From Streptomyces sp. RKND-216 (GTDB lineage Bacteria; Actinomycetota; Actinomycetes; Streptomycetales; Streptomycetaceae): a stretch of 64,000 bases of DNA. The notes beneath the pieces were generated by a model. That model had not been told where the DNA came from, searched no databases, and worked only from the letters and a program-made list of their open reading frames with translations. The position numbers and the translations under genes are program-made. The first letter of the stretch is position 1, and each line of letters opens with the position of its first letter. The stretch is taken from assembly GCF_004795255.1 (NCBI RefSeq), contig NZ_SSBQ01000002.1, positions 2,358,001-2,422,000 on the forward strand, in the 5' to 3' direction. Of this stretch, positions 1 through 64,000 are shown in pieces.

Positions 1-8
1 GAAACGCC

Positions 9-149
9 ATGGCCGGACGAGAGCCGACCTCCGCTGAGTTCCGCGACGCCGCCGACGAGATGGACGCCACCGGGCACCACTTCCTCGCCCGCGAACTGCG
101 CGCGGAAGCCGACGAACGCGAAGCCCGCGACACCGATAAGGAGAACTGA
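9..149 (+). CDS. Small charged AICE-associated protein, possibly 5'-truncated
   Basis: The first ATG in the window opens a 46-residue reading frame ending in TGA two bases before the next gene's GTG. The product is very rich in Glu, Arg, Asp and Ala (start MAGREPTSAEFRDAADEMDA) and looks like a short amphipathic helix. The frame is also open to the window edge, so the true start may lie further left. I do not recognise a family. Its place in the run of spread-type genes suggests an accessory role in the element. Confidence 0.45.
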   Translation: MAGREPTSAEFRDAADEMDATGHHFLARELRAEADEREARDTDKEN

Positions 150-151
150 TC

Positions 152-346
152 GTGCCTGCCCGTGACTTCTTCCACTCCGTCGAGCGCATCGGCCCGGTGC
201 AGATCGGCACCCACCGCGACCGCCGCACCGGACAGACCCGCCACGCCGCCGTCTGCGGCGCCGAGCGCTGCGGCTGGTCCGCCGACTACGGCACACGCTC
301 CGCCGCACAGCTCGCCGCCCGCACCCACCGCTGCCGCATCCGCTGA
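152..346 (+). CDS. Small AICE mobile-element transfer-type protein (SpdA-like)
   Basis: GTG start two bases after the preceding stop, with a GGAG ribosome-binding sequence inside the end of that gene. The 64-residue product is basic and carries two Cys (AVCGAERCGW) and a C-terminal His/Cys (THRCRIR), which could bind a metal. Short proteins of this kind are commonly annotated as mobile element transfer proteins in Streptomyces integrative elements. The role (intramycelial spread or regulation) is inferred from position and family resemblance only. Confidence 0.6.
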   Translation: MPARDFFHSVERIGPVQIGTHRDRRTGQTRHAAVCGAERCGWSADYGTRSAAQLAARTHRCRIR

Positions 347-363
347 GAAGGGGAGACCGACCC

Positions 364-558
364 ATGTCCGTAGAGATCCCGCTCGTCGCCCTCCTGGCCG
401 TCTTCGGCTACTTCGGCATCAAGCTCTTCCGCCCGCCGACCTGGCTCGTCGTGACCCTCCTTCTCGGCGGCTTCCTCCTGGCCGACACATTCATCGCCCC
501 CGTCATCGAGGGCGGCGCCGAGACCGGCACACAGATCGTCAACAACACCAACGACTGA
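364..558 (+). CDS. Small two-helix membrane protein of the AICE (Spd-type)
   Basis: A 64-residue protein begins at ATG 364 behind a GGGGAG ribosome-binding site. It has two hydrophobic helices, about residues 4-20 and 25-45, separated by a short KLFRPPT turn, then a polar tail. Small integral membrane proteins are typical of the spread (spd) operon of pSAM2-like elements, where they help plasmid movement along the mycelium. The family assignment is by size, topology and location, so the exact spd homologue is not claimed. Confidence 0.6.
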   Translation: MSVEIPLVALLAVFGYFGIKLFRPPTWLVVTLLLGGFLLADTFIAPVIEGGAETGTQIVNNTND

Positions 559-573
559 ACGAAGGGACCTGCC

Positions 574-906
574 ATGTTCCGACCCAAGTACCCCACCACC
601 CCGGCCCCGACCGGCAACGCCACCCGCGTCGTCGCCCCGACCACCGTCCGACCCGGCGCCCCCATCGAGCCGACCGGCTGCGACTCCCCGGCTCCGACCA
701 ATCCGCCGGCCAACCCGGCCCCCGCTGCTCCGGCCCGGATCACCCCGGGCACGGCCGCCGCACTCGTGGCCGGTGGAACCGCGGCCGTCCTCGTCGTCGG
801 CACGGTCCTGGTCTCCATGCTGCTGGCCGTCGCCATCACCGCCGCCTCGCTCGCGGTCACCGCGCTGGTCATCCGCTCCCTGCTTCACGGCCAGCACCAG
901 CGCTGA
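574..906 (+). CDS. Proline-rich AICE membrane protein (SpdC/SpdD-like)
   Basis: ATG 574 follows a GAAGGGA ribosome-binding site and gives 110 residues. Residues 1-55 are rich in Pro, Thr and Ala. They are followed by one long hydrophobic stretch of about 40 residues (AAALVAGGTAAVLVVGTVLV and onward), probably one or two membrane helices, and a short basic end. A Pro-rich head on a membrane anchor is typical of SpdC/SpdD proteins of Streptomyces plasmids and integrative elements. Inferred role: spread of the element between hyphal compartments. Confidence 0.55.
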   Translation: MFRPKYPTTPAPTGNATRVVAPTTVRPGAPIEPTGCDSPAPTNPPANPAPAAPARITPGTAAALVAGGTAAVLVVGTVLVSMLLAVAITAASLAVTALVIRSLLHGQHQR

Positions 907-994
907 CCGGCCCTCCGGGGCGGCACCGATACCGCCAAGCATCCGCCGCCCCGGCAGGACTCCAGCCCCCAACCAACCAGAAGGGACACCCATC

Positions 995-1180
995 ATGGCC
1001 CACACCATCCCCGCCCGCCGGATGCGGCACTGCCGCGACTGCGACGGCTTCCCCGTCGTCGCCATCGACACCGGTCAGCTCCACCCGGACGGCACCCGCC
1101 GCACCCTCCGCGTGGTCTGCAAGACCTGCCACGGCACCGGCCTCACCCCGCTCCGCGTCGCCGCTGAGGTGCGCGCATGA
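995..1180 (+). CDS. Small zinc-finger-like protein preceding repSA
   Basis: ATG 995 lies just after an AAGGGA ribosome-binding site and encodes 61 residues. Two cysteine pairs, CRDC near residue 13 and CKTCHGTG near residue 43, resemble a DnaJ-type zinc knuckle. The stop overlaps the repSA start (ATGA), implying translational coupling. A longer open frame starts upstream at 773, but the ribosome-binding site and spacing favour 995. Function unknown; a DNA-binding or regulatory accessory to replication is possible. Confidence 0.6.
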   Translation: MAHTIPARRMRHCRDCDGFPVVAIDTGQLHPDGTRRTLRVVCKTCHGTGLTPLRVAAEVRA

Positions 1181-2571
1181 CCAAGACCGCCACCGAGGCG
1201 GCAGCCCTGGATTCGGTCGCCCTCGCCGACGCGCTGAGGGTGGCCGGGTCCCCCGGCTTCGACCGCTGGCAAGACCAGATCCGCCGCACAGGCGGCTGCG
1301 CCAACCCCGTCCACCTCACCGGCTGGACCCTCACCAAGGACCGGACGACCGGGGAGACGCTGCACCGGTACTCGACCGAGGACGAGCCCGGCGGGCGTCT
1401 CCGCGTCGCTTGCGGCAACCGTCGCGCTTCGCGCTGCCCGTCCTGCGCCCACACCTACGCCGGAGACACCTGGCACCTGATCCGTGCCGGACTCGCCGGA
1501 GACGACCGCCGCGACATCCCCGCCGCTGTGCGGGACCACCCGCGCGTCTTCGCCACCCTGACCGCACCGAGCTTCGGCCCGGTGCACAACCGGCCCGACT
1601 CCGGCCGCTGTCGCTGCGGCACCCGCCACGCATCAAACGCTGAGGAGCTGGGCACGCCGCTCGACCGCGAGTCGTACGACTACGCCGGGGCCGTGCTCTT
1701 CAACAACCACGCCGGACAGCTCTGGCAGCGCTTCACCACCCGGCTCCGCCGCGAGATCGCCCGCCGCGCCGGGATCACGCAGCGGGAACTGTCCAACACG
1801 GCGCGGGTGTCCTTCGGCAAGGTCGCAGAGTTCCAGAAGCGCGGCGCGATCCACTTCCACGCCGTGATCCGCCTCGACGGACCCGACGGCCCGGAAGACC
1901 CGCCGCCGTCCTGGGCCACGGTCGCGCTGCTGACCGACGCCATCCGCGCCGCCGTGCGGCACGGCTACACCTCGGTCACCGTCCCGTCTGCCAACGGTCA
2001 GCCCGCCCGCAACCTGCGCTGGGGGACCCAGCTCGACGTACGGCCCGTCAAGGCGTTCGGGGACGGCTCGGAACTGACCGAGCAGGCGGTCGCCTCCTAC
2101 GTCGCCAAGTACGCCACCAAAGCCGCCGAGACCACCGGCACCCTCGACCGCCGCATCGGCGAACTCGCCGAAATCGAACACCACCAGGTGCCCGAGCACA
2201 CCCGCCGCCTCATCCAGGCCTGCAAAGACCTCGACCCCGTGTACCCGGACCGGCGGCTGTGGGCCTGGGCGCACATGCTCGGCTTCCGCGGCCACTTCTC
2301 CACCAAATCCCGCCGCTACTCCACCACCCTCGGCGCACTCCGCCAGACACGCGCCGACTACCGCGCCGCCGAGCAAGCCGCCGCCCTCGGCATCGAGGAC
2401 CAGGAGCCGGGCACCGTCCTCGTCCTCGCCGACTGGCAATACGCCGGACACGGCCACACCCCCGGCGAATCCGTACTCGCCGCCGGCATCGCCAACGACA
2501 TCCGAACCCACCGCGAGACAGCCCGCGAAGCCCTGCAAGACCTCCGCGCACAGGAAGGAGACCACCAGTGA
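1177..2571 (+). CDS. repSA: RepSA-like rolling-circle replication initiator
   Basis: A 464-residue replication protein of the kind encoded by pSAM2-type elements, which replicate by rolling circle after excision. The HUH metal-binding motif appears as HFH at residues 226-228, and the probable catalytic tyrosine motif as YVAKYATK from residue 308. Cys pairs near the N-terminus (CPSC at 87-90, CRC at 145-147) suggest a zinc site. It overlaps the small zinc-finger gene upstream and the excisionase gene downstream (GTGA), so it is expected to be co-expressed with excision functions. Length and motif order fit the family. Confidence 0.85.
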   Translation: MTKTATEAAALDSVALADALRVAGSPGFDRWQDQIRRTGGCANPVHLTGWTLTKDRTTGETLHRYSTEDEPGGRLRVACGNRRASRCPSCAHTYAGDTWHLIRAGLAGDDRRDIPAAVRDHPRVFATLTAPSFGPVHNRPDSGRCRCGTRHASNAEELGTPLDRESYDYAGAVLFNNHAGQLWQRFTTRLRREIARRAGITQRELSNTARVSFGKVAEFQKRGAIHFHAVIRLDGPDGPEDPPPSWATVALLTDAIRAAVRHGYTSVTVPSANGQPARNLRWGTQLDVRPVKAFGDGSELTEQAVASYVAKYATKAAETTGTLDRRIGELAEIEHHQVPEHTRRLIQACKDLDPVYPDRRLWAWAHMLGFRGHFSTKSRRYSTTLGALRQTRADYRAAEQAAALGIEDQEPGTVLVLADWQYAGHGHTPGESVLAAGIANDIRTHRETAREALQDLRAQEGDHQ

Positions 2572-2756
2572 CCACCGCAACTGAGGAACTACTGACCGTG
2601 CCCGAGGTCATGCGACGGCTCAAGCTCGGCCGCTCCACCGTCTACGACCTCATCCGCTCCCGCCGCCTGGTCTCCATCACCATCGGCCGCTCCCGCCGCA
2701 TCCCGGACTCAGCCGTCCGCGACTTCATCGCACACGAACGGGAGGAAGCCGCCTGA
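2568..2756 (+). CDS. xis: Excisionase (Xis), MerR-like helix-turn-helix protein
   Basis: A GTG start overlaps the repSA stop (GTGA), behind a GGAAGGAG ribosome-binding site. The 62-residue product is nearly all helix-turn-helix: LTVPEVMRRLKLGRSTVYDL followed by a wing ending SRRIPDSAVRDFI, the usual Xis/excisionase-family pattern. The gene abuts int (TGATG), as expected for a protein that directs the integrase towards excision by bending DNA at the att sites. Confidence 0.85.
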   Translation: MTTATEELLTVPEVMRRLKLGRSTVYDLIRSRRLVSITIGRSRRIPDSAVRDFIAHEREEAA

Positions 2757-4018
2757 TGCCCACCCCGAGGAAGAACCGTGCGAACGGTGAGGGCACCGTC
2801 TATCAGCGCAAGGACGGGCGCTGGGAAGCTGCCGGGTACGTCCTCACCGCCGACGGCACCCGCAAACGAGTCCGCGTCTACGGCAACACCCGCAAGAAGG
2901 CGACCGACAAGCTCACGGAGAAGCTCGCCGACAGCAACCGCGGGCTTCCCCACGCCTCCGCCGACAGCACCGTGGGCACATACCTCGCGTACTGGCTCGA
3001 CAACGTCGCCATCCACCGACTCCGCGAGACCACCCACACCCGCTACGCCGCATGCATCCGGCTCCACCTCGCACCTGGGCTCGGCACGAAGAAGCTCGCC
3101 CGGCTCACCGCACGGGACGTGCGTACCTTCCTCGACCGGCTCCGCTCCACATGCCAATGCTGCAGTCACGGGCTGGACGCTGAACGGAAGCACTGCTGCG
3201 CCATCGGACAATGCTGCCGCAAGACGCTCTCGCCACTGACCGTGACCTACGTGCACTCCGTCCTCAAGGCCGCACTGGAGCACGCCGTCCGCGAAGACGA
3301 ACTGCCCCGCAACGTGGCCCGGAACGTCAAGACCACCGCACCCCGGCCGACACGCTTCCGGCCCCTCACCACGACCGAGGCCCGCCAGTTCCTCACCGCA
3401 GCCCGCAACGACCGGCTGCATGCGCTGTACGAACTCGCCCTGCGCACCGGCCTCCGCAAAGGCGAACTTCTCGGACTGCGCTGGGAAGACCTCGACCTCG
3501 ACAGCGGCACTGCCACCATCCGGCGGTCACTCCAGCGCACCCGCACAGGCGGCCTCACACCCCTGCCCACCAAGACCCGGGCGTCCGAACGCCGCATCGC
3601 GCTCCCCTCCGGCTGCATCCACTCACTCAAGGAGCACAAGGACCGACAGCACCGAGAGCGCGAGACGGCGGGGCCACACTGGGAAGAGAACGGCCTCGTC
3701 TTCGCAACACCGACCGGTCGTCCCCTCGACCCCGCCAACCTCACCCGACGCTTCCAGAGCTTCCTCGACCGAGCCGAGCTACGGCGAATCCGCTTCCACG
3801 ACCTCCGCCACTCCACCGCGACCCTGCTCCTGGAACAAGGCGTCGACCTCGTCGTCATCAAGGAACTCCTCGGCCACGCCCACATCGGCGTCACCGCCGG
3901 CGTCTACGCCCACGTACGACTCCGCCTCCAACGAGACGCCATCGACACCATCGGCAAGGCCCTCAGCCCGAACGACGACGACCCCGACGACCCTCCCACC
4001 GCAGCCGTCGTCAGCTGA
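2756..4018 (+). CDS. int: Tyrosine-family site-specific integrase
   Basis: A 420-residue integrase with an N-terminal arm-binding region, a SAM-like core-binding domain (about 70-190) and a catalytic domain. The catalytic set is visible: Arg234 (TGLRKGE), probable Lys273, His348 and Arg351 (FHDLRH), His374 (LLGH) and Tyr384 (GVYAHV). A Cys-rich insertion at 133-154 (CQCC, CC, CC) sits inside the core-binding domain and may bind zinc; comparable insertions occur in other actinomycete integrases. It overlaps xis by one base and is followed by direct repeats and a terminator. Confidence 0.92.
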   Translation: MPTPRKNRANGEGTVYQRKDGRWEAAGYVLTADGTRKRVRVYGNTRKKATDKLTEKLADSNRGLPHASADSTVGTYLAYWLDNVAIHRLRETTHTRYAACIRLHLAPGLGTKKLARLTARDVRTFLDRLRSTCQCCSHGLDAERKHCCAIGQCCRKTLSPLTVTYVHSVLKAALEHAVREDELPRNVARNVKTTAPRPTRFRPLTTTEARQFLTAARNDRLHALYELALRTGLRKGELLGLRWEDLDLDSGTATIRRSLQRTRTGGLTPLPTKTRASERRIALPSGCIHSLKEHKDRQHRERETAGPHWEENGLVFATPTGRPLDPANLTRRFQSFLDRAELRRIRFHDLRHSTATLLLEQGVDLVVIKELLGHAHIGVTAGVYAHVRLRLQRDAIDTIGKALSPNDDDPDDPPTAAVVS

Positions 4019-4041
4019 CGTTGCCGTCAGCGTTGCCGTCA
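4019..4041 (+). repeat. Two 11-bp direct repeats after int
   Basis: CGTTGCCGTCA occurs at 4019-4029 and again at 4031-4041, directly after the integrase stop codon region. Short direct repeats next to int can be arm-type integrase binding sites in this element family. That role is inferred and not shown by the sequence. Confidence 0.5.
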
Positions 4042-4050
4042 AACGCCCAG

Positions 4051-4089
4051 TAGCCCCGCCAGGACTCGCCTGACGGGGCTACAATTTTT
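4051..4089 (+). terminator. Rho-independent terminator after int
   Basis: A 13-bp stem (4051-4063 with 4069-4081, one G-T pair) and a 5-nt loop ACTCG are followed by five T residues at 4085-4089. It ends the AICE operon and separates it from the convergent toxin-immunity genes. Confidence 0.85.
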
Positions 4090-4154
4090 GCTACCGAAAT
4101 CGAGCGGGAGGGTTGCGCGACCGCGTGAAGAGGTTACGCCTCACCACCCAATTA

Positions 4155-4415
4155 TCAGTCATCGCCGAGAAGGCCAATAGCTTGCGGAAACTCCAGAATT
4201 GCCGCCCTGCGCTCCGGATTCTCTTCCAGTTCAGCGCACTCCAGAATCAGGGAAGTAGCTTCCCTACGCCCCTCTTCCGAGAGATCACGAAACAGGGCGG
4301 CAGCAGGTTCAAGAATGTCCGTTGCAACATCCGGGTCAATATCTTCATCGTCCGTCAAGTCGATCGAGACGACGACGCTTACGAATGCGCGAACTAGGAC
4401 TTTATTGACATCCAT
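4155..4415 (-). CDS. Putative immunity protein for the RHS toxin
   Basis: An 86-residue, strongly acidic protein (for example LTDDEDIDPDVATDILEPAA) whose ATG overlaps the TGA of the giant RHS gene by one base. Immunity genes of polymorphic toxins sit exactly there and are usually small and acidic. I do not recognise the immunity family. Base composition is clearly more AT-rich than neighbouring genes, like the toxin tip, suggesting the two moved as a cassette. Predicted role: cytoplasmic binding and neutralisation of the C-terminal toxin domain. Confidence 0.65.
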   Translation of the reverse strand: MDVNKVLVRAFVSVVVSIDLTDDEDIDPDVATDILEPAAALFRDLSEEGRREATSLILECAELEENPERRAAILEFPQAIGLLGDD

Positions 4416-7400
4416 CAGGGTGCGACTCTCACTCGAATGTTGGTGATCAGAAGGCCGCCGAGGACTTTTCGAGCCCGCGCGGCCTCAGCCGCAGTGGGAA
4501 CTTCCCACCGACCGCTGTAACCGTTCTGCTCAAGCGCTAGAGATTGATTCATAGCCTGCCGGTATGTCTTATTGAAAGTCGTGACGCTCACCTTTCGGTC
4601 GATCATCACTCCATTGGCCGCATCGAACCCATCGAACTTGATTTGCGACAAGCTCTTCCCGCCAGCCTTGTAGTACTGCAGCGCCGGAGCCACACCAGCT
4701 CTGGAACCCGCCGCTCCCGCATCATAAGCCCGCGCCGTGGAACTCATATTGGCGTTCTCGTTAGCCCAATGAACGTCGCCGTCGCAGTTGTGAACGAGGA
4801 CCGGCGTGGCCCCCGCCAGCACATAGTACGTGTGGGTGTCGGTGACGGTGAGGTTGTGGACGGTGGTGGGTTGGGTGTAGCGGGCGACGGCGGTGATCTG
4901 GACGTGGGTGCCGACGCTGGTGCGGAGCCACTGGCCGGCCTTCAGGTCGGTGGCGTCGATCCAGGCGTCGAGTTCCGGAACCCAGAACGGGTGGCCGTCG
5001 GTGGCCGTGACCGAGGCGGTCTCGTCACCCTTGTCGCCGTCCACGTCAACGGTGACACGGACCAGGCGCTTCAGCCCCTTGCCGAGGATCTCGGCGGTGA
5101 CCGTCTCCACCGTGGTCTCGCCCGTCTCCGGGTCGGTGGCACGGACCTCGTCCCCGATCCGGACCTCGCTGATCGGTTTCGTCGACCCGTCCGCCATCAG
5201 CACTCTGGTGTCCGGAGTGAAGCTGTTGCTCACCGGACACGCCGCCGGCATGGCGTCGTCGCCCTGCTTCTTGGCCACCTTCGCCGCGATCTTCGACCAT
5301 TTCGCCGCAGCCTTGGACTGCTTCCAGTAGGTCTTGAAGCCGGAGACGAGCTTGCCGACCAGCCCGGCGATTCTCTTCCCGAGCGCGACAGCCTTCTTCC
5401 ACTTCCACGGCAAGCCGTACTTGGCCGCGAGTTTCCCGACCACGCCTCCGGCGAAGCTCGTCGCGATGTTCACCGCCGTCTCACCGCACGACCCCAGACT
5501 GCCGGTCGTGAAGCAGTCCAACGCCGCCGTGATTCCCAGCTCGTCCGCGACGACCGCGGCCAGTTCCTTCGCCGCCGCGATCGCCTGCTGCTTCGCAGCG
5601 TTCGCCTCCGCCGACGCCGCTGCGGCCTGGTTCGCGGCAACCGTGTTCCGCTGCGCCATCCAGCGGTACCGCTCCACGCCGATGTGGTTGTGGATGTAGT
5701 TGTGCAGCACCTGTTGGTTGCCGAAGCCCAGACCGGTCACCGAATCGTGCAGCATCAGGCCGGACGGATCGCTGGAGGTGACCGGGCTGTTGTTGGCGTA
5801 GGCGTAGCCGTTGATCTGCTGCGGGTCGGTGAAATCGATCACCGGGTCGGCGGAGACGAAGCGGCCGTTCTCCGGTTCGTACTCCCGTGCCCCCACGTGC
5901 GTCAGACCGGTGGAGGAGTCCATCGGCTTGCCGAGGAACCCCTTGTCGTCGACCCAGTCCTTCTCCGGAGTGCCCCGCTGCATGCCGAACGGGTCCATCC
6001 GGCGGCGCGTGACCTCACCGCTCTGCGGGTCGACGGCGACCTGAGCCGTGCCGTGGCGGTCACCCGCCAGGAAGGTGACACCTTCGGAGGTGCGGAGCGC
6101 AACGGTCTGCCCCGCGAATGAGTAGTACCGCGTGCCCTCGATCTCTCCCGTGCTCTTGTCCAGGCGCAGCTCCATACCGGGCAGGTAGAGGGTCGTGGCG
6201 TCCGGCTCGTCGCGCAGCAGGCGGCTGCCGCCCGCGTCGTAACCGAACGTCGACTTCTGTCCCGCCGCGTCGGTGGAGGCGGCGAGCCTGCCCTCCGCGT
6301 TCCACTCCAGCGTCTGCGTGTTTCCCGACAGAACGCGCTGCTCGGTGTTGCCTGCGGCGTCGTAGGTGAAGGTGTCCTGGGACGTCACCGCGGGGTCGCC
6401 GCCGTGCGCGGGCGTCTGCTGGACCACCTTGGTGAGCTGGTGCGGGCCGGCGTCGCCTTCCCCGTAGGTGTAGGTACGGGTGACGTCCGGCGCCGAACCC
6501 ACTCCGTGCCGGACCTGCTCGGAACGGTTGCCCGAGGCGTCGTAGGCGAACGACTGCCAGTACGGTGCCGGTCCGCCGATGGCCGAGGACGACGGGCCGG
6601 CGGAGCACGCGGCGTCAGGGGCACCCGTGCCCAGGGCGCCGTCCGAAGGCTTCGAGCTCGTCCATGCCTCGGTGAGGCGGCTCTGCCAGTCGTGCGTGAA
6701 GCACTGGACGTCCGCGGAACCGCCGTTCGGGGTGTCGGTGATCGACTGGACGTTGCCGGACTGGTCGTAGGAGTAGTGGGCGTCGTACGGAACGTCGGTT
6801 CCGGAGACGTAGACCTGCGAGCCCGTCAGACGGTCGGTGCCCCGTTCGTACGTGTAGGACAGGGTCGTGCGCTTGGAGTCTCCGCCTCGGGTGAGCTCCA
6901 GGCTCTGGAGCAGACTGGTGGGCGAGTAGCGCGCGGCGCCGACGTAGGAGCCCGTGCTGGTGGTGCGCAGCACCGTGGGACGCTGCAGTTCGTCGTACTC
7001 GTACAGCAGGGACTCCGACGGAAGCCCCGCTGCCTTGGGGAGGGTCGTCCCTGCGATCGTGCCGTCTTTGTTGTAGAGAGTCGTGAACTCGTAGGCACCC
7101 TGGAGCGCGTGGGGTGCTGCGGGGCCTACCGAGTACCTTTTTTCCACCGGCCGGTAGAAGTCGTCGACTCTCGTGGTGAGAGTGCTGGTGAGGACCTCGC
7201 CGTCCTGGTAACGGTAGGCGCCGAACAGCGTGTTCTTCTTCAGCCCGTCGTACAGGTTGAGCGTGAGCCGTTCACCTGTGCCGGGCTCACCCTCCCACGT
7301 GCCGAGTGTTCGTCCGATCTCGTCGTACTCCGTGGAGACCTTCACACCGCGGGCGTCGGTCGTGGCGACCGCACGGTCCATGGAGTCGTACGCGTAGGTC

Positions 7401-10400
7401 GTGCGTCCGGCGTCCGGGTCGTCGGACCAGATCTTGCGTCCGCGCTGGTCGTAGCCGTACGTCCACGAGTTGGCCGCCTGGTCGGTGACCTCGGTCAGCC
7501 GTCCCGCCGCGTCGTAGTCGTAGCGCATCGCCTCGTAGTCGGCGGACGTCCCGGACGGCTGCGGCTCCTCGCCCTTGTAGCGACGGATCTCCGTGGTGCG
7601 CCCCTGCGCGTCCGTGATCGTGGTGACGGGGGCCGTGCCGACGGGCGGGTCGACATGGGTCCTGTCGCCGCCGTAGGCGTAGGTCGTGCGCCACTTCTCG
7701 CTGCCCTCGACCTCGAGGATGTCGGCCGTCTTCCGCCCGGCCCCGTCGTACGCGGTGACGGTGGCGCTGTCGACACTGTCCACTTCGGGAAGGAAGAGCT
7801 GGTCCTGCGGGGCACCGGTCGCAGCATAGGTGGCGTGCGTCCTGCGGATCTCGCCGAGCCCGTTGTAATAGGTGTCGGCGACGAGACGGTCACCGTCCTC
7901 ACCCTCGGTCTGCACCTGCCGCGGCCTGAGGAGACCGTCGTACAGCGTGTACTCCGTGCTGTAGGTGTTGAGGTCCTTTCCGAGCTTCTCCGTTTTGACG
8001 GCGGTGGGCTCGCCCTTGCGGATGAGGTAGGTGTATCTGATCGAGGGCGAGTGGGTGTCCTTGCCGCGCCCCTCCAGCCACACGCCGGTGAGCCGGCCCA
8101 GCGGGTCGTGGCCGAGTTCGGTGCGGTACCCGTTGGGGTCCACCTGTGCGGCGGGCTGCCCCCACGCGGGCTCGTACTCGGTGGAGGTCACCCAGCCGAG
8201 CGGATTCGTCTCGGTCTTCTTCGTCGCCAGTCCGTCGCTGTCGGTGTAGGCGATGGAGGTGGACTCACCGGCGGCGTCCGTGACCTTGAGCGGGCGCCCG
8301 AAGCGGTCGAAGTCCGCCGGTGCCGCCGAGGTCACCGTCTGATACGTCGGCGTGGACCCCTCGTAGAAGGCGAGGCGCCGCACCTTGGTGGTGTCGCCCT
8401 TCGTGGGGCCTTCACCGTGGGCCTTGCCGTCGTAGTGGGTGAGGGTGTCCGCAAGGACCTGCGTCTCGTGGTTGTACGGGTCGCCGCAGGAGACCGCGAG
8501 CTTCTCGACACGGGAGACCATCGAGAGGATGTGGGCGTCCGGGTTGTCGGCGTACGACGTTTTCGTGCAGGTGTTGTCGGAGGCGTCGCCGGTCTGCCCG
8601 TAGTCGTCCGTCTGTACCGGGCGTCCGGTCTTGTCGTCGTAGCGGGTGGTCGCCTTCGTGACCCGGCGCCCGCCACCCTCCAGAGGGGTGAAGGTGGTGG
8701 TCGTCTGCGGCGCGGTGTACCACGCCTTCTGCGTGCCCCAGCTCTCCGCGCGTTGCGCGGTGCGGTGGGTCCACACGGTGTTGATGGATTTGCGGACGAG
8801 GGCGTTCGCAGCGAATCCGCCGTTGTACGTGGCGGTCTCGAGTTCGTGGCCGGACAGGTGGTCGCTGTCCTGGTGCTTCGCCCCCTCGGAGTCCGTGACC
8901 TCGCCGCCCATGCCGCGGAGGAAGGTGTGCTCGGTCCGGGTGTTCTCCGGCGCGGCTGTGCCGTCGGACTTCGTCACCCGGACCTTCGCGTAACCCCGCC
9001 AGTCACTCTTCGTCCGGTACGCCGCGTCGGAGATGCCGTCGGGCTTGGGCTCCTTCCAGCCCGCGCCACCGACGTAGTCGTACTCGGTGACCATGCTGGG
9101 GGCGCCGCCGGAGAGGTCGTCCTCGACCGTCTTGCGGACGACGTACTTGTGGAACCAGTCAGTGATCGGGTCCTCGGCACCCGGCGGGTTCCACTTCACG
9201 GGGAAGCAGCGCTCGGTGGACGAATCGGGGGCAGGCAGATCATCGGAGGCGCAATCGGCGGCCTCGTAGACGATGTCGAGGAGGCCACCGGTGTCGTTGT
9301 CCACTCCGGACAGCCGGTGGCGGTGCATGGCCTGGATGTCGTCCCCCGGCACATCCACGCGGTTGGGCAGTTGCTCCCCGAGGAGTTCCACCGACGGCAT
9401 GGTGGCCGTGCCGCCCACGTGACCGGTGTGGTCGATGTTCTTGAGCCACAGCGACTTGGACGAGTCGCCGTTGTCGGTGAAGATGTGCCGCAGCTTCCAC
9501 GACTCGACGTCGGAGTAGTCACTGCCGGAACGGATCTGCGTCGTGATCTTCGACAGCTTCTTGCGCGTCCAGAAGGTGGGCGAGTTCTGCCCCTCGCACT
9601 TGGTGGCCGCCTTGCAGTGGCGGTCCCACGGAACGTCCGGCCACCGGGACGCCGTGGCATCGGTGAGATCGCCGGGCTCGCACTCGGAGGATTCTCCGAT
9701 GCAGCGCTCGGTCACGTCGAGCACCACACGCGCCGCGGCAGGCTGCTCGTAGACCTCGTTGTGGCGCTGCCCGTACTCGATGCGGGCGAGGTATCCGCCG
9801 CGGGTGTAAGGCTTGCCGTCCTCCTCCGTCCTGAGGCCCTGCGTGTAGTGATTCGTCTCCTTGTCGTAGAAGAACGACATCACGTTGCCGTGGGTGTCCT
9901 TGACGTAGTCCAGGTTCCAGCGCCACGCCTGCCGGCAGTGTGCGTCGGCGAGGGTCGCGTCGTAGCAGGGTTCTCCGGTGTCGTCGCCGTACACGGGAAC
10001 GGTCCAGGTGGACTCGGTCTGTTCGTCGCCGCTCGACCAGCCGGGAAGGTTGTCCAGGCCGAAGTAGTACTCCGTGCCGTCAGCGGACGTCAGGACCCAG
10101 TACTCACCGTTGTCGTCGCCGTTGGGAGCGCCGGTCTTCTTCTCGACTCTGGTGTTGTCGTCCGCGCTGACGCGCCACTGTCCCGTGTCGTCGTCCTTGA
10201 CGAGGCGACCCGCGGTACCTCCTGCGATCTGCACGGTGGCGTTGTCGTACGCCCAGCACAGGTCGCCGTTGGTCTCCTTGTGGCCGTCCTTGGCACAACC
10301 CTTGTAGCGGCGTTCGATGAACCCCGGTTCGTAGGAGAAGCCGAGGCCCACCCAGGAGCCCTGGTTGTTCGTCACCGCCGTCTGGCCGTCGATGGACTGG

Positions 10401-11296
10401 GATCCGTATCCCAGGCCGATAGCCGGCGAAAGCCCGCCCGGCACGGGTGGGGTGCGCAGCGGGTAGGACCAGTTGAAGGCTCCGGAGGAGTTGGAGACGC
10501 TCCACTGCGCCGAGGGCTGGAGCGGCGTCGCACCGTAGCTCCCCTGGTCGGACCCCTCGCCGGCGAGGGCTGCCACCAGGGGTGCCGCACCGTCGGATCC
10601 GTCACCGGCCGCTTCGACACGCGCCGTCAGCCGCTGCTGGGCGGTGTCGTTGACGCTGCCGAGTTCCTCTGCCTCTCGGCATTCGGGCTTCTGCGGGCTG
10701 TCCACCAGGCAGGCCGGGTACTGCACCAGGCGCAGGCGGGCTCCGTAGTCACCGCCATAGGCTTCGGCGAAGCCGGAATAGTCGAGCGAGATGTCCACAG
10801 GAGCCGCGCGTTTCGCGCCGTCACTGCGGCGGACGTCCAGCAGGACGCCGTCCACTCCGGCCTTCAGCGTCTTCTTGCGGCTGAGCACCGTGACATCCAC
10901 CGCGGCGGGAGAGGCCGCCCCTGAGCGCGAAGCCTGGCTGGGGCCGGCGAGCCTCAGCGGGCCGCCCTTCCCCTTGTCCGACTTGCTGACCGGGCGCAGG
11001 GTCTCGGTACCCGCCTCAGGCCAGACGACGCGCGGCGGCGCCTTGACCTTGGCCTTCAGGACCGGATTGGCCGGATGAGGCTGGTTTCGCGCCGGCTTGC
11101 CGGGGACCGGATCGTCGAGGTCCTGGATCTCGGGCTTCGGCGGTCCCGATGCGGCAGCCTGCGGCACGAAACCGGGCAGCAGGCCGACCGACAGGGCGAG
11201 CCCGAGCCCGACGATCGTGTGTCGGCGGAAGCGGTGGGTGTTCCGGATGGTGCGGGACCTGAGCCAGGCAGGTCTGGCCACGATTCTCTCCATCAT
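4415..11296 (-). CDS. Secreted RHS/YD-repeat polymorphic toxin with Hint domain and nuclease-like C-terminus
   Basis: 2293 residues. A signal peptide with a basic n-region and a hydrophobic stretch (VGLGLALSVGLLPGF) ends near residue 50 at an AAAS site. An SpvB-like shell-start region follows (about 250-600), then many YD repeats, and the RHS core closes with GYAYANNSPVTSSDPSGL near residue 1848. A Lys/Ala-rich pre-toxin helix region leads to a Hint (autoprocessing) domain at about 2020-2171, from CPVSNSFTPDTRVLMADGS to VLVHNC. The last ~122 residues differ in base composition and carry FDGFDAANGVMIDRK, a pattern like PD-(D/E)xK nuclease toxins (closest by eye to Tox-REase-5). It resembles Bacillus WapA in layout. 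It is the last large gene of an FG-GAP/LamG/RHS array, with the immunity gene directly after. Confidence 0.9.
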   Translation of the reverse strand: MMERIVARPAWLRSRTIRNTHRFRRHTIVGLGLALSVGLLPGFVPQAAASGPPKPEIQDLDDPVPGKPARNQPHPANPVLKAKVKAPPRVVWPEAGTETLRPVSKSDKGKGGPLRLAGPSQASRSGAASPAAVDVTVLSRKKTLKAGVDGVLLDVRRSDGAKRAAPVDISLDYSGFAEAYGGDYGARLRLVQYPACLVDSPQKPECREAEELGSVNDTAQQRLTARVEAAGDGSDGAAPLVAALAGEGSDQGSYGATPLQPSAQWSVSNSSGAFNWSYPLRTPPVPGGLSPAIGLGYGSQSIDGQTAVTNNQGSWVGLGFSYEPGFIERRYKGCAKDGHKETNGDLCWAYDNATVQIAGGTAGRLVKDDDTGQWRVSADDNTRVEKKTGAPNGDDNGEYWVLTSADGTEYYFGLDNLPGWSSGDEQTESTWTVPVYGDDTGEPCYDATLADAHCRQAWRWNLDYVKDTHGNVMSFFYDKETNHYTQGLRTEEDGKPYTRGGYLARIEYGQRHNEVYEQPAAARVVLDVTERCIGESSECEPGDLTDATASRWPDVPWDRHCKAATKCEGQNSPTFWTRKKLSKITTQIRSGSDYSDVESWKLRHIFTDNGDSSKSLWLKNIDHTGHVGGTATMPSVELLGEQLPNRVDVPGDDIQAMHRHRLSGVDNDTGGLLDIVYEAADCASDDLPAPDSSTERCFPVKWNPPGAEDPITDWFHKYVVRKTVEDDLSGGAPSMVTEYDYVGGAGWKEPKPDGISDAAYRTKSDWRGYAKVRVTKSDGTAAPENTRTEHTFLRGMGGEVTDSEGAKHQDSDHLSGHELETATYNGGFAANALVRKSINTVWTHRTAQRAESWGTQKAWYTAPQTTTTFTPLEGGGRRVTKATTRYDDKTGRPVQTDDYGQTGDASDNTCTKTSYADNPDAHILSMVSRVEKLAVSCGDPYNHETQVLADTLTHYDGKAHGEGPTKGDTTKVRRLAFYEGSTPTYQTVTSAAPADFDRFGRPLKVTDAAGESTSIAYTDSDGLATKKTETNPLGWVTSTEYEPAWGQPAAQVDPNGYRTELGHDPLGRLTGVWLEGRGKDTHSPSIRYTYLIRKGEPTAVKTEKLGKDLNTYSTEYTLYDGLLRPRQVQTEGEDGDRLVADTYYNGLGEIRRTHATYAATGAPQDQLFLPEVDSVDSATVTAYDGAGRKTADILEVEGSEKWRTTYAYGGDRTHVDPPVGTAPVTTITDAQGRTTEIRRYKGEEPQPSGTSADYEAMRYDYDAAGRLTEVTDQAANSWTYGYDQRGRKIWSDDPDAGRTTYAYDSMDRAVATTDARGVKVSTEYDEIGRTLGTWEGEPGTGERLTLNLYDGLKKNTLFGAYRYQDGEVLTSTLTTRVDDFYRPVEKRYSVGPAAPHALQGAYEFTTLYNKDGTIAGTTLPKAAGLPSESLLYEYDELQRPTVLRTTSTGSYVGAARYSPTSLLQSLELTRGGDSKRTTLSYTYERGTDRLTGSQVYVSGTDVPYDAHYSYDQSGNVQSITDTPNGGSADVQCFTHDWQSRLTEAWTSSKPSDGALGTGAPDAACSAGPSSSAIGGPAPYWQSFAYDASGNRSEQVRHGVGSAPDVTRTYTYGEGDAGPHQLTKVVQQTPAHGGDPAVTSQDTFTYDAAGNTEQRVLSGNTQTLEWNAEGRLAASTDAAGQKSTFGYDAGGSRLLRDEPDATTLYLPGMELRLDKSTGEIEGTRYYSFAGQTVALRTSEGVTFLAGDRHGTAQVAVDPQSGEVTRRRMDPFGMQRGTPEKDWVDDKGFLGKPMDSSTGLTHVGAREYEPENGRFVSADPVIDFTDPQQINGYAYANNSPVTSSDPSGLMLHDSVTGLGFGNQQVLHNYIHNHIGVERYRWMAQRNTVAANQAAAASAEANAAKQQAIAAAKELAAVVADELGITAALDCFTTGSLGSCGETAVNIATSFAGGVVGKLAAKYGLPWKWKKAVALGKRIAGLVGKLVSGFKTYWKQSKAAAKWSKIAAKVAKKQGDDAMPAACPVSNSFTPDTRVLMADGSTKPISEVRIGDEVRATDPETGETTVETVTAEILGKGLKRLVRVTVDVDGDKGDETASVTATDGHPFWVPELDAWIDATDLKAGQWLRTSVGTHVQITAVARYTQPTTVHNLTVTDTHTYYVLAGATPVLVHNCDGDVHWANENANMSSTARAYDAGAAGSRAGVAPALQYYKAGGKSLSQIKFDGFDAANGVMIDRKVSVTTFNKTYRQAMNQSLALEQNGYSGRWEVPTAAEAARARKVLGGLLITNIRVRVAP

Positions 11297-11353
11297 GTTC
11301 GTGGGGGTGAGCCTGAAGGGTGAGACTTCTCCGACGCAGTCGGCGGGTAGCGC

Positions 11354-14300
11354 CTACGTCACCTCGGTGCCGAGGTTCTCCCCGGACTGCAGCATCGAGA
11401 CGGCAGCGGCCAAGTGCTGGTCGAACGCCCCTTCGAAGACCCGTACTTCGTCGAGGGCTCCCGAGAAGTGCTCGGTTCCCGTCGGCCCTACCCCCGCGCG
11501 TCCGATGTGGAGGGCCGCGGCCGAGAAGTCCCAGTCATAGCGCCAATCGCTGACTTCAGCGGCGAGCTCACCGTTGACGTACAGCTGTACGCGCGCGAAG
11601 AGGGCGTCGTGAACGAGTGCGAGGTGATCGCCCGCTTCCACTGCGCTGGGCTCGGATCCGGTCGCCGGTACCGAGGCGCTCGGTGCCCCAGCCGTGTCGC
11701 TTTCCGTGACTTCGAGTTCCCAGATCGCACGGTCCGCGTCGTAGCGGACCAGGGCGGCTGCCCGGCTGCTGCCGGGGAGTGCCAGCACCGTCTGGTCCTC
11801 TGTCGCATCGGGAGAGGTCAGACGCGCTCGTGCCGTGATCGTGAAACTGGCCTTGCTCGCCAGGAGCCCAGGTCCCCGGCTGACGTAACCGTCCGCCCCG
11901 GACAGGTCCAGGTGGCCATCGCCCCAGAGCGGCTGGGCCACCGGTTGGCAAGTGGGGTCGGTTCCCGGGTCGCAGGTTTCATCAGGAAGGTACACCGACG
12001 CGTCACCGTGCAGGTCGAGGCCGGTGCCGCCGCCGAGTTCGGGGATCACCGTGTCCGCCGCCTGGTCCATGTTCCAGTAGGCCAGCTGCCCCGGGGGCAG
12101 GCCGCCGAGGCCGGCCGTCTCGGCCTCGGTCAGGACCCGGTCGAAGACGGCGACGTCCGCGACGGTGCCCTTGAGGTGGTCGGTGTACCCGCGGGGTTCG
12201 AGCGCCCGGCCGATCTGCAGATCGCCGGTGGCGTTCCAGGTGGTGGCCCGCTCCTGGATGTCGCCCTCGACGAGATGACCGTTGACGTACATCCGCATGC
12301 TGCCCGGGTCTGCGCCGTCGTCCCGGTCGTAGACGCCGACCAGGTGCGTCCACTCGCCGGCCACCGGGCGAGGCCCGAGAACCTCCCAGGAGATCATGGT
12401 GCCGATCTCGAGGTCGGGTGCCAGGAAGGACCAGCGGCCGGAGTCGCCGTCGAAGCCGAGGGTGAAGCCCGAGTAGGCAGACCCGTCCTGGCTGACCAGC
12501 GCCATGGAGGACGTGGGCACTTCGGGCAGCTTGACCCAGGCGCCGACGCTGAAGGTCTGGTCCGTGTCGACCAGGTGCTGGCCGGTGTCCAGGTATCCCT
12601 CAGCGGTTCCGTCCAGTCGGGCAGCCGTACGCACGCTGCCGTGCGGGCCGTCCACGCCGAACGTCACTCCGGTCCCGGCTTCCGCCGGCTCGGCACCGTC
12701 CTCCCCCGCAGCCTGGGTGGAGCCTTCAGCGTCGGCGAGGGCCCACGAACCCACCGGGGGGCGCCCCGCATCGACGAGGAAGGTGTGGGCGTTCGGCGTC
12801 TGGCGGGTGTTACCGGCGGTGTCCACCGCCTGCACGATCAGGTGGTAGGCGGCGTCCGTCCGCGGCATCCAGCGGACGGTGGCCGGGCGGCCGGGCTCCG
12901 GCGGTGTCGCCGTCTTCCAGGACTCACCCGTGAACTGGTAGCGGTACGAGGCGATGTCTGTGCCCGGCGTGTGGAACGAGAAGGTGCCGTAGTCGCCCAC
13001 CCCGCGATGCCAGGTGTCGTCGTCGGGGTACTCGGTCGAAGTGACCGCCGGCGCCTCGGGGGCCGTTGCGTCGTAGAGGAACTGGCAGCGGGTGGCGCTG
13101 CCGGCATGACTCCACGGTCCCCACGCGTTCTTGTCCCCGCCTCGCACCCACCAGCCGATGACCACGTTCTCGGGGATGGTGAAGCTGCCAGTGCCGTCGC
13201 CCGGTATGTCGTCTCCGACGGTCCAGCGGAAGCGCTCGTAGCCGCTGTGGGGGCGGTCGGAGGAGGAGTTCGACTGCTTGTAGTCGGTGGTGACCGTGTG
13301 GCTCTCCTCGGTGCCGTCCGTGTTCGTCCAGAAGACTTCGAACTGTGCGCGCAGTTGCTCCGTGCTGCCGCCCGCGTCCCCGTGGTCGGGGTCCCACACG
13401 ACCGCGCTCAGGGTCGGCACCTCGTCGGCGTAGTGCTCCTCGGCCTCGCCGTAGGTGCATTCGCCGCCCGGCGACATGGTCAGCTCCGACATCTTGGGCT
13501 GGTAGGGCGGCCGGTTGTACTCCACCTCCAGTGCGGCGTTGTTGCAGAAGCGCTTCCAGGAGGCGTACGAGCCCTCGGAGGACGCCCGTAGCCCGAACGT
13601 GGTGCGGTCCCACCCCTTGGAGGCCGCCGTGCGGATCGTTCCCGTCACGCCGAAGCGGACGTTCTGGTTCTTCGACGTGCAGGAACCGGTCGTGTTCGTC
13701 GGTTCCTTCGTCGTGAGGTAGTCTTTGCTGGAGGGCTGGTTCGACCAGTTGGTGCGCGAACTGATCGCGCTGCCGCCCGAGCTGTTCACGCGGTGCAACT
13801 GCACGCCCCGAGCGGTGGAGTTGTAGGTGTGCACGAGGGTGATCGTGAACTCCGCCTTGACGATGTTCTTGCCCTCGAGCGCGCCCGTCGGGAGGGCGTA
13901 AAACTGGCGCTGCACGTCGTTACTGCTCGCGCACCGGGCGGACACGTCGGCCGGACAACGCCCCAGCCCTTTGCCGGGCAGCCCCTCGGACTCGTCGTTC
14001 GAGAACTTCCAGCCCTCCAGCCCGGAGTGATGGGAGGAGACCCAGGTCCAGCCTGTCCGCGTGTACGTCTTGTTGACCGGGTCGATCACCACGGGATAGG
14101 TGGTGTCCGGGCCCTTGAGCAGGTCGGCGTCCGGCGTCAGGGTCAGCTTTCCGTCGGCGAGATCCAGATCGACGTCGCCGACGTTGGACCCCTCTCCCGG
14201 CCCGTTGACGGCGGCTGCGGCCGCCGACTTGCGCGCTGCGGGTTGTGCGGCACCGGACGAGTCCCACATGACCGGCTGCGGGGCTTCGAACACCTTTCCG

Positions 14301-15011
14301 CCGACAGACGCGTCCGTGGCGGCCAGACCTCCGCTCGCGTCGATGCCGAGGTCGAGCCCTTCGGTCGTCACCCCGAGGTCTATGGAAGCCAGCTGCGGGT
14401 TGGACGCCGCTTCCGCCGACTTGACGACCAGCACGTGCGAGAAACCGTCGCTCTCCGCCGTGACGACGAGATCGACGCCGTCGAATACCGCCGGGTAGGT
14501 CGCCGTCGCCCCCCTCCACGACGGGGGCGGGAAGCTCGGCCGGCCACTCGTAGGACAGCACCTTGCCGTTCTTCGCAAGAGTGGCGAAGGTCTGGTCCCC
14601 GCCGCCGGAGAAGGACATGTCGGCGAGCGTCGCCTCCGGCGTGAGGCGGCCGTTCGGTCGTTCCCGCAGTGCGGGGTCGACAGACTTCCAGGCCCCGTCC
14701 TGACGGACGCGGATCGGCCGTACGTACTCCTTGAGGGTGAACGTGCCGTTCGGGTTCGCGTAGGTCTCGCTGCGCGGCCCTCGCAGGGACAGCACCTCTA
14801 CCGGTTCCTCGCTGCGTGCGGCGGCCGCCCGGGCGATTGCCTCGGTCGGGGCGGTGGAGGCTTCCCCGTCCTTTCCGGTCTGCGCGGCGCGGCCGGCATC
14901 CGGGCTGTGGTGCGCGGCGGCCGTCGACGTGCCGGTCAGCCCGGCGGCAAGCAGCGCGGTGAGCGTCCCGATCGTCACCGCGCGAAGGCACGGGCGGGTC
15001 CTGCGGGTCAT
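11354..15011 (-). pseudogene. LamG-domain secreted protein, frameshifted at a six-base homopolymer
   Basis: One gene appears split into two frames. From ATG 15011 a signal-peptide protein (TIGTLTALLAAGLTGTS) reads to about residue 166 and then goes out of frame. The continuation, [18 protein letters not shown], is read from the neighbouring frame to 11354. The switch lies at a run of six C (plus strand, 14509-14514). Five bases would restore a single ~1218-residue protein reading [15 protein letters not shown]. The body has a DNRLRE-like region and two LamG/concanavalin-A-like jelly-roll domains near the C-terminus ([24 protein letters not shown]). The start overlaps the FG-GAP gene stop (ATGA). 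It could be a true pseudogene, a phase-variable gene or a sequencing error. Confidence 0.75.
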
Positions 15012-16573
15012 CGGATCACCCAGCCGAAGGCCGCGCCCTCGTCCGGAGCACCGCCTGCTCCAGGACGGTAGGTCGCGACACCGCCGGATCCGGCGGCCAC
15101 GGCCTCCCAGGGCAGCCCGTAGACCACTCCGTGGGGCGCCTCGTCACCCCTGCTGTAGGGGATGCCGACGTACAGACTCCCGGCGTCGGCGTGCAGGCCC
15201 CAGCCGGTGCGCTCACGCGCGCCGGCCACTCCGGGCAGCAGACCGTCGCCGCGCGTCAGGACACGGTCGCCCTGCCCCGGGTCGCCCAAACCCGGCATGA
15301 CGTGCACGGCTCCCGCCATCTCGGCGGGCCCTACCTCCTGGTGCGGGACGCCCACGGCCAGCTTGACGGTCGAGGAGGAACCGACCGCGCCAGGGGCGGT
15401 GTTGGCCAGCGCAACGGAGTGGCCGAAGAAGTCGCCGACGACCGGATCCCCTTCCACCCCCGGCGAGAAGCGGTCGACGAGTCCCTTTTCGGTGACCGCG
15501 GCAGAAGGCTGAATGCGGATGACGGTCACGGCTCCGGCGTCGGCGACCGTACCGACGTCCTCACCCGGCGTTCCGACCGCGAGCAGCGCGTCGGTCTCGG
15601 AAGCAGCGCCCTCGGGCCGGTAGGGCAGCATGGAGAGGGCGGTGCCGAAGCGGTCCTGGCCTTCGGCGGTTCCCGAGGTCAGCGCCGGATGGTCCTCGGA
15701 CACACCCGTCATCGCGACCGGCGTACGACCGTCGACCTCCTGACCGAAGACCGCGACGCTTCCGGCGAAGGACTCGTTACCGAGTGCCTCTCCGGGCGAT
15801 CCGGCAGCGAAGTAGTCGGGTGTCGCGGCGAGCGAGGCGCCGAAGCGGTCGTTGGCCTCGGCGACCCCCGGCACGCCGGGATCGTCCTGATTCGCGGTCG
15901 CACTGGTGCCGCCCAGCACGTAGTGGATGCATCCGGCGTCGTCGAGCGCGCCCACGGCCTCGCCGGGGACACCGACCGTCAGGAACGGCTCGCCCGCATC
16001 GGTTTCACCGGCCGCCAGCGCGTACCCGAAGAGGTCGCCGGCCTCGGTGGACACCCAGGAGGCGAGGCTCTTCTGCGTGTAGGTCTCCACGGCCGAGTCG
16101 GCGCTGAATCCCGACGGCGAGCCGTGCACGATGTAGATCGCCCCGGCATCGGGAAGGGCTGCTCCGTCTTTGGTGACGTCCTCGTAGGGCACTCCGACGA
16201 CCAGGTCGGAGCACCCGTCCTGGTCTGCGTCGTAGGTGGCGATGGCGTGGCCGTACCCGTCATTCGCTTCCGGTGCCGCCCGATCGTTCGTCAGTTCCTG
16301 GCTGATCTCGGCGACGCCCTTGCCGCCGCCGAAGAAGACGCGCACCAGCCCGGCTTTCGACTCGCCGTCGACCGTCGCCTCCGGATCGCCGACTGCCAGG
16401 TCGCGCAGTCCGTCACCGTTGAAGTCCGACTCGGTCCCCCCTTCACAACCCGCCTGTGGCGCGCCCGTCGCGCTGCCTGTAGCGGCCGGGGTCGCCAACA
16501 GCCCCGCGAACAGAACCGCTCCCACTGCGATCGACCGTCTCAGGATTCCCCGGAACCCACTGCCTGCAGCCAT
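15008..16573 (-). CDS. Secreted FG-GAP (integrin-alpha-like) beta-propeller protein
   Basis: 521 residues with a signal peptide (SIAVGAVLFAGLLATPAATG). Repeats of the FG-GAP type follow, each with a calcium-binding-like Asp loop and a GxP turn (DFNGDGLRDLAVGDP; DADQDGCSDLVVGVPYEDV; GDLFGYALAAGET; NDRFGASLAATPD), as in a seven-bladed integrin-alpha propeller. Predicted to be extracellular. It is the first gene of the array: its TGA overlaps the LamG ATG, and the RHS toxin follows. A role in surface display or in partnering the toxin is inferred from this linkage only. Confidence 0.85.
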   Translation of the reverse strand: MAAGSGFRGILRRSIAVGAVLFAGLLATPAATGSATGAPQAGCEGGTESDFNGDGLRDLAVGDPEATVDGESKAGLVRVFFGGGKGVAEISQELTNDRAAPEANDGYGHAIATYDADQDGCSDLVVGVPYEDVTKDGAALPDAGAIYIVHGSPSGFSADSAVETYTQKSLASWVSTEAGDLFGYALAAGETDAGEPFLTVGVPGEAVGALDDAGCIHYVLGGTSATANQDDPGVPGVAEANDRFGASLAATPDYFAAGSPGEALGNESFAGSVAVFGQEVDGRTPVAMTGVSEDHPALTSGTAEGQDRFGTALSMLPYRPEGAASETDALLAVGTPGEDVGTVADAGAVTVIRIQPSAAVTEKGLVDRFSPGVEGDPVVGDFFGHSVALANTAPGAVGSSSTVKLAVGVPHQEVGPAEMAGAVHVMPGLGDPGQGDRVLTRGDGLLPGVAGARERTGWGLHADAGSLYVGIPYSRGDEAPHGVVYGLPWEAVAAGSGGVATYRPGAGGAPDEGAAFGWVIR

Positions 16574-16627
16574 GCCCCCACCCTCTGTACGCGAACACTC
16601 GACCGCCGATCTTCACCGAAGCACCAC

Positions 16628-16663
16628 AGATATGCCAGTGATATCAGTCCGACAAGTCAGACT
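16628..16663 (-). promoter_or_regulatory. Candidate promoter and inverted repeat for the FG-GAP/LamG/RHS array
   Basis: Reading leftward, a TTGTCG -35-like hexamer (16650-16655) and an ATATCT -10-like hexamer (16628-16633) are 16 bp apart, 55 bp before the FG-GAP ATG. An inverted repeat, AGTCCGAC-AA-GTCAGACT (16646-16663, one mismatch), overlaps the -35 and could be an operator. The stretch is more AT-rich than the surrounding genes. Confidence 0.35.
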
Positions 16664-16731
16664 TCAGGTGTCACGAATCGGTAAACGCCGAATGGTTGCA
16701 CACGGAGCGGCTTGACCTGGCGTGAGGTGCG

Positions 16732-18651
16732 TCACCGCTGGTCGTCGTAGAGGGCGTCGATGTCGGGGGCGAAGTCGTGGGTGATGGCGGCGCGGCGGAG
16801 TTTGAGGGAGGGGGTGAGGTGGCCGGAGTCCTCGGTGAAGGACGTGGGGAGGACGGTGAAGGCGCGGATGGACTCGGCCTGGGAGACGAGGCGGTTGGCG
16901 TCGTCGACCGCCTGCTGGAGGTTGCGGCGCAGGTGCTCGTCGTGGACGAGTTCGGCGCGGGAGAGGTGCCGCTTGTGGTGCATGTGCTGCCAGTGGGCGA
17001 GCCCTTCGGGCTCGAGGGTGATCAGTGCGGTGAGGTGGGGCCGGTTGTCGCCGACGACGAGGCACTGGTCGACGAGGGGGTGGGCGCGGATCCAGTCCTC
17101 CAGGGGGGCGGGGGCGATGTTCTTGCCGCTGGAGGTGATGAGCAGGTCCTTCTTGCGGCCGGTGATGCGGAGGTAGCCCTGGTCGTCGAGGGCGCCGAGG
17201 TCGCCGGTGGGCAGCCAGCCGTCGGCGTAGACGGCGGGGATGACGGCCTGGGCGGACGCGTCCCAGTAGCCGGCGAAGACCTGGTCGCCGCGCAGCAGCA
17301 CCTCGCCGTCGTCGGCGATGCGGACGGTGGTGCCGGGCACGGGCCAGCCCACGGTGCCCAGGCGTGGGCGGAGCGGCGGGGTGACGGTGACGGCGGCGGT
17401 GGTCTCGGTGAGGCCGTAGCCCTCGTAGACCTCGATGCCCGCGCCCGCGAAGAACGCGCAGAGGCGTTCGCCGAGGGGGGAGCCGCCGCAGATGACGTGG
17501 CGGACGTGGCCGCCGAGGGCGTCGCGGATGCGGCGGTAGACCAGCGGGTCGTAGAGGCCGCGGGCCGCGCGGACCAGGAAGCCCGGGCCGGGGCCGCTGC
17601 CGTGGCGGTCGGCCCAGGAGGCGCCGCCCCACGCCACGGCGACGCGTGAGGCACGGTCGAAGGAGGAGCCGCGGCGCATCTTCTCGGCCGTGGCGCGGGC
17701 GCTGTTGTGGACCTTCTCCAGCACGTAGGGGATGGCGAGGAGGAAGGACGGCTTGAAGCCGGCGAAGTCGGCGAGGAGTTCGTCGGTCTGGATGCTGGGC
17801 GCGTGGCCGAGGCGGACGCGGGCGCGGAGGCAGCCGACGGCGACCATGCGGCCGAAGACGTGCGCCAGGGGGAGGAAGAGCACGGTCGACGGGGGGTGGC
17901 GGTTCAGGGACGTGAAGACGGGGTGCAGCAGTTCGACGCAGTTGTCGACCTCGGCGAAGAAGTTGCCGTGGGTGAGGACGCAGCCCTTGGGGCGCCCGGT
18001 GGTTCCGGAGGTGTGGATGACGGTGGCGACGGTCTGCGGGCCGAGGCGGGCGCGGCGGGTGGTGACGTGTTCGTCGGGCACGTCGCGTCCGGCGGCGACG
18101 AGTTGGGGAACCGCACCGGCGTCGATCTGCCAGAGGTGGTCGAGGTCGGGCAGGCCGCCGCGGACGGAGGTGACGAGGCGGGCGTGGTCGACGTTCTCGA
18201 CGGCGCAGGCGCGCACGCCCGCGTCCTGGAGGACGACGCGGGCCTGTGCGGGGGAGGAGGTGGGGTAGACGGGGACGGTGATCAGGCCGGCGGCCCAGCC
18301 GGCGAAGTCCAGCAGGGTCCACTCGTAGGTGGTGCGGGCCATGATGGCGAACCGGTCGCCGACCTCCAGGCCGTGGGCGACGAGCCCCTTGGCGACGGCG
18401 TGCACCTCGTCGGCGAACTGCCGTGCGGTGACGTCCGTCCAGGTGCCGTCCGGCTGTTCGCGGGCGAGGACGACGGCGTCGGGGTCCTCCGCGGCGTTGT
18501 GGAAGGGCAGGTCGGCGAGCGACCCGCGCGTGAGCGGCGGGACGAGCGGGGGGACGTGCGCCTCACGGACCACGCCGTCGACGGTCTCGGTGGTGGGTTC
18601 GACGAGCGGCGGCGGTGCGGGGCGTCCGGCCGGGGGGATCTGCTGCGGCAT
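16732..18651 (-). CDS. Long-chain fatty-acid--CoA ligase (FadD15-like)
   Basis: An AMP-forming acyl-CoA synthetase that activates fatty acids with ATP and CoA in the cytoplasm. The P-loop signature HTSGTTGRPKG, the YEGYGLTETTA motif and the C-terminal ITGRKKDLLITSSGKNIAP hinge with its catalytic Lys are visible. The start at 18651 (MPQQIPPAG) is preferred because AGGAG stands 7 bp upstream; a frame-compatible ATG at 18687 would add 12 residues but lacks a comparable site. 639 residues, usual for the FadD15/FACL group. It lies next to beta-oxidation-like genes, separated from the thiolase by a strong hairpin. Confidence 0.9.
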   Translation of the reverse strand: MPQQIPPAGRPAPPPLVEPTTETVDGVVREAHVPPLVPPLTRGSLADLPFHNAAEDPDAVVLAREQPDGTWTDVTARQFADEVHAVAKGLVAHGLEVGDRFAIMARTTYEWTLLDFAGWAAGLITVPVYPTSSPAQARVVLQDAGVRACAVENVDHARLVTSVRGGLPDLDHLWQIDAGAVPQLVAAGRDVPDEHVTTRRARLGPQTVATVIHTSGTTGRPKGCVLTHGNFFAEVDNCVELLHPVFTSLNRHPPSTVLFLPLAHVFGRMVAVGCLRARVRLGHAPSIQTDELLADFAGFKPSFLLAIPYVLEKVHNSARATAEKMRRGSSFDRASRVAVAWGGASWADRHGSGPGPGFLVRAARGLYDPLVYRRIRDALGGHVRHVICGGSPLGERLCAFFAGAGIEVYEGYGLTETTAAVTVTPPLRPRLGTVGWPVPGTTVRIADDGEVLLRGDQVFAGYWDASAQAVIPAVYADGWLPTGDLGALDDQGYLRITGRKKDLLITSSGKNIAPAPLEDWIRAHPLVDQCLVVGDNRPHLTALITLEPEGLAHWQHMHHKRHLSRAELVHDEHLRRNLQQAVDDANRLVSQAESIRAFTVLPTSFTEDSGHLTPSLKLRRAAITHDFAPDIDALYDDQR

Positions 18652-18731
18652 CTCGCGGCTCCTGGGGTCCGGGCGTGCTGCGGTCACACGTGGAGGGCTG
18701 CCGGTACGGGCGGCGGTGCGGGGTCGGGCCG

Positions 18732-18760
18732 CCCGGGCCGCCCCTGGGGGGCGGCCCGGG
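18732..18760 (-). terminator. Hairpin terminator after the thiolase gene
   Basis: Perfect 13-bp GC-rich arms (18732-18744 and 18748-18760) with a 3-nt loop lie 17 bp after the thiolase stop codon on the minus strand. There is no T-run, which is common for actinomycete hairpin terminators. Confidence 0.6.
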
Positions 18761-18777
18761 TGTGTACGCGAAGAGGT

Positions 18778-20076
18778 TCAGGCGCGTTCGAGAACGGCGG
18801 TGACGCCCTGGCCGCCGGCCGCGCAGATCGAGATCAGGCCGCGGGTGCCGGGCTCGGCGCCCCGTTCGGCGAGCAGCTTGGCGAGGGTGGCGACGATGCG
18901 GGCGCCGGTGGCGGCGAACGGGTGGCCGGTGGCGAGCGAGGAGCCGGCGACGTTGAGGCGGTCCCGGTCGACGGGGGCCAGGCCCTGCTTCTCCCAGGCG
19001 GCGAGGGTGGCGAGCACCTGGGAGGCGAACGCCTCGTGGATCTCGACGAGTGCGAAGTCGCCGGTGTCCAGGCCGAGTCGGCGCAGCATGCGCGGCACAG
19101 CGAACGCGGGGGCCATCAGCAGGCCCTCGCCGACCTCTTCGGTGAAGTCGACGGCGCCGGTCTCGTAGGCGGTGAGGTAGGCGAGCGGCCGGAGGCCGCG
19201 GTCCTCGGCCCACCCCTCGGAGGCGAGCAGCACGGTGGCGGCGCCGTCGGTGAGGGGCGTGGAGTTGCCGGCGGTCATGGTGGCGCCGTCGGGGCCGCCG
19301 ACGGCTTCGGAGAGACCGAAGACCGGGGCGAGTTCGGCGAGTTTGTGCGGGGAGGTGCCGGGCCGCAGGTTCTGGTCGCGGGCCAGGCCCTGGTAGGGCA
19401 CGACGAGGTCGTGCAGGAAGCCGTCGTCGTAGGCGGTGGCGAGGCGGTGGTGGCTGCGGGCGGCGAGTTCGTCCTGGGCCTCGCGGCTGATGCCCCATTC
19501 GCGGGCGGTGCGGGCGGCGTGGTCGCCCATGGAGAGGCCGGTGCGGGGTTCGGCGTTGCGGGGGATCTCGGGCACCAGGTGGCCCGGGCGTATGCGGGCG
19601 AGTTCCTTGAGCCGGTCGGGCAGGGTCTTGGCGCGGCGGGTGGCGAGCAGGATGCGGCGGAGCCGGTCGTTGACGCCGAGCGGGGCGTCGCTGGCGGTGT
19701 CGGCGCCGCCCGCCACGCCCACGTCGATCTGGCCGAGGGCGATCTTGTTGGCGACGGCCATGACGGCCTGCATGCCGGTGCCGCACGCCTGCTGGACGTC
19801 GTACGCCGGGGTGCGCGGGTCGAGTCCGGAGCCGAGCACGGTCTCGCGGGCGAGGTTGAAGTCGCGGCTGTGCTTGAGCACGGCCCCGGCGACAAACTCA
19901 CCGATCAGCTCGTCGTGCAGGGAGAAGCGCTCGACGAGTCCGCCGAGCGCGGCGGTGAGCATGTCCTGGTTCGAGCAGGTGGCGTACGGGCCGTCGGAGC
20001 GGGCAAACGGGATGCGGCTGCCGCCGACGACCGCCACCCGGCGGACCGAGGAACTGATGAGGCCGCTGGAACTCAT
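18778..20076 (-). CDS. Acetyl-CoA C-acyltransferase (thiolase, FadA2/FadI-like)
   Basis: 432 residues. It is predicted to cleave 3-ketoacyl-CoA with CoA, or to run the reverse condensation. The catalytic Cys in QQACGTGMQAV, the EIHEAFASQ segment, GHPFAATGARI with the catalytic His, and the second Cys in CAAGGQGVT are all present. ATG 20076 has CAGGAG about 10 bp upstream. It is divergent from a long FabG4-type reductase and a MaoC hydratase, the same three functions as the Mycobacterium tuberculosis Rv0241c-Rv0243c cluster (htdX-fabG4-fadA2). This suggests a fatty-acid cycle working on CoA thioesters. Confidence 0.9.
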   Translation of the reverse strand: MSSSGLISSSVRRVAVVGGSRIPFARSDGPYATCSNQDMLTAALGGLVERFSLHDELIGEFVAGAVLKHSRDFNLARETVLGSGLDPRTPAYDVQQACGTGMQAVMAVANKIALGQIDVGVAGGADTASDAPLGVNDRLRRILLATRRAKTLPDRLKELARIRPGHLVPEIPRNAEPRTGLSMGDHAARTAREWGISREAQDELAARSHHRLATAYDDGFLHDLVVPYQGLARDQNLRPGTSPHKLAELAPVFGLSEAVGGPDGATMTAGNSTPLTDGAATVLLASEGWAEDRGLRPLAYLTAYETGAVDFTEEVGEGLLMAPAFAVPRMLRRLGLDTGDFALVEIHEAFASQVLATLAAWEKQGLAPVDRDRLNVAGSSLATGHPFAATGARIVATLAKLLAERGAEPGTRGLISICAAGGQGVTAVLERA

Positions 20077-20097
20077 ACTCGACCAAACTCCTGACCA

Positions 20098-20120
20098 TTG
20101 AGTAACCTTACTCCAAAGTA
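20098..20120. promoter_or_regulatory. Palindromic operator candidate between thiolase and fabG4-like genes
   Basis: GAGTAACCTTACTC (20100-20113) is a 6-bp-arm palindrome centred on CC in the 72-bp divergent promoter region, directly followed by an overlapping TACT-CCAA-AGTA repeat. This AT-containing island in GC-rich DNA is a good candidate site for the TetR regulator encoded at 22447-23154, acting on both transcription units. Confidence 0.5.
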
Positions 20121-20148
20121 AATTCACGCGGAGGCGAGGAGAAGCGGA

Positions 20149-21540
20149 ATGGCGGACCGTTACCTGCAGTGGACCCGTTCCGGCCCCGGCCGCTTCCTCT
20201 CCCGTCGCCTCGGCCTCCCCCGGCCCGCGCCGCTGCACCGCTGGTCGGAGCGGCGGCCGGTGCTCGAGGGCGGCCCGCTGCTGCACCTCACCGCCGGACG
20301 CACGGCGTGCGACGGGACGGAACTGGCAGCGGCGCTCGGCGGATGCGGACTCGAGGTGCGTACCGGAACGGGTGCCGAGGCCGGCACCCCCTCCGGCGTG
20401 GAGCCGCGAACCGGAGCCGGTGGGGGCGACCGGTTCTCCGCCGTCGTCCTGGACGCTACGGGTATCCGCGCGGTTGCGGAACTCCGGGAGGTGTACCGGG
20501 CGCTCCACCCGGTCGCCCGGCGCATCGCCGACGGCGGCCGCGTCGTCGTCCTGGGCGCCGCTGTGGACCCCGCCGACCACCACCAGGCCGCCGCACAGCA
20601 GGCGCTGGAGGGGTTCGTACGGTCCCTGGGCAAGGAGGTCGGGGGCGGCCGTACGGCGCAGCTCCTGCGCCTCGCGCCGGGGGCGTCGGCGGCGGGCGCC
20701 GCGTCCACGCTGCGCTTCCTGCTCTCCCCGAAGTCGGCGTACGTCAGCGGCCAGGTGGTGGAGGTCGCGGCCGGGCTCCCCGGGACCGCTCCCGGCGACC
20801 CAGGGCGTCCGCTGGCCGGCCGTACGGCGCTGGTGACCGGAGCGGGACGCGGCATCGGGGAGGCGGTGGCCGCCACCCTGGCCCGGGACGGCGCGCACGT
20901 GCTGTGCCTCGACGTTCCACAGGCCGAACAGGATCTGGCCGCCGTCGCCGAACGTCTGGGCGGCACACCGCTTCCCCTCGACATCACCGCCGAGGACGCG
21001 GGCGCCCGCATCGAGGAGTCCCTGCCTCCCGGCGGCCTGGACGTGCTGGTGCACAACGCGGGCATCACGCGCGACCACCGCCTCGCCAACATGGCCGCCG
21101 ACCGCTGGGACGCCGTCCTGGAGGTCAACCTGGCCAGCGTGCTGCGCACCACCGACCACCTGCTGCAGGCGAAGGCCCTGCCCGACGGCGGCCGGATCGT
21201 TGCCACCGCGTCCATCGCGGGCCTCGCCGGGAACGCCGGGCAGACCAACTACGCGGCGAGCAAGGCGGGCATCGTCGGGCTGGTCCGCACCCTCGCGCCG
21301 ACCGCCGCCGAACGGCACGGCGTCACGGTGAACGCCGTCGCGCCCGGCTTCATCGAGACGCGGATGACGGCCGCCGTGCCACTCCTGATCCGGGAGGCCG
21401 GGCGGCGGATGAACTCCCTGGCGCAGGGCGGCCTTCCGGACGACGTCGCGGAGACCACCGCCTGGCTCGCCCACCCGGAGTCCGGCGCGGTCAACGGACA
21501 GGTCGTCCGGGTCTGCGGCCAGAGTCTGCTGGGGGCATGA
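20149..21540 (+). CDS. High-molecular-weight 3-oxoacyl reductase (FabG4-like SDR)
   Basis: 463 residues, about twice the usual FabG length. The N-terminal ~210 residues form the flavodoxin-like extension of the FabG4 group. The C-terminal half is a short-chain dehydrogenase: TGAGRGIG nucleotide-binding motif at 230-237, HNAG near 300, and the active-site Tyr368 and Lys372 in YAASK. FabG4 enzymes reduce 3-ketoacyl-CoA with NADH. The ATG follows a GGCGAGGAG ribosome-binding site, and the stop overlaps the MaoC gene (ATGA). Confidence 0.88.
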   Translation: MADRYLQWTRSGPGRFLSRRLGLPRPAPLHRWSERRPVLEGGPLLHLTAGRTACDGTELAAALGGCGLEVRTGTGAEAGTPSGVEPRTGAGGGDRFSAVVLDATGIRAVAELREVYRALHPVARRIADGGRVVVLGAAVDPADHHQAAAQQALEGFVRSLGKEVGGGRTAQLLRLAPGASAAGAASTLRFLLSPKSAYVSGQVVEVAAGLPGTAPGDPGRPLAGRTALVTGAGRGIGEAVAATLARDGAHVLCLDVPQAEQDLAAVAERLGGTPLPLDITAEDAGARIEESLPPGGLDVLVHNAGITRDHRLANMAADRWDAVLEVNLASVLRTTDHLLQAKALPDGGRIVATASIAGLAGNAGQTNYAASKAGIVGLVRTLAPTAAERHGVTVNAVAPGFIETRMTAAVPLLIREAGRRMNSLAQGGLPDDVAETTAWLAHPESGAVNGQVVRVCGQSLLGA

Positions 21541-22481
21541 CGATGGCGCTGACCCCCACCCTGCTCCGGGGCGCGCTCGGGTCGCTGCGCAAGCGACCGC
21601 CGTACGAAGGCGCTGCGCTGCCCGCCCGCGTCCTGACGGCGCCCTCGGTGCGAATCGACGTCCGGCACGTGGCCGCGTACGCCGAGGTGTGCGGCTTCCC
21701 GCCCACCGGCGGCACCGGGCCGCTGCCGCCCACCTACCCGCACCTGCTCGGGTTCCCGCTGGCGATGCGGCTGCTGGCCGGCGCCGACTTCCCGTTCCCG
21801 GTGCTCGGGCTGGTCCACACCGGCATCGAGGTCGCCCAGCGGCGGGCGCTGCGGCCGGACGACCGGCCGGAGATCCGCGTGCACACCGAGGGTCTCGCGC
21901 CGCACCGACGCGGCACCGCCTTCCGCGTCGTCACCTCGGCGCGGCTGGACGGCGCGGAGGTCTGGTTCTCGCGCAGCACCTATCTGTGCCGGCACCGGCG
22001 ACCGGACGCCGCGCCGGGGACGGGCGGGGCGGCCCGCACGGACCGCACGGACACGGCCGACCGCACGGACCGGGCCGGGGACACCGCACCACTGCCGGTG
22101 CGCGCCGAGTGGCGCCTGCCCGGCGACCTGGGACGGCGCTACGGCGCCGTCTCCGGCGACCGCAACCCCATCCACCTGCACCCGCTCACCGCGCGGGCGT
22201 TCGGCTTCCCGCGCGCGCTCGCCCACGGCATGTGGACGTTCGCCCGCTGCCTCGCCGAGACGTCCGGAACGGGCGCAGGCACGGGCACGGGCGCGACCAC
22301 CGGCACCGGTCACCGGGAACGCCTCACGGCGCACGCACGCTTCGCCGCGCCCGTGCTGCTGCCTGGCGAGGTGGTGCTGCTCGCCGGGGACGGAGCGGAG
22401 GGCCCCTTCGCACTGCGGGACAGCCGGGACCGTGCCCGGCTGCACGTCAGCGGGAAGGTGTCCAGCGGGCCCCCTTCATGA
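21537..22481 (+). CDS. MaoC-family (3R)-hydroxyacyl-CoA dehydratase (HtdX-like)
   Basis: 314 residues starting at the ATGA overlap with the reductase gene. Two hot-dog folds are expected. The second carries the hydratase-2 motif YGAVSGDRNPIHLHPLTARA, with the catalytic Asp and His, followed by FPRALAHGM. A low-complexity linker of Arg/Thr/Asp repeats (near residue 165) separates the halves, and a Gly/Thr repeat sits near residue 245. It would reversibly hydrate trans-2-enoyl-CoA between the thiolase and reductase steps. Its 3' end overlaps the convergent tetR gene by 35 bp. Confidence 0.85.
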   Translation: MTMALTPTLLRGALGSLRKRPPYEGAALPARVLTAPSVRIDVRHVAAYAEVCGFPPTGGTGPLPPTYPHLLGFPLAMRLLAGADFPFPVLGLVHTGIEVAQRRALRPDDRPEIRVHTEGLAPHRRGTAFRVVTSARLDGAEVWFSRSTYLCRHRRPDAAPGTGGAARTDRTDTADRTDRAGDTAPLPVRAEWRLPGDLGRRYGAVSGDRNPIHLHPLTARAFGFPRALAHGMWTFARCLAETSGTGAGTGTGATTGTGHRERLTAHARFAAPVLLPGEVVLLAGDGAEGPFALRDSRDRARLHVSGKVSSGPPS

Positions 22482-23154
22482 GGCCCTCCAGACCCGCCCA
22501 GCAGAAGTTCATCAGAGTCGCGGCGGTCTCCTTCGCCGACGGACGGTCCTCCTCACGGGAGTTGGCCCAGACGGCGAGGGACTCGGCGGAGCCGACCAGC
22601 GCGTGGGCCAGCCCGGACACCTCGCGGTCCATCAGGCCCTCGTCGCAGCCAGCGTCCTGAGCCACCCGGCCCAGCAGAGCGGTCACCAGTGCGACGATCT
22701 CGGCCCGCATCCCGGCGACCACACCGGCGAAGGTCTCCCCCTCCCCCGGCGCCTGCTGGTGCAGCACCGTCCACCCGTCCGGGTGTGCCGCGGTGTGCGC
22801 GAAGAACGCGCAGAGCCCGTTCCACAGCTGCTGGTCGGGCGGGAGGGTCTGGTCCCGCGTGCCGTCGAGCACCGCCTTGGTCAGTGCGGCGGCCTCCCGG
22901 TCGATGCACGCGGTGAAGAGGTCGTCCTTCGACTTCAGGTACTGGTACACCAACGGCTTGGAGACCCCCGCCGCCTCGGCGATGTCGTCCATCGACGCCG
23001 CCCGGTACCCGTGCCGCCCGAAGGCCCCCACCGCGGCATCGAGCATCTGCTGCTCGCGCACCGCGCGCGGAACCCGCTTGCCGTTCTTCGTCCCCACCTT
23101 TTCGCCCTTCGCGTCGCCCCCCGCCCCTGAGCGCCGTTCCGTCCCGCTCACCAT
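22447..23154 (-). CDS. TetR/AcrR-family transcriptional regulator
   Basis: 235 residues from ATG 23154, the start nearest the family's N-terminal helix. The helix-turn-helix is clear (MDDIAEAAGVSKPLVYQYLK, about residues 55-74), followed by a ligand-binding helical domain. Upstream in-frame codons give only Arg/Thr-rich low-complexity sequence and are rejected. The gene converges on the MaoC gene and is likely to control the thiolase/FabG4/MaoC genes through the palindrome at 20100-20113. The ligand, perhaps an acyl-CoA, is inferred. Its ribosome-binding site lies inside a hairpin. Confidence 0.88.
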   Translation of the reverse strand: MVSGTERRSGAGGDAKGEKVGTKNGKRVPRAVREQQMLDAAVGAFGRHGYRAASMDDIAEAAGVSKPLVYQYLKSKDDLFTACIDREAAALTKAVLDGTRDQTLPPDQQLWNGLCAFFAHTAAHPDGWTVLHQQAPGEGETFAGVVAGMRAEIVALVTALLGRVAQDAGCDEGLMDREVSGLAHALVGSAESLAVWANSREEDRPSAKETAATLMNFCWAGLEGLMKGARWTPSR

Positions 23155-23159
23155 ACGCC

Positions 23160-23196
23160 GCTGCTCCCCCGGATCTCCCTGGTCCGGAGGAGCAGC
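23160..23196 (-). promoter_or_regulatory. Hairpin enclosing the tetR ribosome-binding site
   Basis: 14-bp arms (23160-23173 and 23183-23196, one mismatch) around a 9-nt loop lie between the symporter stop and the tetR ATG. Read on the minus strand, the 3' arm contains GGGGGAG, the apparent ribosome-binding site of tetR. It may end symporter transcription, restrict tetR translation, or both. Confidence 0.5.
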
Positions 23197-23254
23197 AACG
23201 GCGCTGCGCGCCGCGGGCGTTGTGCGGGAACGGGCGCGGGAACGGGCGCGGGTG

Positions 23255-24658
23255 TCAGGCGGGAACGGGTGTGCGGGCGTCGTCCTCCGCGTCGTCCTCC
23301 GCGTCGTCCTCGGCTCCGGTCCTCCCCTCCGCGCCGGCCGGGCCGGTCCCGTCACGGTCCAGGTCCTCGATGCTGAAGCTCTTCGCGCTGTGGAAGGCGT
23401 CCAGGTCGAGGATCTTCTCGCGGGCCGCGACCAGCACCGGCACCAGCGCCTGCCCGGCCACGTTGGTGGCGGTGCGCATCATGTCCAGGATCGGGTCGAT
23501 GGCGAGCAGGAGGCCGACACCGGCCAGCGGCAGGCCCAGCGTGGAGAGGGTCAGGGTCAGCATCACCGTGGCGCCGGTCAGGCCGGCGGTGGCGGCGGAG
23601 CCGATGACCGAGACGAACGCGATCAGCAGGTAGTCGCCGACGCCGAGGTCCACGCCGAAGATCTGCGCGACGAAGATGGCCGCGAGGGCGGGGTAGACGG
23701 AGGCGCAGCCGTCCATCTTGGTGGTGGCGCCGAACGGCACCGCGAAGGAGGTGTATTCCTTCGGCACGCCCAGCCGTTCGGTGACCTTCTGCGTCAGGGG
23801 CATGGTGCCGACGGAGGAGCGGGAGACGAACGCCAGCTGGAGGGCGGGCCAGGCGCCGCGGAAGAACTGCACCGGGCTCACCCGGGCGACGGTGGCCAGC
23901 AGCAGCGGGTACACGCCGAAGACGACGAGCGCGCAGCCGATGTACACGTCGGCGGTGAAGGTGGCGTACTGGCCGATGAGACCCCAGCCGTAGTCCTTGA
24001 TGGCGGTGCCGATGAGGCCCAGCGAGCCGAGCGGGGCCAGCCGGATGACCCACCACAGGGCCTTCTGCAGCAGGGAGAGCACCGACTCGCTCAGTTCCAG
24101 CAGGGGTTCGGCCTTCGGGCCGAGCTTCAGCGCCGCCACGCCGACCACGGCGGCCATGAAGACGATCTGGAGGACGTTGAGTTCGGTGAACGGTGTGACG
24201 ACGTCGGTCGGGACGATGCCGGTGAGGAAGTCCAGCCAGGACCCGGCGGAGTCCGGCTCGGCGCCGTCCCGCGTGGTGAGGCCGGTGCCGGCGCCCGGGT
24301 TCGCCAGCAGGCCGATGGTCAGACCGATGGCCACGGCGATCAGCGAGGTCACCATGAACCACAGCAGGGTGCGGCCGGCCAGCCGCGCGGCGTTGGACAC
24401 CTTCCGCAGGTTGGTGATGGAGATCACGATCGCGAAGAAGACCAGCGGGGCGACGGCCAGCTTCAGGAGCTGCACGAACGTTTCACCGGTCTTGGTGAGG
24501 GCGGTGCCGAGCCAGCCGACGTCGGCGCTGCGGGCCAGCCAGCCGAGCAGCACGCCGAGCACCAGACCGGCCAGGATCTGAGCCCAGAACGGAACGCGAG
24601 GTATGCGGAATAGCTGCTGCTTCGACGCAGAGAGCTTCGCATCAGAGGACACGGACAC
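23255..24658 (-). CDS. Dicarboxylate/amino acid:cation symporter (DAACS family), possible cystine transporter
   Basis: 467 residues with eight or so hydrophobic segments and the family's re-entrant loops: the Ser-rich SRSSVGTMP, FGATTKMDGCA, and the substrate/ion-binding DPILDMMRTATNVAGQ. It is predicted to import an anionic amino acid or cystine with Na+ or H+. GTG 24658 is the start by alignment with the N-terminal helix; the ribosome-binding site is weak. The C-terminus ends in a short acidic tandem repeat (AEDDAEDD). A Cys-containing leader peptide precedes it, as for sulfur-regulated actinomycete genes, which favours a TcyP-like cystine role over a C4-dicarboxylate one. Confidence 0.85.
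   Translation of the reverse strand: MSVSSDAKLSASKQQLFRIPRVPFWAQILAGLVLGVLLGWLARSADVGWLGTALTKTGETFVQLLKLAVAPLVFFAIVISITNLRKVSNAARLAGRTLLWFMVTSLIAVAIGLTIGLLANPGAGTGLTTRDGAEPDSAGSWLDFLTGIVPTDVVTPFTELNVLQIVFMAAVVGVAALKLGPKAEPLLELSESVLSLLQKALWWVIRLAPLGSLGLIGTAIKDYGWGLIGQYATFTADVYIGCALVVFGVYPLLLATVARVSPVQFFRGAWPALQLAFVSRSSVGTMPLTQKVTERLGVPKEYTSFAVPFGATTKMDGCASVYPALAAIFVAQIFGVDLGVGDYLLIAFVSVIGSAATAGLTGATVMLTLTLSTLGLPLAGVGLLLAIDPILDMMRTATNVAGQALVPVLVAAREKILDLDAFHSAKSFSIEDLDRDGTGPAGAEGRTGAEDDAEDDAEDDARTPVPA
23279..23314 (-). repeat. 12-bp tandem repeat inside the symporter C-terminus
   Basis: Three near-identical copies of GTCGTCCTCCGC encode the acidic EDDA repeats at the end of the transporter. 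Such a repeat could change copy number by slippage without altering the frame. Confidence 0.6.
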
Positions 24659-24775
24659 ACTCCGAGGAGGAAAGAAAGGGAACGGGGAATGCGTGCGGGC
24701 ATGCGGGAGCCGCGCACGCGGCGGCGCGGGAGCGCCTGCGGGAGGGGAGGGTGCCGGAGTGGGTCCGGCCGCCGG

Positions 24776-24880
24776 TCAGGCCTTGCGACAGGTCGCGGAG
24801 AGGCAGCGGCAGAGATCGACGTGCAGCCGCGCGACCAGCATCGTCGTGGTCGCGTTCGTGAACGGGGCTGCGGTCGTCAT
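24776..24880 (-). CDS. Cys-containing putative leader peptide upstream of the symporter
   Basis: A 34-residue ORF from ATG 24880 ends LVARLHVDLCRCLSATCRKA. The (R/L)HVDLxR...CR pattern is that of the putative leader peptides found upstream of actinomycete sulfur-uptake and cysteine-related genes. Cys codons 24, 26 and 31 could stall ribosomes when cysteine is scarce. Its stop is 117 bp before the symporter GTG, on the same strand. An internal Met at residue 14 is an alternative start. I could not draw a convincing alternative terminator hairpin in the spacer. Confidence 0.6.
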   Translation of the reverse strand: MTTAAPFTNATTTMLVARLHVDLCRCLSATCRKA

Positions 24881-25056
24881 GGCCCTCACGCTAACACCGG
24901 GCCTTATACGGCCCCAAAGTCCGGCTTCTGGATCGACGGTCACGCCGATGCACAACACCCCACCGGGGACGGCGATTCCCGGCGGGGCGTGCGGAACGGG
25001 TGTGACGAACGCGACGTCGCCACCGGTGTGCGAAGCGGACGTGCGGGGCGGGCGGG

Positions 25057-25347
25057 TCAGGCCGCGTCGTCCTCCATCGAACGGTTCGCGGACAGCTTCG
25101 CCTTCGCGCGGTCGACGCCGCCCGCGATCTGCTCCGCCATCGCGTCCCGCTGCCGGCGCAGCAGGATGTAGCTCAGCGGCGCGGACAGCACCAGTGCCAG
25201 CAGCAGGATCCAGAGCGGGTTGGACCTGCCGATGCCCTCGGGCAGCACCCCGCTGTACGCCAGCACGGCGGCGAGCACGAGACAGCCGAGGAAGATGCCC
25301 AACCGCAGGGTGGTGTAGCGGAGCGTGGCGTGCGAGGTGCTGCTCAC
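25057..25347 (-). CDS. DUF4229 small membrane protein
   Basis: 96 residues from GTG 25347, chosen because GGAAG stands 8 bp upstream; an ATG at 25389 is less likely. Two membrane helices (LGIFLGCLVLAAVLAYSGVL and PLWILLLALVLSAPLSYILL) are followed by a charged cytoplasmic tail with an amphipathic helix. The pattern fits the actinobacterial DUF4229 family, whose function is unknown. It sits near the menaquinone genes on the same strand. Confidence 0.75.
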   Translation of the reverse strand: MSSTSHATLRYTTLRLGIFLGCLVLAAVLAYSGVLPEGIGRSNPLWILLLALVLSAPLSYILLRRQRDAMAEQIAGGVDRAKAKLSANRSMEDDAA

Positions 25348-25370
25348 GGTCGTTTCTTCCTTCTTCGGGA

Positions 25371-25485
25371 TCAGGTGAGGGTCAGCCACATGGTGACCTC
25401 GTCGCGGTACTCGTCGCCCGCGACCTTGAAGGCGCCGGGCGCCCGCCCGGCCTCCTGGGACGACAGGGACACGCCGCCGACGATA
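25371..25485 (-). other. Possible coding remnant between DUF4229 and mqnE
   Basis: The minus strand reads a plausible protein end (SLSSQEAGRAPGAFKVAGDE, then YRDEVTMWLTLT and TGA). It resembles the last strands of a small cytoplasmic enzyme, but there is no good start codon, and further upstream the frame becomes Arg/Pro-rich. It may be the decayed end of a lost gene or a short unannotated ORF from GTG near 25469. Confidence 0.25.
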
Positions 25486-25563
25486 TCCGGCCGCGCGGCA
25501 CGGGCCCCGCGCCGGGGTCGGGCCGCGGGGCGCCGGCCGGGCGCCGGCGCCCGCGCCCTCGGC

Positions 25564-26730
25564 TCACAGGCGCATGGGCTGCGGCGTTTCGCGCCGCTGG
25601 GCGTCCGGGCCCGGGTACTCGCGGATGACCTCGTAGCGGGTGTTCCGCTCGACCGGCCGGAATCCCGCGTCGCGGATCAGCTCCAGCAGGTCCTCGCGGG
25701 TGAGCTTGTCGGGGGTGCCGAAGTCGTCCGCGTCGTGCGTGATCTTGTATTCGACGACGGACCCGTCCATGTCGTCGGCGCCGTGCTGCAGCGCGAGCTG
25801 CGCGGTCTGCACGCCGTGCATGACCCAGAAGACCTTCACGTGCGGCACGTTGTCGAAGAGCAGGCGGGAGACCGCGAAGGTGCGCAGCGCCTCCGCGCCG
25901 GTGGCCATCGTCGTGCGGGCCTGGAGCCGGTTGCGGACCTTGCCGTCCTGCATGTCGACGAAGTCGTGCTGGTAGCGCAGCGGAATGAAGACCTGGAAGC
26001 CACCGGTCTCGTCCTGGAGTTCACGCAGCCGCAACACGTGGTCGACGCGATGGCGCGGCTCCTCGATGTGGCCGTACAGCATGGTGCACGGGGTCTTCAG
26101 ACCCTTCTCGTGCGCCAGACGGTGAATGCGCGACCAGTCTTCCCAGTGGGTGGCGTGGTCGACGATGTGCTGCCGGACCTCCGGGTCGAAGATCTCCGCG
26201 CCGCCACCGGTCAGCGACTCCAGGCCGGCGTCGATCAGCTCGTCCAGGATCTCCGAGGCGGGCATGCCGGAAATGGTCTCGAAGTGGTGGATCTCGGTGG
26301 CGGTGAAGGCCTTCAGCGACACCGTGTCCGGCAGCGCCTCCTTCAGCGCGCTGAGCGAGCGCGGGTAGTAGCGCCAGGGCAGCGTGGGGTGCAGGCCGTT
26401 GACGATGTGCAGCTCGGTGAGGTTGTCGCCCTCCATCGCCTTGGCGAGCTTGACGGCCTCCTCGATGCGCATGGTGTAGGCGTCCTTCTCCCCCGGCTTG
26501 CGCTGGAAGGAGCAGTACGCGCACGACGCCGTGCACACGTTGGTCATGTTCAGGTGCCGGTTGACGTTGAAGTGGACGACGTCGCCGTTCTTCCGCGTCC
26601 GCACCTCGTGGGCGAGACCGCCCAGCCAGGCGAGGTCGTCGCACGCGTACAGCGCGATGCCGTCCTCACGGGTGAGCCGCTCACCCGAACGGACCTTGTC
26701 CTCCAGCTCGCGCCTGAGCCCAGCGTCCAT
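25564..26730 (-). CDS. mqnE: Aminofutalosine synthase MqnE (radical SAM)
   Basis: 388 residues. It converts 3-[(1-carboxyvinyl)oxy]benzoate to 6-amino-6-deoxyfutalosine with S-adenosylmethionine in the futalosine pathway to menaquinone. The radical-SAM cluster motif CTASCAYC (Cys66, 70, 73) is present, followed by family segments such as ELHIVNGLHP and GGGAEIFDPEVR. ATG 26730 has AGGAGG about 10 bp upstream. Other late pathway genes (UbiX, MqnP, UbiD types) lie within 6 kb. Confidence 0.93.
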   Translation of the reverse strand: MDAGLRRELEDKVRSGERLTREDGIALYACDDLAWLGGLAHEVRTRKNGDVVHFNVNRHLNMTNVCTASCAYCSFQRKPGEKDAYTMRIEEAVKLAKAMEGDNLTELHIVNGLHPTLPWRYYPRSLSALKEALPDTVSLKAFTATEIHHFETISGMPASEILDELIDAGLESLTGGGAEIFDPEVRQHIVDHATHWEDWSRIHRLAHEKGLKTPCTMLYGHIEEPRHRVDHVLRLRELQDETGGFQVFIPLRYQHDFVDMQDGKVRNRLQARTTMATGAEALRTFAVSRLLFDNVPHVKVFWVMHGVQTAQLALQHGADDMDGSVVEYKITHDADDFGTPDKLTREDLLELIRDAGFRPVERNTRYEVIREYPGPDAQRRETPQPMRL

Positions 26731-26798
26731 GCCGCACGCGCCTCCTCGCCTCACGGATTCGGGCGCTTTGCGTACCGGCGCCCCGATCGAGCGTAGCC

Positions 26799-27254
26799 CT
26801 ACACCTCGTCGGGCAGTTCGCCGACCCTGTTCTCCCACTTGGTGGAGAGCACGATCGTGGTCCGGGTGCGGGAGACGCCCTTGGTGCCGGAGAGACGGCG
26901 GATGGTGCGCTCCAGCCCGGCCACGTCCGTCGCGCGGACCTTGAGCATGTAGGAGTCGTCGCCGGCGATGAACCAGCAGTCCTCGATCTCGGCGAGGTCC
27001 CGCATCCGGCCCGCGACCTCCTCGTGGTCGACGGCGTCGGAGAGCTGGATGCCGACCAGCGCCGTGACGCCCAGGCCCAGCGAGGGCGCGTCGACGGTCG
27101 CGCGGTATCCGGTGATGACGCCGGCCGCCTCCAACCGGTTGATGCGGTCGGTGACGCTGGGGCCGGAGAGGCCGACGAGCCGGCCGAGCTCGGCGTACGA
27201 GGCCCTGCCGTTCTCGCGCAGCGCCTGGATGAGCTGTCTGTCCACCGCGTCCAT
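26799..27254 (-). CDS. Lrp/AsnC-family transcriptional regulator
   Basis: 151 residues from ATG 27254 (MDAVDRQLIQALRENGRASY). An N-terminal winged helix-turn-helix (YAELGRLVGLSGPSVTDRINRL) is followed by a RAM ligand-binding domain. The start 17 codons upstream is rejected because the family begins at MDxxDRxLI. It lies between mqnE and the UbiX gene on the same strand, as in other streptomycetes. Its effector and targets cannot be read from the sequence. Confidence 0.88.
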   Translation of the reverse strand: MDAVDRQLIQALRENGRASYAELGRLVGLSGPSVTDRINRLEAAGVITGYRATVDAPSLGLGVTALVGIQLSDAVDHEEVAGRMRDLAEIEDCWFIAGDDSYMLKVRATDVAGLERTIRRLSGTKGVSRTRTTIVLSTKWENRVGELPDEV

Positions 27255-27359
27255 GCGTCCTACGCCTTCCGTCTTCCCGGGTCGGGATTCGAGTGTTTCC
27301 CGCATTCCTCGGATACGAATCTAAGGCATGACCGCGTCATCTCCTGCGGTCGGCCCGTC

Positions 27360-28058
27360 CTACCGGCCGTCCGGCGGGGGCGACGCGTCCCGCGTGACCT
27401 CCCGGCCGCCGCCGAGTTCGCCCCGCCAGCGGCGGTAGAGCTTGTGGGGGACGCCGGCCGCGTCCAGCACCCGGCCGGCGACGAAGTCGACCAGGTCCTG
27501 CGCGTCCCGCACCCCGGCGTAGAAGGCGGGCGAGGCGGGCAGCACCACGGCACCCGCGTCGTCCAGCGTCACCAGGTGGCGCAGCGTCTGACCGGTCAGC
27601 GGCGTCTCCCGGACGGTCACCACCAGCGGCCGCCGTTCCTTCAGCGTCACCGAGGCGGTGCGCTGCAGCAGGTCCTTCGACAGGCCCAGCGCCACGCCCG
27701 CCACGCAGGCCGTGCTCGCGGGCACGACGAGCATGCCGCGCGTCGGGTACGACCCGGACGACGGCCCGGCCGCGAGGTCGCCGGCCGCCCAGTGCCGCAC
27801 GCCGCTCACGTCCACGTCGTACGCGTCCGGGGTGCCGTCGGCGCCGCGGGCGAGCCAGCGGCGCAGGTCCTCCTCGGCGGCCGCGTCGCGGAAGGGATGA
27901 CCGGTCTCGTCCAGGACGGTCAGGCGGGCGGCCCGGCTCACCACCAGGTCCACGGGCTCACCCGCGTGCAGCAGCGCACGCAGCACCGCCGCCGCGTACG
28001 GAGTGCCGGAGGCCCCGGAGACGCCCACGACCCAGGGCCGGCGCTGGCTGGAAGTCAC
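27360..28058 (-). CDS. UbiX-family flavin prenyltransferase
   Basis: 232 residues from GTG 28058. It is predicted to prenylate FMN to make the cofactor of the UbiD-type decarboxylase encoded at 30853-32304. Visible are the N-terminal flavin-binding GVSGASGTPYA, the VVPASTACVAGVALGLSKDL region and VTVRETPLT. It works with the menaquinone genes in its neighbourhood. Slightly longer than most UbiX proteins because of an acidic/Gly loop near residue 70 and a C-terminal extension. Confidence 0.88.
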   Translation of the reverse strand: MTSSQRRPWVVGVSGASGTPYAAAVLRALLHAGEPVDLVVSRAARLTVLDETGHPFRDAAAEEDLRRWLARGADGTPDAYDVDVSGVRHWAAGDLAAGPSSGSYPTRGMLVVPASTACVAGVALGLSKDLLQRTASVTLKERRPLVVTVRETPLTGQTLRHLVTLDDAGAVVLPASPAFYAGVRDAQDLVDFVAGRVLDAAGVPHKLYRRWRGELGGGREVTRDASPPPDGR

Positions 28059-28102
28059 GCACCGAGCGTACGACGTACCCCGGCTGGCCAACGGAGGCGG
28101 TC

Positions 28103-29179
28103 ATGCGGTTGGCTCGGGAGATGCGCGCCTCCCGCTCACCCCGCCGTCACGCCGCCGTCGCCGGCGGTGTCTGCCTGCTGCTGGCCGGAGCAGTCGCCTG
28201 CGGCCCCACCGAAGCCGCGGGGTCGCCCGCCGACACCGTGCGCGGCGCCGTCGACCGGATGACCAGCGAGGAGTCGGCGACAGTCGTCGCCGACCTCGAC
28301 GCCCCGGTCGGCGAGGTGCGGGAACTGCTGTCGGCCTTCGGCCGGGACACCGGCCCGGAACGGGCGCGGCGACTGGCGCAGGCCGAGGTCGCGCTCGCTC
28401 TGGAGGCGGAGACGGTCCTGAACGAGCTGGAGGACTACGGCCCGGAAACCCGGCTGGTGATGGCCCTGTGCCTCGGCGACCGCGACGTGGTGTCGTACAA
28501 GTCGATCGGCGACCGGGTCTACCTGCGGATTCAGCCGAAGGAACTGCTGCGTCACGGCGGGCTCACCCGTCAGGAGCGCGACCGGGTGCGGAGGGTCCTC
28601 CGGGTCGCCGACGACCTGCCCGGCTCGCTGCACTCCGTCGACCGGTTGCTGGGCGGCGGCTGGGTCAGCATGAAGCCCGAGGCGTTCGCGGACTACGCCT
28701 GGGCGCTGGAGGAGTTCACCGGCCTGTCCGTGCACCGCAGCGGCGTGCGCGGCGCGAGCAACGTGCTGGACGGCGACGAGCTGCGCGGCGCGATGGCCGG
28801 GCTGGAGGACGTGCTCACCCGGCACACCGCCTACCGGGTGACCGGGGAGAAGGACGGCGTGCAGCGGCTGCACGCCGAGCTGCCCGCCCGGCGTACGGCG
28901 CGGGCGCTCGCCCCGCTGCTCCAGCCGCTCGGCACCGGCTTCGACCCCGCCGAGGCGGGCGACCGCCGGGTGCCGGCGGAGGTGGTGCTGCGCCGCGGCT
29001 CGCTGGCCGAGGTGCGCTTCGACCTGGGCGGACTGGTCGGCGACGGAGCGGCGGACGTGCCGCTGCGGCTGCGGTTCTCGCCGGGCGACGTGTACTCCCC
29101 GAACCCGCCCCGGAACGCGCCCGAACTGGCGCCGCAGGACCTGCTGGCCGCCGCGCTGTACCGGGCGGCCCGGTCGTAG
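28103..29179 (+). CDS. Putative lipoprotein, function unknown
   Basis: 358 residues with a basic start, a hydrophobic segment (AVAGGVCLLLAGAVACG) and a lipobox-like AVAC, so probably anchored to the outer face of the membrane. GGAGG stands 5 bp before ATG 28103. The remainder is soluble alpha/beta sequence with no motif that I recognise; the pattern of repeated VYLRI, GGGWVSMKPEA and ELRFDL-type strands recalls LppX/LolA-like lipid-binding lipoproteins, but this is weak. It is divergent from the UbiX gene, only 44 bp away. Confidence 0.7.
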   Translation: MRLAREMRASRSPRRHAAVAGGVCLLLAGAVACGPTEAAGSPADTVRGAVDRMTSEESATVVADLDAPVGEVRELLSAFGRDTGPERARRLAQAEVALALEAETVLNELEDYGPETRLVMALCLGDRDVVSYKSIGDRVYLRIQPKELLRHGGLTRQERDRVRRVLRVADDLPGSLHSVDRLLGGGWVSMKPEAFADYAWALEEFTGLSVHRSGVRGASNVLDGDELRGAMAGLEDVLTRHTAYRVTGEKDGVQRLHAELPARRTARALAPLLQPLGTGFDPAEAGDRRVPAEVVLRRGSLAEVRFDLGGLVGDGAADVPLRLRFSPGDVYSPNPPRNAPELAPQDLLAAALYRAARS

Positions 29180-29298
29180 CGGTACCCGGTCGTAGTCCCC
29201 TTGCGCGGCGTACCCCGGGCGCGTGGGGAACCGGGGCGATCCGGGTAGCGTTGCACGGTGAGAGGCACTGGGCTCTCCAGGGGGAGGGGAGGCACACG

Positions 29299-29892
29299 AT
29301 GACGAGCGAGACGACGTACCGGACCGCGTCCGCGCTGAAGCTCATCCTGGTCTGGGTGGGCCTGATGTGGGTGCTGGAGGCGGTCGACTACGCCACCGGT
29401 CACGCGCTGGACCCGTACGGCATCTCGCCCCGGCAGACGGACGAACTGCTGGACATCGTCCCGGCCGCGTTCCTGCACTTCGGCTGGGACCACCTGATGG
29501 CGAACACCGTGCCGCTGCTGGTGCTGGGCTTCATGGCCGCGCTGCGCGGCATCGGCACGTTCCTGGCCGTCTCGCTGATCACCATCCTGGTCAGCGGGCT
29601 GGGCGTGTGGATCACGGCGCCGGTGCCGAGCAACACGGCGGGCGCGTCCGGGCTCGTCTTCGGCCTGTTCGGCTACCTGGTGGTGCGCGGGTTCGTTGAC
29701 CGGCGCATCGCGGACGTCGCGTTGGGCGGCGTGGTGGTCGTGCTGTACGGGTCGATCCTGTGGGGCGTGCTGCCGACGACACCGGGGGTGTCGTGGCAGG
29801 GCCACCTCTTCGGGCTGATCGGCGGCGTGATGGCGGCGTTCATGACCTCGCGGAGGCGCGCGGCGGGCGAGCAGAAACCGGCCTGGCACTGA
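29299..29892 (+). CDS. Rhomboid-family intramembrane serine protease
   Basis: 197 residues, six predicted membrane helices. The catalytic dyad is visible as Ser117 (GASG) and His169 (WQGHLFG), with the conserved HFGWDHLMAN (His60, His65, Asn69) in the second helix. It cleaves transmembrane substrates, which are unknown here. ATG 29299 follows GGGAGGGGAGG. It is convergent with mqnP, with an 18-bp palindrome between. Confidence 0.9.
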   Translation: MTSETTYRTASALKLILVWVGLMWVLEAVDYATGHALDPYGISPRQTDELLDIVPAAFLHFGWDHLMANTVPLLVLGFMAALRGIGTFLAVSLITILVSGLGVWITAPVPSNTAGASGLVFGLFGYLVVRGFVDRRIADVALGGVVVVLYGSILWGVLPTTPGVSWQGHLFGLIGGVMAAFMTSRRRAAGEQKPAWH

Positions 29893-29909
29893 CCCGGCAG
29901 CGACCGGCG

Positions 29910-29927
29910 GCGGCGACGCGTCGCCGC
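29910..29927. terminator. Palindrome between convergent rhomboid and mqnP genes
   Basis: A perfect 18-bp GC palindrome centred on ACGCGT lies in the 64-bp gap between two convergent stop codons, so a bidirectional terminator is the likely role. It has no loop or T-run. Confidence 0.35.
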
Positions 29928-29956
29928 GGTGCCTCACCCCCGCGTGCTGGCACGGC

Positions 29957-30856
29957 TCAGCCCGCGGAGAGACCCCGCAGGGCGAGGTCGGCCAGTGCGC
30001 AGGCGAAGAGCGCCATGCCGATGAAGCCGTTCACCGTGAAGAAGGCCCGGTTCAGGCGGCTCAGGTCGTCCGGCCGCACGATCGCGTGCTCGTACGCGAA
30101 CGCGGCCGTCACGATCGTGAGCCCGGCCCACCACGGCAGGCCCGCGCCCGTCGCGACGCCGAACCACGCGAGCAGCAGCACCGTGACCCCGTGCGCGACG
30201 CGTGCGCCGTACAGCGCGGCCGCGATGCCGAAGCGCGCGGGCACGGACCGCACGCCCTCCGCGCGGTCGGCGGCGACGTCCTGGCAGCCGAAGATCAGGT
30301 CGAAGCCGCCGATCCAGATGCCGACCGCCAGGCCCAGCAGCACCGCCTCCCACGACCAGGCGCCGGTCACCGCGATCCACGCGCCGATCGGCCCGATGGC
30401 CTGCGCGAGTCCGAGGATGGCGTGCGGGAAGTCCGTGAAGCGCTTGCCGTACGGATAGACGACCATCGGCACCACGGCGGCCGGCGCCAGCGCCAGGCAC
30501 AGCGGGTTGAGCAGGGCCGCCGCGCCGAGGAAGACGGCCAGCGAGACCGCCGCGCCGACCTGCGCGGTGCGCACCGACACCGCGCCGGTGACGAGCTCCC
30601 GCCCCGCCGTGCGAGGGTTGCGGGCGTCGATCTCGCGGTCGATGATCCGGTTCGCGGCCATCGCGAACGTCCGCAGGCTCACCATGGCGACGGTGATCAG
30701 CAGCAGCTCCCACCAGTGCACGCGCCCGTCGTCCAGGAACATCGCGGTCAGGGCCGCGATGTAGGCGAAGGGCAGCGCGAACACCGAGTGCTCGATCATC
30801 ACCAGCCGCAGGAACGCGCTCACGGGGCTCGACGTCGCCTGCGCGTTCGAGGTCAC
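29957..30856 (-). CDS. mqnP: Menaquinone biosynthesis prenyltransferase MqnP (UbiA family)
   Basis: 299 residues with about eight membrane helices. Both Asp-rich prenyl-diphosphate/Mg motifs are present: NRIIDREIDARNP and DLIFGCQDVAADRAEGV. It is predicted to attach the polyprenyl chain to the dihydroxynaphthoate precursor in the membrane. The GTG start overlaps the stop of the UbiD gene (GTGA), implying coupled expression. Its context among mqnE, UbiX and UbiD genes distinguishes it from ubiquinone-pathway or haem O enzymes. Confidence 0.92.
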   Translation of the reverse strand: MTSNAQATSSPVSAFLRLVMIEHSVFALPFAYIAALTAMFLDDGRVHWWELLLITVAMVSLRTFAMAANRIIDREIDARNPRTAGRELVTGAVSVRTAQVGAAVSLAVFLGAAALLNPLCLALAPAAVVPMVVYPYGKRFTDFPHAILGLAQAIGPIGAWIAVTGAWSWEAVLLGLAVGIWIGGFDLIFGCQDVAADRAEGVRSVPARFGIAAALYGARVAHGVTVLLLAWFGVATGAGLPWWAGLTIVTAAFAYEHAIVRPDDLSRLNRAFFTVNGFIGMALFACALADLALRGLSAG

Positions 30857-32304
30857 AGGCCGTACTCCTTCCAGCGGCGGTCGACCGTCGCCGCCGTGTC
30901 GGGGTCGGAGAGCACCATGTGCGGCCAGCCGCCGTCGCGGGTGTAGCCCTCCTCGGGCCACTTGGCGGTGGCGTCGATGCCCGCCTTGCCGCCCCAGAAC
31001 TGCTGGTAGGAGGCGTGGTCGAGGTGGTCGACGGGCCCGTCGACCACCTGGAGGTCGCGGGAGTAGTCGGTGTTGCCCAGCGCACGCCAGGCGACCTCGT
31101 GCAGGTCGTGCACGTCGCAGTCCGCGTCGACGACGACGATCAGCTTGGTGAGCGACATCATGTGCGCGCCCCAGATCGCGGACATCACCTTCTGCGCGTG
31201 CTTCGGGTAGCGCTTGTCGATGGAGACGATGGCGCAGTTGTGGAAGCCGCCGGCCTCGGGGAGGTGGTAGTCGACGATGTCCGGGACGATCACCTTGAGC
31301 AGCGGCAGGAAGAAGCGTTCCGTCGCCCGCCCCAGCGGGCCGTCCTCGGTCGGCGGACGGCCGACGACGATGGACTGCAGGACCGGCTTCTTCCGCATCG
31401 TGACGCAGTCGATCGTGAGCGCCGGGAACGGCTCCTGCGGCGTGTAGAAGCCGGTGTGGTCGCCGAACGGGCCCTCCGGCAGCATCTCGCCGGGCTCCAG
31501 CCATCCCTCCAGCACGACCTCCGCATCGGCCGGGACCTGCAGCGGCACCGTCTCGCAGTCGACCATCTCGACGCGCTTGCCCTGGACGAAGCCCGCGAAG
31601 AGGTACTCGTCGATGTCGGCGGGCAGCGGCGCGGTGGAGGCGTAGGTGACGGCGGGCGGGCAGCCGAAGGCGATCGCGACGGGCAGCTTCTCCCCGCGCC
31701 GGGCGGCGACCTGGTAGTGGTTCCGGCTGTCCTTGTGGATCTGCCAGTGCATGCCGATGGTGCGCTTGTCGTGCCGCTGGAGGCGGTAGAGGCCGAGGTT
31801 CCGTACGCCGGACTCCGGGTCCTTCGTGTGGGTGAGGCCGAGGTTGAAGAACGACCCGCCGTCCTCCGGCCAGGTGAACAGCGCGGGCAGCGCGTCCAGG
31901 TCCACGTCGTCGCCGCGCAGCACCACGTCCCTGACCGGGCCGTTACGCACCTTCTTCGGCGGCACGTGCGCCATCGCGCCCAGCTTGCCGAACGCCTCCC
32001 GCATACCGACGAAGCCCTGCGGCAGCTCCGGCTTGAGCAGCCCGCCGATCTTCTCGCTGATCTCGGCGTAGGACGTCAGGCCCAGGGCCTTGAGCAGCCG
32101 CCGGTCGGTGCCGTAGACGTTCATGGCCAGGGGCATCGAGGAACCCTTGACGTTCTCGAAGAGCAGTGCCGGCCCCCCGGACTTCTGCACCCGGTCGACG
32201 ATCTCCCCGACCTCGAGATACGGATCGACCTCCGCCTTGATGCGCTTGAGGTCGCCTTCGCGTTCGAGCGCCCGCAGCAGCGAGCGGAGATCGTCGTATG
32301 CCAT
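30853..32304 (-). CDS. Menaquinone biosynthesis decarboxylase (UbiD family, MqnL-type)
   Basis: 483 residues. Prenylated-FMN-dependent decarboxylase that removes the carboxyl group of the naphthoate intermediate. Family segments include LGLYRLQRHDKRTIGMHWQ, the metal/cofactor-binding GDHTGFYTPQEPFPAL and AIVSIDKRYPKHA. The start at 32304 (MAYDDLRSLLRALE) matches the family; an ATG six codons earlier is possible. It overlaps mqnP by 4 bp, and the UbiX enzyme encoded 2.8 kb away should supply its cofactor. Confidence 0.92.
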   Translation of the reverse strand: MAYDDLRSLLRALEREGDLKRIKAEVDPYLEVGEIVDRVQKSGGPALLFENVKGSSMPLAMNVYGTDRRLLKALGLTSYAEISEKIGGLLKPELPQGFVGMREAFGKLGAMAHVPPKKVRNGPVRDVVLRGDDVDLDALPALFTWPEDGGSFFNLGLTHTKDPESGVRNLGLYRLQRHDKRTIGMHWQIHKDSRNHYQVAARRGEKLPVAIAFGCPPAVTYASTAPLPADIDEYLFAGFVQGKRVEMVDCETVPLQVPADAEVVLEGWLEPGEMLPEGPFGDHTGFYTPQEPFPALTIDCVTMRKKPVLQSIVVGRPPTEDGPLGRATERFFLPLLKVIVPDIVDYHLPEAGGFHNCAIVSIDKRYPKHAQKVMSAIWGAHMMSLTKLIVVVDADCDVHDLHEVAWRALGNTDYSRDLQVVDGPVDHLDHASYQQFWGGKAGIDATAKWPEEGYTRDGGWPHMVLSDPDTAATVDRRWKEYGL

Positions 32305-32383
32305 GGCCTCAGTATCGAGCATGCGGATTCCGGGCCGTTACGCTGGTGTCCGTACACCCGACGCACCCCAGGGGGCGCCCCGC

Positions 32384-32722
32384 ATGCTCAGGTATCTGCC
32401 GTTCCTGTTGGTCCTGGCGATCTGGATCTTCGCCTTCATCGACTGCCTGAACACGCCCGAGAACGAGGTGCGCAAGCTGCCGAAGCTGGCGTGGGTGTTC
32501 ATCGTGCTCCTCTTCGGGCAGGTGCTGATCGGCCCGATCGCCTGGTTCCTGGTCGGCAGGCCGCGGCGGAACGCGCCGTACGGCGCGCAGCGGCCGCAGG
32601 AGCGGCGCTGGGTGGCGCCGGACGACAACCCGGACTTCCTCAAGTCGCTGGGCGAGGAGGACGAGCGCCGCCGCCGCGACACCGGCGGCGGCGACGAGAC
32701 GCCGCCTCCGACGGGCGCCTGA
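32384..32722 (+). CDS. PLDc_N-domain small membrane protein
   Basis: 112 residues. Two membrane helices (YLPFLLVLAIWIFAFIDCL and AWVFIVLLFGQVLIGPIAWF) with the FxxxD...P turn of the phospholipase-D N-terminal (PLDc_N) family, but no HKD catalytic domain. The C-terminal ~45 residues are a charged tail (PDFLKSLGEEDERRRRDTG). Function unknown. It is divergent from the UbiD gene and convergent with ccsB. Confidence 0.75.
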   Translation: MLRYLPFLLVLAIWIFAFIDCLNTPENEVRKLPKLAWVFIVLLFGQVLIGPIAWFLVGRPRRNAPYGAQRPQERRWVAPDDNPDFLKSLGEEDERRRRDTGGGDETPPPTGA

Positions 32723-32779
32723 TCCCTGGCGGGTCGGCCGACGCGTCCGGCGTGCCCGGCGGCCGTCGGCGCGGGCCGT

Positions 32780-32800
32780 GGCGGACCGGCGAGGTCCGCC
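32780..32800. terminator. Hairpin between convergent PLDc_N and ccsB genes
   Basis: Perfect 8-bp arms GGCGGACC/GGTCCGCC with a 5-nt loop (32788-32792), in the 108-bp convergent gap. Probably a terminator for one or both sides. Confidence 0.45.
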
Positions 32801-32830
32801 CGCTCGGGCCGTACCGCCTGCGCCGGGACG

Positions 32831-33949
32831 TCAGATGCCGGCGTAGCTGTGCTTGCCGTTGAAGAAGACGTTGACGCCGTAGTAGTTGAAGAGGAAGCAG
32901 GCGAAGGCGAAGAGCGCCAGGTAGGCGGCCTTGCGGCCCTTCCATCCGGCGGTGGCGCGGGCGTGCAGGTAGCTGGCGTACGCGACCCAGGTGATGAAGG
33001 ACCAGACCTCCTTGGGGTCCCATCCCCAGTAGCGGCCCCAGGCGTCGCCGGCCCAGATGGCGCCCGCGACGATGGTGAAGGTCCAGAAGGGGAAGACGGC
33101 CGCGTTGACCCGGTAGGCGAACTTGTCCAGCGAGGACGACGAGGGCAGCCGCTCCAGCACGGAGGTGGCGAAAGCGCCCGGCCTGCCGCCGCCCAGGAGC
33201 TTGGTCTCGTAGCGGTCGCGGAAGAGGTACAGCACCGAGGTGACGAAACCGAGGTAGAACAGCGCGCCGCAGACGATGGCCAGCGAGACGTGGATCCACA
33301 GCCAGTAGGAGTGGAGCGCGGGGACCAGCTGGTCGGACTCGGTGTAGAGCCAGGTGGTGGCGAGACCGAGGTCGAGGAGCACGGTGGTGACGAGCGGCAG
33401 GCCGATCCAGCGGATGTTCTTCTTCGCCAGCAGGAAACCGAGGTAGGCGCCGACGATCACCATGGAGAACGCGGTGGAGAACTCGTACATGTTCGCCCAC
33501 GGCGCGCGGCCGACGGACAGCGCGCGGGTGAGCACGCCGCCCGCGTGCAGCGCGAAGGCCAGGACGGTCAGCGAGATCGCCATCCGCCCGTAGAGGTCGC
33601 CCTTCTCGTCCCCGCCGGCGGCCCCCGGACCGTCGGGCAGGTCGCCGCGCCGGCCGGCGCTGGAGCGGGTGACGACCTTGGGGCGCTCCAACACGCTCGT
33701 GGAGCCGCCCTTCCTGACCGTGACCGCGGGAGCCGCCTGCCCGGCGGCGTCCTGCGCGGCGGCGTCCTGCCCGGCGGCGGAGGTGAGCGCGGCAGCCGTA
33801 CGGGCCACCTTGCTGCGGCTGCCGAGCACCCACTCGGCGATGTGCGCGACGAACGCGAGGACATAGACGGCCATCGCGGAGTAGATCAGGTAGTTGCTGA
33901 TCTCGGCGAGCGGCTCGTTGGTCGCGGCGGCGATGTTCACCAGGTTCAC
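32831..33949 (-). CDS. ccsB: Cytochrome c biogenesis protein CcsB (haem handling, system II)
   Basis: 372 residues from GTG 33949, which overlaps the resB stop (GTGA). The Trp-rich WGWDPKEVWSFITW haem-binding motif marks the CcsA/CcsB (CcmC/CcmF-like) family, with about eight membrane helices and conserved His in segments such as HAGGVL and HVSLAIV. An Ala/Gln-rich insertion (about residues 45-90) follows the first helix. With ResB it forms the system II cytochrome c synthase that brings haem across the membrane and attaches it to apocytochromes. Confidence 0.92.
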   Translation of the reverse strand: MNLVNIAAATNEPLAEISNYLIYSAMAVYVLAFVAHIAEWVLGSRSKVARTAAALTSAAGQDAAAQDAAGQAAPAVTVRKGGSTSVLERPKVVTRSSAGRRGDLPDGPGAAGGDEKGDLYGRMAISLTVLAFALHAGGVLTRALSVGRAPWANMYEFSTAFSMVIVGAYLGFLLAKKNIRWIGLPLVTTVLLDLGLATTWLYTESDQLVPALHSYWLWIHVSLAIVCGALFYLGFVTSVLYLFRDRYETKLLGGGRPGAFATSVLERLPSSSSLDKFAYRVNAAVFPFWTFTIVAGAIWAGDAWGRYWGWDPKEVWSFITWVAYASYLHARATAGWKGRKAAYLALFAFACFLFNYYGVNVFFNGKHSYAGI

Positions 33950-35754
33950 GGGCGGTCTCCTCGGGAGGGTGCCTCTTGTGCTGCGTCGGCGTCGGACTCC
34001 GCCGTGTCCCCGTCGGGGGCGGCGGCCGGCGGTGCCTTGTCCTGCAGGGCGTACGCGAGGTCGCCCAGTTCTTCGGGGAGGCGGGGCGACTCGCTGCGTC
34101 CCAGCCCGGCCATCTCGACGCTGGTGGTGCCGTGCGGGCCGGGGACGGCCCGGACCCACATCCGGCGGCGCTGGATGAACAACGAGCCGGCGAGTCCGGC
34201 GATGGCGATGAGCGCGCCGGCGAGAGCCCAGACGTTGCCGGCTTGGTGGGCGACCTGGAAGTTCGCCCACTGCTTGACGCCCTCGAACCTCAGCGTGCCC
34301 TTGCCGTCGGGCAGCCTCATGGACTCGCCGGGCAGCAGCTTCTTCGCCAGCGGACCGCCGTCCTCGGCCTTGAACTGCTTCATGCTGTCCGTGTCCAGCT
34401 GGTACACGTTCTGCGGGATGCCGGAGTCGACACCCAGGTCGCCCCGGTAGGCGGTGAGGAACAGGACCGGGTATTTCAGCTCCGGCCAGCGGGAGAACAT
34501 GCTGCCCGAGCCGGCACCGCCGAAGGTGGGCACGAAGAAGCCCTGGAAGCCGAACTGCTCCCGCTCGCCCTCCTCGTTCACCGCGTCGGTGACCTTGATG
34601 ACGCCGCTGGAGGTCAGGTTGGTGTCCTGCGGCAGGAACGGCACCGGGCCGCGGTAGGCGACCTCGCCGCTCGCGTCGGTGAAGGAGACGACCGGGGCGT
34701 AGCCGTTGGCGAGCAGATAGACCTTGGTGTCGCCGATCTCCAGCGGCTCGTTGACCTGGATGGTGGTCTTCCGCTCCGGGCCGTCCGGGGACGTCCAGTA
34801 CGTGACGTCGGCTCGGGCCGTACGGACGCTGCCGCGGTTCGGGCCGTTCTCCTCGTACGACGCGTCGAAGTCGTCCAGGCGGAACCCGAAGCCGTCGAGG
34901 TCGTCAGAGGCGAAGAGCGAACCGGAGGAGAAGTCGTCGTACTGGGAGAGCGTGTTGGAGAAGCTGCTGCCGACGGGGACCAGCGTGCCGCCCTCGGAGC
35001 GGAAGAGCTGGCCGGCGGCGAACGCCACCAGCAGCACGATCAGCGCGATGTGGAACAGCAGGTTGCCGGCCTCGCGCAGGTAGCCCTTCTCCGACGCGAC
35101 GGCGTCGCCCTCGGCGGCCACCCGGTAGCGCTTGCCGCGCAGCAGCTCCCGCGCGGCCTCCCGTACGGCCTCGGGGGAGGCGTCGGTGCGCCAGGTGGTG
35201 AAGGCGGGCATCCGGTCCAGGCGGCGCGGAGCGCGCGGCGGACGGGCGCGGAGCTGTCCGGCGAACTGCCCGCTGCGGGGCAGAATGCAGCCGATCAGCG
35301 AGACGAACAACAGGATGTAGATCGCGGAGAACCACACCGAGCTGTAGACGTCGAAGAGCTGGAGCGCGTCGTAGACGTTCCCCAGGGCCGGATTCTCGGC
35401 GCGGAAGTCGTCGACCCGGGTGGGGTCGACGGAGGACTGCGGGATGACCGAGCCGGGGATGGCGGCGAGGGAGAGCAGGAAGAGCAGGATCAGCGCGACC
35501 CGCATCGAGGTGAGCTGACGCCAGAACCAGCGGGCCCAGCCGAGGACTTCGCGGCCGGTCCAGGCGGCGCCGCCCCTGACGCCGGGGGCGCGGACGCCGC
35601 CGAACGAGCCCTGCACGGCCTGCCCGCTCTCCTCGACGGGGGCGGTGGAGAGCTGCGACATGGCCGCGCCGAGCTCCGGCTCCTCCGTGGCGGAGTCCGG
35701 GCGCGCGGCGGACGGGCGCTCGTTGTCCGGCCGGGTGGTGGTGTCGTCGGTCAT
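33946..35754 (-). CDS. resB: Cytochrome c biogenesis protein ResB
   Basis: 602 residues. ResB-family signature sequences are visible: SMRVALILLFLLSLAAIPGS near residue 85, VWFSAIYILLFVSLIGCILP, LLFHIALIVLLVAFAAGQLF and a large extracytoplasmic domain ending before the last helix (VWALAGALIAIAGLAGSLF). The N-terminal ~65 residues and C-terminal ~60 residues are acidic or Pro/Ala-rich and likely cytoplasmic. It partners CcsB, which overlaps it downstream; ccdA lies 4 bp upstream. Confidence 0.92.
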   Translation of the reverse strand: MTDDTTTRPDNERPSAARPDSATEEPELGAAMSQLSTAPVEESGQAVQGSFGGVRAPGVRGGAAWTGREVLGWARWFWRQLTSMRVALILLFLLSLAAIPGSVIPQSSVDPTRVDDFRAENPALGNVYDALQLFDVYSSVWFSAIYILLFVSLIGCILPRSGQFAGQLRARPPRAPRRLDRMPAFTTWRTDASPEAVREAARELLRGKRYRVAAEGDAVASEKGYLREAGNLLFHIALIVLLVAFAAGQLFRSEGGTLVPVGSSFSNTLSQYDDFSSGSLFASDDLDGFGFRLDDFDASYEENGPNRGSVRTARADVTYWTSPDGPERKTTIQVNEPLEIGDTKVYLLANGYAPVVSFTDASGEVAYRGPVPFLPQDTNLTSSGVIKVTDAVNEEGEREQFGFQGFFVPTFGGAGSGSMFSRWPELKYPVLFLTAYRGDLGVDSGIPQNVYQLDTDSMKQFKAEDGGPLAKKLLPGESMRLPDGKGTLRFEGVKQWANFQVAHQAGNVWALAGALIAIAGLAGSLFIQRRRMWVRAVPGPHGTTSVEMAGLGRSESPRLPEELGDLAYALQDKAPPAAAPDGDTAESDADAAQEAPSRGDRP

Positions 35755-35758
35755 CCGC

Positions 35759-36556
35759 TCAGATCCCCACGGTGAATCCGGCGGCGCCGGACCACACCTG
35801 CAGTTCGTAGACGATTCGGTCCCAGGCCCCCGTGACGAGCAGCACGCCGACGGCGACCAGCAGGCCGCCGCCGATGCGCATCACCCAGACATAGTGCCGC
35901 TTGACCCAGCCGAACGCCCCGAGGGTGCGGCGGAACAGCACCGCGGCCAGCAGGAACGGCAGGCCGAGGCCCAGGCAGTAGGCGGCGGTCAGCACCGCGC
36001 CGCGCCAGGCGCTGGCCTCGTTGAGCGCGAGCGCGGTCACCGCGGACAGGGTCGGGCCGATGCACGGCGTCCAGCCGATGCCGAACAGCACGCCCAGCAC
36101 CGGCGCACCCGCGAGGCCCACGGCCGGACGGCGGTGGATGCGGAACTCGCGGCTGGTGAGACGGTTGAGCAGGCCGGAGCCGGAGCTCATGAACGACAGC
36201 CCCAGCAGGATCGTGAGACCGCCCAGCACGCGGGAGATGATCTCGCGATGCTCCTGGAGGGTGTTGCCGAAGTAGCCGAACAGCGCGCCGCCGGAGACGA
36301 ACACGGCGGTGAAGCCGAGGACGAACAGCGCGGCGCCGGCGAGCACCCGGCCCCTGCGGGCGTCCGCGAGGTCGGTGCCGCTGACGCCGGTGACGTAGCT
36401 CAGGTAGCCGGGGACGAGGGGCAGCACGCAGGGCGAGAAGAACGACACCAGCCCGGCGAGCAGGGCGATCGGGAGCGCCAGGATCAGCGCGCCGCTGACG
36501 ACGGTCTCGTCCGGCGCCACGGCGAGGGTGGTCAGGGCCGCGGTGGGGTCGCTCAT
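35759..36556 (-). CDS. ccdA: Cytochrome c biogenesis thiol transporter CcdA
   Basis: 265 residues, six membrane helices of the DsbD/CcdA type. The redox-active Cys pair is in place: SFFSPCVLPLVPGY near residue 43 and GIGWTPCIGPTLSAV near residue 165. It passes electrons from cytoplasmic thioredoxin to the TlpA/ResA-like protein encoded just upstream (stop 7 bp before this ATG), which keeps apocytochrome cysteines reduced. Confidence 0.93.
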   Translation of the reverse strand: MSDPTAALTTLAVAPDETVVSGALILALPIALLAGLVSFFSPCVLPLVPGYLSYVTGVSGTDLADARRGRVLAGAALFVLGFTAVFVSGGALFGYFGNTLQEHREIISRVLGGLTILLGLSFMSSGSGLLNRLTSREFRIHRRPAVGLAGAPVLGVLFGIGWTPCIGPTLSAVTALALNEASAWRGAVLTAAYCLGLGLPFLLAAVLFRRTLGAFGWVKRHYVWVMRIGGGLLVAVGVLLVTGAWDRIVYELQVWSGAAGFTVGI

Positions 36557-36563
36557 CGCACCG

Positions 36564-37172
36564 TCACTTCTCCGCGAGCACCGGCTCGATCAGCGAGCGC
36601 AGCTGCTTCTCGCCGAGTTCGTCGAGCGCCTGGACGGCGATCTTCCCGTCCTGGTCGATGATCAGCGTGGAGGGGATGGTCTGGAGCGAGAGCGTGCCCT
36701 TGGGGAACTTCAGCATCTGCCGGCCGCTGGGGTCGAAGAGGCTCGGGTAGGGGATGCCGTAGGTGCGCTCGAACGCCTGGGCCGGCTCCTTGTACTGGTC
36801 GCGGGTGTTGATGCCGAGGAACCGGACGCCGTCGTCCGTCATGTCCTCGGCGACCTTCGCGAAGTGCGGGGCCTCCGCCCGGCACGGTGCGCACCAGGAG
36901 CCCCACACGTTGACCACCACGACCTCGCCGCGGAAGTCGGAGAGGCGCACCCGGCCGTCGCCGACCGTCTCGCCGCCGATGTCGGGGGCGTCCTTGCGTT
37001 CCGCGGCAGGCACCTTCGTGATCCGGCCGGTGCCCTGGACGTAGCCCTTGTCCCCGCCGCCGGTGGCTTCCGGGGCGTCCCCGCATCCGGTCAGGAGCAG
37101 CCCGCCGGCGACGGCGAGTACAGCCGCGGCCGACAGGGGCGTACGACGACGGGCGGCGCGGATCGGACTCAT
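36564..37172 (-). CDS. TlpA/ResA-like lipoprotein thioredoxin
   Basis: 202 residues. A lipoprotein signal peptide ends LLLTGC (Cys30 lipidated). The thioredoxin-fold active site is WCAPC (Cys94, Cys97), with a cis-Pro segment at TIPSTLIIDQDG. Predicted to be an extracytoplasmic thiol reductase for apocytochrome c, recharged by CcdA. ATG 37172 is preferred over an ATG 25 codons upstream because the signal peptide begins there. First of the ccdA-resB-ccsB set, 103 bp after the phosphatase gene. Confidence 0.9.
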   Translation of the reverse strand: MSPIRAARRRTPLSAAAVLAVAGGLLLTGCGDAPEATGGGDKGYVQGTGRITKVPAAERKDAPDIGGETVGDGRVRLSDFRGEVVVVNVWGSWCAPCRAEAPHFAKVAEDMTDDGVRFLGINTRDQYKEPAQAFERTYGIPYPSLFDPSGRQMLKFPKGTLSLQTIPSTLIIDQDGKIAVQALDELGEKQLRSLIEPVLAEK

Positions 37173-37275
37173 GTGAAAAGTTTCCCATGGGGTCGCAGGA
37201 CGATCTCCGCACCCCCTGGTAGGGCTCGTATCAGCAGGTCGGAGCATGTTTCGGGGTACATGTGAGCAGCCGCTC

Positions 37276-37947
37276 TCAGGCGCCCGCGGCGGGCCGGTCG
37301 CCGCGCGGGCCGCTGGCCCGCAGGTGCGGCGGTACGAGGTCCAGCGCCGGCTCGCTGTACGCCACCGAGACGATCTTGTCGTCCAGATAGGTGAACGAGG
37401 TCAGCGAGGCGAGGGTGCACTGGCGGGTGCGCGGGTCGTGCCAGAGGCGGCGCCGCTCGACGTAGGAGCGCAGCGTCCAGATCGGCAGCTGGTGGCTGAC
37501 GCACACCGCCTCGTGGCCGCGCGCCGCGTTCTTCGCCGCCTCCACTGCGCCCGACATGCGTACCACCTGGTCGATGTACGGCTCGCCCCAGGACGGGCGG
37601 AAGGGGTTGCGCAGGTGCCGCCAGTTCGCGGGGCTGCGCAGGGCGCCGTCGCCGACGCCGAAGGTCTTGCCCTGGAAGCGGTTGCCCGCCTCGATCAACC
37701 GCTCGTCGGTGGCGAGGTCCAGTCCGAGGGCCTTGGCGGTCGGCGCGGCCGTCTCCTGCGCGCGCTCCAGCGGCGAGGCCACGGCGTGCACGATGTCCCG
37801 GTCGGCCAGGTGCTCCGCCACCCGGTCGGCCATGCGGCGGCCGAGGTCGGACAGGTGGTAGCCGGGCAGCCGGCCGTACAGGATGCCCTCCGGGTTGTGC
37901 ACCTCGCCGTGTCTGACCACGTGCACCACCGTCACGATGGGGGTCAT
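37276..37947 (-). CDS. Histidine phosphatase (phosphoglycerate-mutase-like) family protein
   Basis: 223 residues. The RHGE motif ([12 protein letters not shown]) holds the phospho-accepting His near residue 12; [11 protein letters not shown] and [10 protein letters not shown] supply the remaining catalytic pocket. The substrate is unknown, and the family includes small-molecule phosphatases. ATG 37947 overlaps the hemL stop (ATGA), and the gene links hemL to the cytochrome c maturation genes in one apparent operon. Confidence 0.88.
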
Positions 37948-39263
37948 GCGGCGGCCTCCGGCTTCGCCTGGGCCGCGGCGCGCGCGGCGGACGGCAGCGC
38001 GGCGGCGATCCGCTCGACGGCGCGTTCGTCGTGCGCGGTGGAGACGAACCACGACTCGAAGGCGGACGGCGGCAGGTAGACGCCCTGCTCCAGCATCGCG
38101 TGGAAGAACGCGGTGTAGCGGAACGCCTCCTGGGCCTTGGCACCCGCGTAGTCCGTGACCGGGGTGTCGGTGAAGAAGACGGAGAACATGTTCCCGGCGG
38201 ACTGGAGCCGGTGGGCGACACCCTCCGCGGTCAGCGCCTCGGTGACCAGGCCGCGCAGCCGCTCGGAGACCGTGTCGACGGCCCCGTACGCCGCGTCGTC
38301 CAGCAACCGCAGCTGCGCGACGCCGGCGGCGGTGGCGACCGGGTTCCCGGACAGCGTGCCCGCCTGGTAGACGGGGCCGACCGGAGCGAGGTGGTCCATG
38401 ACGTCCCTGCGGCCGCCGAACGCCGCCGCGGGAAAGCCGCCCCCCATCACCTTGCCGAACGTCATCAGGTCCGGTTCGACGCCGTCCAGGCCGTACCAGC
38501 CGGCCCGGCTCACCCGGAAACCGGTCATGACCTCGTCGGAGACGTACAGCGCGCCGTGCGTGCGGCACAGGTCGCGCAGCGCCTGGTTGAAGCCGTCCCG
38601 GGGCGGAACGACGCCCATGTTGCCCGGCGACGCCTCGGTGATCACACACGCGATCTGGCCGGGGTGCGCGGCGAACGCCTCGGTCACGGCGGCGAGGTCG
38701 TTGTAGGGCAGCACGATCGTGTCGCCGGCCTGCGCGCCGGTGACCCCCGGGGTGTCCGGCAGCGCGAAGGTGGCGACGCCCGAGCCGGCGGCGGCCAGCA
38801 GCGCGTCCACGTGGCCGTGGTAGCAGCCGGCGAACTTCACCACCTTGGGCCGCCCGGTGAATCCGCGGGCGAGCCGGATCGCCGACATCGTCGCCTCGGT
38901 GCCGCTGGAGACCAGCCGCACCCGTTCCACCGGCGCCACCCGCCGCACGATCTCCTCGGCCAGTTCGACCTCCGCCTCGCCCGGCGTGCCGAACGACGTG
39001 CCGCGCGCGACGGCCGCCTGCACCGCGGAGAGCACCTCGGGGTGGGAGTGACCGAGGATCATCGGCCCCCACGAGCAGACCAGGTCGACGTACTCGCGGC
39101 CGTCGGCGTCCGTGAGGTACGGACCGGTGCCGGACACCATGAAGCGGGGCGTACCGCCCACCGCGCCGAAGGCGCGGACCGGCGAGTTCACGCCGCCCGG
39201 TGTCACGGCGGCGGCACGATCGAAGAGCGACTGCGATACTGGGGTGTCGTACGAGGGAGTCAC
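37944..39263 (-). CDS. hemL: Glutamate-1-semialdehyde 2,1-aminomutase
   Basis: 439 residues. This PLP enzyme makes 5-aminolevulinate from glutamate-1-semialdehyde, the step after HemA in C5-pathway haem synthesis. Family sequences are clear: [13 protein letters not shown] at the N-terminus, [26 protein letters not shown], and the PLP lysine in [17 protein letters not shown] 39263 is chosen because the family N-terminus begins there, although its ribosome-binding site is weak. The remaining haem genes (rex-hemACDB) lie 18-24 kb away. Confidence 0.93.
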
Positions 39264-39510
39264 GGGGCCATGGTGGCAGACCTTCCCCAGCGGGTACGCC
39301 TTCGGGGCGTTTCGCGCCCGCCTGCGCGGGGAGGTCTTTGACACGATGATCTGGTTGCGCGGCGGGGGCCGCTAGTGGTCGGGTGGTGACATGCAGCGCG
39401 GTGGCGGACTGGGCGAGGGTACCGGGGGACTCGAGCCTGAGCAGGCACGGGGACGTCACCGGCGTGAAGCGGCGAGAACAGAGAGCAGCAGGGGTGGCGG
39501 CGGAGTGGGG

Positions 39511-39939
39511 GTGACCTACAAGTACTTCGGCGCGCCGGACGGTGCGACCGCCGCTCGCGTGCCGATCTCCATGCGCCCGGAAGAGCTCGGCGGCGACGAG
39601 CTGGGCCACGGCATGTTCACCAAGATCAAGCCGGAGACCATGGCGGCGATGGTGCTCACGGGCATCGAGGGCATACCCCTGCACCGCGTCCCGCCGCTCG
39701 AGCTCGTCGTCCTGCACCCGGACTACGCCGTGGTGAAGCTCCCGATGACGGTCGTCGACCCGCTGCGCGGCATCGGCGAGGAGTCGGTCGGCGCGGCCGC
39801 GTTCATCTGGTCGACGGTCCCCGACCGCAGCGGCCCGCAGGACGCCTTCAACGTCTACCGGCTGCTGCACGAGTGGCAGGACTTCTCCGAACGCCTCCAC
39901 ATGGCCGGCCACCAGCCGTACTGCCTCGTCTGGCCCTGA
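39511..39939 (+). CDS. Conserved actinobacterial protein of unknown function
   Basis: 142 residues from GTG 39511, behind a GGAG-type ribosome-binding site; GTG 39505 and an upstream ATG-frame extension are alternatives. It reads as a compact soluble alpha/beta protein (MFTKIKPETMAAMVLTGIEG, LELVVLHPDYAVVKLP, VYRLLHEWQDF). I recognise it as a widely conserved hypothetical of streptomycetes but know no function. It is divergent from hemL. Confidence 0.75.
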   Translation: MTYKYFGAPDGATAARVPISMRPEELGGDELGHGMFTKIKPETMAAMVLTGIEGIPLHRVPPLELVVLHPDYAVVKLPMTVVDPLRGIGEESVGAAAFIWSTVPDRSGPQDAFNVYRLLHEWQDFSERLHMAGHQPYCLVWP

Positions 39940-39996
39940 GCCTCAGCAGCGCCACGCACGCGCACACCTGCGCACCCCGCACGCCGCACGCACGGG

Positions 39997-40047
39997 CACG
40001 CGGGCCCCACTCCGGTCATCGTCCAGAACCGGTGCGGAGCCCGCGTG
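39997..40047. terminator. Long hairpin between two convergent genes
   Basis: CACGCGGGC (39997-40005) pairs perfectly with GCCCGCGTG (40039-40047), and the stem continues inward imperfectly. It lies between the convergent stops at 39939 and 40070, so it probably terminates both. Confidence 0.55.
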
Positions 40048-40069
40048 GTGACGTGCGGTCAGGCGGCCG

Positions 40070-41785
40070 TCAGCGCTTCGTGGTGGACGTCTTCGACGTC
40101 CCCTCCGCACCGAGCGTGCCGTTCTCGAGGCCCTCCTCGAACGCGGCCACCGCCTCATCGACCATCCTGTCCTGCTCCCGCTTGGCCTTGGCGGCCAGGT
40201 AGGCCTCCCGCTCCTGGCGGAACGAGCGCAGCGTCGCGACGCACATGCCGATCATGACGAAGCTGAACGGGAGGGCGACGAGGATCGCCACCGTCTTCAA
40301 CGTGTCCAGCGACGCCGTCCCGCCACTGCCGGAGGCCAGCAGCAGCGCGATGGCCACGGCACCCTCGGTCAGCGCCCAGAAGACACGGCTCCAGGTCGGC
40401 GGGTTCGGGTCGCCGCCGGAGGCCAGCATGTCCACCACGTACGAACCGGAGTCGGACGAGGTGACGAAGAAGAGCACGATCAGCAGGATCGCCACACCGG
40501 CGACGAAGGTGCCACCCGGCAGGGTGTCCAGCATTTCGAAGAGGGCGTTGTTGGTACTGACGGCCTCGTCCACGATGTAGTTGTGTTCGCCGTTCGTCTG
40601 CTGGAAGACGGCGGTGCCGCCGAAGATGGAGAACCAGACGAACGTCAGCAGGGTCGGGACCAGCAGCACGCCGCAGACGAACTCGCGGACGGTGCGGCCC
40701 CGGGAGATCCGCGCGATGAAGATGCCGACGAACGGCGCCCAGGAGATCCACCAGCCCCAGTAGAAGACCGTCCAGCCGTTGACCCAGGAGGTGCCCTCGT
40801 CGCCGTGCGCCGCCCCGGTGTCGAAGCTGAGCGACAGGAGGCTCTGGAGGTAGCCGCCGGTGTCCTGGACGAGGGTGTTGGCGATGTACAGCGTCGGACC
40901 GGCGATCAGCACGAAGAGCATGATCAGGGCGGCGATGCCCATGTTGGCGTTCGACAGCCACTTGATGCCCTTGCCGATACCCGTCACCACGGACAGGGTC
41001 GCGACACCGGTGATGCACACGATGAGCACGACCAGGAGGGTCTTGCTGTTCGCGTCGTCGACCCAGCCCAGAAAGTCCATACCGCTGGCGACCTGCATCA
41101 CACCGAAGCCGAGCGAGGTCGCGACGCCGAACAGGGTGCCGATGACGGCGACCGTGTCGATCACGTCGCCCCACGCGCCCTTGATCCGGTCACCGAAGAC
41201 CGGCTCGAGCGCCCAGCGGATGGACACCGGGCGGCCCTTGCGGTGCACGGAGTAGGCGACGGCGAGGCCGACGACCACGTAGATCGCCCACGGGTGGATG
41301 CCCCAGTGCAGGAACGTCTGCACCATGGCGAACTCGGACTTGGCGGCGTCGGAGGAGCCGACACCGGGACGCGGGTCGTTGAAGAAGTTCAGTGGCTCGG
41401 CGACACCCCAGAAGACCAGGCCGATCCCCATGCCGGCGGCGAACAGCATCGCCAGCCAGGACACGAGGGAGAACTCCGGCCGTTCCCCGTCCTTGCCGAG
41501 CCTGATGTCGCCGTAGCGGCCTATGCCGACCCACAGGCAGAAGATCACGAACAGCGACACCAGAGCCATGTAGAACCAGCTCAGGTTGCCGATCACCTCG
41601 CTCTGCACGGTGGCGACCGCGTTGGCGGCCGTCTTCTGACCGATGACGGCGAACAGCACGAACCCGAGAATCACCACCGCCGAAGGCCAGAAGACCCTCG
41701 GCGCGATGGAGGAGGTCCGTTCGCCTTCTCTTGGTCCTGGTCGATCTCCCTGGGGCGGCACTTTCGCCGTCGTCTGCGCAGACAC
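40070..41785 (-). CDS. BCCT-family transporter (betaine/choline/carnitine type), copy 1
   Basis: 571 residues, 12 membrane helices. BCCT signatures are visible: GMGIGLVFWGVAEPLNFF near residue 120, and the Trp-box FYWGWWISWAPFVGIFIARISRG near residue 350. It is predicted to import a compatible solute such as glycine betaine or choline, driven by Na+ or H+. The cytoplasmic C-terminus is a long charged helix (EREAYLAAKAKREQDRMVDE), which in BetP-like proteins senses osmotic stress. GTG 41785 has AAGGA 7 bp upstream. A second BCCT gene lies directly upstream. Confidence 0.9.
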   Translation of the reverse strand: MSAQTTAKVPPQGDRPGPREGERTSSIAPRVFWPSAVVILGFVLFAVIGQKTAANAVATVQSEVIGNLSWFYMALVSLFVIFCLWVGIGRYGDIRLGKDGERPEFSLVSWLAMLFAAGMGIGLVFWGVAEPLNFFNDPRPGVGSSDAAKSEFAMVQTFLHWGIHPWAIYVVVGLAVAYSVHRKGRPVSIRWALEPVFGDRIKGAWGDVIDTVAVIGTLFGVATSLGFGVMQVASGMDFLGWVDDANSKTLLVVLIVCITGVATLSVVTGIGKGIKWLSNANMGIAALIMLFVLIAGPTLYIANTLVQDTGGYLQSLLSLSFDTGAAHGDEGTSWVNGWTVFYWGWWISWAPFVGIFIARISRGRTVREFVCGVLLVPTLLTFVWFSIFGGTAVFQQTNGEHNYIVDEAVSTNNALFEMLDTLPGGTFVAGVAILLIVLFFVTSSDSGSYVVDMLASGGDPNPPTWSRVFWALTEGAVAIALLLASGSGGTASLDTLKTVAILVALPFSFVMIGMCVATLRSFRQEREAYLAAKAKREQDRMVDEAVAAFEEGLENGTLGAEGTSKTSTTKR

Positions 41786-41886
41786 GCACTTATCCTTCGG
41801 TCGTCGGGGCAGAAATGCCGCAGGCCGGGACGACGTCGGCCCGCGAGCCGTTCACCTCCCCACGACGGCCGAAAACACACGTCACG

Positions 41887-41926
41887 AAAAAGTATCGACC
41901 GGCGGCCGTTCCGGGCCGCCGGTCGA
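41887..41926 (-). terminator. Rho-independent terminator after BCCT copy 2
   Basis: Perfect 13-bp arms (41895-41907 and 41914-41926) and a 6-nt loop, followed on the minus strand by five U residues (A-run at 41887-41891). It separates the two BCCT genes, so they are probably transcribed independently. Confidence 0.85.
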
Positions 41927-41943
41927 CGGAAAGCGAGGCTGCC

Positions 41944-43698
41944 TCACTGCTTCCGTGGCTGGAGGTGTTCCCGATCCTCCTCCTCGCCCCGGTGCTCCGC
42001 CTCGATCCTGGTCAACTCACTAGTGTCCGCACGACGCCGCACCTCGTTCATGTCGACGTCCTCGGCGGGGCCGATACGCAGTTCGAAGTCGCCGTCGTAC
42101 TTCTCGGAGCCCGTGATGACCGCGAGCTCCACGGCCTCCTCGCCCCGCTCGCTGCGCTGGATCCTGGCGTCCTGGCGGAGGTCCTTCATCAGCGCTACAC
42201 ACAGTCCGATCATCACCACGGTGAACGGCACCGCAGCGAGGATCGTCAGGTTCTGCAGACCGTCCAGCGCGGTCGTGCCGCCCTCCCCGATCAGCAGCAT
42301 GATGGCGGCGACCGCACCCGTGAGAGCACCCCAGAAGATGACCACGACCCGGTGCGGCTCCAGGGTGCCCTTCTGGGAGAGCGTGCCCATCACGATGGAC
42401 GCCGCGTCCGCGCCGGAGACGAAGAAGATGCCGACGAGGATCATCACGACCAGGCTGGTGACCCCGGCGATCGGGAACTCGTTCAGCACCGCGAAGAGCT
42501 GTCCCTCCGGCGTCGCCTCGCCGGCGATGCCGGCGCCGTTCTCCTGCAGCCGCATGCCGGTGCCGCCCAGGACGGAGAACCAGAGCAGGCTCACCACGCT
42601 GGGCACGAGGATCACGCCGCCGATGAACTGCCGGATCGTCCGGCCGCGGCTGATGCGGGCGATGAACATCCCGACGAAGGGCGTCCAGGAGATCCACCAG
42701 GCCCAGTAGAAGACCGTCCACCCCGAGAGCCAGGTGGCGACGTCGTCGCCGGCGCTGGCCTCCGTGCGCGCCGCCATCTCCGGCAGGTCGGCGAAATACG
42801 CCCCGATCGAGGTCGGCAGCAGGTCCAGCTGGAGCACGGTCGGTCCGGCGACGAAGAGGAAGACGACCAGCAGCGCGGCCAACACCATGTTGATGTTGGA
42901 CAGCCACTGGATGCCCTTCTCCACGCCGGAGACCGCCGACACAACGAAGCACAGGGTGAGAAACGCGATGATCGCGACCAGGAGACCCGTCCCCACGGTG
43001 GACATCCAGTCCAGCTCCTGCACGCCGCTGCCGATCTGGAGGGCGCCCAGACCCAGCGAGGCCGCGGAACCAAACAGGGTGGCGATGATCGCCAGGATGT
43101 CGATGACCCGCCCGGGGGCTCCGTTGGCCGCCTTCTCCCCGATCAGCGGGGTGAAGGTGGCGCTGATGGTCTGGCGGCGGTTGCGGCGGAACGCGCTGTA
43201 GGCGATCGCCAGGCCCACCACGGCGTAGATGGCCCAGGGGTGCAGGGTCCAGTGGAAGAGCGTGGTGGCCATGGCGTCGGCCATACGGGCACCCGCGTCC
43301 ACCGGCTCGTTGCCCGGAGGCGGGTCCACGAAGTGCGTCAGCGGCTCGTTCACGCCGTAGAACATCAGCCCGATGCCCATGCCGGCGCTGAACATCATCG
43401 CGATCCACGACACCGTACGGAACTCCGGGCGCTCACCCTCCTTACCGAGCGTGATCCTCCCGTAGCGGCTGAAGGCCACCCACAACGCGAAGACGACGAA
43501 CCCGGAGGCGGCGAGCACGAACGCCCACCCGCCGTTGTGGATGACCACCTCGAGCAGCTTGCTCGACACGTCGGCGAGCGAGTCGGTGGCGAGACCGCCC
43601 CACAGCACGAACGCCAGGGTCAGCCCCGCGCTGACGCCGAACACCACCCTGTCGGTACGGGGCCTGCGCAGAGAGTGACCGGCAGGAGTGGTGCCCAT
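41944..43698 (-). CDS. BCCT-family transporter, copy 2
   Basis: 584 residues from ATG 43698, where GAGGGG stands 7 bp upstream; a TTG start at 43740 is less likely. Signatures: GMGIGLMFYGVNEPLTHF, and FYWAWWISWTPFVGMFIARISRG. The Gly-Phe-Trp-Gly of copy 1 is Met-Phe-Tyr-Gly here and other helix residues differ, so the two may prefer different substrates. The C-terminal ~75 residues are highly charged (EKYDGDFELRIGPAEDVDMN). An unpaired large hydrophilic loop between helices carries AGIAGEATPEG. Confidence 0.9.
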   Translation of the reverse strand: MGTTPAGHSLRRPRTDRVVFGVSAGLTLAFVLWGGLATDSLADVSSKLLEVVIHNGGWAFVLAASGFVVFALWVAFSRYGRITLGKEGERPEFRTVSWIAMMFSAGMGIGLMFYGVNEPLTHFVDPPPGNEPVDAGARMADAMATTLFHWTLHPWAIYAVVGLAIAYSAFRRNRRQTISATFTPLIGEKAANGAPGRVIDILAIIATLFGSAASLGLGALQIGSGVQELDWMSTVGTGLLVAIIAFLTLCFVVSAVSGVEKGIQWLSNINMVLAALLVVFLFVAGPTVLQLDLLPTSIGAYFADLPEMAARTEASAGDDVATWLSGWTVFYWAWWISWTPFVGMFIARISRGRTIRQFIGGVILVPSVVSLLWFSVLGGTGMRLQENGAGIAGEATPEGQLFAVLNEFPIAGVTSLVVMILVGIFFVSGADAASIVMGTLSQKGTLEPHRVVVIFWGALTGAVAAIMLLIGEGGTTALDGLQNLTILAAVPFTVVMIGLCVALMKDLRQDARIQRSERGEEAVELAVITGSEKYDGDFELRIGPAEDVDMNEVRRRADTSELTRIEAEHRGEEEDREHLQPRKQ

Positions 43699-44008
43699 CA
43701 CCTCGCCCCTCGGCTCTTCGTCCTTGCGATCGTTCAGCAAGATCCCGGCCTTTCACTCGAGCCTCTGCGGTGCCCAGGGTCGGCAGGGCCGGAACCCGGC
43801 GCCCGGTGGCACAGGAGACCGCACCGCGCCCGGAGCCCGGAACGCGGGATGCGCCTCAGTTATCCGCCATCCTCTCGGTATGCCCTGATTATCGCAGCTT
43901 GTCGACCAGGAGTGGTGCCTTGGGCAACGATCCGGTGTGGCGCCGCGCCGTCCAGGGCTGTGCCCGGCATCCGGGGACTCCCGGTGCGCCGGGCGCAGCC
44001 CCGGAGGG
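43699..44008. other. Intergenic region upstream of BCCT copy 2
   Basis: About 310 bp with no supported gene. It must hold the BCCT promoter. AT-rich islands near 43858-43900 (minus-strand TGCGATAATC and GGCGGATAACT) are -10-like, but I could not pair either with a good -35. Reading frames crossing the region are Arg/Pro-rich and lack starts. Confidence 0.5.
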
Positions 44009-45202
44009 TCAGCCCTTCACGCAGACGATCTGCTTGAGCTTCGCGACGACCTCCACCAGGTCCCGCTGCCGCTCGATCACCTGCTCGATCGGCTTGTAGG
44101 CCCCCGGGATCTCGTCCACCACGCCGGAGTCCTTGCGGCACTCCACGCCACGGGTCTGCTCCACCAGGTCGCGCTCGGAGAACCGCCGCTTCGCCGCGCC
44201 GCGGCTCATCCGGCGCCCGGCGCCGTGCGAGGCCGACTGGAACGAGTCACGGTTGCCCAGGCCCTTCACGATGTAGGACCCGGTACCCATCGAGCCGGGG
44301 ATGATGCCGTACTCGCCGCTGCCCGCACGGATGGCCCCCTTGCGGGTGACCAGCATGTCCGTGTCCTCGTACCGCTCCTCGGCCACGTAGTTGTGGTGAC
44401 AGGAGATGACCTGCTCGAACGTGGGCTTCGCCCTGCGGAACTCGCGGCGCACCACGTCCTGGAGCAGGCCCATCATCAGCGCGCGGTTGAACCGCGCGTA
44501 CTCCTGCGCCCAGAACAGGTCGTTCCGGTAGGCGGCCATCTGCGGGGTGTCCGCGACGAAGACCGCCAGGTCGCGGTCGACCAGGGCCTGGTTGTGCGGA
44601 AGCTTCTGGGCCTCGCCGATGTGGAAGTCGGCCAGCTCCTTGCCGATGTTGCGCGAGCCGGAGTGCAGCATCAGCCACACCGCGCCCTCGGTGTCGAGGC
44701 ACACTTCGACGAAGTGGTTGCCGCCGCCGAGGGTGCCCATCTGCTTCTCCGCCCGCCCCCGGCGGAAGCGGACCGCGCTCGCCACGCCGTCGAACCGGCC
44801 CCAGAAGTCGTTCCAGCCGGCGACCGGCAGGCCGTGCAGACGCTCCGGCCGTACCGGGTCGTCGTGCATGCCCCGGCCCACCGGGATGGCCTGCTCGATC
44901 CGCGACCGCAGCCGCGACAGGTCGCCCGGCAGGTCGTTCCGCGTGAGCGAGGTGCGCACGGCGGACATGCCGCAGCCGATGTCGACGCCGACGGCCGCCG
45001 GGCACACGGCGCCTTCCATGGCGATGACGGAGCCGACCGTCGCGCCCTTGCCGTAGTGCACGTCGGGCATCACGGCGAGGCCGCGGACCCACGGCAGGGT
45101 GGCCACGTTCTCCAACTGGCGCAGCGCGCCGTCCTCGACCGTGGCCGGATCGGCCCACATGCGGATCGGCACCCGTGCACCGGGCAGCTCGGTGTACGAC
45201 AT
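44009..45202 (-). CDS. rtcB: RtcB-family RNA ligase
   Basis: 397 residues. GTP-dependent ligase joining 2',3'-cyclic-phosphate or 3'-phosphate RNA ends to 5'-OH ends. The metal-binding VGVDIGCGM (Asp75, Cys78), GGGNHFVEV, SCHHNYV and the guanylated His in SASHGAGRRMSRGAA are all present. ATG 45202 (MSYTELPGARVPIRMWADP) follows GGGGGAG at 9 bp; the longer upstream frame is rejected. It is divergent from the first lipoprotein gene and has no RtcA or archease neighbour here. Confidence 0.93.
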   Translation of the reverse strand: MSYTELPGARVPIRMWADPATVEDGALRQLENVATLPWVRGLAVMPDVHYGKGATVGSVIAMEGAVCPAAVGVDIGCGMSAVRTSLTRNDLPGDLSRLRSRIEQAIPVGRGMHDDPVRPERLHGLPVAGWNDFWGRFDGVASAVRFRRGRAEKQMGTLGGGNHFVEVCLDTEGAVWLMLHSGSRNIGKELADFHIGEAQKLPHNQALVDRDLAVFVADTPQMAAYRNDLFWAQEYARFNRALMMGLLQDVVRREFRRAKPTFEQVISCHHNYVAEERYEDTDMLVTRKGAIRAGSGEYGIIPGSMGTGSYIVKGLGNRDSFQSASHGAGRRMSRGAAKRRFSERDLVEQTRGVECRKDSGVVDEIPGAYKPIEQVIERQRDLVEVVAKLKQIVCVKG

Positions 45203-45397
45203 CTCACTCAACTCCCCCGGAAGGACCCTGCGGTGCAGCGTACGAGCGTGGACGGCACCGAAGACAGAAAAAGAACAAGTCGGACTTCGCGCCACATAGA
45301 CGCCACGCGACCGGACGGCCGTGCGGTGCGTGCGGTAGACATTGTGTTCCGTCGGCCCATACGGGCGGCAACACGTTTTCGAGCGCGGGAGGCACCG

Positions 45398-46387
45398 GTG
45401 CAGCGGACGGCAAGGACGCGTCTGGCGGGCGCCGCGATGGCGTTCGCCGTGGCCGGCGGCCTCACGGCCTGCACCGGCGGCTCCGGGGGCGACGAGACGG
45501 GCGGCACGTCCGGCGACGCCACCGCCGCCGCGGAACCCGCGCCGCCGGGCCGCTACCGGACCCTCCCCGAACCGTGCGGGGCGGTGAGCCGCGACACGCT
45601 GGAGCAGATGCTGCCGGGCGCGGCCGCGAAGGCCGAGCAGGAGGGCGACGAGGGAGGCGCCTCCGCCACCCCGTCACCGCTGGAGGGCGAGGCCGCCCTC
45701 ACCTACGACACCGACCGGCGCGTGGGCTGCACGTGGCAGAGCACGACCAGCCTCGGCAGCCGACAACTCAACGTCGACTTCGAGCGCATCGTCTCCTACG
45801 ACTCCGAGGTCAGCGACGACGAGCAGGCCGAGCTGCTGTTCGAGCGACGGGCCGAGAAGGCCGGGGTGGGTCCGGGCGAGGAACCCTCGCGGACGCCGGA
45901 GCCGGACGCGGGCACCGAGACCGACGCCCAGGGCGAGGGCGACGCCCCGGACGGCGGATCGGGCGGCGGACCCGACGCGATGGCCGGGGCCGCCCGGGAC
46001 GGGGGACGCGCCGCCGCGTCCCCCGGCGAACGGTCGGAGACAGCCTCGCCCGACAGTGAGGACACCCCGGAGGACGACGGCGGAAGCGGCGACGACAAGG
46101 CCGGCGAGCCCGAGCTCGGCTCCCCCTCGCCGGAGCCCTCGCTACCGCCCCGCAGGCTCGGCGACATCGGCGACGCCGCCTTCCTCGACGACCGGCTCAG
46201 GACCTCGGCCGACGGCCGCAGCGCGCACCGGGACGTCGTCCTGCTCTTCCGCACCTCCAACGTGCTGGTCACCGTCGAGTACAGCCAGTCCATCGCCGAC
46301 GGGCGCCGCACGCCGGAGAGCGCCGAACTCCAGCAGTACGCGCGCGACCTGGCCCAGCAGCTCGCCGAGCAGTTCACCGACGGCTGA
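45398..46387 (+). CDS. Putative lipoprotein, DUF3558-like, with long acidic linker
   Basis: 329 residues from GTG 45398, behind GGGAGG. The signal peptide ends with lipobox GLTAC. After a Gly/Thr-rich spacer comes YRTLPEPCGAVSRDTLEQMLPG and a CTWQS motif, the Cys pattern of the DUF3558 lipoproteins. A low-complexity Glu/Asp/Gly/Pro-rich stretch (roughly residues 155-250) then interrupts the fold before it resumes at RLGDIGDAAFLDD. The next gene encodes a shorter relative without this insertion. Function unknown; extracytoplasmic. Confidence 0.8.
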   Translation: MQRTARTRLAGAAMAFAVAGGLTACTGGSGGDETGGTSGDATAAAEPAPPGRYRTLPEPCGAVSRDTLEQMLPGAAAKAEQEGDEGGASATPSPLEGEAALTYDTDRRVGCTWQSTTSLGSRQLNVDFERIVSYDSEVSDDEQAELLFERRAEKAGVGPGEEPSRTPEPDAGTETDAQGEGDAPDGGSGGGPDAMAGAARDGGRAAASPGERSETASPDSEDTPEDDGGSGDDKAGEPELGSPSPEPSLPPRRLGDIGDAAFLDDRLRTSADGRSAHRDVVLLFRTSNVLVTVEYSQSIADGRRTPESAELQQYARDLAQQLAEQFTDG

Positions 46388-46462
46388 CGCCGGCCCCCGA
46401 ACCCCGGTTCGCCGGAACCCCGGACAGCCGGACCCCGAAGAGAAACCGGAAGCGAAGGAACC

Positions 46463-47155
46463 ATGCACCGAATCACCCCGCGACTGGCCCGCCGGGCCGC
46501 CTGCGCAGCCGTGGCCGTTCCCGTGCTGCTGGTGGCCGGATGCTCCTCGGACTCCGGCGACCCGGAGCCGACCGGCCCCTCCTCCTCGGCGTCGGCGAGC
46601 ACCGGCGGGAAGAAGCCCGACCCGGCCGCGTACGCGAGCCTGCCGGACCCGTGCAAGGCCGTGTCCGAGAAGACCGTCGAGGACGTGGTGCCCGGCACGG
46701 AGGACAAGTCCGGGAAGAACCTGGCCTCTTCGGACACCGACAGCTACGGCGCCTGCCTGTGGAGCGGCGGCAGTGGCGACATCGACGCCGACTACCGCGC
46801 CCTGACGGTGTCCCTGAAGCGGTACGACACCGACGCCTCGCTCGGCTCGGGCGACGAGCAGGCGCAGCGCTTCGTCCAGCAGGAGGTCCAGGCGGTCGAG
46901 GGCGACGAGGCGCACAAGAAGCCCGAGCAGAGCAAGGTCTCCGGCGTGGGCGACGAAGCGCTGGCCGTCACCTACGAGACCGAGAAGAAGGACAACACCT
47001 ACCGCGCCACCCGTGTCGTGGTCCGGGACCAGAACGTCGTCGTGACGGTCGACTACGAGGGCACCGGATTCGAGGACGCGGACCCGCCCAGCCGCGACGA
47101 GGTGCGCAAGAACGCCGAAAAGGTGGCGAAGGAGGCCTCCGCCGCCATCGAGTGA
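46463..47155 (+). CDS. Putative lipoprotein, DUF3558-like, paralogue of the preceding gene
   Basis: 230 residues. Signal peptide with lipobox LVAGC. A Ser-rich spacer is followed by YASLPDPCKAVSEKTVEDVVPG and ACLWSG, the same motif order as the preceding lipoprotein, and an ending with GVGDEALAVTY and VVVTVDYEG. AAGGA precedes the ATG. The pair looks like a tandem duplication, with separate ribosome-binding sites and a 75-bp spacer. Function unknown. Confidence 0.82.
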   Translation: MHRITPRLARRAACAAVAVPVLLVAGCSSDSGDPEPTGPSSSASASTGGKKPDPAAYASLPDPCKAVSEKTVEDVVPGTEDKSGKNLASSDTDSYGACLWSGGSGDIDADYRALTVSLKRYDTDASLGSGDEQAQRFVQQEVQAVEGDEAHKKPEQSKVSGVGDEALAVTYETEKKDNTYRATRVVVRDQNVVVTVDYEGTGFEDADPPSRDEVRKNAEKVAKEASAAIE

Positions 47156-47219
47156 CGCGAAACCGCACAGGTGTGCAAGGCTGAGCGCCGCCAGCTTCCC
47201 GAGGGTGGGGTCCACACCA

Positions 47220-48863
47220 GTGCAGTCCGTTGAACTCAACCGCACACACCGGATACTCGTCGGCGTCGTCGTGACCGGCGCGGTCGTCATCGCGGCCATC
47301 GGCTTCGCCGGGTCGTACGCGGCCGTGCGCGACCTGGCCGAGAAGAAGGGGTTCGGCGCCTTCGCGCCCTTCTTCCCCATCGGCATCGACGCGGGCATCG
47401 TGGTGCTGCTCGCGCTCGACCTGCTGCTGACGTGGATCCGCATCCCGTTCCCGCTGCTGCGGCAGACCGCGTGGCTGCTGACGGCGGCGACCATCGCGTT
47501 CAACGGCGCCGCCGCCTGGCCCGATCCGCTGGGCGTCGGCATGCACGCCGTCATCCCGGTGCTGTTCGTGGTCGCCGTGGAGGCGGCCCGGCACGCGATC
47601 GGCCGGATCGCCGACATCACCGCCGACAAGCACATGGAGGGCGTACGACTCTCCCGCTGGCTTCTGGCGTTCCCGTCGACGTTCCGGCTGTGGCGGCGGA
47701 TGAAGCTGTGGGAGCTGCGGTCGTACGAACAGGTCATCGCAATGGAGCAGGACCGGCTGGTGTACGAGGCGCGGCTGCGCGCCCGTTACGGCCGTGGCTG
47801 GCGCCGCAAGGCACCCGTCGAGGCGATGATGCCCCTCCGACTCGCCCGCTACGGCGTGCCGTTGACGGAGACGGGCCCGGCCGGTCTGGCGGCGGCGGGC
47901 ATCACGGTGCCCGCGCGGCTGACATCCGGCACGGAGAGCGCCTCCGGCGCGGACGCCCCCGCACGGGCCGGACAGGCGCTGCTGCCGGGCGCCTCGGACC
48001 GGCCCGGAGCGGCGCACGCGGGCGGCGGAGCCGACGCGGCGCACGGCACGGCACACGGCGGCACGACGGCCGAGGCCCGGGGAGCGCACGCAGGCGCGGC
48101 GGCGCCCTCCCTCACCAAGGAGGACACCGCCACCGCACCGGAGGAACGACCGCCGCTGCGCGAACGCTCCGCGTACGACGACGACATGGCCGCGGAGTAC
48201 GCCACGGAGTACCGGCCCGCGCCCGAGTACATACCCGCCCGGCCGCCCCAGGGCGCCCACCCCGGCGGTCACCCGGACCTCGATCCGCGGTGGGAGGAGC
48301 CGGTCGCCGTCTCCCCCACCGGCGAATACCCGCTCCCCGAGATTCCCGACGAACCCGCCGCCCCGGCCCCCTCCGGGTACGCCTACGCGGAGGACACCGG
48401 CCGTCGGCATCCGCAGGTGACCGTGCCCGTCGTCCAGGGCGGACGGCAGCGCCCGCTGGGCCGCAGCGGCGCCCCGGACGGCGGCCGCGGCGCGTACACA
48501 CCGAGCCAGCAGGAGCTGTTCGTCGAACCGGAACCGGCGCCCCCGGCCCCCGAACCGGAGCCGGTCCCGGCCCCCGCGCCGCGCGCGGCACCCGTTCCGG
48601 AACCCGAGCCGGACGCGTACGGGGGCGACGAGCCGATCGGCATCCCGGACGGCGTCCCCCGCGAAGAGATGTACTTCGAGGCGTACCGGCAGTTCATCGC
48701 CGCGCACGGCAGCCGCCCCACCGCGCGCGACCTCTCGCGGGCACTGCACGACGGCTTCGGTGTCACGAACGTGGACGGCAACCTGCTGAGCGAGCCATAC
48801 CTGCGCGCCTACCTGCGCGAGTTCCGCGAGCGCTACAGCTCAGAGATGGGCATCTCCATCTGA
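47220..48863 (+). CDS. DUF2637-domain membrane protein (SpdB-like) with C-terminal helical domain
   Basis: 547 residues from GTG 47220 (a GTG at 47205 is an alternative). Four membrane helices occupy residues 10-125 (HRILVGVVVTGAVVIAAIGF; GIVVLLALDLLLTWIRIPF; HAVIPVLFVVAVEAA), then a positively charged segment (LWRRMKLWELRSYEQVI). A long Ala/Pro/Gly-rich disordered region leads to a conserved end with EEMYFEAYRQFIAAHGSRPT and ARDLSRALHDGFGV that looks helix-turn-helix-like. DUF2637 is also the domain of SpdB2-type spread proteins of actinomycete conjugative elements, but here the gene stands in chromosomal context with no tra genes. Confidence 0.8.
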   Translation: MQSVELNRTHRILVGVVVTGAVVIAAIGFAGSYAAVRDLAEKKGFGAFAPFFPIGIDAGIVVLLALDLLLTWIRIPFPLLRQTAWLLTAATIAFNGAAAWPDPLGVGMHAVIPVLFVVAVEAARHAIGRIADITADKHMEGVRLSRWLLAFPSTFRLWRRMKLWELRSYEQVIAMEQDRLVYEARLRARYGRGWRRKAPVEAMMPLRLARYGVPLTETGPAGLAAAGITVPARLTSGTESASGADAPARAGQALLPGASDRPGAAHAGGGADAAHGTAHGGTTAEARGAHAGAAAPSLTKEDTATAPEERPPLRERSAYDDDMAAEYATEYRPAPEYIPARPPQGAHPGGHPDLDPRWEEPVAVSPTGEYPLPEIPDEPAAPAPSGYAYAEDTGRRHPQVTVPVVQGGRQRPLGRSGAPDGGRGAYTPSQQELFVEPEPAPPAPEPEPVPAPAPRAAPVPEPEPDAYGGDEPIGIPDGVPREEMYFEAYRQFIAAHGSRPTARDLSRALHDGFGVTNVDGNLLSEPYLRAYLREFRERYSSEMGISI

Positions 48864-48895
48864 CGGCGGGAGAGGCGCTTCCCGGCCCCGCCGTC

Positions 48896-48931
48896 CCCCG
48901 TTGACCGCCCTCGCGAGGGCGGTCAACGGGG
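48896..48931. terminator. Perfect 36-bp palindrome between convergent DUF2637 and lysS genes
   Basis: Two 18-bp arms meet at the centre TCG|CGA (48911-48916) with no mismatch. The arms begin CCCCGTTGACCG. It lies 32 bp after the DUF2637 stop and 5 bp before the lysS stop, so it should terminate both transcripts. Confidence 0.7.
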
Positions 48932-48936
48932 AGGGT

Positions 48937-50691
48937 TCACGCCCCCAGCAGCTTGCGGACGCGGTCGGCGCCCACCGCCAGAAGCAGCGTCGGAAGCCTC
49001 GGCCCCGTCTCACGGCTCACCAGCAGCCGGTACAGCAGGGCGAAGAACGCCCGCTGGGCCACCTTCAGTTCGGGCGTCGGCTTGGCGTCCGGCGCCAGCC
49101 CGGCCCGTACCTTCGGCACGCCGTAGACCAGCGACGTGAGCCCGTCCAGCGACCAGTGCTCGTCCAGCCCGTCGAGCAGCAGCCGCAGCGACTCCCGCTG
49201 CTCCTCGTCCAGCGAGCCGAGCAGGTCGCCGTCGGGCTCGTCCCGCACCCGCGTGCGCTGGTCGGCCGGCACCTGGGTGGTGATCCAGCGCTCGGCGCGG
49301 TCCAGCCGCGGCCGGGTCTCGTCCAGGTCGCGTACGGGCTGCTCCGGGTCCAGCTCGCTCAGGATGCGGAGCGTCTGCTCCGCGTTCCCGGCGGTGACGT
49401 CGGCCACCGAGGCGAGCGTGCGGAAAGGCAGCGGCCGCGGCGTCGTGGGCAACGGGCCCGCAGCCGTGGTCGAGGCGCGCAGGTGCGCGGCGAGGTCCGC
49501 CGGCTGCGCGGAGCCGTCGGCGATCTTGCGGCCGAGCGCGTCCCACTCGTCGTAGGTGCGCTGGATCTCCTGGTCGAGCGCGATCTTGAACGCCTGATTC
49601 GGCTTGCGCCGCGCGTAGAGCCAGCGCAGCAGCGGCGCCTCCATGATCTCCAGCGCCTCGGACGGGGTCGGCACCCCGCCGCGCGAGCTGGACATCTTGG
49701 CCATGCCGCTGATGCCCACGAAGGCGTACATCGGGCCGATCGGCTGCTCTCCGCCGAAGATCTCCCGCACCAGCTGCCCGCCGACCACGAAGGACGAGCC
49801 GGGCGACTGGTGGTCGACGCCGCTGGGCTCGAAGGTCACGCCCTCGTAGGCCCAGCGCATCGGCCAGTCGACCTTCCAGACCAGCTTGCCGCGGTCGTAC
49901 TCGCGCAGCAGCACCGTCTCGGTGTGCCCGCACTCGCAGACGTAGGTCAGCTCGGTGCTCTCGTCGTCGTACGCGGTGACCCGGGTCAGGTCGCGCGCGC
50001 AGACGCCGCAGTAGGGCTTGTACGGGTAGTAGGAGCCGGGGCCGGAGCCCGAGCCGTCGTCCTCGGCGGCCGCGCCGGAGCCCTCGGCCGCCTCGATCTC
50101 TGCCGCGTCCTTCGGCTTCTGCTGCTGCTTGCCCTTCTTGCCGCCGCCCTGGCCGCCCTGGCCGTTCTTGTCGAGGGTGCGGTAGCGGGCGAGCACGGCG
50201 TCGATGCGGGCGCGCTCGCGCATGGCGAAGAGGATCTGCTCGCGGTAGGCGCCGGAGGTGTACATCTCCGTCTGGCTGATGCCGCGGAACTCCACGCCCA
50301 GCTCGCCCAGCGCGTCGGACATGGCCGTGCGGAAGTGCTCGGCCCAGTTTCCGTACGGGCTGCCCTGCGGCGCGGGGACCGAGGTCAGCGGCTTGCCGAT
50401 GTGCTCGCTCCACGATGCGTCGACGCCCGCGACACCGGCCGGCACCTTGCGGAAGCGGTCGTAGTCGTCCCACGAGATGATGTGCTCGCACGGCACGCCG
50501 CGCCGCTTGATCTCGTCCGCGACCAGGTGCGGGACCATCACCTCACGCAGATTGCCCAGGTGGATCGGCCCGGAAGGGCTGAGACCGGAGGCGCACACCA
50601 CCGGTTTCCCGGGGGCGCGGCGCTCCGCTTCGGCGATGACGTCATCGGCGATACGGGAGACCCAGTCGGCCTCGGGGGTGGTCTGTGCCAC
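48937..50691 (-). CDS. lysS: Lysine--tRNA ligase, class I
   Basis: 584 residues from GTG 50691, behind AAGGAAG. It is a class I aminoacyl-tRNA synthetase: the HIGH-type motif is SGPIHLGN (His44) and the KMSKS-type motif is KMSSS. A zinc-ribbon-like CGVC...CECG follows an unusual low-complexity insertion near residues 200-240 (Gly/Lys/Gln then Ala/Glu/Gly). Class I LysRS is found in archaea and some bacteria, including streptomycetes, which often carry a class II enzyme too. It is divergent from argS across a 143-bp promoter region. Confidence 0.92.
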
Positions 50692-50834
50692 GTCCGGTAC
50701 TTCCTTCTCGTGTGTGCGTCGACAGGGGTGCGCACCCATTGTCCCATCCGGAAATCGGGTCGCGGGCCACGGTGGGCGCCGTGGGATACTGGTCGGCAAT
50801 CCCTTTCCACGCCGACAGAACGGTGACCCACTCC

Positions 50835-52625
50835 ATGGCCTCGGTCCAGTCCCTCTCCGCTGCGGTCCACCAGCGCCTCGCGGAAGCCCTCTCGGCGGCG
50901 GTGCCCGAGTCGGCGGACGCCGACCCGCTGCTGCGCCGAAGCGACCGGGCGGACTTCCAGGCCAACGGCATGCTGGCGCTCGCGAAGAAGCTCAAGGGCA
51001 ATCCGCGGGAGCTGGCGTCCAAGGTCGTCGACGCGATCCCGGCGAACGACGAGATCAAGGAGATCGAGGTCTCCGGCCCCGGTTTCCTCAACATCACCGT
51101 CGCCGACGCGGCGCTGGTGCGGACCCTGGCGGCCCGGGCGGCGGACGACCGGCTCGGCGTGCCGTACAAGACCGACCCCGGCACCTCGGTCGTGGACTAC
51201 GCACAGCCGAACGTCGCCAAGGAGATGCACGTCGGCCACCTGCGGTCGACGGTGATCGGCGATGCGGTGGTCAACCTGCTGGAGCACCGGGGCGAGAAGG
51301 TGGTCCGGCGGCACCACATCGGCGACTGGGGCACCCAGTTCGGCATGCTCACGCAATACCTCATCGAGCACCCGCACGAGCTGGACCACGCGTCGGACGC
51401 CGCGGCCGGCGACGGTGGTGCGGACGTCGAGGGCAACGCGGCGATGGCCCGGCTGAACCGGCTCTACAAGGCCTCCCGGGTGCTGTTCGACACCGACCCG
51501 GAGTTCAAGGAGCGGGCCCGGGACCGCCTGGTGAAGCTCCAGGGCGGCGACGCGCAGACCCTCGGCCTGTGGCACAAGATCGTCGACGAGTCGAAGATCT
51601 ACTTCCAGGGCGTCTACGCACGGCTCGATGTCGAGATCGCCGACGAGGACGTCGTCGGCGAGAGCGCCTACAACGACGACCTGCAAGCCGTGGTGAAGGA
51701 CCTCGAGGATTCGGGGGTCGCGGTGCGGTCGGAGGGCGCGCTGTGCGTGTTCTTCGACGACGTGAAGGGCCCGGACGGCACCCCCACGCCGCTGATCGTG
51801 CAGAAGTCCAACGGCGGCTTCGGCTACGCCGCGACCGACCTGGCCGCGATCCGGAACCGGATCGGCGACCTCAAGGCCGACACCCTCCTGTACGTCGTCG
51901 ACGCGCGGCAGGCGCTGCACTTCCGGATGGTGTTCGAGACCGCGCAGCGGGCCGGCTGGCTGCCGGAGGGCGCGGCCCGGCAGCTGCCGTTCGGCACCGT
52001 GCTGGGCAAGGACGGCAAGCCGTTCAAGACCCGGGAGGGCGAGACCGTACGGCTGGTCGACCTGCTGGGCGAGGCGGTCGGCCGGGCGGCCGAGGTGGTC
52101 CGGGAGAAGAGCGAGAACCTGGGGCTGTCGGAGGCCGAGATCACCGAGCGGGCCTCCCAGGTGGGCGTCGGCGCGATCAAGTACGCCGACCTGTCCAACT
52201 CCATGACCCGCGACTACGTCTTCGACCTGGACCGGATGGTCTCGCTCAACGGCGACACCAGCGTGTACCTCCAGTACGCCTACGCACGAATCCGGTCCAT
52301 CCTCCGGAAGGCGCCGGAGGGCGCCGAGCCCGTGGCGAGGGCGGAGCTGTCCCTGGAGCCGGCGGAGCGGGCACTCGCCCTGCATCTGGACGACTTCGCC
52401 GACACGGTCGCGGGCGCGGCGGACCTGTACGAGCCGCACAAGCTGGCGGCGTACCTGTACCAGCTCGCGTCGCTCTACACGACCTTTTACGACCAGTGCC
52501 CGGTCTTGAAGGCGGAGGGCGGCCCGGACCAGGTCGCCAACCGGCTGTTCCTCTGCGACCTCACGGCGCGGACGCTGCACCAGGGCATGGCCCTGCTCGG
52601 CATCCGCACACCCGAGCGCCTGTAG
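50835..52625 (+). CDS. argS: Arginine--tRNA ligase
   Basis: 596 residues. The N-terminal additional domain is followed by the class I catalytic core with [19 protein letters not shown] (HIGH-type), GDWGTQFG and [15 protein letters not shown]. The C-terminal DALR anticodon-binding domain contains [15 protein letters not shown] 50835 ([15 protein letters not shown]) matches the family; the upstream extension of the frame is rejected. A long hairpin follows the stop. Confidence 0.95.
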
Positions 52626-52648
52626 TACGCGCCTCCGCGCTCCTCCGA

Positions 52649-52682
52649 TGGGGTGGTCCGTCTCCCGAGACCGACCACCCCA
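52649..52682 (+). terminator. Hairpin terminator after argS
   Basis: 10-bp arms TGGGGTGGTC (52649-52658) and GACCACCCCA (52673-52682) enclose an inner GTCTC-CC-GAGAC stem, 23 bp after the argS stop. Confidence 0.7.
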
Positions 52683-52753
52683 CGGGTGTACTTGCGCCGT
52701 TTCGACCGGCATTATCGTTCCTGAGCTCGTCCTATGATCCGAGGTAAGGCTCG

Positions 52754-52996
52754 ATGTCCCGCGAGGCAGAGAACTGGCACACCGACGTGCACCACAAGCC
52801 GGACGTCTACGCGGCTGCCGGGATTCCCCTGTACGTCGTCGGGGACCGGCGGCAGGATCAGGTCGTCGTCCACAGCGACCCTCACGACGGCCGCTGTCGC
52901 ACACGCTCCGAGTACAAGGCGGGTCACACCTTCACGCTGCCCAGCCCGCGTGGCGGGGATGTCGAGTTCGAGGCCGACTCGTTCTTGCTGCGTTGA
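52754..52996 (+). pseudogene. Truncated Uma2-family endonuclease-like remnant
   Basis: 80 residues from ATG 52754. The segment TDVHHKPDVYAAAGIPLYVV followed by DRRQDQVVVHSD and ending LPSPRGGDVEFEADSFLL matches the C-terminal half of Uma2/DUF820 proteins (KPxxYAxAGIPxYxxVD...LP.P). The N-terminal half, with most of the PD-(D/E)xK catalytic residues, is absent, and the upstream 120 bp do not encode it in any frame. Either a gene remnant or a free-standing short form. Confidence 0.6.
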
Positions 52997-53079
52997 GGGA
53001 GCAGAAAGGCGCGCCGCCGCACCTCCCCGGTAGCATCCTCCGCGCTGACGTCACGTCACCGCCGCCGAGAGGATCGCGC

Positions 53080-54540
53080 ATGCTGTCGAAGCCGCCCCGC
53101 CGTACCGTACTGAGAGGAGCGGCCGCCGCGGCCGTCGTCGTCGGGTTCGACCCGGCCGGACGCGCCTGGGCCGTCGAAGGGGACGGCGGGCCCTTCGACG
53201 AAGTACCGCCGCTGGACGGCACGTTGCTCACCGACGACGCGTCCCGCGCCGCCGCGGCCGACGACTACGGCCACATCGTGCGCCGCACACCCGCCGCCGT
53301 CCTGCGCCCCGGCTCCGTGGACGACATCGTGGCCATGGTCCGCTACTGCCGCCGCCACGGCATCGACGTCGCGCCGCGCGGCCAGGGCCACACCACGTTC
53401 GGCCAGGCCCAGGTGAAGAACGGCCTCGTCATCGAGACCACGCCACTCGCCGGCATCGGCCCGGTACGGGACGGCCGGGTGACCGTCGGCGCGGGAGTGC
53501 GCTGGTCGACGCTCGCCAAGGCCACCCTCGAACACGGCCTCACCCCTCCGGTCTTCACCGACTACCTCGAACTCTCCGTCGGCGGCACGCTCTCCGTCGG
53601 CGGCATCGGCGGCCAGACCCACGCGCACGGCGCCCAGGTCGACACCGTCACCGAACTGGAGGTCGTCACCGGCGCCGGGGAGTACGTGCGCTGCTCCCCC
53701 GACCGGCGGCGCGACCTGTTCGACGCGGTACGCGCCGGCCTCGGCCAGTGCGCGATCGTCGTCGGCGCGACGCTGCAACTGGTCACCGCGCCGGAGACGG
53801 TGCGGCACTTCCTGCTGCCGTACGACGACCTGCACACCTTCCTGGCGGACCAGCGCCGGCTGGTCGAGGAACGCCGCTTCGCCTACGTGGAGGGACAGGT
53901 CTCCGCCGACGACACGGGTGCCTTCCGCACCTACGTGCTGGAGGCCACGGCGTACGGCCCGCCGGCGGGGCCCTCACCGGACGACGAACTGCTGCTGCGC
54001 GGCCTCCGCCACGACCCCGACGGGGCCACGGCCGAGACGCTGGACTACTACGCCTTCATCGACCGGCTGGGCCCGGTCGTCGAACAGCTCAAGGAAGCCG
54101 GGCTCTGGGACGACGCCCACCCGTGGCTCAACCTGCTGCTCCCCGGCGAGGAAGCGGAACGCCTCGCCGGAGGCATCCTCGCCGGCCTCACCCCGGCGGA
54201 CGTCGGCCCGGCGGGCGTCGTCCTGCTGTACCCCCTGCAGCGCGAGGAGCTGCGCACCCCGCTGCTGAAGATGCCGCGCGACCGCGTGCCGTACCTGCTC
54301 GCCGTGCTCCGCACCTGCCCGCCGGAGGACACCGCGACGGTCGACCGGCTGCTCGCCGCCAACCGCGACGCGTACGAGACGGTGCGCGACCGGGGCGGCA
54401 AGCAGTACCCCGTCGGCTCCGTCCCCTTCGGCCGCGACGACTGGCACGACCACTTCGGCCGCGCCTGGCCGTTCCTCGCGTCCGCACGCCGCCGCTACGA
54501 CCCGGACGGCATCCTCGTCCCCGGCCAGGGCATCTTCTGA
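53080..54540 (+). CDS. Tat-exported FAD-binding oxidoreductase, cytokinin-dehydrogenase-like
   Basis: 486 residues. A twin-arginine signal (PPRRTVLRG, then AAAAAVVVGF) suggests folded export. A PCMH-type FAD domain follows, with PRGQGHTTFGQAQ; His104 is at the place where plant cytokinin oxidases bind FAD covalently (GHS motif). The C-terminus has GGKQYPVGSVPFGRDDWHDH and ends YDPDGILVPGQGIF, the same order as the cytokinin-binding domain end of plant CKX enzymes. Predicted to oxidise an amine or alcohol outside the cell; the substrate is unproven. GAGAGGA precedes the ATG. Confidence 0.85.
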   Translation: MLSKPPRRTVLRGAAAAAVVVGFDPAGRAWAVEGDGGPFDEVPPLDGTLLTDDASRAAAADDYGHIVRRTPAAVLRPGSVDDIVAMVRYCRRHGIDVAPRGQGHTTFGQAQVKNGLVIETTPLAGIGPVRDGRVTVGAGVRWSTLAKATLEHGLTPPVFTDYLELSVGGTLSVGGIGGQTHAHGAQVDTVTELEVVTGAGEYVRCSPDRRRDLFDAVRAGLGQCAIVVGATLQLVTAPETVRHFLLPYDDLHTFLADQRRLVEERRFAYVEGQVSADDTGAFRTYVLEATAYGPPAGPSPDDELLLRGLRHDPDGATAETLDYYAFIDRLGPVVEQLKEAGLWDDAHPWLNLLLPGEEAERLAGGILAGLTPADVGPAGVVLLYPLQREELRTPLLKMPRDRVPYLLAVLRTCPPEDTATVDRLLAANRDAYETVRDRGGKQYPVGSVPFGRDDWHDHFGRAWPFLASARRRYDPDGILVPGQGIF

Positions 54541-54558
54541 CCCCGGTCCGCACGACGG

Positions 54559-54601
54559 CGGTGCGGGGTGCCGTCCCCCCTCCGGACGGCATCCCGCACC
54601 G
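54559..54601. terminator. Strong hairpin between convergent oxidoreductase and ABC permease genes
   Basis: 18-bp arms (54559-54576 and 54584-54601, one G-T pair) with a 7-nt loop in the 88-bp gap between convergent stops. A likely bidirectional terminator. Confidence 0.75.
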
Positions 54602-54628
54602 GGTCACGGCCGCCTCACGGCAGGCACC

Positions 54629-55588
54629 TCACGGCAACCGCCTCCGCAGCAGCCAGAACGCGGCCGCTGTCAGCCCCGCGGCCAGCCCCAGCACGATGCC
54701 GGTCTCCACCAGCTGCAACGGCCAGTAGTGCGACGGGGGGTGAACGGTCGCGAAGGCGTCCGCGTCGTACTGCCGCAGGCATTCGTTGCGGTCGAAGTCC
54801 GGTCGGTAGATCGCGGCGCACCGTTCGTGGGAGAAGCGCTCGCCGGAGGGCGTGATCCCACCGCTGTCGATGATCTGCGAGCGGCTGGGGATCTGGAGGA
54901 GTCGCGGAGGCGTGGCGGTGAGCAGCACCTTCGGCCAGAGATGGACGCGGTACACCGCGCCGAGAATCAAGGTCAGCCCTGTGGCTCCCACTGCGGCGGC
55001 GAGCGCGGGCAGCGTGCGGCGGAGCAGTAGGCCGGCGACGGCCCCGGTGGCCAGGGCCAGGAGGGCGTACGCGGTGCCGGTGGGTCCGGTGGCGAGGTAG
55101 GGGTTGTTGTCGTGCCACTCCGCAGCGAGGTCGGGCAGTCCGGCAAAGCGGATCAGGAGCGTCAGCGCAACCGTGCCCGTGACGAGGAGCAGGGCGGAAA
55201 ACGTCAGCTTTGCGGCAAGCCAGCGGAGCGGTGAAACCGACTGGGTCCAGGCCAGTGCGGCGGTGCCGTTCTCCATTTCCCGCCCGACGAGTGCGGCCCC
55301 GGCGAAGGCGGCGACGACCAGCGGCAACAAGGCGAGGCTGCCGTGGGCGAGGCCCATGAGGTAGCGGTACCGCTGCTCCGGGTCCACATCCCTCTCACAG
55401 AGGCGGCTGGTGCCCTCACAGTGTTCTGCCGCGGCGGCCAGCACGTCGGACCCGTAGTAGTGAAGAGAGACGAGCAGGGCGGCCGCGACCACCACGGCGC
55501 CAAGGTAGATCCCCGCGACCAGCCGGTGCGTAGTCAGCACCGACCAGCCGAGGCCGCGGGGGCGGAGCCCTCTGGGCAGGGCGGTCAT
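54629..55588 (-). CDS. ABC-2-type transporter permease
   Basis: 319 residues with six membrane helices (for example AGIYLGAVVVAAALLVSLHYY; LALLPLVVAAFAGAALVG; GIVLGLAAGLTAAAFWLL), a large extracytoplasmic loop between helices 5 and 6 with Cys residues (ERCAAIY, NECLRQY), and the motif GREMENGTAALAWTQSVSPLRW common to ABC-2 permeases of GntR-controlled operons. ATG overlaps the ATPase stop (ATGA). The substrate is unknown; drug or peptide export or membrane-stress defence is usual for this arrangement. Confidence 0.85.
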   Translation of the reverse strand: MTALPRGLRPRGLGWSVLTTHRLVAGIYLGAVVVAAALLVSLHYYGSDVLAAAAEHCEGTSRLCERDVDPEQRYRYLMGLAHGSLALLPLVVAAFAGAALVGREMENGTAALAWTQSVSPLRWLAAKLTFSALLLVTGTVALTLLIRFAGLPDLAAEWHDNNPYLATGPTGTAYALLALATGAVAGLLLRRTLPALAAAVGATGLTLILGAVYRVHLWPKVLLTATPPRLLQIPSRSQIIDSGGITPSGERFSHERCAAIYRPDFDRNECLRQYDADAFATVHPPSHYWPLQLVETGIVLGLAAGLTAAAFWLLRRRLP

Positions 55589-56484
55589 GCCGTGGCCTCT
55601 TGCGGCGCCGGCGCGGTGTCGGCGGTGAGCAGCGGCTCCGCCGCCGGGTTCCGCAGGTGCGCGAGGATCAGCTCCTCCAGCGTGGGCTGCTCGACCTGCC
55701 AGTCGCCGTCCAGGACACCGCGCGATCGCACGAGGGCCGTGCTGCCCCGGCCAGTGGGCCGCTGCTCCACGACGAGATGAGGACCGAAGTCGGGCCCCCG
55801 GCCCGTCAGCAGCACGTGGGCGGCGAGGAGGTCGTCGACCGGGCCGGCGAGGCGGACGCGGCCGCCGCCGAGCAGCAGCAGGTGGTCGCAGGCGTTCTCC
55901 AGTTCCGCGACCACGTGGGAGGACATGACGACCGTCGTGCCGTGATCGGTGGCCTCCGCGAGCAGGGCGCCCGCGAGTTCGTGGCGGGCGAGCGGGTCGA
56001 GGTCGGCCATCGGCTCGTCCAGCAGCATGAGTTCGGCCCGCTTGCCCACGGCCAGGGCGAGGGCGACCCGGGTGCGTTGTCCGCCGGAGAGGCGGCGGAT
56101 CCTCGCACCGGGTTCGAGTCCGCTCGCGTACGCGATCCGCTCGGCGGCCCCGGCGTCCCAGCGGCGGGAATTCAGCTCCGCGCCGAAGCGCAGCGTCTCG
56201 GCCACCGTCAACTGCGGGTGCAGCGGCTTGTTCTGCGCGACGTAGGCCACGCGCTCCCGCACGGCGGCCGGAGCGCCGCCGAGGACCCGTACGGTGCCCT
56301 CGGCCGGGCGCAGCAGCCCGGCGGCGAGCTTCAGCAATGTCGACTTGCCGGTGCCGTTCGGCCCGACGAGCGCGCAGATGCGTCCGGCGGGCAGCCGGAA
56401 CGAACAACCGTCCAGCACCATCCCCTTCCGGCTGTACCGCATCCCCAGCCCGGCCGCCTCCAGGGCGACCCCGTCCTGACTCAT
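55585..56484 (-). CDS. ABC transporter ATP-binding protein
   Basis: 299 residues. Walker A GPNGTGKST, Q-loop VAQNKPLHPQL, signature LSGGQRTRVALALA, Walker B LMLLDEPMADLDP and H-loop SSHVVAELE are all intact, so it should be an active ATPase. A C-terminal extension of ~85 residues follows the nucleotide domain. The ATG overlaps the GntR stop (ATGA) and the gene's stop overlaps the permease ATG, forming a three-gene operon. Confidence 0.93.
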   Translation of the reverse strand: MSQDGVALEAAGLGMRYSRKGMVLDGCSFRLPAGRICALVGPNGTGKSTLLKLAAGLLRPAEGTVRVLGGAPAAVRERVAYVAQNKPLHPQLTVAETLRFGAELNSRRWDAGAAERIAYASGLEPGARIRRLSGGQRTRVALALAVGKRAELMLLDEPMADLDPLARHELAGALLAEATDHGTTVVMSSHVVAELENACDHLLLLGGGRVRLAGPVDDLLAAHVLLTGRGPDFGPHLVVEQRPTGRGSTALVRSRGVLDGDWQVEQPTLEELILAHLRNPAAEPLLTADTAPAPQEATA

Positions 56485-56867
56485 CCGTCCTCCTCGGGAA
56501 ACTCCCGGTCCAGTACGGCCGCGAAGAGCGCGGCCACGTCCTCTCGTTCGAGTCCGGCGCGCCGGGCTCGTCGCGTCCAGTCGGCCAGCTCCACGGCGTA
56601 CGGGGAGTCGGCAGGCGCGCTGCCGAGGGACCTCCGCACGAACGTGCCGAGTCCGCGCCGGGCCTCGACCAGCCCTTCGCGCTCCAGCTCGCGGTACGCC
56701 TTGAGCACCGTGTTCGGGTTCAACGCCGTAGCCTCGACGACCTCCCGCGCGGTCGGCAGCTTGTCGCCGGGCTCCAGGAGGCCCAGCCGCAGCGCCTGCT
56801 GCACCTGCCGCACGATCTGCACGTACGTGGCGACGCCGCTGCGCCGGTCGATCCGGAACTCGACCAC
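56481..56867 (-). CDS. GntR-family regulator, YtrA subfamily
   Basis: 128 residues from GTG 56867. The N-terminal winged helix-turn-helix is clear (VQQALRLGLLEPGDKLPTAR, then EVVEATALNPNTVLKAYREL), followed by a short dimerisation tail, the size typical of YtrA-type repressors that control ABC exporter operons. It is the first gene of the operon and begins 4 bp from a large inverted repeat that contains its likely operator and ribosome-binding site, so autoregulation is expected. Confidence 0.9.
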   Translation of the reverse strand: MVEFRIDRRSGVATYVQIVRQVQQALRLGLLEPGDKLPTAREVVEATALNPNTVLKAYRELEREGLVEARRGLGTFVRRSLGSAPADSPYAVELADWTRRARRAGLEREDVAALFAAVLDREFPEEDG

Positions 56868-56871
56868 GCCA

Positions 56872-56911
56872 GCACCACCCTTTCACTAATTAAGTAGTGA
56901 AAGGGTGGTGC
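56872..56911. promoter_or_regulatory. 40-bp perfect inverted repeat, operator candidate for the GntR/ABC operon
   Basis: Two perfect 17-bp arms (56872-56888 and 56895-56911) flank the 6-bp AT-rich spacer ATTAAG. The inner part, TTTCACTA...TAGTGAAA, is the kind of AT-rich dyad bound by YtrA-type repressors. Read on the minus strand, the proximal arm also contains AAAGGG, the likely ribosome-binding site of the GntR gene, so an RNA hairpin could also limit translation. Confidence 0.7.
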
Positions 56912-56936
56912 ACGAGGGCACCGCTGTCAACTTCCG

Positions 56937-57311
56937 TTGTGGAAGGGAACCCACGACCGGCGCCCCACGTCCCGGACCCCGTGGGAGGAGACAGCTCGGA
57001 CCAGGCGGTGCTCGGATGCCTCGGCACGCGCGCCGGTACGGCTGCGGGCGGGGGCGTGGCAGCTCTCCGACGCCGCGCGCCGGTACTGCGGCTCCTACCC
57101 GGAGCACGGCTGGCGGGGCCTGCACCCCGGAGGGCCGGCGCTGCCCGCGTCCCTGGTCGCCGGGGCGCAGGTCCTGGTCCTCCTGGCGCTGCGGGGCGCG
57201 ACATCGGCGCACGCACGGGCCGGGCGGGCCGTGGGCGGGGCCGGGCAGCGCGCGGCGGCGCTCAGCGCTGGGCGCGCAGCAGCTTCGCGGCCTCGACGGC
57301 CCAGTAGGTGA
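56937..57311 (+). other. Possible small ORF or gene remnant upstream of hemB's 3' end
   Basis: A reading frame of up to 124 residues opens at a TTG and overlaps the last 50 bp of hemB on the opposite strand. From about 57035 on, nearly every codon ends in G or C, as in real genes here (segment RLRAGAWQLSDAARRYCGSY, then a hydrophobic LPASLVAGAQVLVLLALRG). There is no ATG or GTG with a ribosome-binding site, and the first third is poor. It may be a decayed gene; no family recognised. Confidence 0.3.
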
Positions 57312-58281
57312 GGATCACACCCGCGCCGGCGCGGGTGAAGGACGTCAGCGTCTCCAGGATCGCCGCGTCGCGGTCGATCCAGCCCTTCTCCGCAGCGGCC
57401 TCGACCATCGCGTACTCGCCGGAGATCTGGTACACGCCCACCGGAACGTCCGCGCTCTCGGCAAAGTCGCGAAGAATGTCCAGGTAGGGCAGGCCCGGTT
57501 TGACCATCACCATGTCGGCGCCCTCGGCGAGGTCCAGGGACAACTCGCGTCGCGCCTCGCGGGCGTTGCCCGCCGGATCCTGCTGGTAGGTCTTCCGGTC
57601 GCCCTTCAGCGAGGAGTCCACGGCCTCCCGGAAGGGCCCGTAGAACGCGGAGGAGTACTTCGCCGTGTAGGCGAAGAGCGCCACGTCCGTGTGCCCGGCC
57701 GCGTCCAGCGCAGCGCGGGCGTGACCGACCTGGCCGTCCATCATGCCGCTCGGCCCGAGCATGTGGGCGCCCGCGTCGGCCTGCACGCGGGCCATCTCGG
57801 CGTACCGCTCCAGCGTCGCGTCGTTGTCCACCCGGCCCTGCGCGTCGAGGACGCCGCAGTGCCCGTGGTCGGTGAACTCGTCCAGGCACAGGTCGGACAT
57901 CAGGACCAGGTCGTCGCCGACCTCGGAGCGGACGTCCCGCAGCGCCTGCTGGAGAATGCCGTCCGGGTCGGTGCCCTGCGAGCCGACCGCATCCTTGACC
58001 AGCGGAACGCCGAACAGCATCAGCCCGCCGACGCCGGCCTCGACGGCCTCCACGGCGGCCTTCCGCAGGGTGTCCCGCGTGTGCTGGACGACGCCCGGCA
58101 TCGAGGAGACCGGGACCGGCTCGCTGATGCCCTCCCGCACGAAGGCGGGCAGGATCAGGTCGGACGGCCGGGTGCGGTGCTCCGCGACCATGCGGCGCAG
58201 GGCCGGTGTGGTGCGGAGCCGCCGCGGCCGGGCGGCGGGGAAGGCGCCGTGGCCGGACGGCGTGCGGTGCGAAGCGTTCAC
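57262..58281 (-). CDS. hemB: Delta-aminolevulinic acid dehydratase (porphobilinogen synthase)
   Basis: 339 residues. Condenses two 5-aminolevulinate molecules to porphobilinogen. The two active-site lysines are visible in [16 protein letters not shown] and [12 protein letters not shown], and the metal region reads [20 protein letters not shown] 58281 overlaps the stop of the hemD-type gene (GTGA), so it is the last gene of the rex-hemA-hemC-hemD-hemB operon. Confidence 0.94.
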
Positions 58282-60032
58282 GAGGTGCGAGCCCTTCTTC
58301 GCTGCGGCCGCTTCTCGCTGGGCCGCTTCACGGGGTCGCCCGCCTCGATCTGCGCGGCCCGGCGCTGCGCGCCGAAGTCCGCCAGCGCCTCGGCGAGCTT
58401 GTGGACCGACGGCTCGGGCGACAGGACGTCCACACGCAGCCCGTGCTCCTCGGCGGTCTTCGCCGTGGCGGGGCCGATGCAGGCGATCACGGTGACGTTG
58501 TGCGGCTTGCCCGCGATGCCGACCAGGTTCCGGACAGTGGAGGACGAGGTGAAGAGCACCGCGTCGAACCCGCCGCCCTTGATCGCCTCACGAGTGGTGG
58601 CCGGCGGCGGCGAGGCGCGCACCGTGCGGTACGCGGTCACGTCGTCGACCTCCCAGCCGAGTTCGATCAGCCCGGCGACGAGCGTCTCGGTGGCGATATC
58701 GGCACGCGGCAGGAAGACGCGGTCGATCGGGTCGAACACCGGGTCGTACGGCGGCCAGTCCTCCAGCAGCCCGGCGGCGGACTGCTCGCCGCTGGGCACC
58801 AGGTCCGGCTTCACGCCGAAGTCGACCAGCGCCTTGGCGGTCTGCTCGCCGACGGCGGCGACCTTGATCCCGGCGAAGGCCCGCGCGTCCAGCCCGTACT
58901 CCTCGAACTTCTCCCGCACCGCCTTCACGGCGTTGAAGGAGGTGAACGCGATCCACTCGTACCGGCCGGTGACCAGGCCCTTCACGGCCCGCTCCATCTG
59001 CTGCGGGGTGCGCGGCGGCTCCACGGCGATGGTCGGCACCTCGGCGGGCACCGCGCCGTACGAACGGAGCTGGTCGGAGAGCGAGGCGGCCTGCTCCTTG
59101 GTGCGCGGCACCAGGACCTGCCAGCCGAACAGCGGCTTGGACTCGAACCAGGCCAGCCGGTCCCGCTGCGCGGGCGCGCTGCGCTCGCCGACCACGGCTA
59201 TCACCGGCTGCGCGCCGTCCGCCGCGGGCAGCACCTTCGCCGACTTCAGGGTCTGCTGGAGGGTGCCAAGGGTGGCACTCCAGGTGCGCTGACGGGTGGT
59301 GGTGCCGGCGATGGTCACCGAGACCGGGGTGTCCGGCTTGCGCCCGGCGGCGACGAGTTCGCCGGCGGTGCCGGTCACCGTCTCCAGAGTGCTGGAGACG
59401 ACCACGGTGGAATCGCTGGAGCCGAGCTCGGTCCAGCATCTCGCGTCGGCGGTCGCCGCGTCGACGAACCGCACGTCGGCGCCGTGCTCGTCGCGCAGCG
59501 GCACACCGGCGTAGGCGGGCACGCCGACCGCGTTAGCGATGCCCGGCACCACCTCGAAGGTGATGCCCTCGTCGGCGCAGGCGAGCATCTCCCGGGCGGC
59601 GTCGGCGTCCAGCCCCGGGTCACCCGCGACGGCACGTACGACCCGCTTGCCGCTGCGTGCGGCCGCCATGACAACATGTGCCCAATCGCCTGCGCTGTCG
59701 GGGGAGTTGGGACCCTCGTGTGTCCCGGAACCGTCGTCCACCGCGCGCAGCGGGGTGTCCACGCCTGCCCGCGCATGGGTGCGCACGATGTCGTGCACCT
59801 GCGGGTCGGCGACGAGCACGTCGGCGTGCGACAGCGCCTCGACGGCGCGCAGCGTGAGCAGTCCCGGGTCCCCGGGGCCGGCACCGAGGAAGGTGACGTG
59901 CCCGTGGGCTCCGTACAGGTGCGGGGCCGCTGCGGGAGCGACGGCCTGGGCGGGCGCCGGTGCGGCGGCCGCCGCGGTGGTCGGCGACGCCGTGCTGCGG
60001 TCGGCCGGCGTCTTGGCGGTGGTGGGGCTCAA
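58278..60032 (-). CDS. hemD: Fused uroporphyrinogen-III methyltransferase-like / uroporphyrinogen-III synthase
   Basis: 584 residues from a TTG start that overlaps the hemC stop (TTGA); GGGGGAG lies 8 bp upstream. Residues ~45-300 form a tetrapyrrole-methylase fold ([39 protein letters not shown]), but the usual GGDPFVFGR segment is replaced by [10 protein letters not shown], so methyltransferase activity is uncertain. The C-terminal half is HemD-type ([46 protein letters not shown]), which closes hydroxymethylbilane to uroporphyrinogen III. A long Ala/Pro-rich N-terminal leader is present. Confidence 0.88.
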
Positions 60033-61069
60033 AGTGCTCGCTCCCCCATCAGACCGGCCGCACCCTTGGCGAGCATCTCGTCGGCGAGTCGGCGCCCCAT
60101 CCTCTGCGGGGTCGCTCTGTCGTCGGCGGACGCCGGTGCGGGACCGGTGGTGGACAGCTGCACCAGCGTCTTGCCGTCGGTGGTGCCGACGACGCCACGC
60201 AGGCGCATTTCGGTGACGGTCCGCCCGTCGCCCGGAAGGTCCGCGAGCGCCCCGACGGGTGCGCTGCAGCCGGCCTCCAGGGCGGCGAGCAGGGTGCGCT
60301 CGGCGGTCACGGCGGCCCGCGTGTGCGGGTCGTCGAGCTCGACGAGCTGCGCGGCGAGGAGTACGTCGGTCGCGACGCACTCGACGGCCAGTGCCCCCTG
60401 GCCGGGGGCGGGAAGTACGGTGTCCGGGGAGAGCAGTTCGGTGACCTCGTCGGCCCGTCCGACCCGGTTCAGCCCCGCGGCGGCGAGCACGACCGCGTCG
60501 AGCTCGCCCGAGCGCACGTACCCGATCCGCGTGTCGATATTCCCCCGGATCGGCACCGTTTCGATCACGACGCCCAGCGCCCGCGCCCAGGCCTCCAGCT
60601 GCGCCATGCGGCGCGGCGATCCGGTGCCGATGCGCGCCGGGCGGCCCGCGCGCTCGCCGCTGCGGGCGAGCTGCTCGAAGTCAAGGCCGTCGCGGGCGAT
60701 GAGCGCGTCGCGCGGGTCCTCGCGAACCGGGATGGCCGCCAGGTGCAGCTCCTCGGGCTGGCTGGTGGGCAGGTCCTTCAGCGAGTGGACGGCGAAGTCG
60801 ATCTCGCCGCGCAGCAGCGCGTCGCGCAGCGCGGTGACGAACACGCCGGTACCGCCGATCTGCGCCAGGTGTTCACGGCTGGTGTCGCCGTAGGTGGTGA
60901 TCTGCACCAGTTCGACCGGGCGGCCGGTGAGCCGGCGCACGGCCTCCGCGACCTGCTCGGACTGGGCCATCGCCAGCTTGCTGCGACGGGTGCCCAGCCG
61001 GAGGGCGCCGGCGTCGAGGCCGGCGTCCGGGCCGGTGCCGGGGCCGCCGTGGGTGGGGCCGGTGCTCAT
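60029..61069 (-). CDS. hemC: Hydroxymethylbilane synthase (porphobilinogen deaminase)
   Basis: 346 residues. Polymerises four porphobilinogens. Family sequences: LRLGTRRSKLAMAQSEQVAE, VHSLKDLPT, GSPRRMAQLEA, APGQGALAVE, and the dipyrromethane-cofactor Cys in LEAGCSAPVGA. The ATG overlaps the hemA stop (ATGA), and its own stop overlaps the TTG of the next gene. Confidence 0.94.
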   Translation of the reverse strand: MSTGPTHGGPGTGPDAGLDAGALRLGTRRSKLAMAQSEQVAEAVRRLTGRPVELVQITTYGDTSREHLAQIGGTGVFVTALRDALLRGEIDFAVHSLKDLPTSQPEELHLAAIPVREDPRDALIARDGLDFEQLARSGERAGRPARIGTGSPRRMAQLEAWARALGVVIETVPIRGNIDTRIGYVRSGELDAVVLAAAGLNRVGRADEVTELLSPDTVLPAPGQGALAVECVATDVLLAAQLVELDDPHTRAAVTAERTLLAALEAGCSAPVGALADLPGDGRTVTEMRLRGVVGTTDGKTLVQLSTTGPAPASADDRATPQRMGRRLADEMLAKGAAGLMGERAL

Positions 61070-62613
61070 TGCCGCTCCTGTTCCGGGTTGCTGACCGCGG
61101 CGACGGCCTGCGGGTCGAGGTCGAAGAGCTCGCGAAGGGCGTCGGCGTACCCGGCGCCGCCAGGCTCGCCGGCGAGCTGCTTGACCCGTACGGTCGGCGC
61201 GTGCAGGAGCTTGTCCACGACACGCCGGACGGTCTGGGTGATCTCTGCGCGCTGCTTGTCGTCGAGACCCGGGAGCCTGCCGTCGAGGCGCGTCATCTCG
61301 GCGGCGACCACGTCGGAGGCCATGGCGCGCAGCGCGACGACCGTGGGGGTGATGACGGCGGCCCGCTGGGCGGCGCCGAAGGCGGCGACCTCCTCGGCGA
61401 CGATGCCGCGCGCGGCATCGACGTCGGAGGCCATGGGGGCGTCGGCGGCGGCCTCGGCCAGCGATTCGATGTCGACCAGGCGCACGTCGTCGAGCCGGTG
61501 CACGGCCGCGTCCACGTCCCGCGGCATGGCGAGGTCCAGCACTCCGACGATCCGCCGCCCACCCGGGCCTGGGCCGGCGTCCCCGGCCGCCGCACCGTGC
61601 GCGGCGTCCCGTGCCCCGTCGCGCGCGGCGAGCGCGGCGCGGACATCGTCGGCCGTCAGCACGATCCCGGTCGCACCGGTGCAGGACACCACGATGTCGG
61701 CGTACGGCAGCTCCGCGTGGATCTCCTCCACGGCCACGGCCCGCGCGGCGAAGCGGCGGGGTGGGGCGTCGCCTGCGTAATCTCCGGTGCCACCGGCCTC
61801 CGCTTCGGTACACAGCCCGCGGCCGGAAGCCTCCGCCCCCACGGACGGGCCCGCGCCGAGGGACCCGGGCTGCACGTCCGCGAGCCCGGCGAAGCCGTAC
61901 TCGTCGGCGAGGCTCGCAGCGAGGCGCTGCGCGCGGGACACGGTGCGGTTGACGATCACCAGTTCGGTGACACCACAGCGCGCGAGCGTGGTCGCGGCCA
62001 GCGAGGACATCGAGCCCGCGCCGATCACCAGCGCGCGCCGGCCGGCGATCCAGCGGGCCACGTCGTCCTCCGCCCCGGATGCCGCCAGCGAGACGAGCGT
62101 CTCCAGGCCGAAGGTGACCAGGGACTGTCCCGCCCGGTCGATGCCGGTCTCGGTGTGGGCGCGCTTGCCCACCCGCAGCGCCTGCTGGAAAAGGTCGTTG
62201 AGCAGCCGCCCGGCGGTGTGCTCGTCCTGCGCGACGGCGAGGGCGTCCTTGATCTGGCCGAGGACCTGGCCCTCGCCGACGACCATCGAGTCCAGCCCGC
62301 ACGCCACCGAGAACAGGTGGTGCACGGCACGGTCCTCGTAGTGCACGTACAGATAGGGCGTCAGCTCGTCCAGCGCGACGCCGCTGTGCCGGGCCAGCAT
62401 GGTGGACAGTTCGGCGACACCGGCGTGGAACTTGTCGACGTCCGCGTACAGCTCCAGCCGGTTGCACGTGGCGAGCACCGCCGCCTCGGCGGCGGGCTCG
62501 GTGCCGACCGTGTCGTGCAGCAACTTGCCGCGCGTAGACGCCTCGAGCGCGACACGCTCGAGGACGCTGACCGGGGCGCTGCGGTGACTCAGCCCGACGA
62601 CGAGGAGACTCAT
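61066..62613 (-). CDS. hemA: Glutamyl-tRNA reductase
   Basis: 515 residues. First enzyme of C5-pathway haem synthesis, reducing glutamyl-tRNA to glutamate-1-semialdehyde. The catalytic Cys50 is in LATCNRLELY; HRSAPVSVLERVAL, GEGQVLGQIKDA and the NADPH-binding GAGSMSS follow. It is longer than most HemA proteins through inserted Gly/Ala/Asp-rich loops (about residues 235-265 and 300-325). The ATG overlaps the rex stop (ATGA), placing it under Rex control. Confidence 0.94.
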   Translation of the reverse strand: MSLLVVGLSHRSAPVSVLERVALEASTRGKLLHDTVGTEPAAEAAVLATCNRLELYADVDKFHAGVAELSTMLARHSGVALDELTPYLYVHYEDRAVHHLFSVACGLDSMVVGEGQVLGQIKDALAVAQDEHTAGRLLNDLFQQALRVGKRAHTETGIDRAGQSLVTFGLETLVSLAASGAEDDVARWIAGRRALVIGAGSMSSLAATTLARCGVTELVIVNRTVSRAQRLAASLADEYGFAGLADVQPGSLGAGPSVGAEASGRGLCTEAEAGGTGDYAGDAPPRRFAARAVAVEEIHAELPYADIVVSCTGATGIVLTADDVRAALAARDGARDAAHGAAAGDAGPGPGGRRIVGVLDLAMPRDVDAAVHRLDDVRLVDIESLAEAAADAPMASDVDAARGIVAEEVAAFGAAQRAAVITPTVVALRAMASDVVAAEMTRLDGRLPGLDDKQRAEITQTVRRVVDKLLHAPTVRVKQLAGEPGGAGYADALRELFDLDPQAVAAVSNPEQERQ

Positions 62614-63386
62614 GCCGGCATCACGGCGGGCACGTCCCCGTCAGGTCCCGAGTCGGGCCGCTTCGTCACCGCGGCGGCCGGCGGTGCCGCGGGCGGCGCC
62701 GTCTCCTCCAGCGGCGCCTCCTCGCCGGCCTTGCGCTGCTCGTGGAAGGCGAGGATCTGCAGCTCTATGGACAGGTCCACCTTGCGCACGTCGACGCCCT
62801 CGGGAACCGAGAGCACGGTGGGCGCGAAGTTGAGGATGGAGGTCACCCCGGCCGCGACGAGCCGGTCGCACACCTGCTGCGCCGCACCTGCGGGGGTGGC
62901 GATGACGCCGATGGAGACGCCGTTCTCCGCGATGATCTTCTCGAGTTCGTCGCTGTGCTCGACCGGGATGCCGGCGACCGTGCGACCGGTCAGGGCGGGG
63001 TCGGCGTCGATGAGCGAGGCGACGCGGAATCCCCTGGAGGCGAAGCCGCCGTAGTTCGCGAGCGCGGCGCCGAGGTTGCCGATACCGACGATGACGACCG
63101 GCCAGTCCTGAGTGAGGCCCAACTCGCGGGAGATCTGGTAGACGAGGTATTCGACGTCGTAGCCGACACCACGAGTGCCGTAGGAGCCGAGGTAGGAGAA
63201 GTCCTTGCGCAGCTTCGCCGAGTTGACCCCTGCCGCCGCGGCCAGCTCCTCGGAGGAGACCGTGGGCACCGAACGCTCCGAGAGCGCGGTCAGTGCGCGC
63301 AGATACAGCGGCAGACGGGCAACGGTGGCCTCGGGAATCCCTCGGCTCGCTCTCGTCGCCGGTCGGTGGTTTCGGCTGGTTGCCAC
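62610..63386 (-). CDS. rex: Redox-sensing transcriptional repressor Rex
   Basis: 258 residues from GTG 63386, with AGGAG just upstream; the longer in-frame extension is rejected. An N-terminal winged helix domain (IPEATVARLPLYLRALTALS, then VNSAKLRKDFSYLGSYGTRG) is followed by a Rossmann NAD(H)-binding domain (VVIVGIGNLGAALANY). Rex releases DNA when NADH/NAD+ rises; in S. coelicolor it controls its own operon with hem genes, and respiratory genes. The operator upstream supports the same autoregulation here. A Pro/Ala-rich C-terminal tail is present. Confidence 0.96.
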   Translation of the reverse strand: MATSRNHRPATRASRGIPEATVARLPLYLRALTALSERSVPTVSSEELAAAAGVNSAKLRKDFSYLGSYGTRGVGYDVEYLVYQISRELGLTQDWPVVIVGIGNLGAALANYGGFASRGFRVASLIDADPALTGRTVAGIPVEHSDELEKIIAENGVSIGVIATPAGAAQQVCDRLVAAGVTSILNFAPTVLSVPEGVDVRKVDLSIELQILAFHEQRKAGEEAPLEETAPPAAPPAAAVTKRPDSGPDGDVPAVMPA

Positions 63387-63481
63387 GGTGCTCCTGCCGG
63401 TTGCGCGAAGCGGTGAGCGGCCGTACGCCGGGTGCGTCGCGTACGTCGCTGCGCACGTTCCCGGACCGCTCCGTCGCGCCC

Positions 63482-63510
63482 AGGCTATGCCTTTGTGAAC
63501 GCGTGCACAA
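63482..63510 (-). promoter_or_regulatory. Promoter of the rex-hem operon
   Basis: On the minus strand, a -35-like TTGTGC (63505-63510) and a -10-like TAGCCT (63482-63487) are separated by exactly 17 bp, about 95 bp before the rex GTG. The Rex operator covers the -35 and part of the spacer. Confidence 0.6.
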
Positions 63511-63512
63511 AG
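63491..63512. promoter_or_regulatory. Rex operator (ROP site)
   Basis: TGTGAACGCGTGCACA at 63494-63509 differs at one position from the Rex consensus TGTGAACNNNTTCACA, and the dyad extends to CTTTGTG...CACAAAG. It overlaps the rex promoter, as expected for repression when NADH is low. Confidence 0.85.
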
Positions 63513-63661
63513 ATGGTGTCCGTTTTGCCCTGGCAACGTGACCGGTGCCACACGCACCAAGGGGGACACGCGTCACACTCCTCACGTATACGCCCCCCGA
63601 CGGCAAAACGACGTCGATGATAGTCGAATTCCAGCCGATTCCGGGCACCCGAGCCACCAGC

Positions 63662-63675
63662 CTACCGGCCGGTAG
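63662..63675. repeat. 14-bp perfect palindrome in the glutaredoxin-rex gap
   Basis: CTACCGGCCGGTAG is perfectly symmetrical and lies between the glutaredoxin-like gene's terminator and the rex promoter region. It could be an operator or part of a transcript end; nothing in the sequence decides between them. Confidence 0.35.
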
Positions 63676-63690
63676 AACCTCCGCCGACCA

Positions 63691-63731
63691 TGTGCGGGGC
63701 CGCACCCCTCCGGATGCGGCCCGGCCGCACA
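63691..63731 (-). terminator. Terminator after the glutaredoxin-like gene
   Basis: A long hairpin with outer arms TGTGCGG/CCGCACA and inner arms GGCCGCA/TGCGGCC begins directly after the stop codon at 63732-63734 on the minus strand. Confidence 0.65.
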
Positions 63732-63968
63732 TCAGCCGGCCAGCGCCCGCCGCAGGCGCTCCGGGTCGACGCGCCAGAAGTCGTGCTGCGCGCCGTCGAC
63801 CAGCACCACCGGGATCTGCTCCCAGTACGCGCGGTACAGCTCCTGGTCCTGGTTGATGTCCTTCTCCTCCCAGACGGCACCCGTCTCGGCGCAGACCCGG
63901 TCGATCGTGTCCCGCGCGACGTCGCACAGGTGACAGCCGGGCTTTCCGATCAGCGTCACGGTCTTCAT
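63732..63968 (-). CDS. Glutaredoxin-family (DUF836-like) protein
   Basis: 78 residues forming a compact thioredoxin-like fold: MKTVTLIGKPGCHLC with a CxxC pair (Cys12, Cys15), a cis-Pro segment at QIPVVLVDG, and a C-terminal helix (RVDPERLRRALAG). Predicted to be a cytoplasmic thiol-disulfide protein with unknown partner. It lies upstream of rex on the same strand, but a terminator separates it from the rex promoter. Confidence 0.85.
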   Translation of the reverse strand: MKTVTLIGKPGCHLCDVARDTIDRVCAETGAVWEEKDINQDQELYRAYWEQIPVVLVDGAQHDFWRVDPERLRRALAG

Positions 63969-64000
63969 GCCCCCATTGTCCAGCCACCCGGACCGCGTCC

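Follow-up and report, generated by a model that had tools for sequence, protein, structure and literature searches.

The C-terminal tip of a large RHS/Hint toxin in Streptomyces sp. RKND-216, which is of the TseT/Tox-REase-5 type, and the 86-aa candidate immunity protein encoded beside it are very probably (we would put it at about 0.86) cargo of an AICE, whose tyrosine integrase (Int) would target a short core within the Hint codons of the toxin gene and thereby swap the tip in frame. The anatomy of the locus, the core itself, the breakpoints between related loci, and the association of Int with the core can all be read from sequence, and they form the basis of this reading. The window, that is, the whole stretch of DNA that we analyzed, is 64,000 nucleotides long, and unmarked coordinates below refer to it.

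A polymorphic toxin gene with a nuclease-like tail

The toxin gene, a host scaffold with a fused tip, lies on the minus strand (4418-11296) and encodes 2,293 aa; with its stop codon (4415-4417), the open reading frame spans 4415-11296. A Pfam scan of the protein reveals RHS repeats N-terminal to a PT-HINT domain (residues 2034-2170; 4787-5197, minus strand; E 8.2e-18). The Hint end, VLVHNC, leads directly into a tail of 122 residues (residues 2172-2293; 4418-4783, minus strand), and since the PT-HINT match ends at residue 2170, residue 2171 is all that separates the two. With RHS repeats, a PT-HINT domain, a variable C-terminal toxin, and an adjoining candidate immunity gene, the locus has, as far as its sequence tells, the full makeup of a polymorphic toxin. 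The upstream neighbors of the RHS gene encode a LamG-domain protein (11354-14578, minus strand) and an FG-GAP repeat protein (15008-16573, minus strand), both possibly extracellular.

The original prediction had set the ~122 residues after the Hint end apart from the RHS shell, and we could confirm this, including the position of the tail and the presence in it of FDGFDAANGVMIDRK and GRWEVP. Our homology search returned 32 rows, one from the contig itself (P0004) and 31 from other proteins, so the tail is a real module rather than a chance sequence. Its homologues sit on RHS scaffolds, some of which have ricin- or LamG-type domains, and a CdiA-type protein of Pantoea vagans matches the tail at 48% identity. 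A stretch of a Paracoccus albus plasmid (NZ_CP115776.1:169759-170037), which has no feature in the incomplete PLSDB gene table, encodes 79% of the tail at 46% identity. In view of this plasmid copy, to which the Pantoea CdiA protein may be compared, the tip has crossed phyla.

As for its structure, the tail is predicted to adopt a restriction endonuclease fold as in TseT, with a fold match to TseT far above all others, and its candidate catalytic residues are D51, D62, and K64 (tail numbering). In an alignment of 21 sequences selected from the 32 homologue rows, F50-D51-G52, D54, D62-R63-K64, Q80, and W93 are invariant. Set against the Tox-REase-5 motifs Y, FDG, EAK, Y, Q, and W (PMC3482391), the FDG, Q, and W of the tail are thus invariant and Tyr is present, while DRK replaces EAK. 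The expectation of a PD-(D/E)xK nuclease-like domain nearest to Tox-REase-5, with the Asp and Lys of DRK in its core, is supported. In the Pfam search proposed for residues 2172-2293, Tox-REase-5 (PF15648) is the sole match, but at 16.8 bits (E 0.01) it misses the gathering score of 25 bits, and for this reason we file the tail as Tox-REase-5-like rather than as a member. An NCBIfam scan found no family for the tail, and comparison with the sequences of solved structures gave chance matches only (GTN reductase, E 0.24).

A candidate immunity gene behind the tip

The 86-aa candidate immunity protein is encoded on the same strand (4155-4415, minus strand) by a gene whose start shares one base with the toxin stop (TGATG). 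Its model is a predicted four-helix bundle, for which a fold search gave no meaningful match (best E 0.82). The protein falls into no Pfam or NCBIfam family, and consequently has no match to Imm52; likewise, none of its 47 other homologues has a Pfam family. Comparison of coordinates revealed that the homologues adjoin a toxin homologue in genomes G188, G181, G053, G245 (two copies), G091, G111, and G039. Of 394 family genomes, 78 contain members of the immunity family (E <= 0.01) and 16 contain matches to the tail, at least seven of which are chance; the immunity family thus extends beyond this toxin tip. Among the tail matches, we dropped as chance the weak ones (E 0.004-0.01) at L010, L012, L015, and L017, which by eye display an L,D-transpeptidase-like motif, and also those at L011, L013, and L014, which are weak as well and apparently represent such proteins on the opposite strand. 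In G245, the two immunity-like copies occupy one open frame behind the toxin homologue (L006; G245:C1:5201087-5201638); this homologue has a noncanonical Hint core, and the only Int match of the genome, at 45%, is located elsewhere.

A pSAM2-like element next to the toxin gene

Convergent with the toxin and immunity genes lies the gene for Int (2756-4018, plus strand), a 420-aa tyrosine integrase (Phage_integrase, PF00589). It is preceded by genes for an HTH_17 protein that is likely an excisionase (2568-2756, plus strand; start placed by eye, residues from 2577 scanned) and for RepSA, a pSAM2-type replication initiator identified by Pfam (PF20199; 1177-2571, plus strand). Genes for an FtsK-like transfer ATPase (FtsK_SpoIIIE, PF01580), a DUF2637 protein, and a GntR protein are found in the part of the element before the window. 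The in-window part runs from 1 to 4835, and the left core lies ~4.4 kb before the window (C2:2353597-2353613), which gives an element of ~9.2 kb from core to core. The locus hence combines the three genes by which an AICE is recognized, for an Int, a replication initiator, and an FtsK-type transfer protein (PF00589, PF20199, and PF01580), and the direct att repeats expected at the element ends would be provided by the Hint core, present at both. The tip and the immunity gene appear to be cargo inside this pSAM2-like actinomycete integrative element.

Just 3' of int is a 22-bp repeat, GTTGCCGTCAGCGTTGCCGTCA (4020-4041, plus strand), which we read as an Int arm-type site. Some 4.3 kb before the window, close to the opposite end of the element, the repeat recurs as an exact copy, and a related copy lies between two orphan cassettes described below. 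The repeats near int are 0.7-1.5 kb from the core, and usual arm sites sit nearer the core than this. Between the immunity gene and int, a terminator-like hairpin can be discerned by eye (4051-4082).

Hint-end DNA occurs twice more in this genome, ~4.4 and ~5.8 kb before the window, with one copy at the far end of the element and the other beyond it, each followed by a different toxin-like open reading frame and one or two small genes. Both of these orphan cassettes are on the minus strand, before the window, and have a toxin-like open reading frame behind a Hint core, which in cassette A (L049:13604-14246) is accompanied by an 88-aa gene and in cassette B (L049:15190-15606 and L049:14413-15197) by two downstream small genes, one of them DUF6881. 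Neither orphan toxin belongs to a Pfam family. Upstream of both Hint-end copies there is ~100 bp of non-Hint sequence, and this stretch is alike, up to the core, among orphan cassettes of different genomes.

The proposed att core lies in Hint codons

The proposed att core, GCACACGTACTATGTGC, encodes HTYYV of the Hint domain and is an inverted repeat around 7 bp, which is the usual shape of a tyrosine recombinase core. With one base added on each side (AGCACACGTACTATGTGCT), the arms are 6 bp each and pair perfectly across the 7-bp center, as is apparent when it is written out as (A)GCACA-CGTACTA-TGTGC(T). The toxin-side end of the element, CCACACGTACTATGTGC (4819-4835, minus strand), also encodes HTYYV and differs from the core by one mismatch. 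As background, the best core match had five to seven mismatches in 605 of 698 three-kb windows. Moreover, the second Tyr codon is TAT in 36/36 cores, versus 62 of 1,096 Tyr codons (5.7%) upstream in the same frames. The core is also found at two or fewer mismatches in 27 of the 30 best PF07591 loci, with int seen in the 1.5-kb flank of nine loci, and because it is so common in Hint genes anyway, its conservation may be partly at the protein level.

One integrase clade is associated with the core

When we searched 249 family genomes for Int, 84 had a match at E <= 1e-100, and the matches formed two bodies, one at 60% identity or more and one at 45-52%, with a single row at 57%. To represent the first kind, we used 40 of the 44 best Int rows after our own (67-83% by tblastn, 33 genomes), leaving out G053:C63 (= L056), G102:C1:5137604 (inside L111), G053:C121, and G147:C56, and as controls we took 20 of the 31 rows with an Int at 45-52%. 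In a tree, the 41 first-kind Int rows, our own included, make up one side of a 100/100 branch.

In 36 of the 40 first-kind loci, a core with two or fewer mismatches lies on the strand opposite int, at a distance of 733-1478 bp from the 3' end of that gene, versus none of the 20 controls at the expected place; one control had an unrelated two-mismatch match on the other strand and side. Upstream of the core, the frame stays open for no fewer than 493 codons in 30 of these 36 loci, and in the remaining six the core lies beside int without fusion to a long frame. A left core was found in 27 first-kind loci too, with a stop within five codons in 26 of them. As for the exceptions, no core lies within 3 kb in L106 or L125, that of L128 is 2.6 kb away, and that of L113 has three mismatches. 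The two kinds of loci also differ in their surroundings, since a tRNA lies within ~2 kb of the int end in 17/20 controls, versus none within 2 kb downstream in the 40 first-kind loci; ARAGORN made one call in L098, 2.5 kb away and inside the RHS frame.

A survey across the whole class yielded Int matches (E <= 1e-130) in 6 of 296 genomes, namely our own, four of the genus (one of which has the 52% Int used above as control L130), and G694 (65%), which lies outside the family. Of the three Ints first seen in this survey, L189 and L190 have a core with one mismatch at 945 and 961 bp, and L188 (Int 67%, outside the 40) has no core within 1.5 kb of flank. L212 (Int 55.5%) lacks the core at the expected place. 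Close Ints on plasmid records belong to Streptomyces (15/16) and Nonomuraea (1/16).

Breakpoints between related loci fall at the core

The clearest junction comes from two genomes (L092 and L124) in which the RHS DNA before the core is 25-63% identical per 100 bp, versus 98-100% per 100 bp over the 1.9 kb from the core onward, a region that takes in toxin, immunity gene, and most of int. Since the likeness begins at the core, the moving block includes the toxin. The two elements align over 8.0 kb at 96.4% identity and over a last 0.8 kb at 91.8%, and L092 has ~3 kb extra between the two aligned blocks. Our own locus and that of G188 show the same pattern, with 38-63% identity before the core and 81-95% over the next 800 bp.

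We compared junctions at large, in a set of 82 distinct cores from 44 sources that includes 40 of orphan type and 36 of RHS type. Among orphan-type pairs alike upstream (at least 80% over at least 300 bp), likeness stops within 20 bp of the core in 70/70, and 69 of them have no match beyond it, although these pairs, which involve 26 cores, are not independent. Sequences upstream of orphan-type and RHS-type cores gave no match to each other over 200 bp or more. Similar scaffolds can carry unlike tips: those of G053 and L119 are 89% identical up to 8 bp before the core, and those of plasmids NZ_CP108363.1 and NZ_CP108250.1 are 69-94% identical per 250 bp up to the core, past which come ~1 kb of unlike tips and then an alike element. 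Orphan tips reappear in other genomes as RHS-fused tips at ~90% (L117/L126 and L104/L172), and a homologue of our own orphan toxin B adjoins, by eye, int in Streptomyces xanthophaeus NZ_CP108622.1. When we sought the end of our own RHS gene in 40 relatives, there were matches in six, at 40-68% identity.

Integration is not the only process at work. In the plasmid loci L213 and L214, toxin and immunity gene are unlike, whereas the RHS scaffold and the element backbone on both sides are alike, which indicates that cargo is exchanged independently of integration. Toxin and immunity gene vary independently of the backbone in L117 and L126 as well, and together these pairs argue that homologous recombination acts too.

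Alternative explanations

Could homologous recombination account for everything? RecA-type exchange between Hint-end repeats, with the integrase as a bystander, is suggested by the 35-50 bp Hint-end repeats that flank the cassettes of our own genome and by toxin and immunity genes that vary against an otherwise alike backbone, and it has precedents in the Salmonella Rhs and CDI orphan modules described in parts of PMC4927057 and PMC5361080. As a sole mechanism, however, it leaves unexplained the tie between Int clade and core (36/40 vs. 0/20), the inverted repeat with its 7-bp center, the conservation of the non-Hint left end as far as the core, and the occurrence of a nearly identical 8-kb element in two unlike RHS genes, and we consider it very improbable. 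We give as little credit to a scenario, integron-like or by simple accretion, in which toxin 1 and its immunity gene are chromosomal and the element uses the 22-bp GTTGCCGTCA repeats, between ready-made cassettes, as its integration site. The identical 22 bp near both ends of our own element, beside int, and the related copy between cassettes A and B would fit such a scenario, but the two repeats of G053 differ in the middle. Furthermore, L092 and L124 are unlike before the core and alike from the core through toxin, immunity gene, and most of int, and all 70 alike orphan-type pairs end at the core and not at the repeats ~100 bp before it.

A different doubt concerns the tail, whose PD-(D/E)xK-like fold might be kept for binding or other chemistry. 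Such a possibility, which we think unlikely though less so than the two above, draws on the missed Pfam cut-off, on the replacement of EAK by DRK, and on an hhalign comparison with above-cut-off Streptomyces Tox-REase-5 sequences in which the probability was only 8.9% (E 0.0037, 19 columns around FDG..K). Against it, the same comparison scored 21.6, versus 9.6-11.6 for column-shuffled controls, the candidate catalytic residues are invariant in the 21 sequences, and no other fold match comes near that to TseT.

A proposed mechanism for tip exchange

In the mechanism that we favor, in which the tip and immunity gene travel as AICE cargo, Int would catalyze strand exchange between attP and a fixed core in the HTYYV codons of the Hint domain of an RHS toxin. 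The element end would supply the codons from the core through HNC, followed by the toxin and the immunity gene, and upon integration the reading frame of the resident RHS-Hint scaffold would run on into the new toxin. The previous tip, along with its immunity gene, would end up at the opposite end of the element, silent behind a stop in the same frame, and excision of the element would return it. Ordinary recombination would add to the diversity of tips and immunity genes. The new tip is presumably toxic, and the 86-aa protein would neutralize it. A broader proposal, to which we give even odds, is that the Int clade uses Hint codons as attB for a reversible tip switch, with the element borrowing the delivery protein of its host and being stabilized by the toxin-immunity pair, since a cell without the element would no longer be immune to its siblings. 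We speculate that this loss of immunity may keep the element in the population, in the way that passages of PMC4927057 describe for CDI and plasmids.

If correct, the locus and its relatives offer a concrete, testable mechanism, in which a dedicated integrase clade acts at a 17-19 bp core in a toxin gene, swaps the tip in frame, and leaves the old one silenced. Such a mechanism would tie AICE biology to bacterial warfare and predict the tips available to a strain for switching, and the core together with int could serve as a signature for finding toxin-immunity pairs. New tips and downstream orphan tips have so far been explained by homologous or illegitimate recombination. An element that integrates in a coding sequence and replaces its 3' end in frame is familiar from e14 in Escherichia coli icd; however, e14 swaps the end of a housekeeping gene for a near equivalent, while our element would swap a weapon domain for a different one.

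Relation to known systems

The TseT/Tox-REase-5 family (PF15648) differs from the present tail, which is below its cut-off and has DRK for EAK, also in delivery context, since TseT is a T6SS effector and the tail is on an RHS/Hint scaffold. With pSAM2-like AICEs, our element shares Int, a Xis-like HTH protein, RepSA, and an FtsK-type transfer protein. Known AICEs reside mostly in tRNA genes and some in protein-coding genes, according to the portions of PMC9513070 and PMC3218068 that we used, the former giving 14 protein-coding insertion sites. By contrast, elements of our Int clade are found in Hint codons and bring along a replacement tip and an immunity gene.

The displaced orphan modules of CDI and Rhs systems resemble our cassettes in that old C-terminal tips and immunity genes are kept downstream. 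The concept of module displacement is already in print: in the part of Ruhe et al. 2016 on this subject, new modules are proposed to integrate into cdiA, displacing old ones, and integrase and transposase genes are noted nearby (PMC4927057). The CDI/Rhs accounts, in the portions that we used, tie no particular recombinase, att site, or element to the exchange, and a passage of Kirchberger et al. 2017 states that there was so far no evidence of integrase-facilitated insertion of effector-immunity pairs (PMC5361080). Polyimmunity loci can adjoin XerC/D-type recombinases (PMC3482391). In the rAID of Bacteroidales, orphan immunity genes form an array that is accompanied by a tyrosine recombinase and has conserved intergenic motifs; as far as the consulted part of PMC12247911 goes, rAID has immunity genes only, with neither integration site in a toxin gene nor tip exchange. 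It is defined there by a recombinase upstream of a co-oriented orphan immunity array in Bacteroidales, whereas our int belongs to an AICE and converges on a single toxin-immunity pair. The PEST elements of Mycobacterium prophages and PICIs are likewise mobile and bear a polymorphic toxin and immunity gene, but these are whole toxins, and three PICIs with a tyrosine Int integrate at tRNA genes, as set out in sections of PMC10654092. Among the matches listed in our search of the open-access literature in PMC, there was no integrative element that exchanges a toxin tip through an att site inside the toxin gene.

Diversity of the cargo

Finally, we aligned 35 right-hand tails, leaving out L115, whose tail has 25 residues. 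They have HTYYVLAGxTPxLVHN in common, of which HTYYV is partly a product of selecting by core, and no invariant column beyond. Ten Pfam families match one or two of the 35 tails each: TreTu, Tox-REase-3, LHH, Ntox43, Ntox27, DddA-like and Pput_2613 deaminases, Fic, and two DUFs. One stretch, G133:C777 (L092 and L093), has four copies of int along with six different Hint cores and, on its sequence, is a tandem accretion of such elements.
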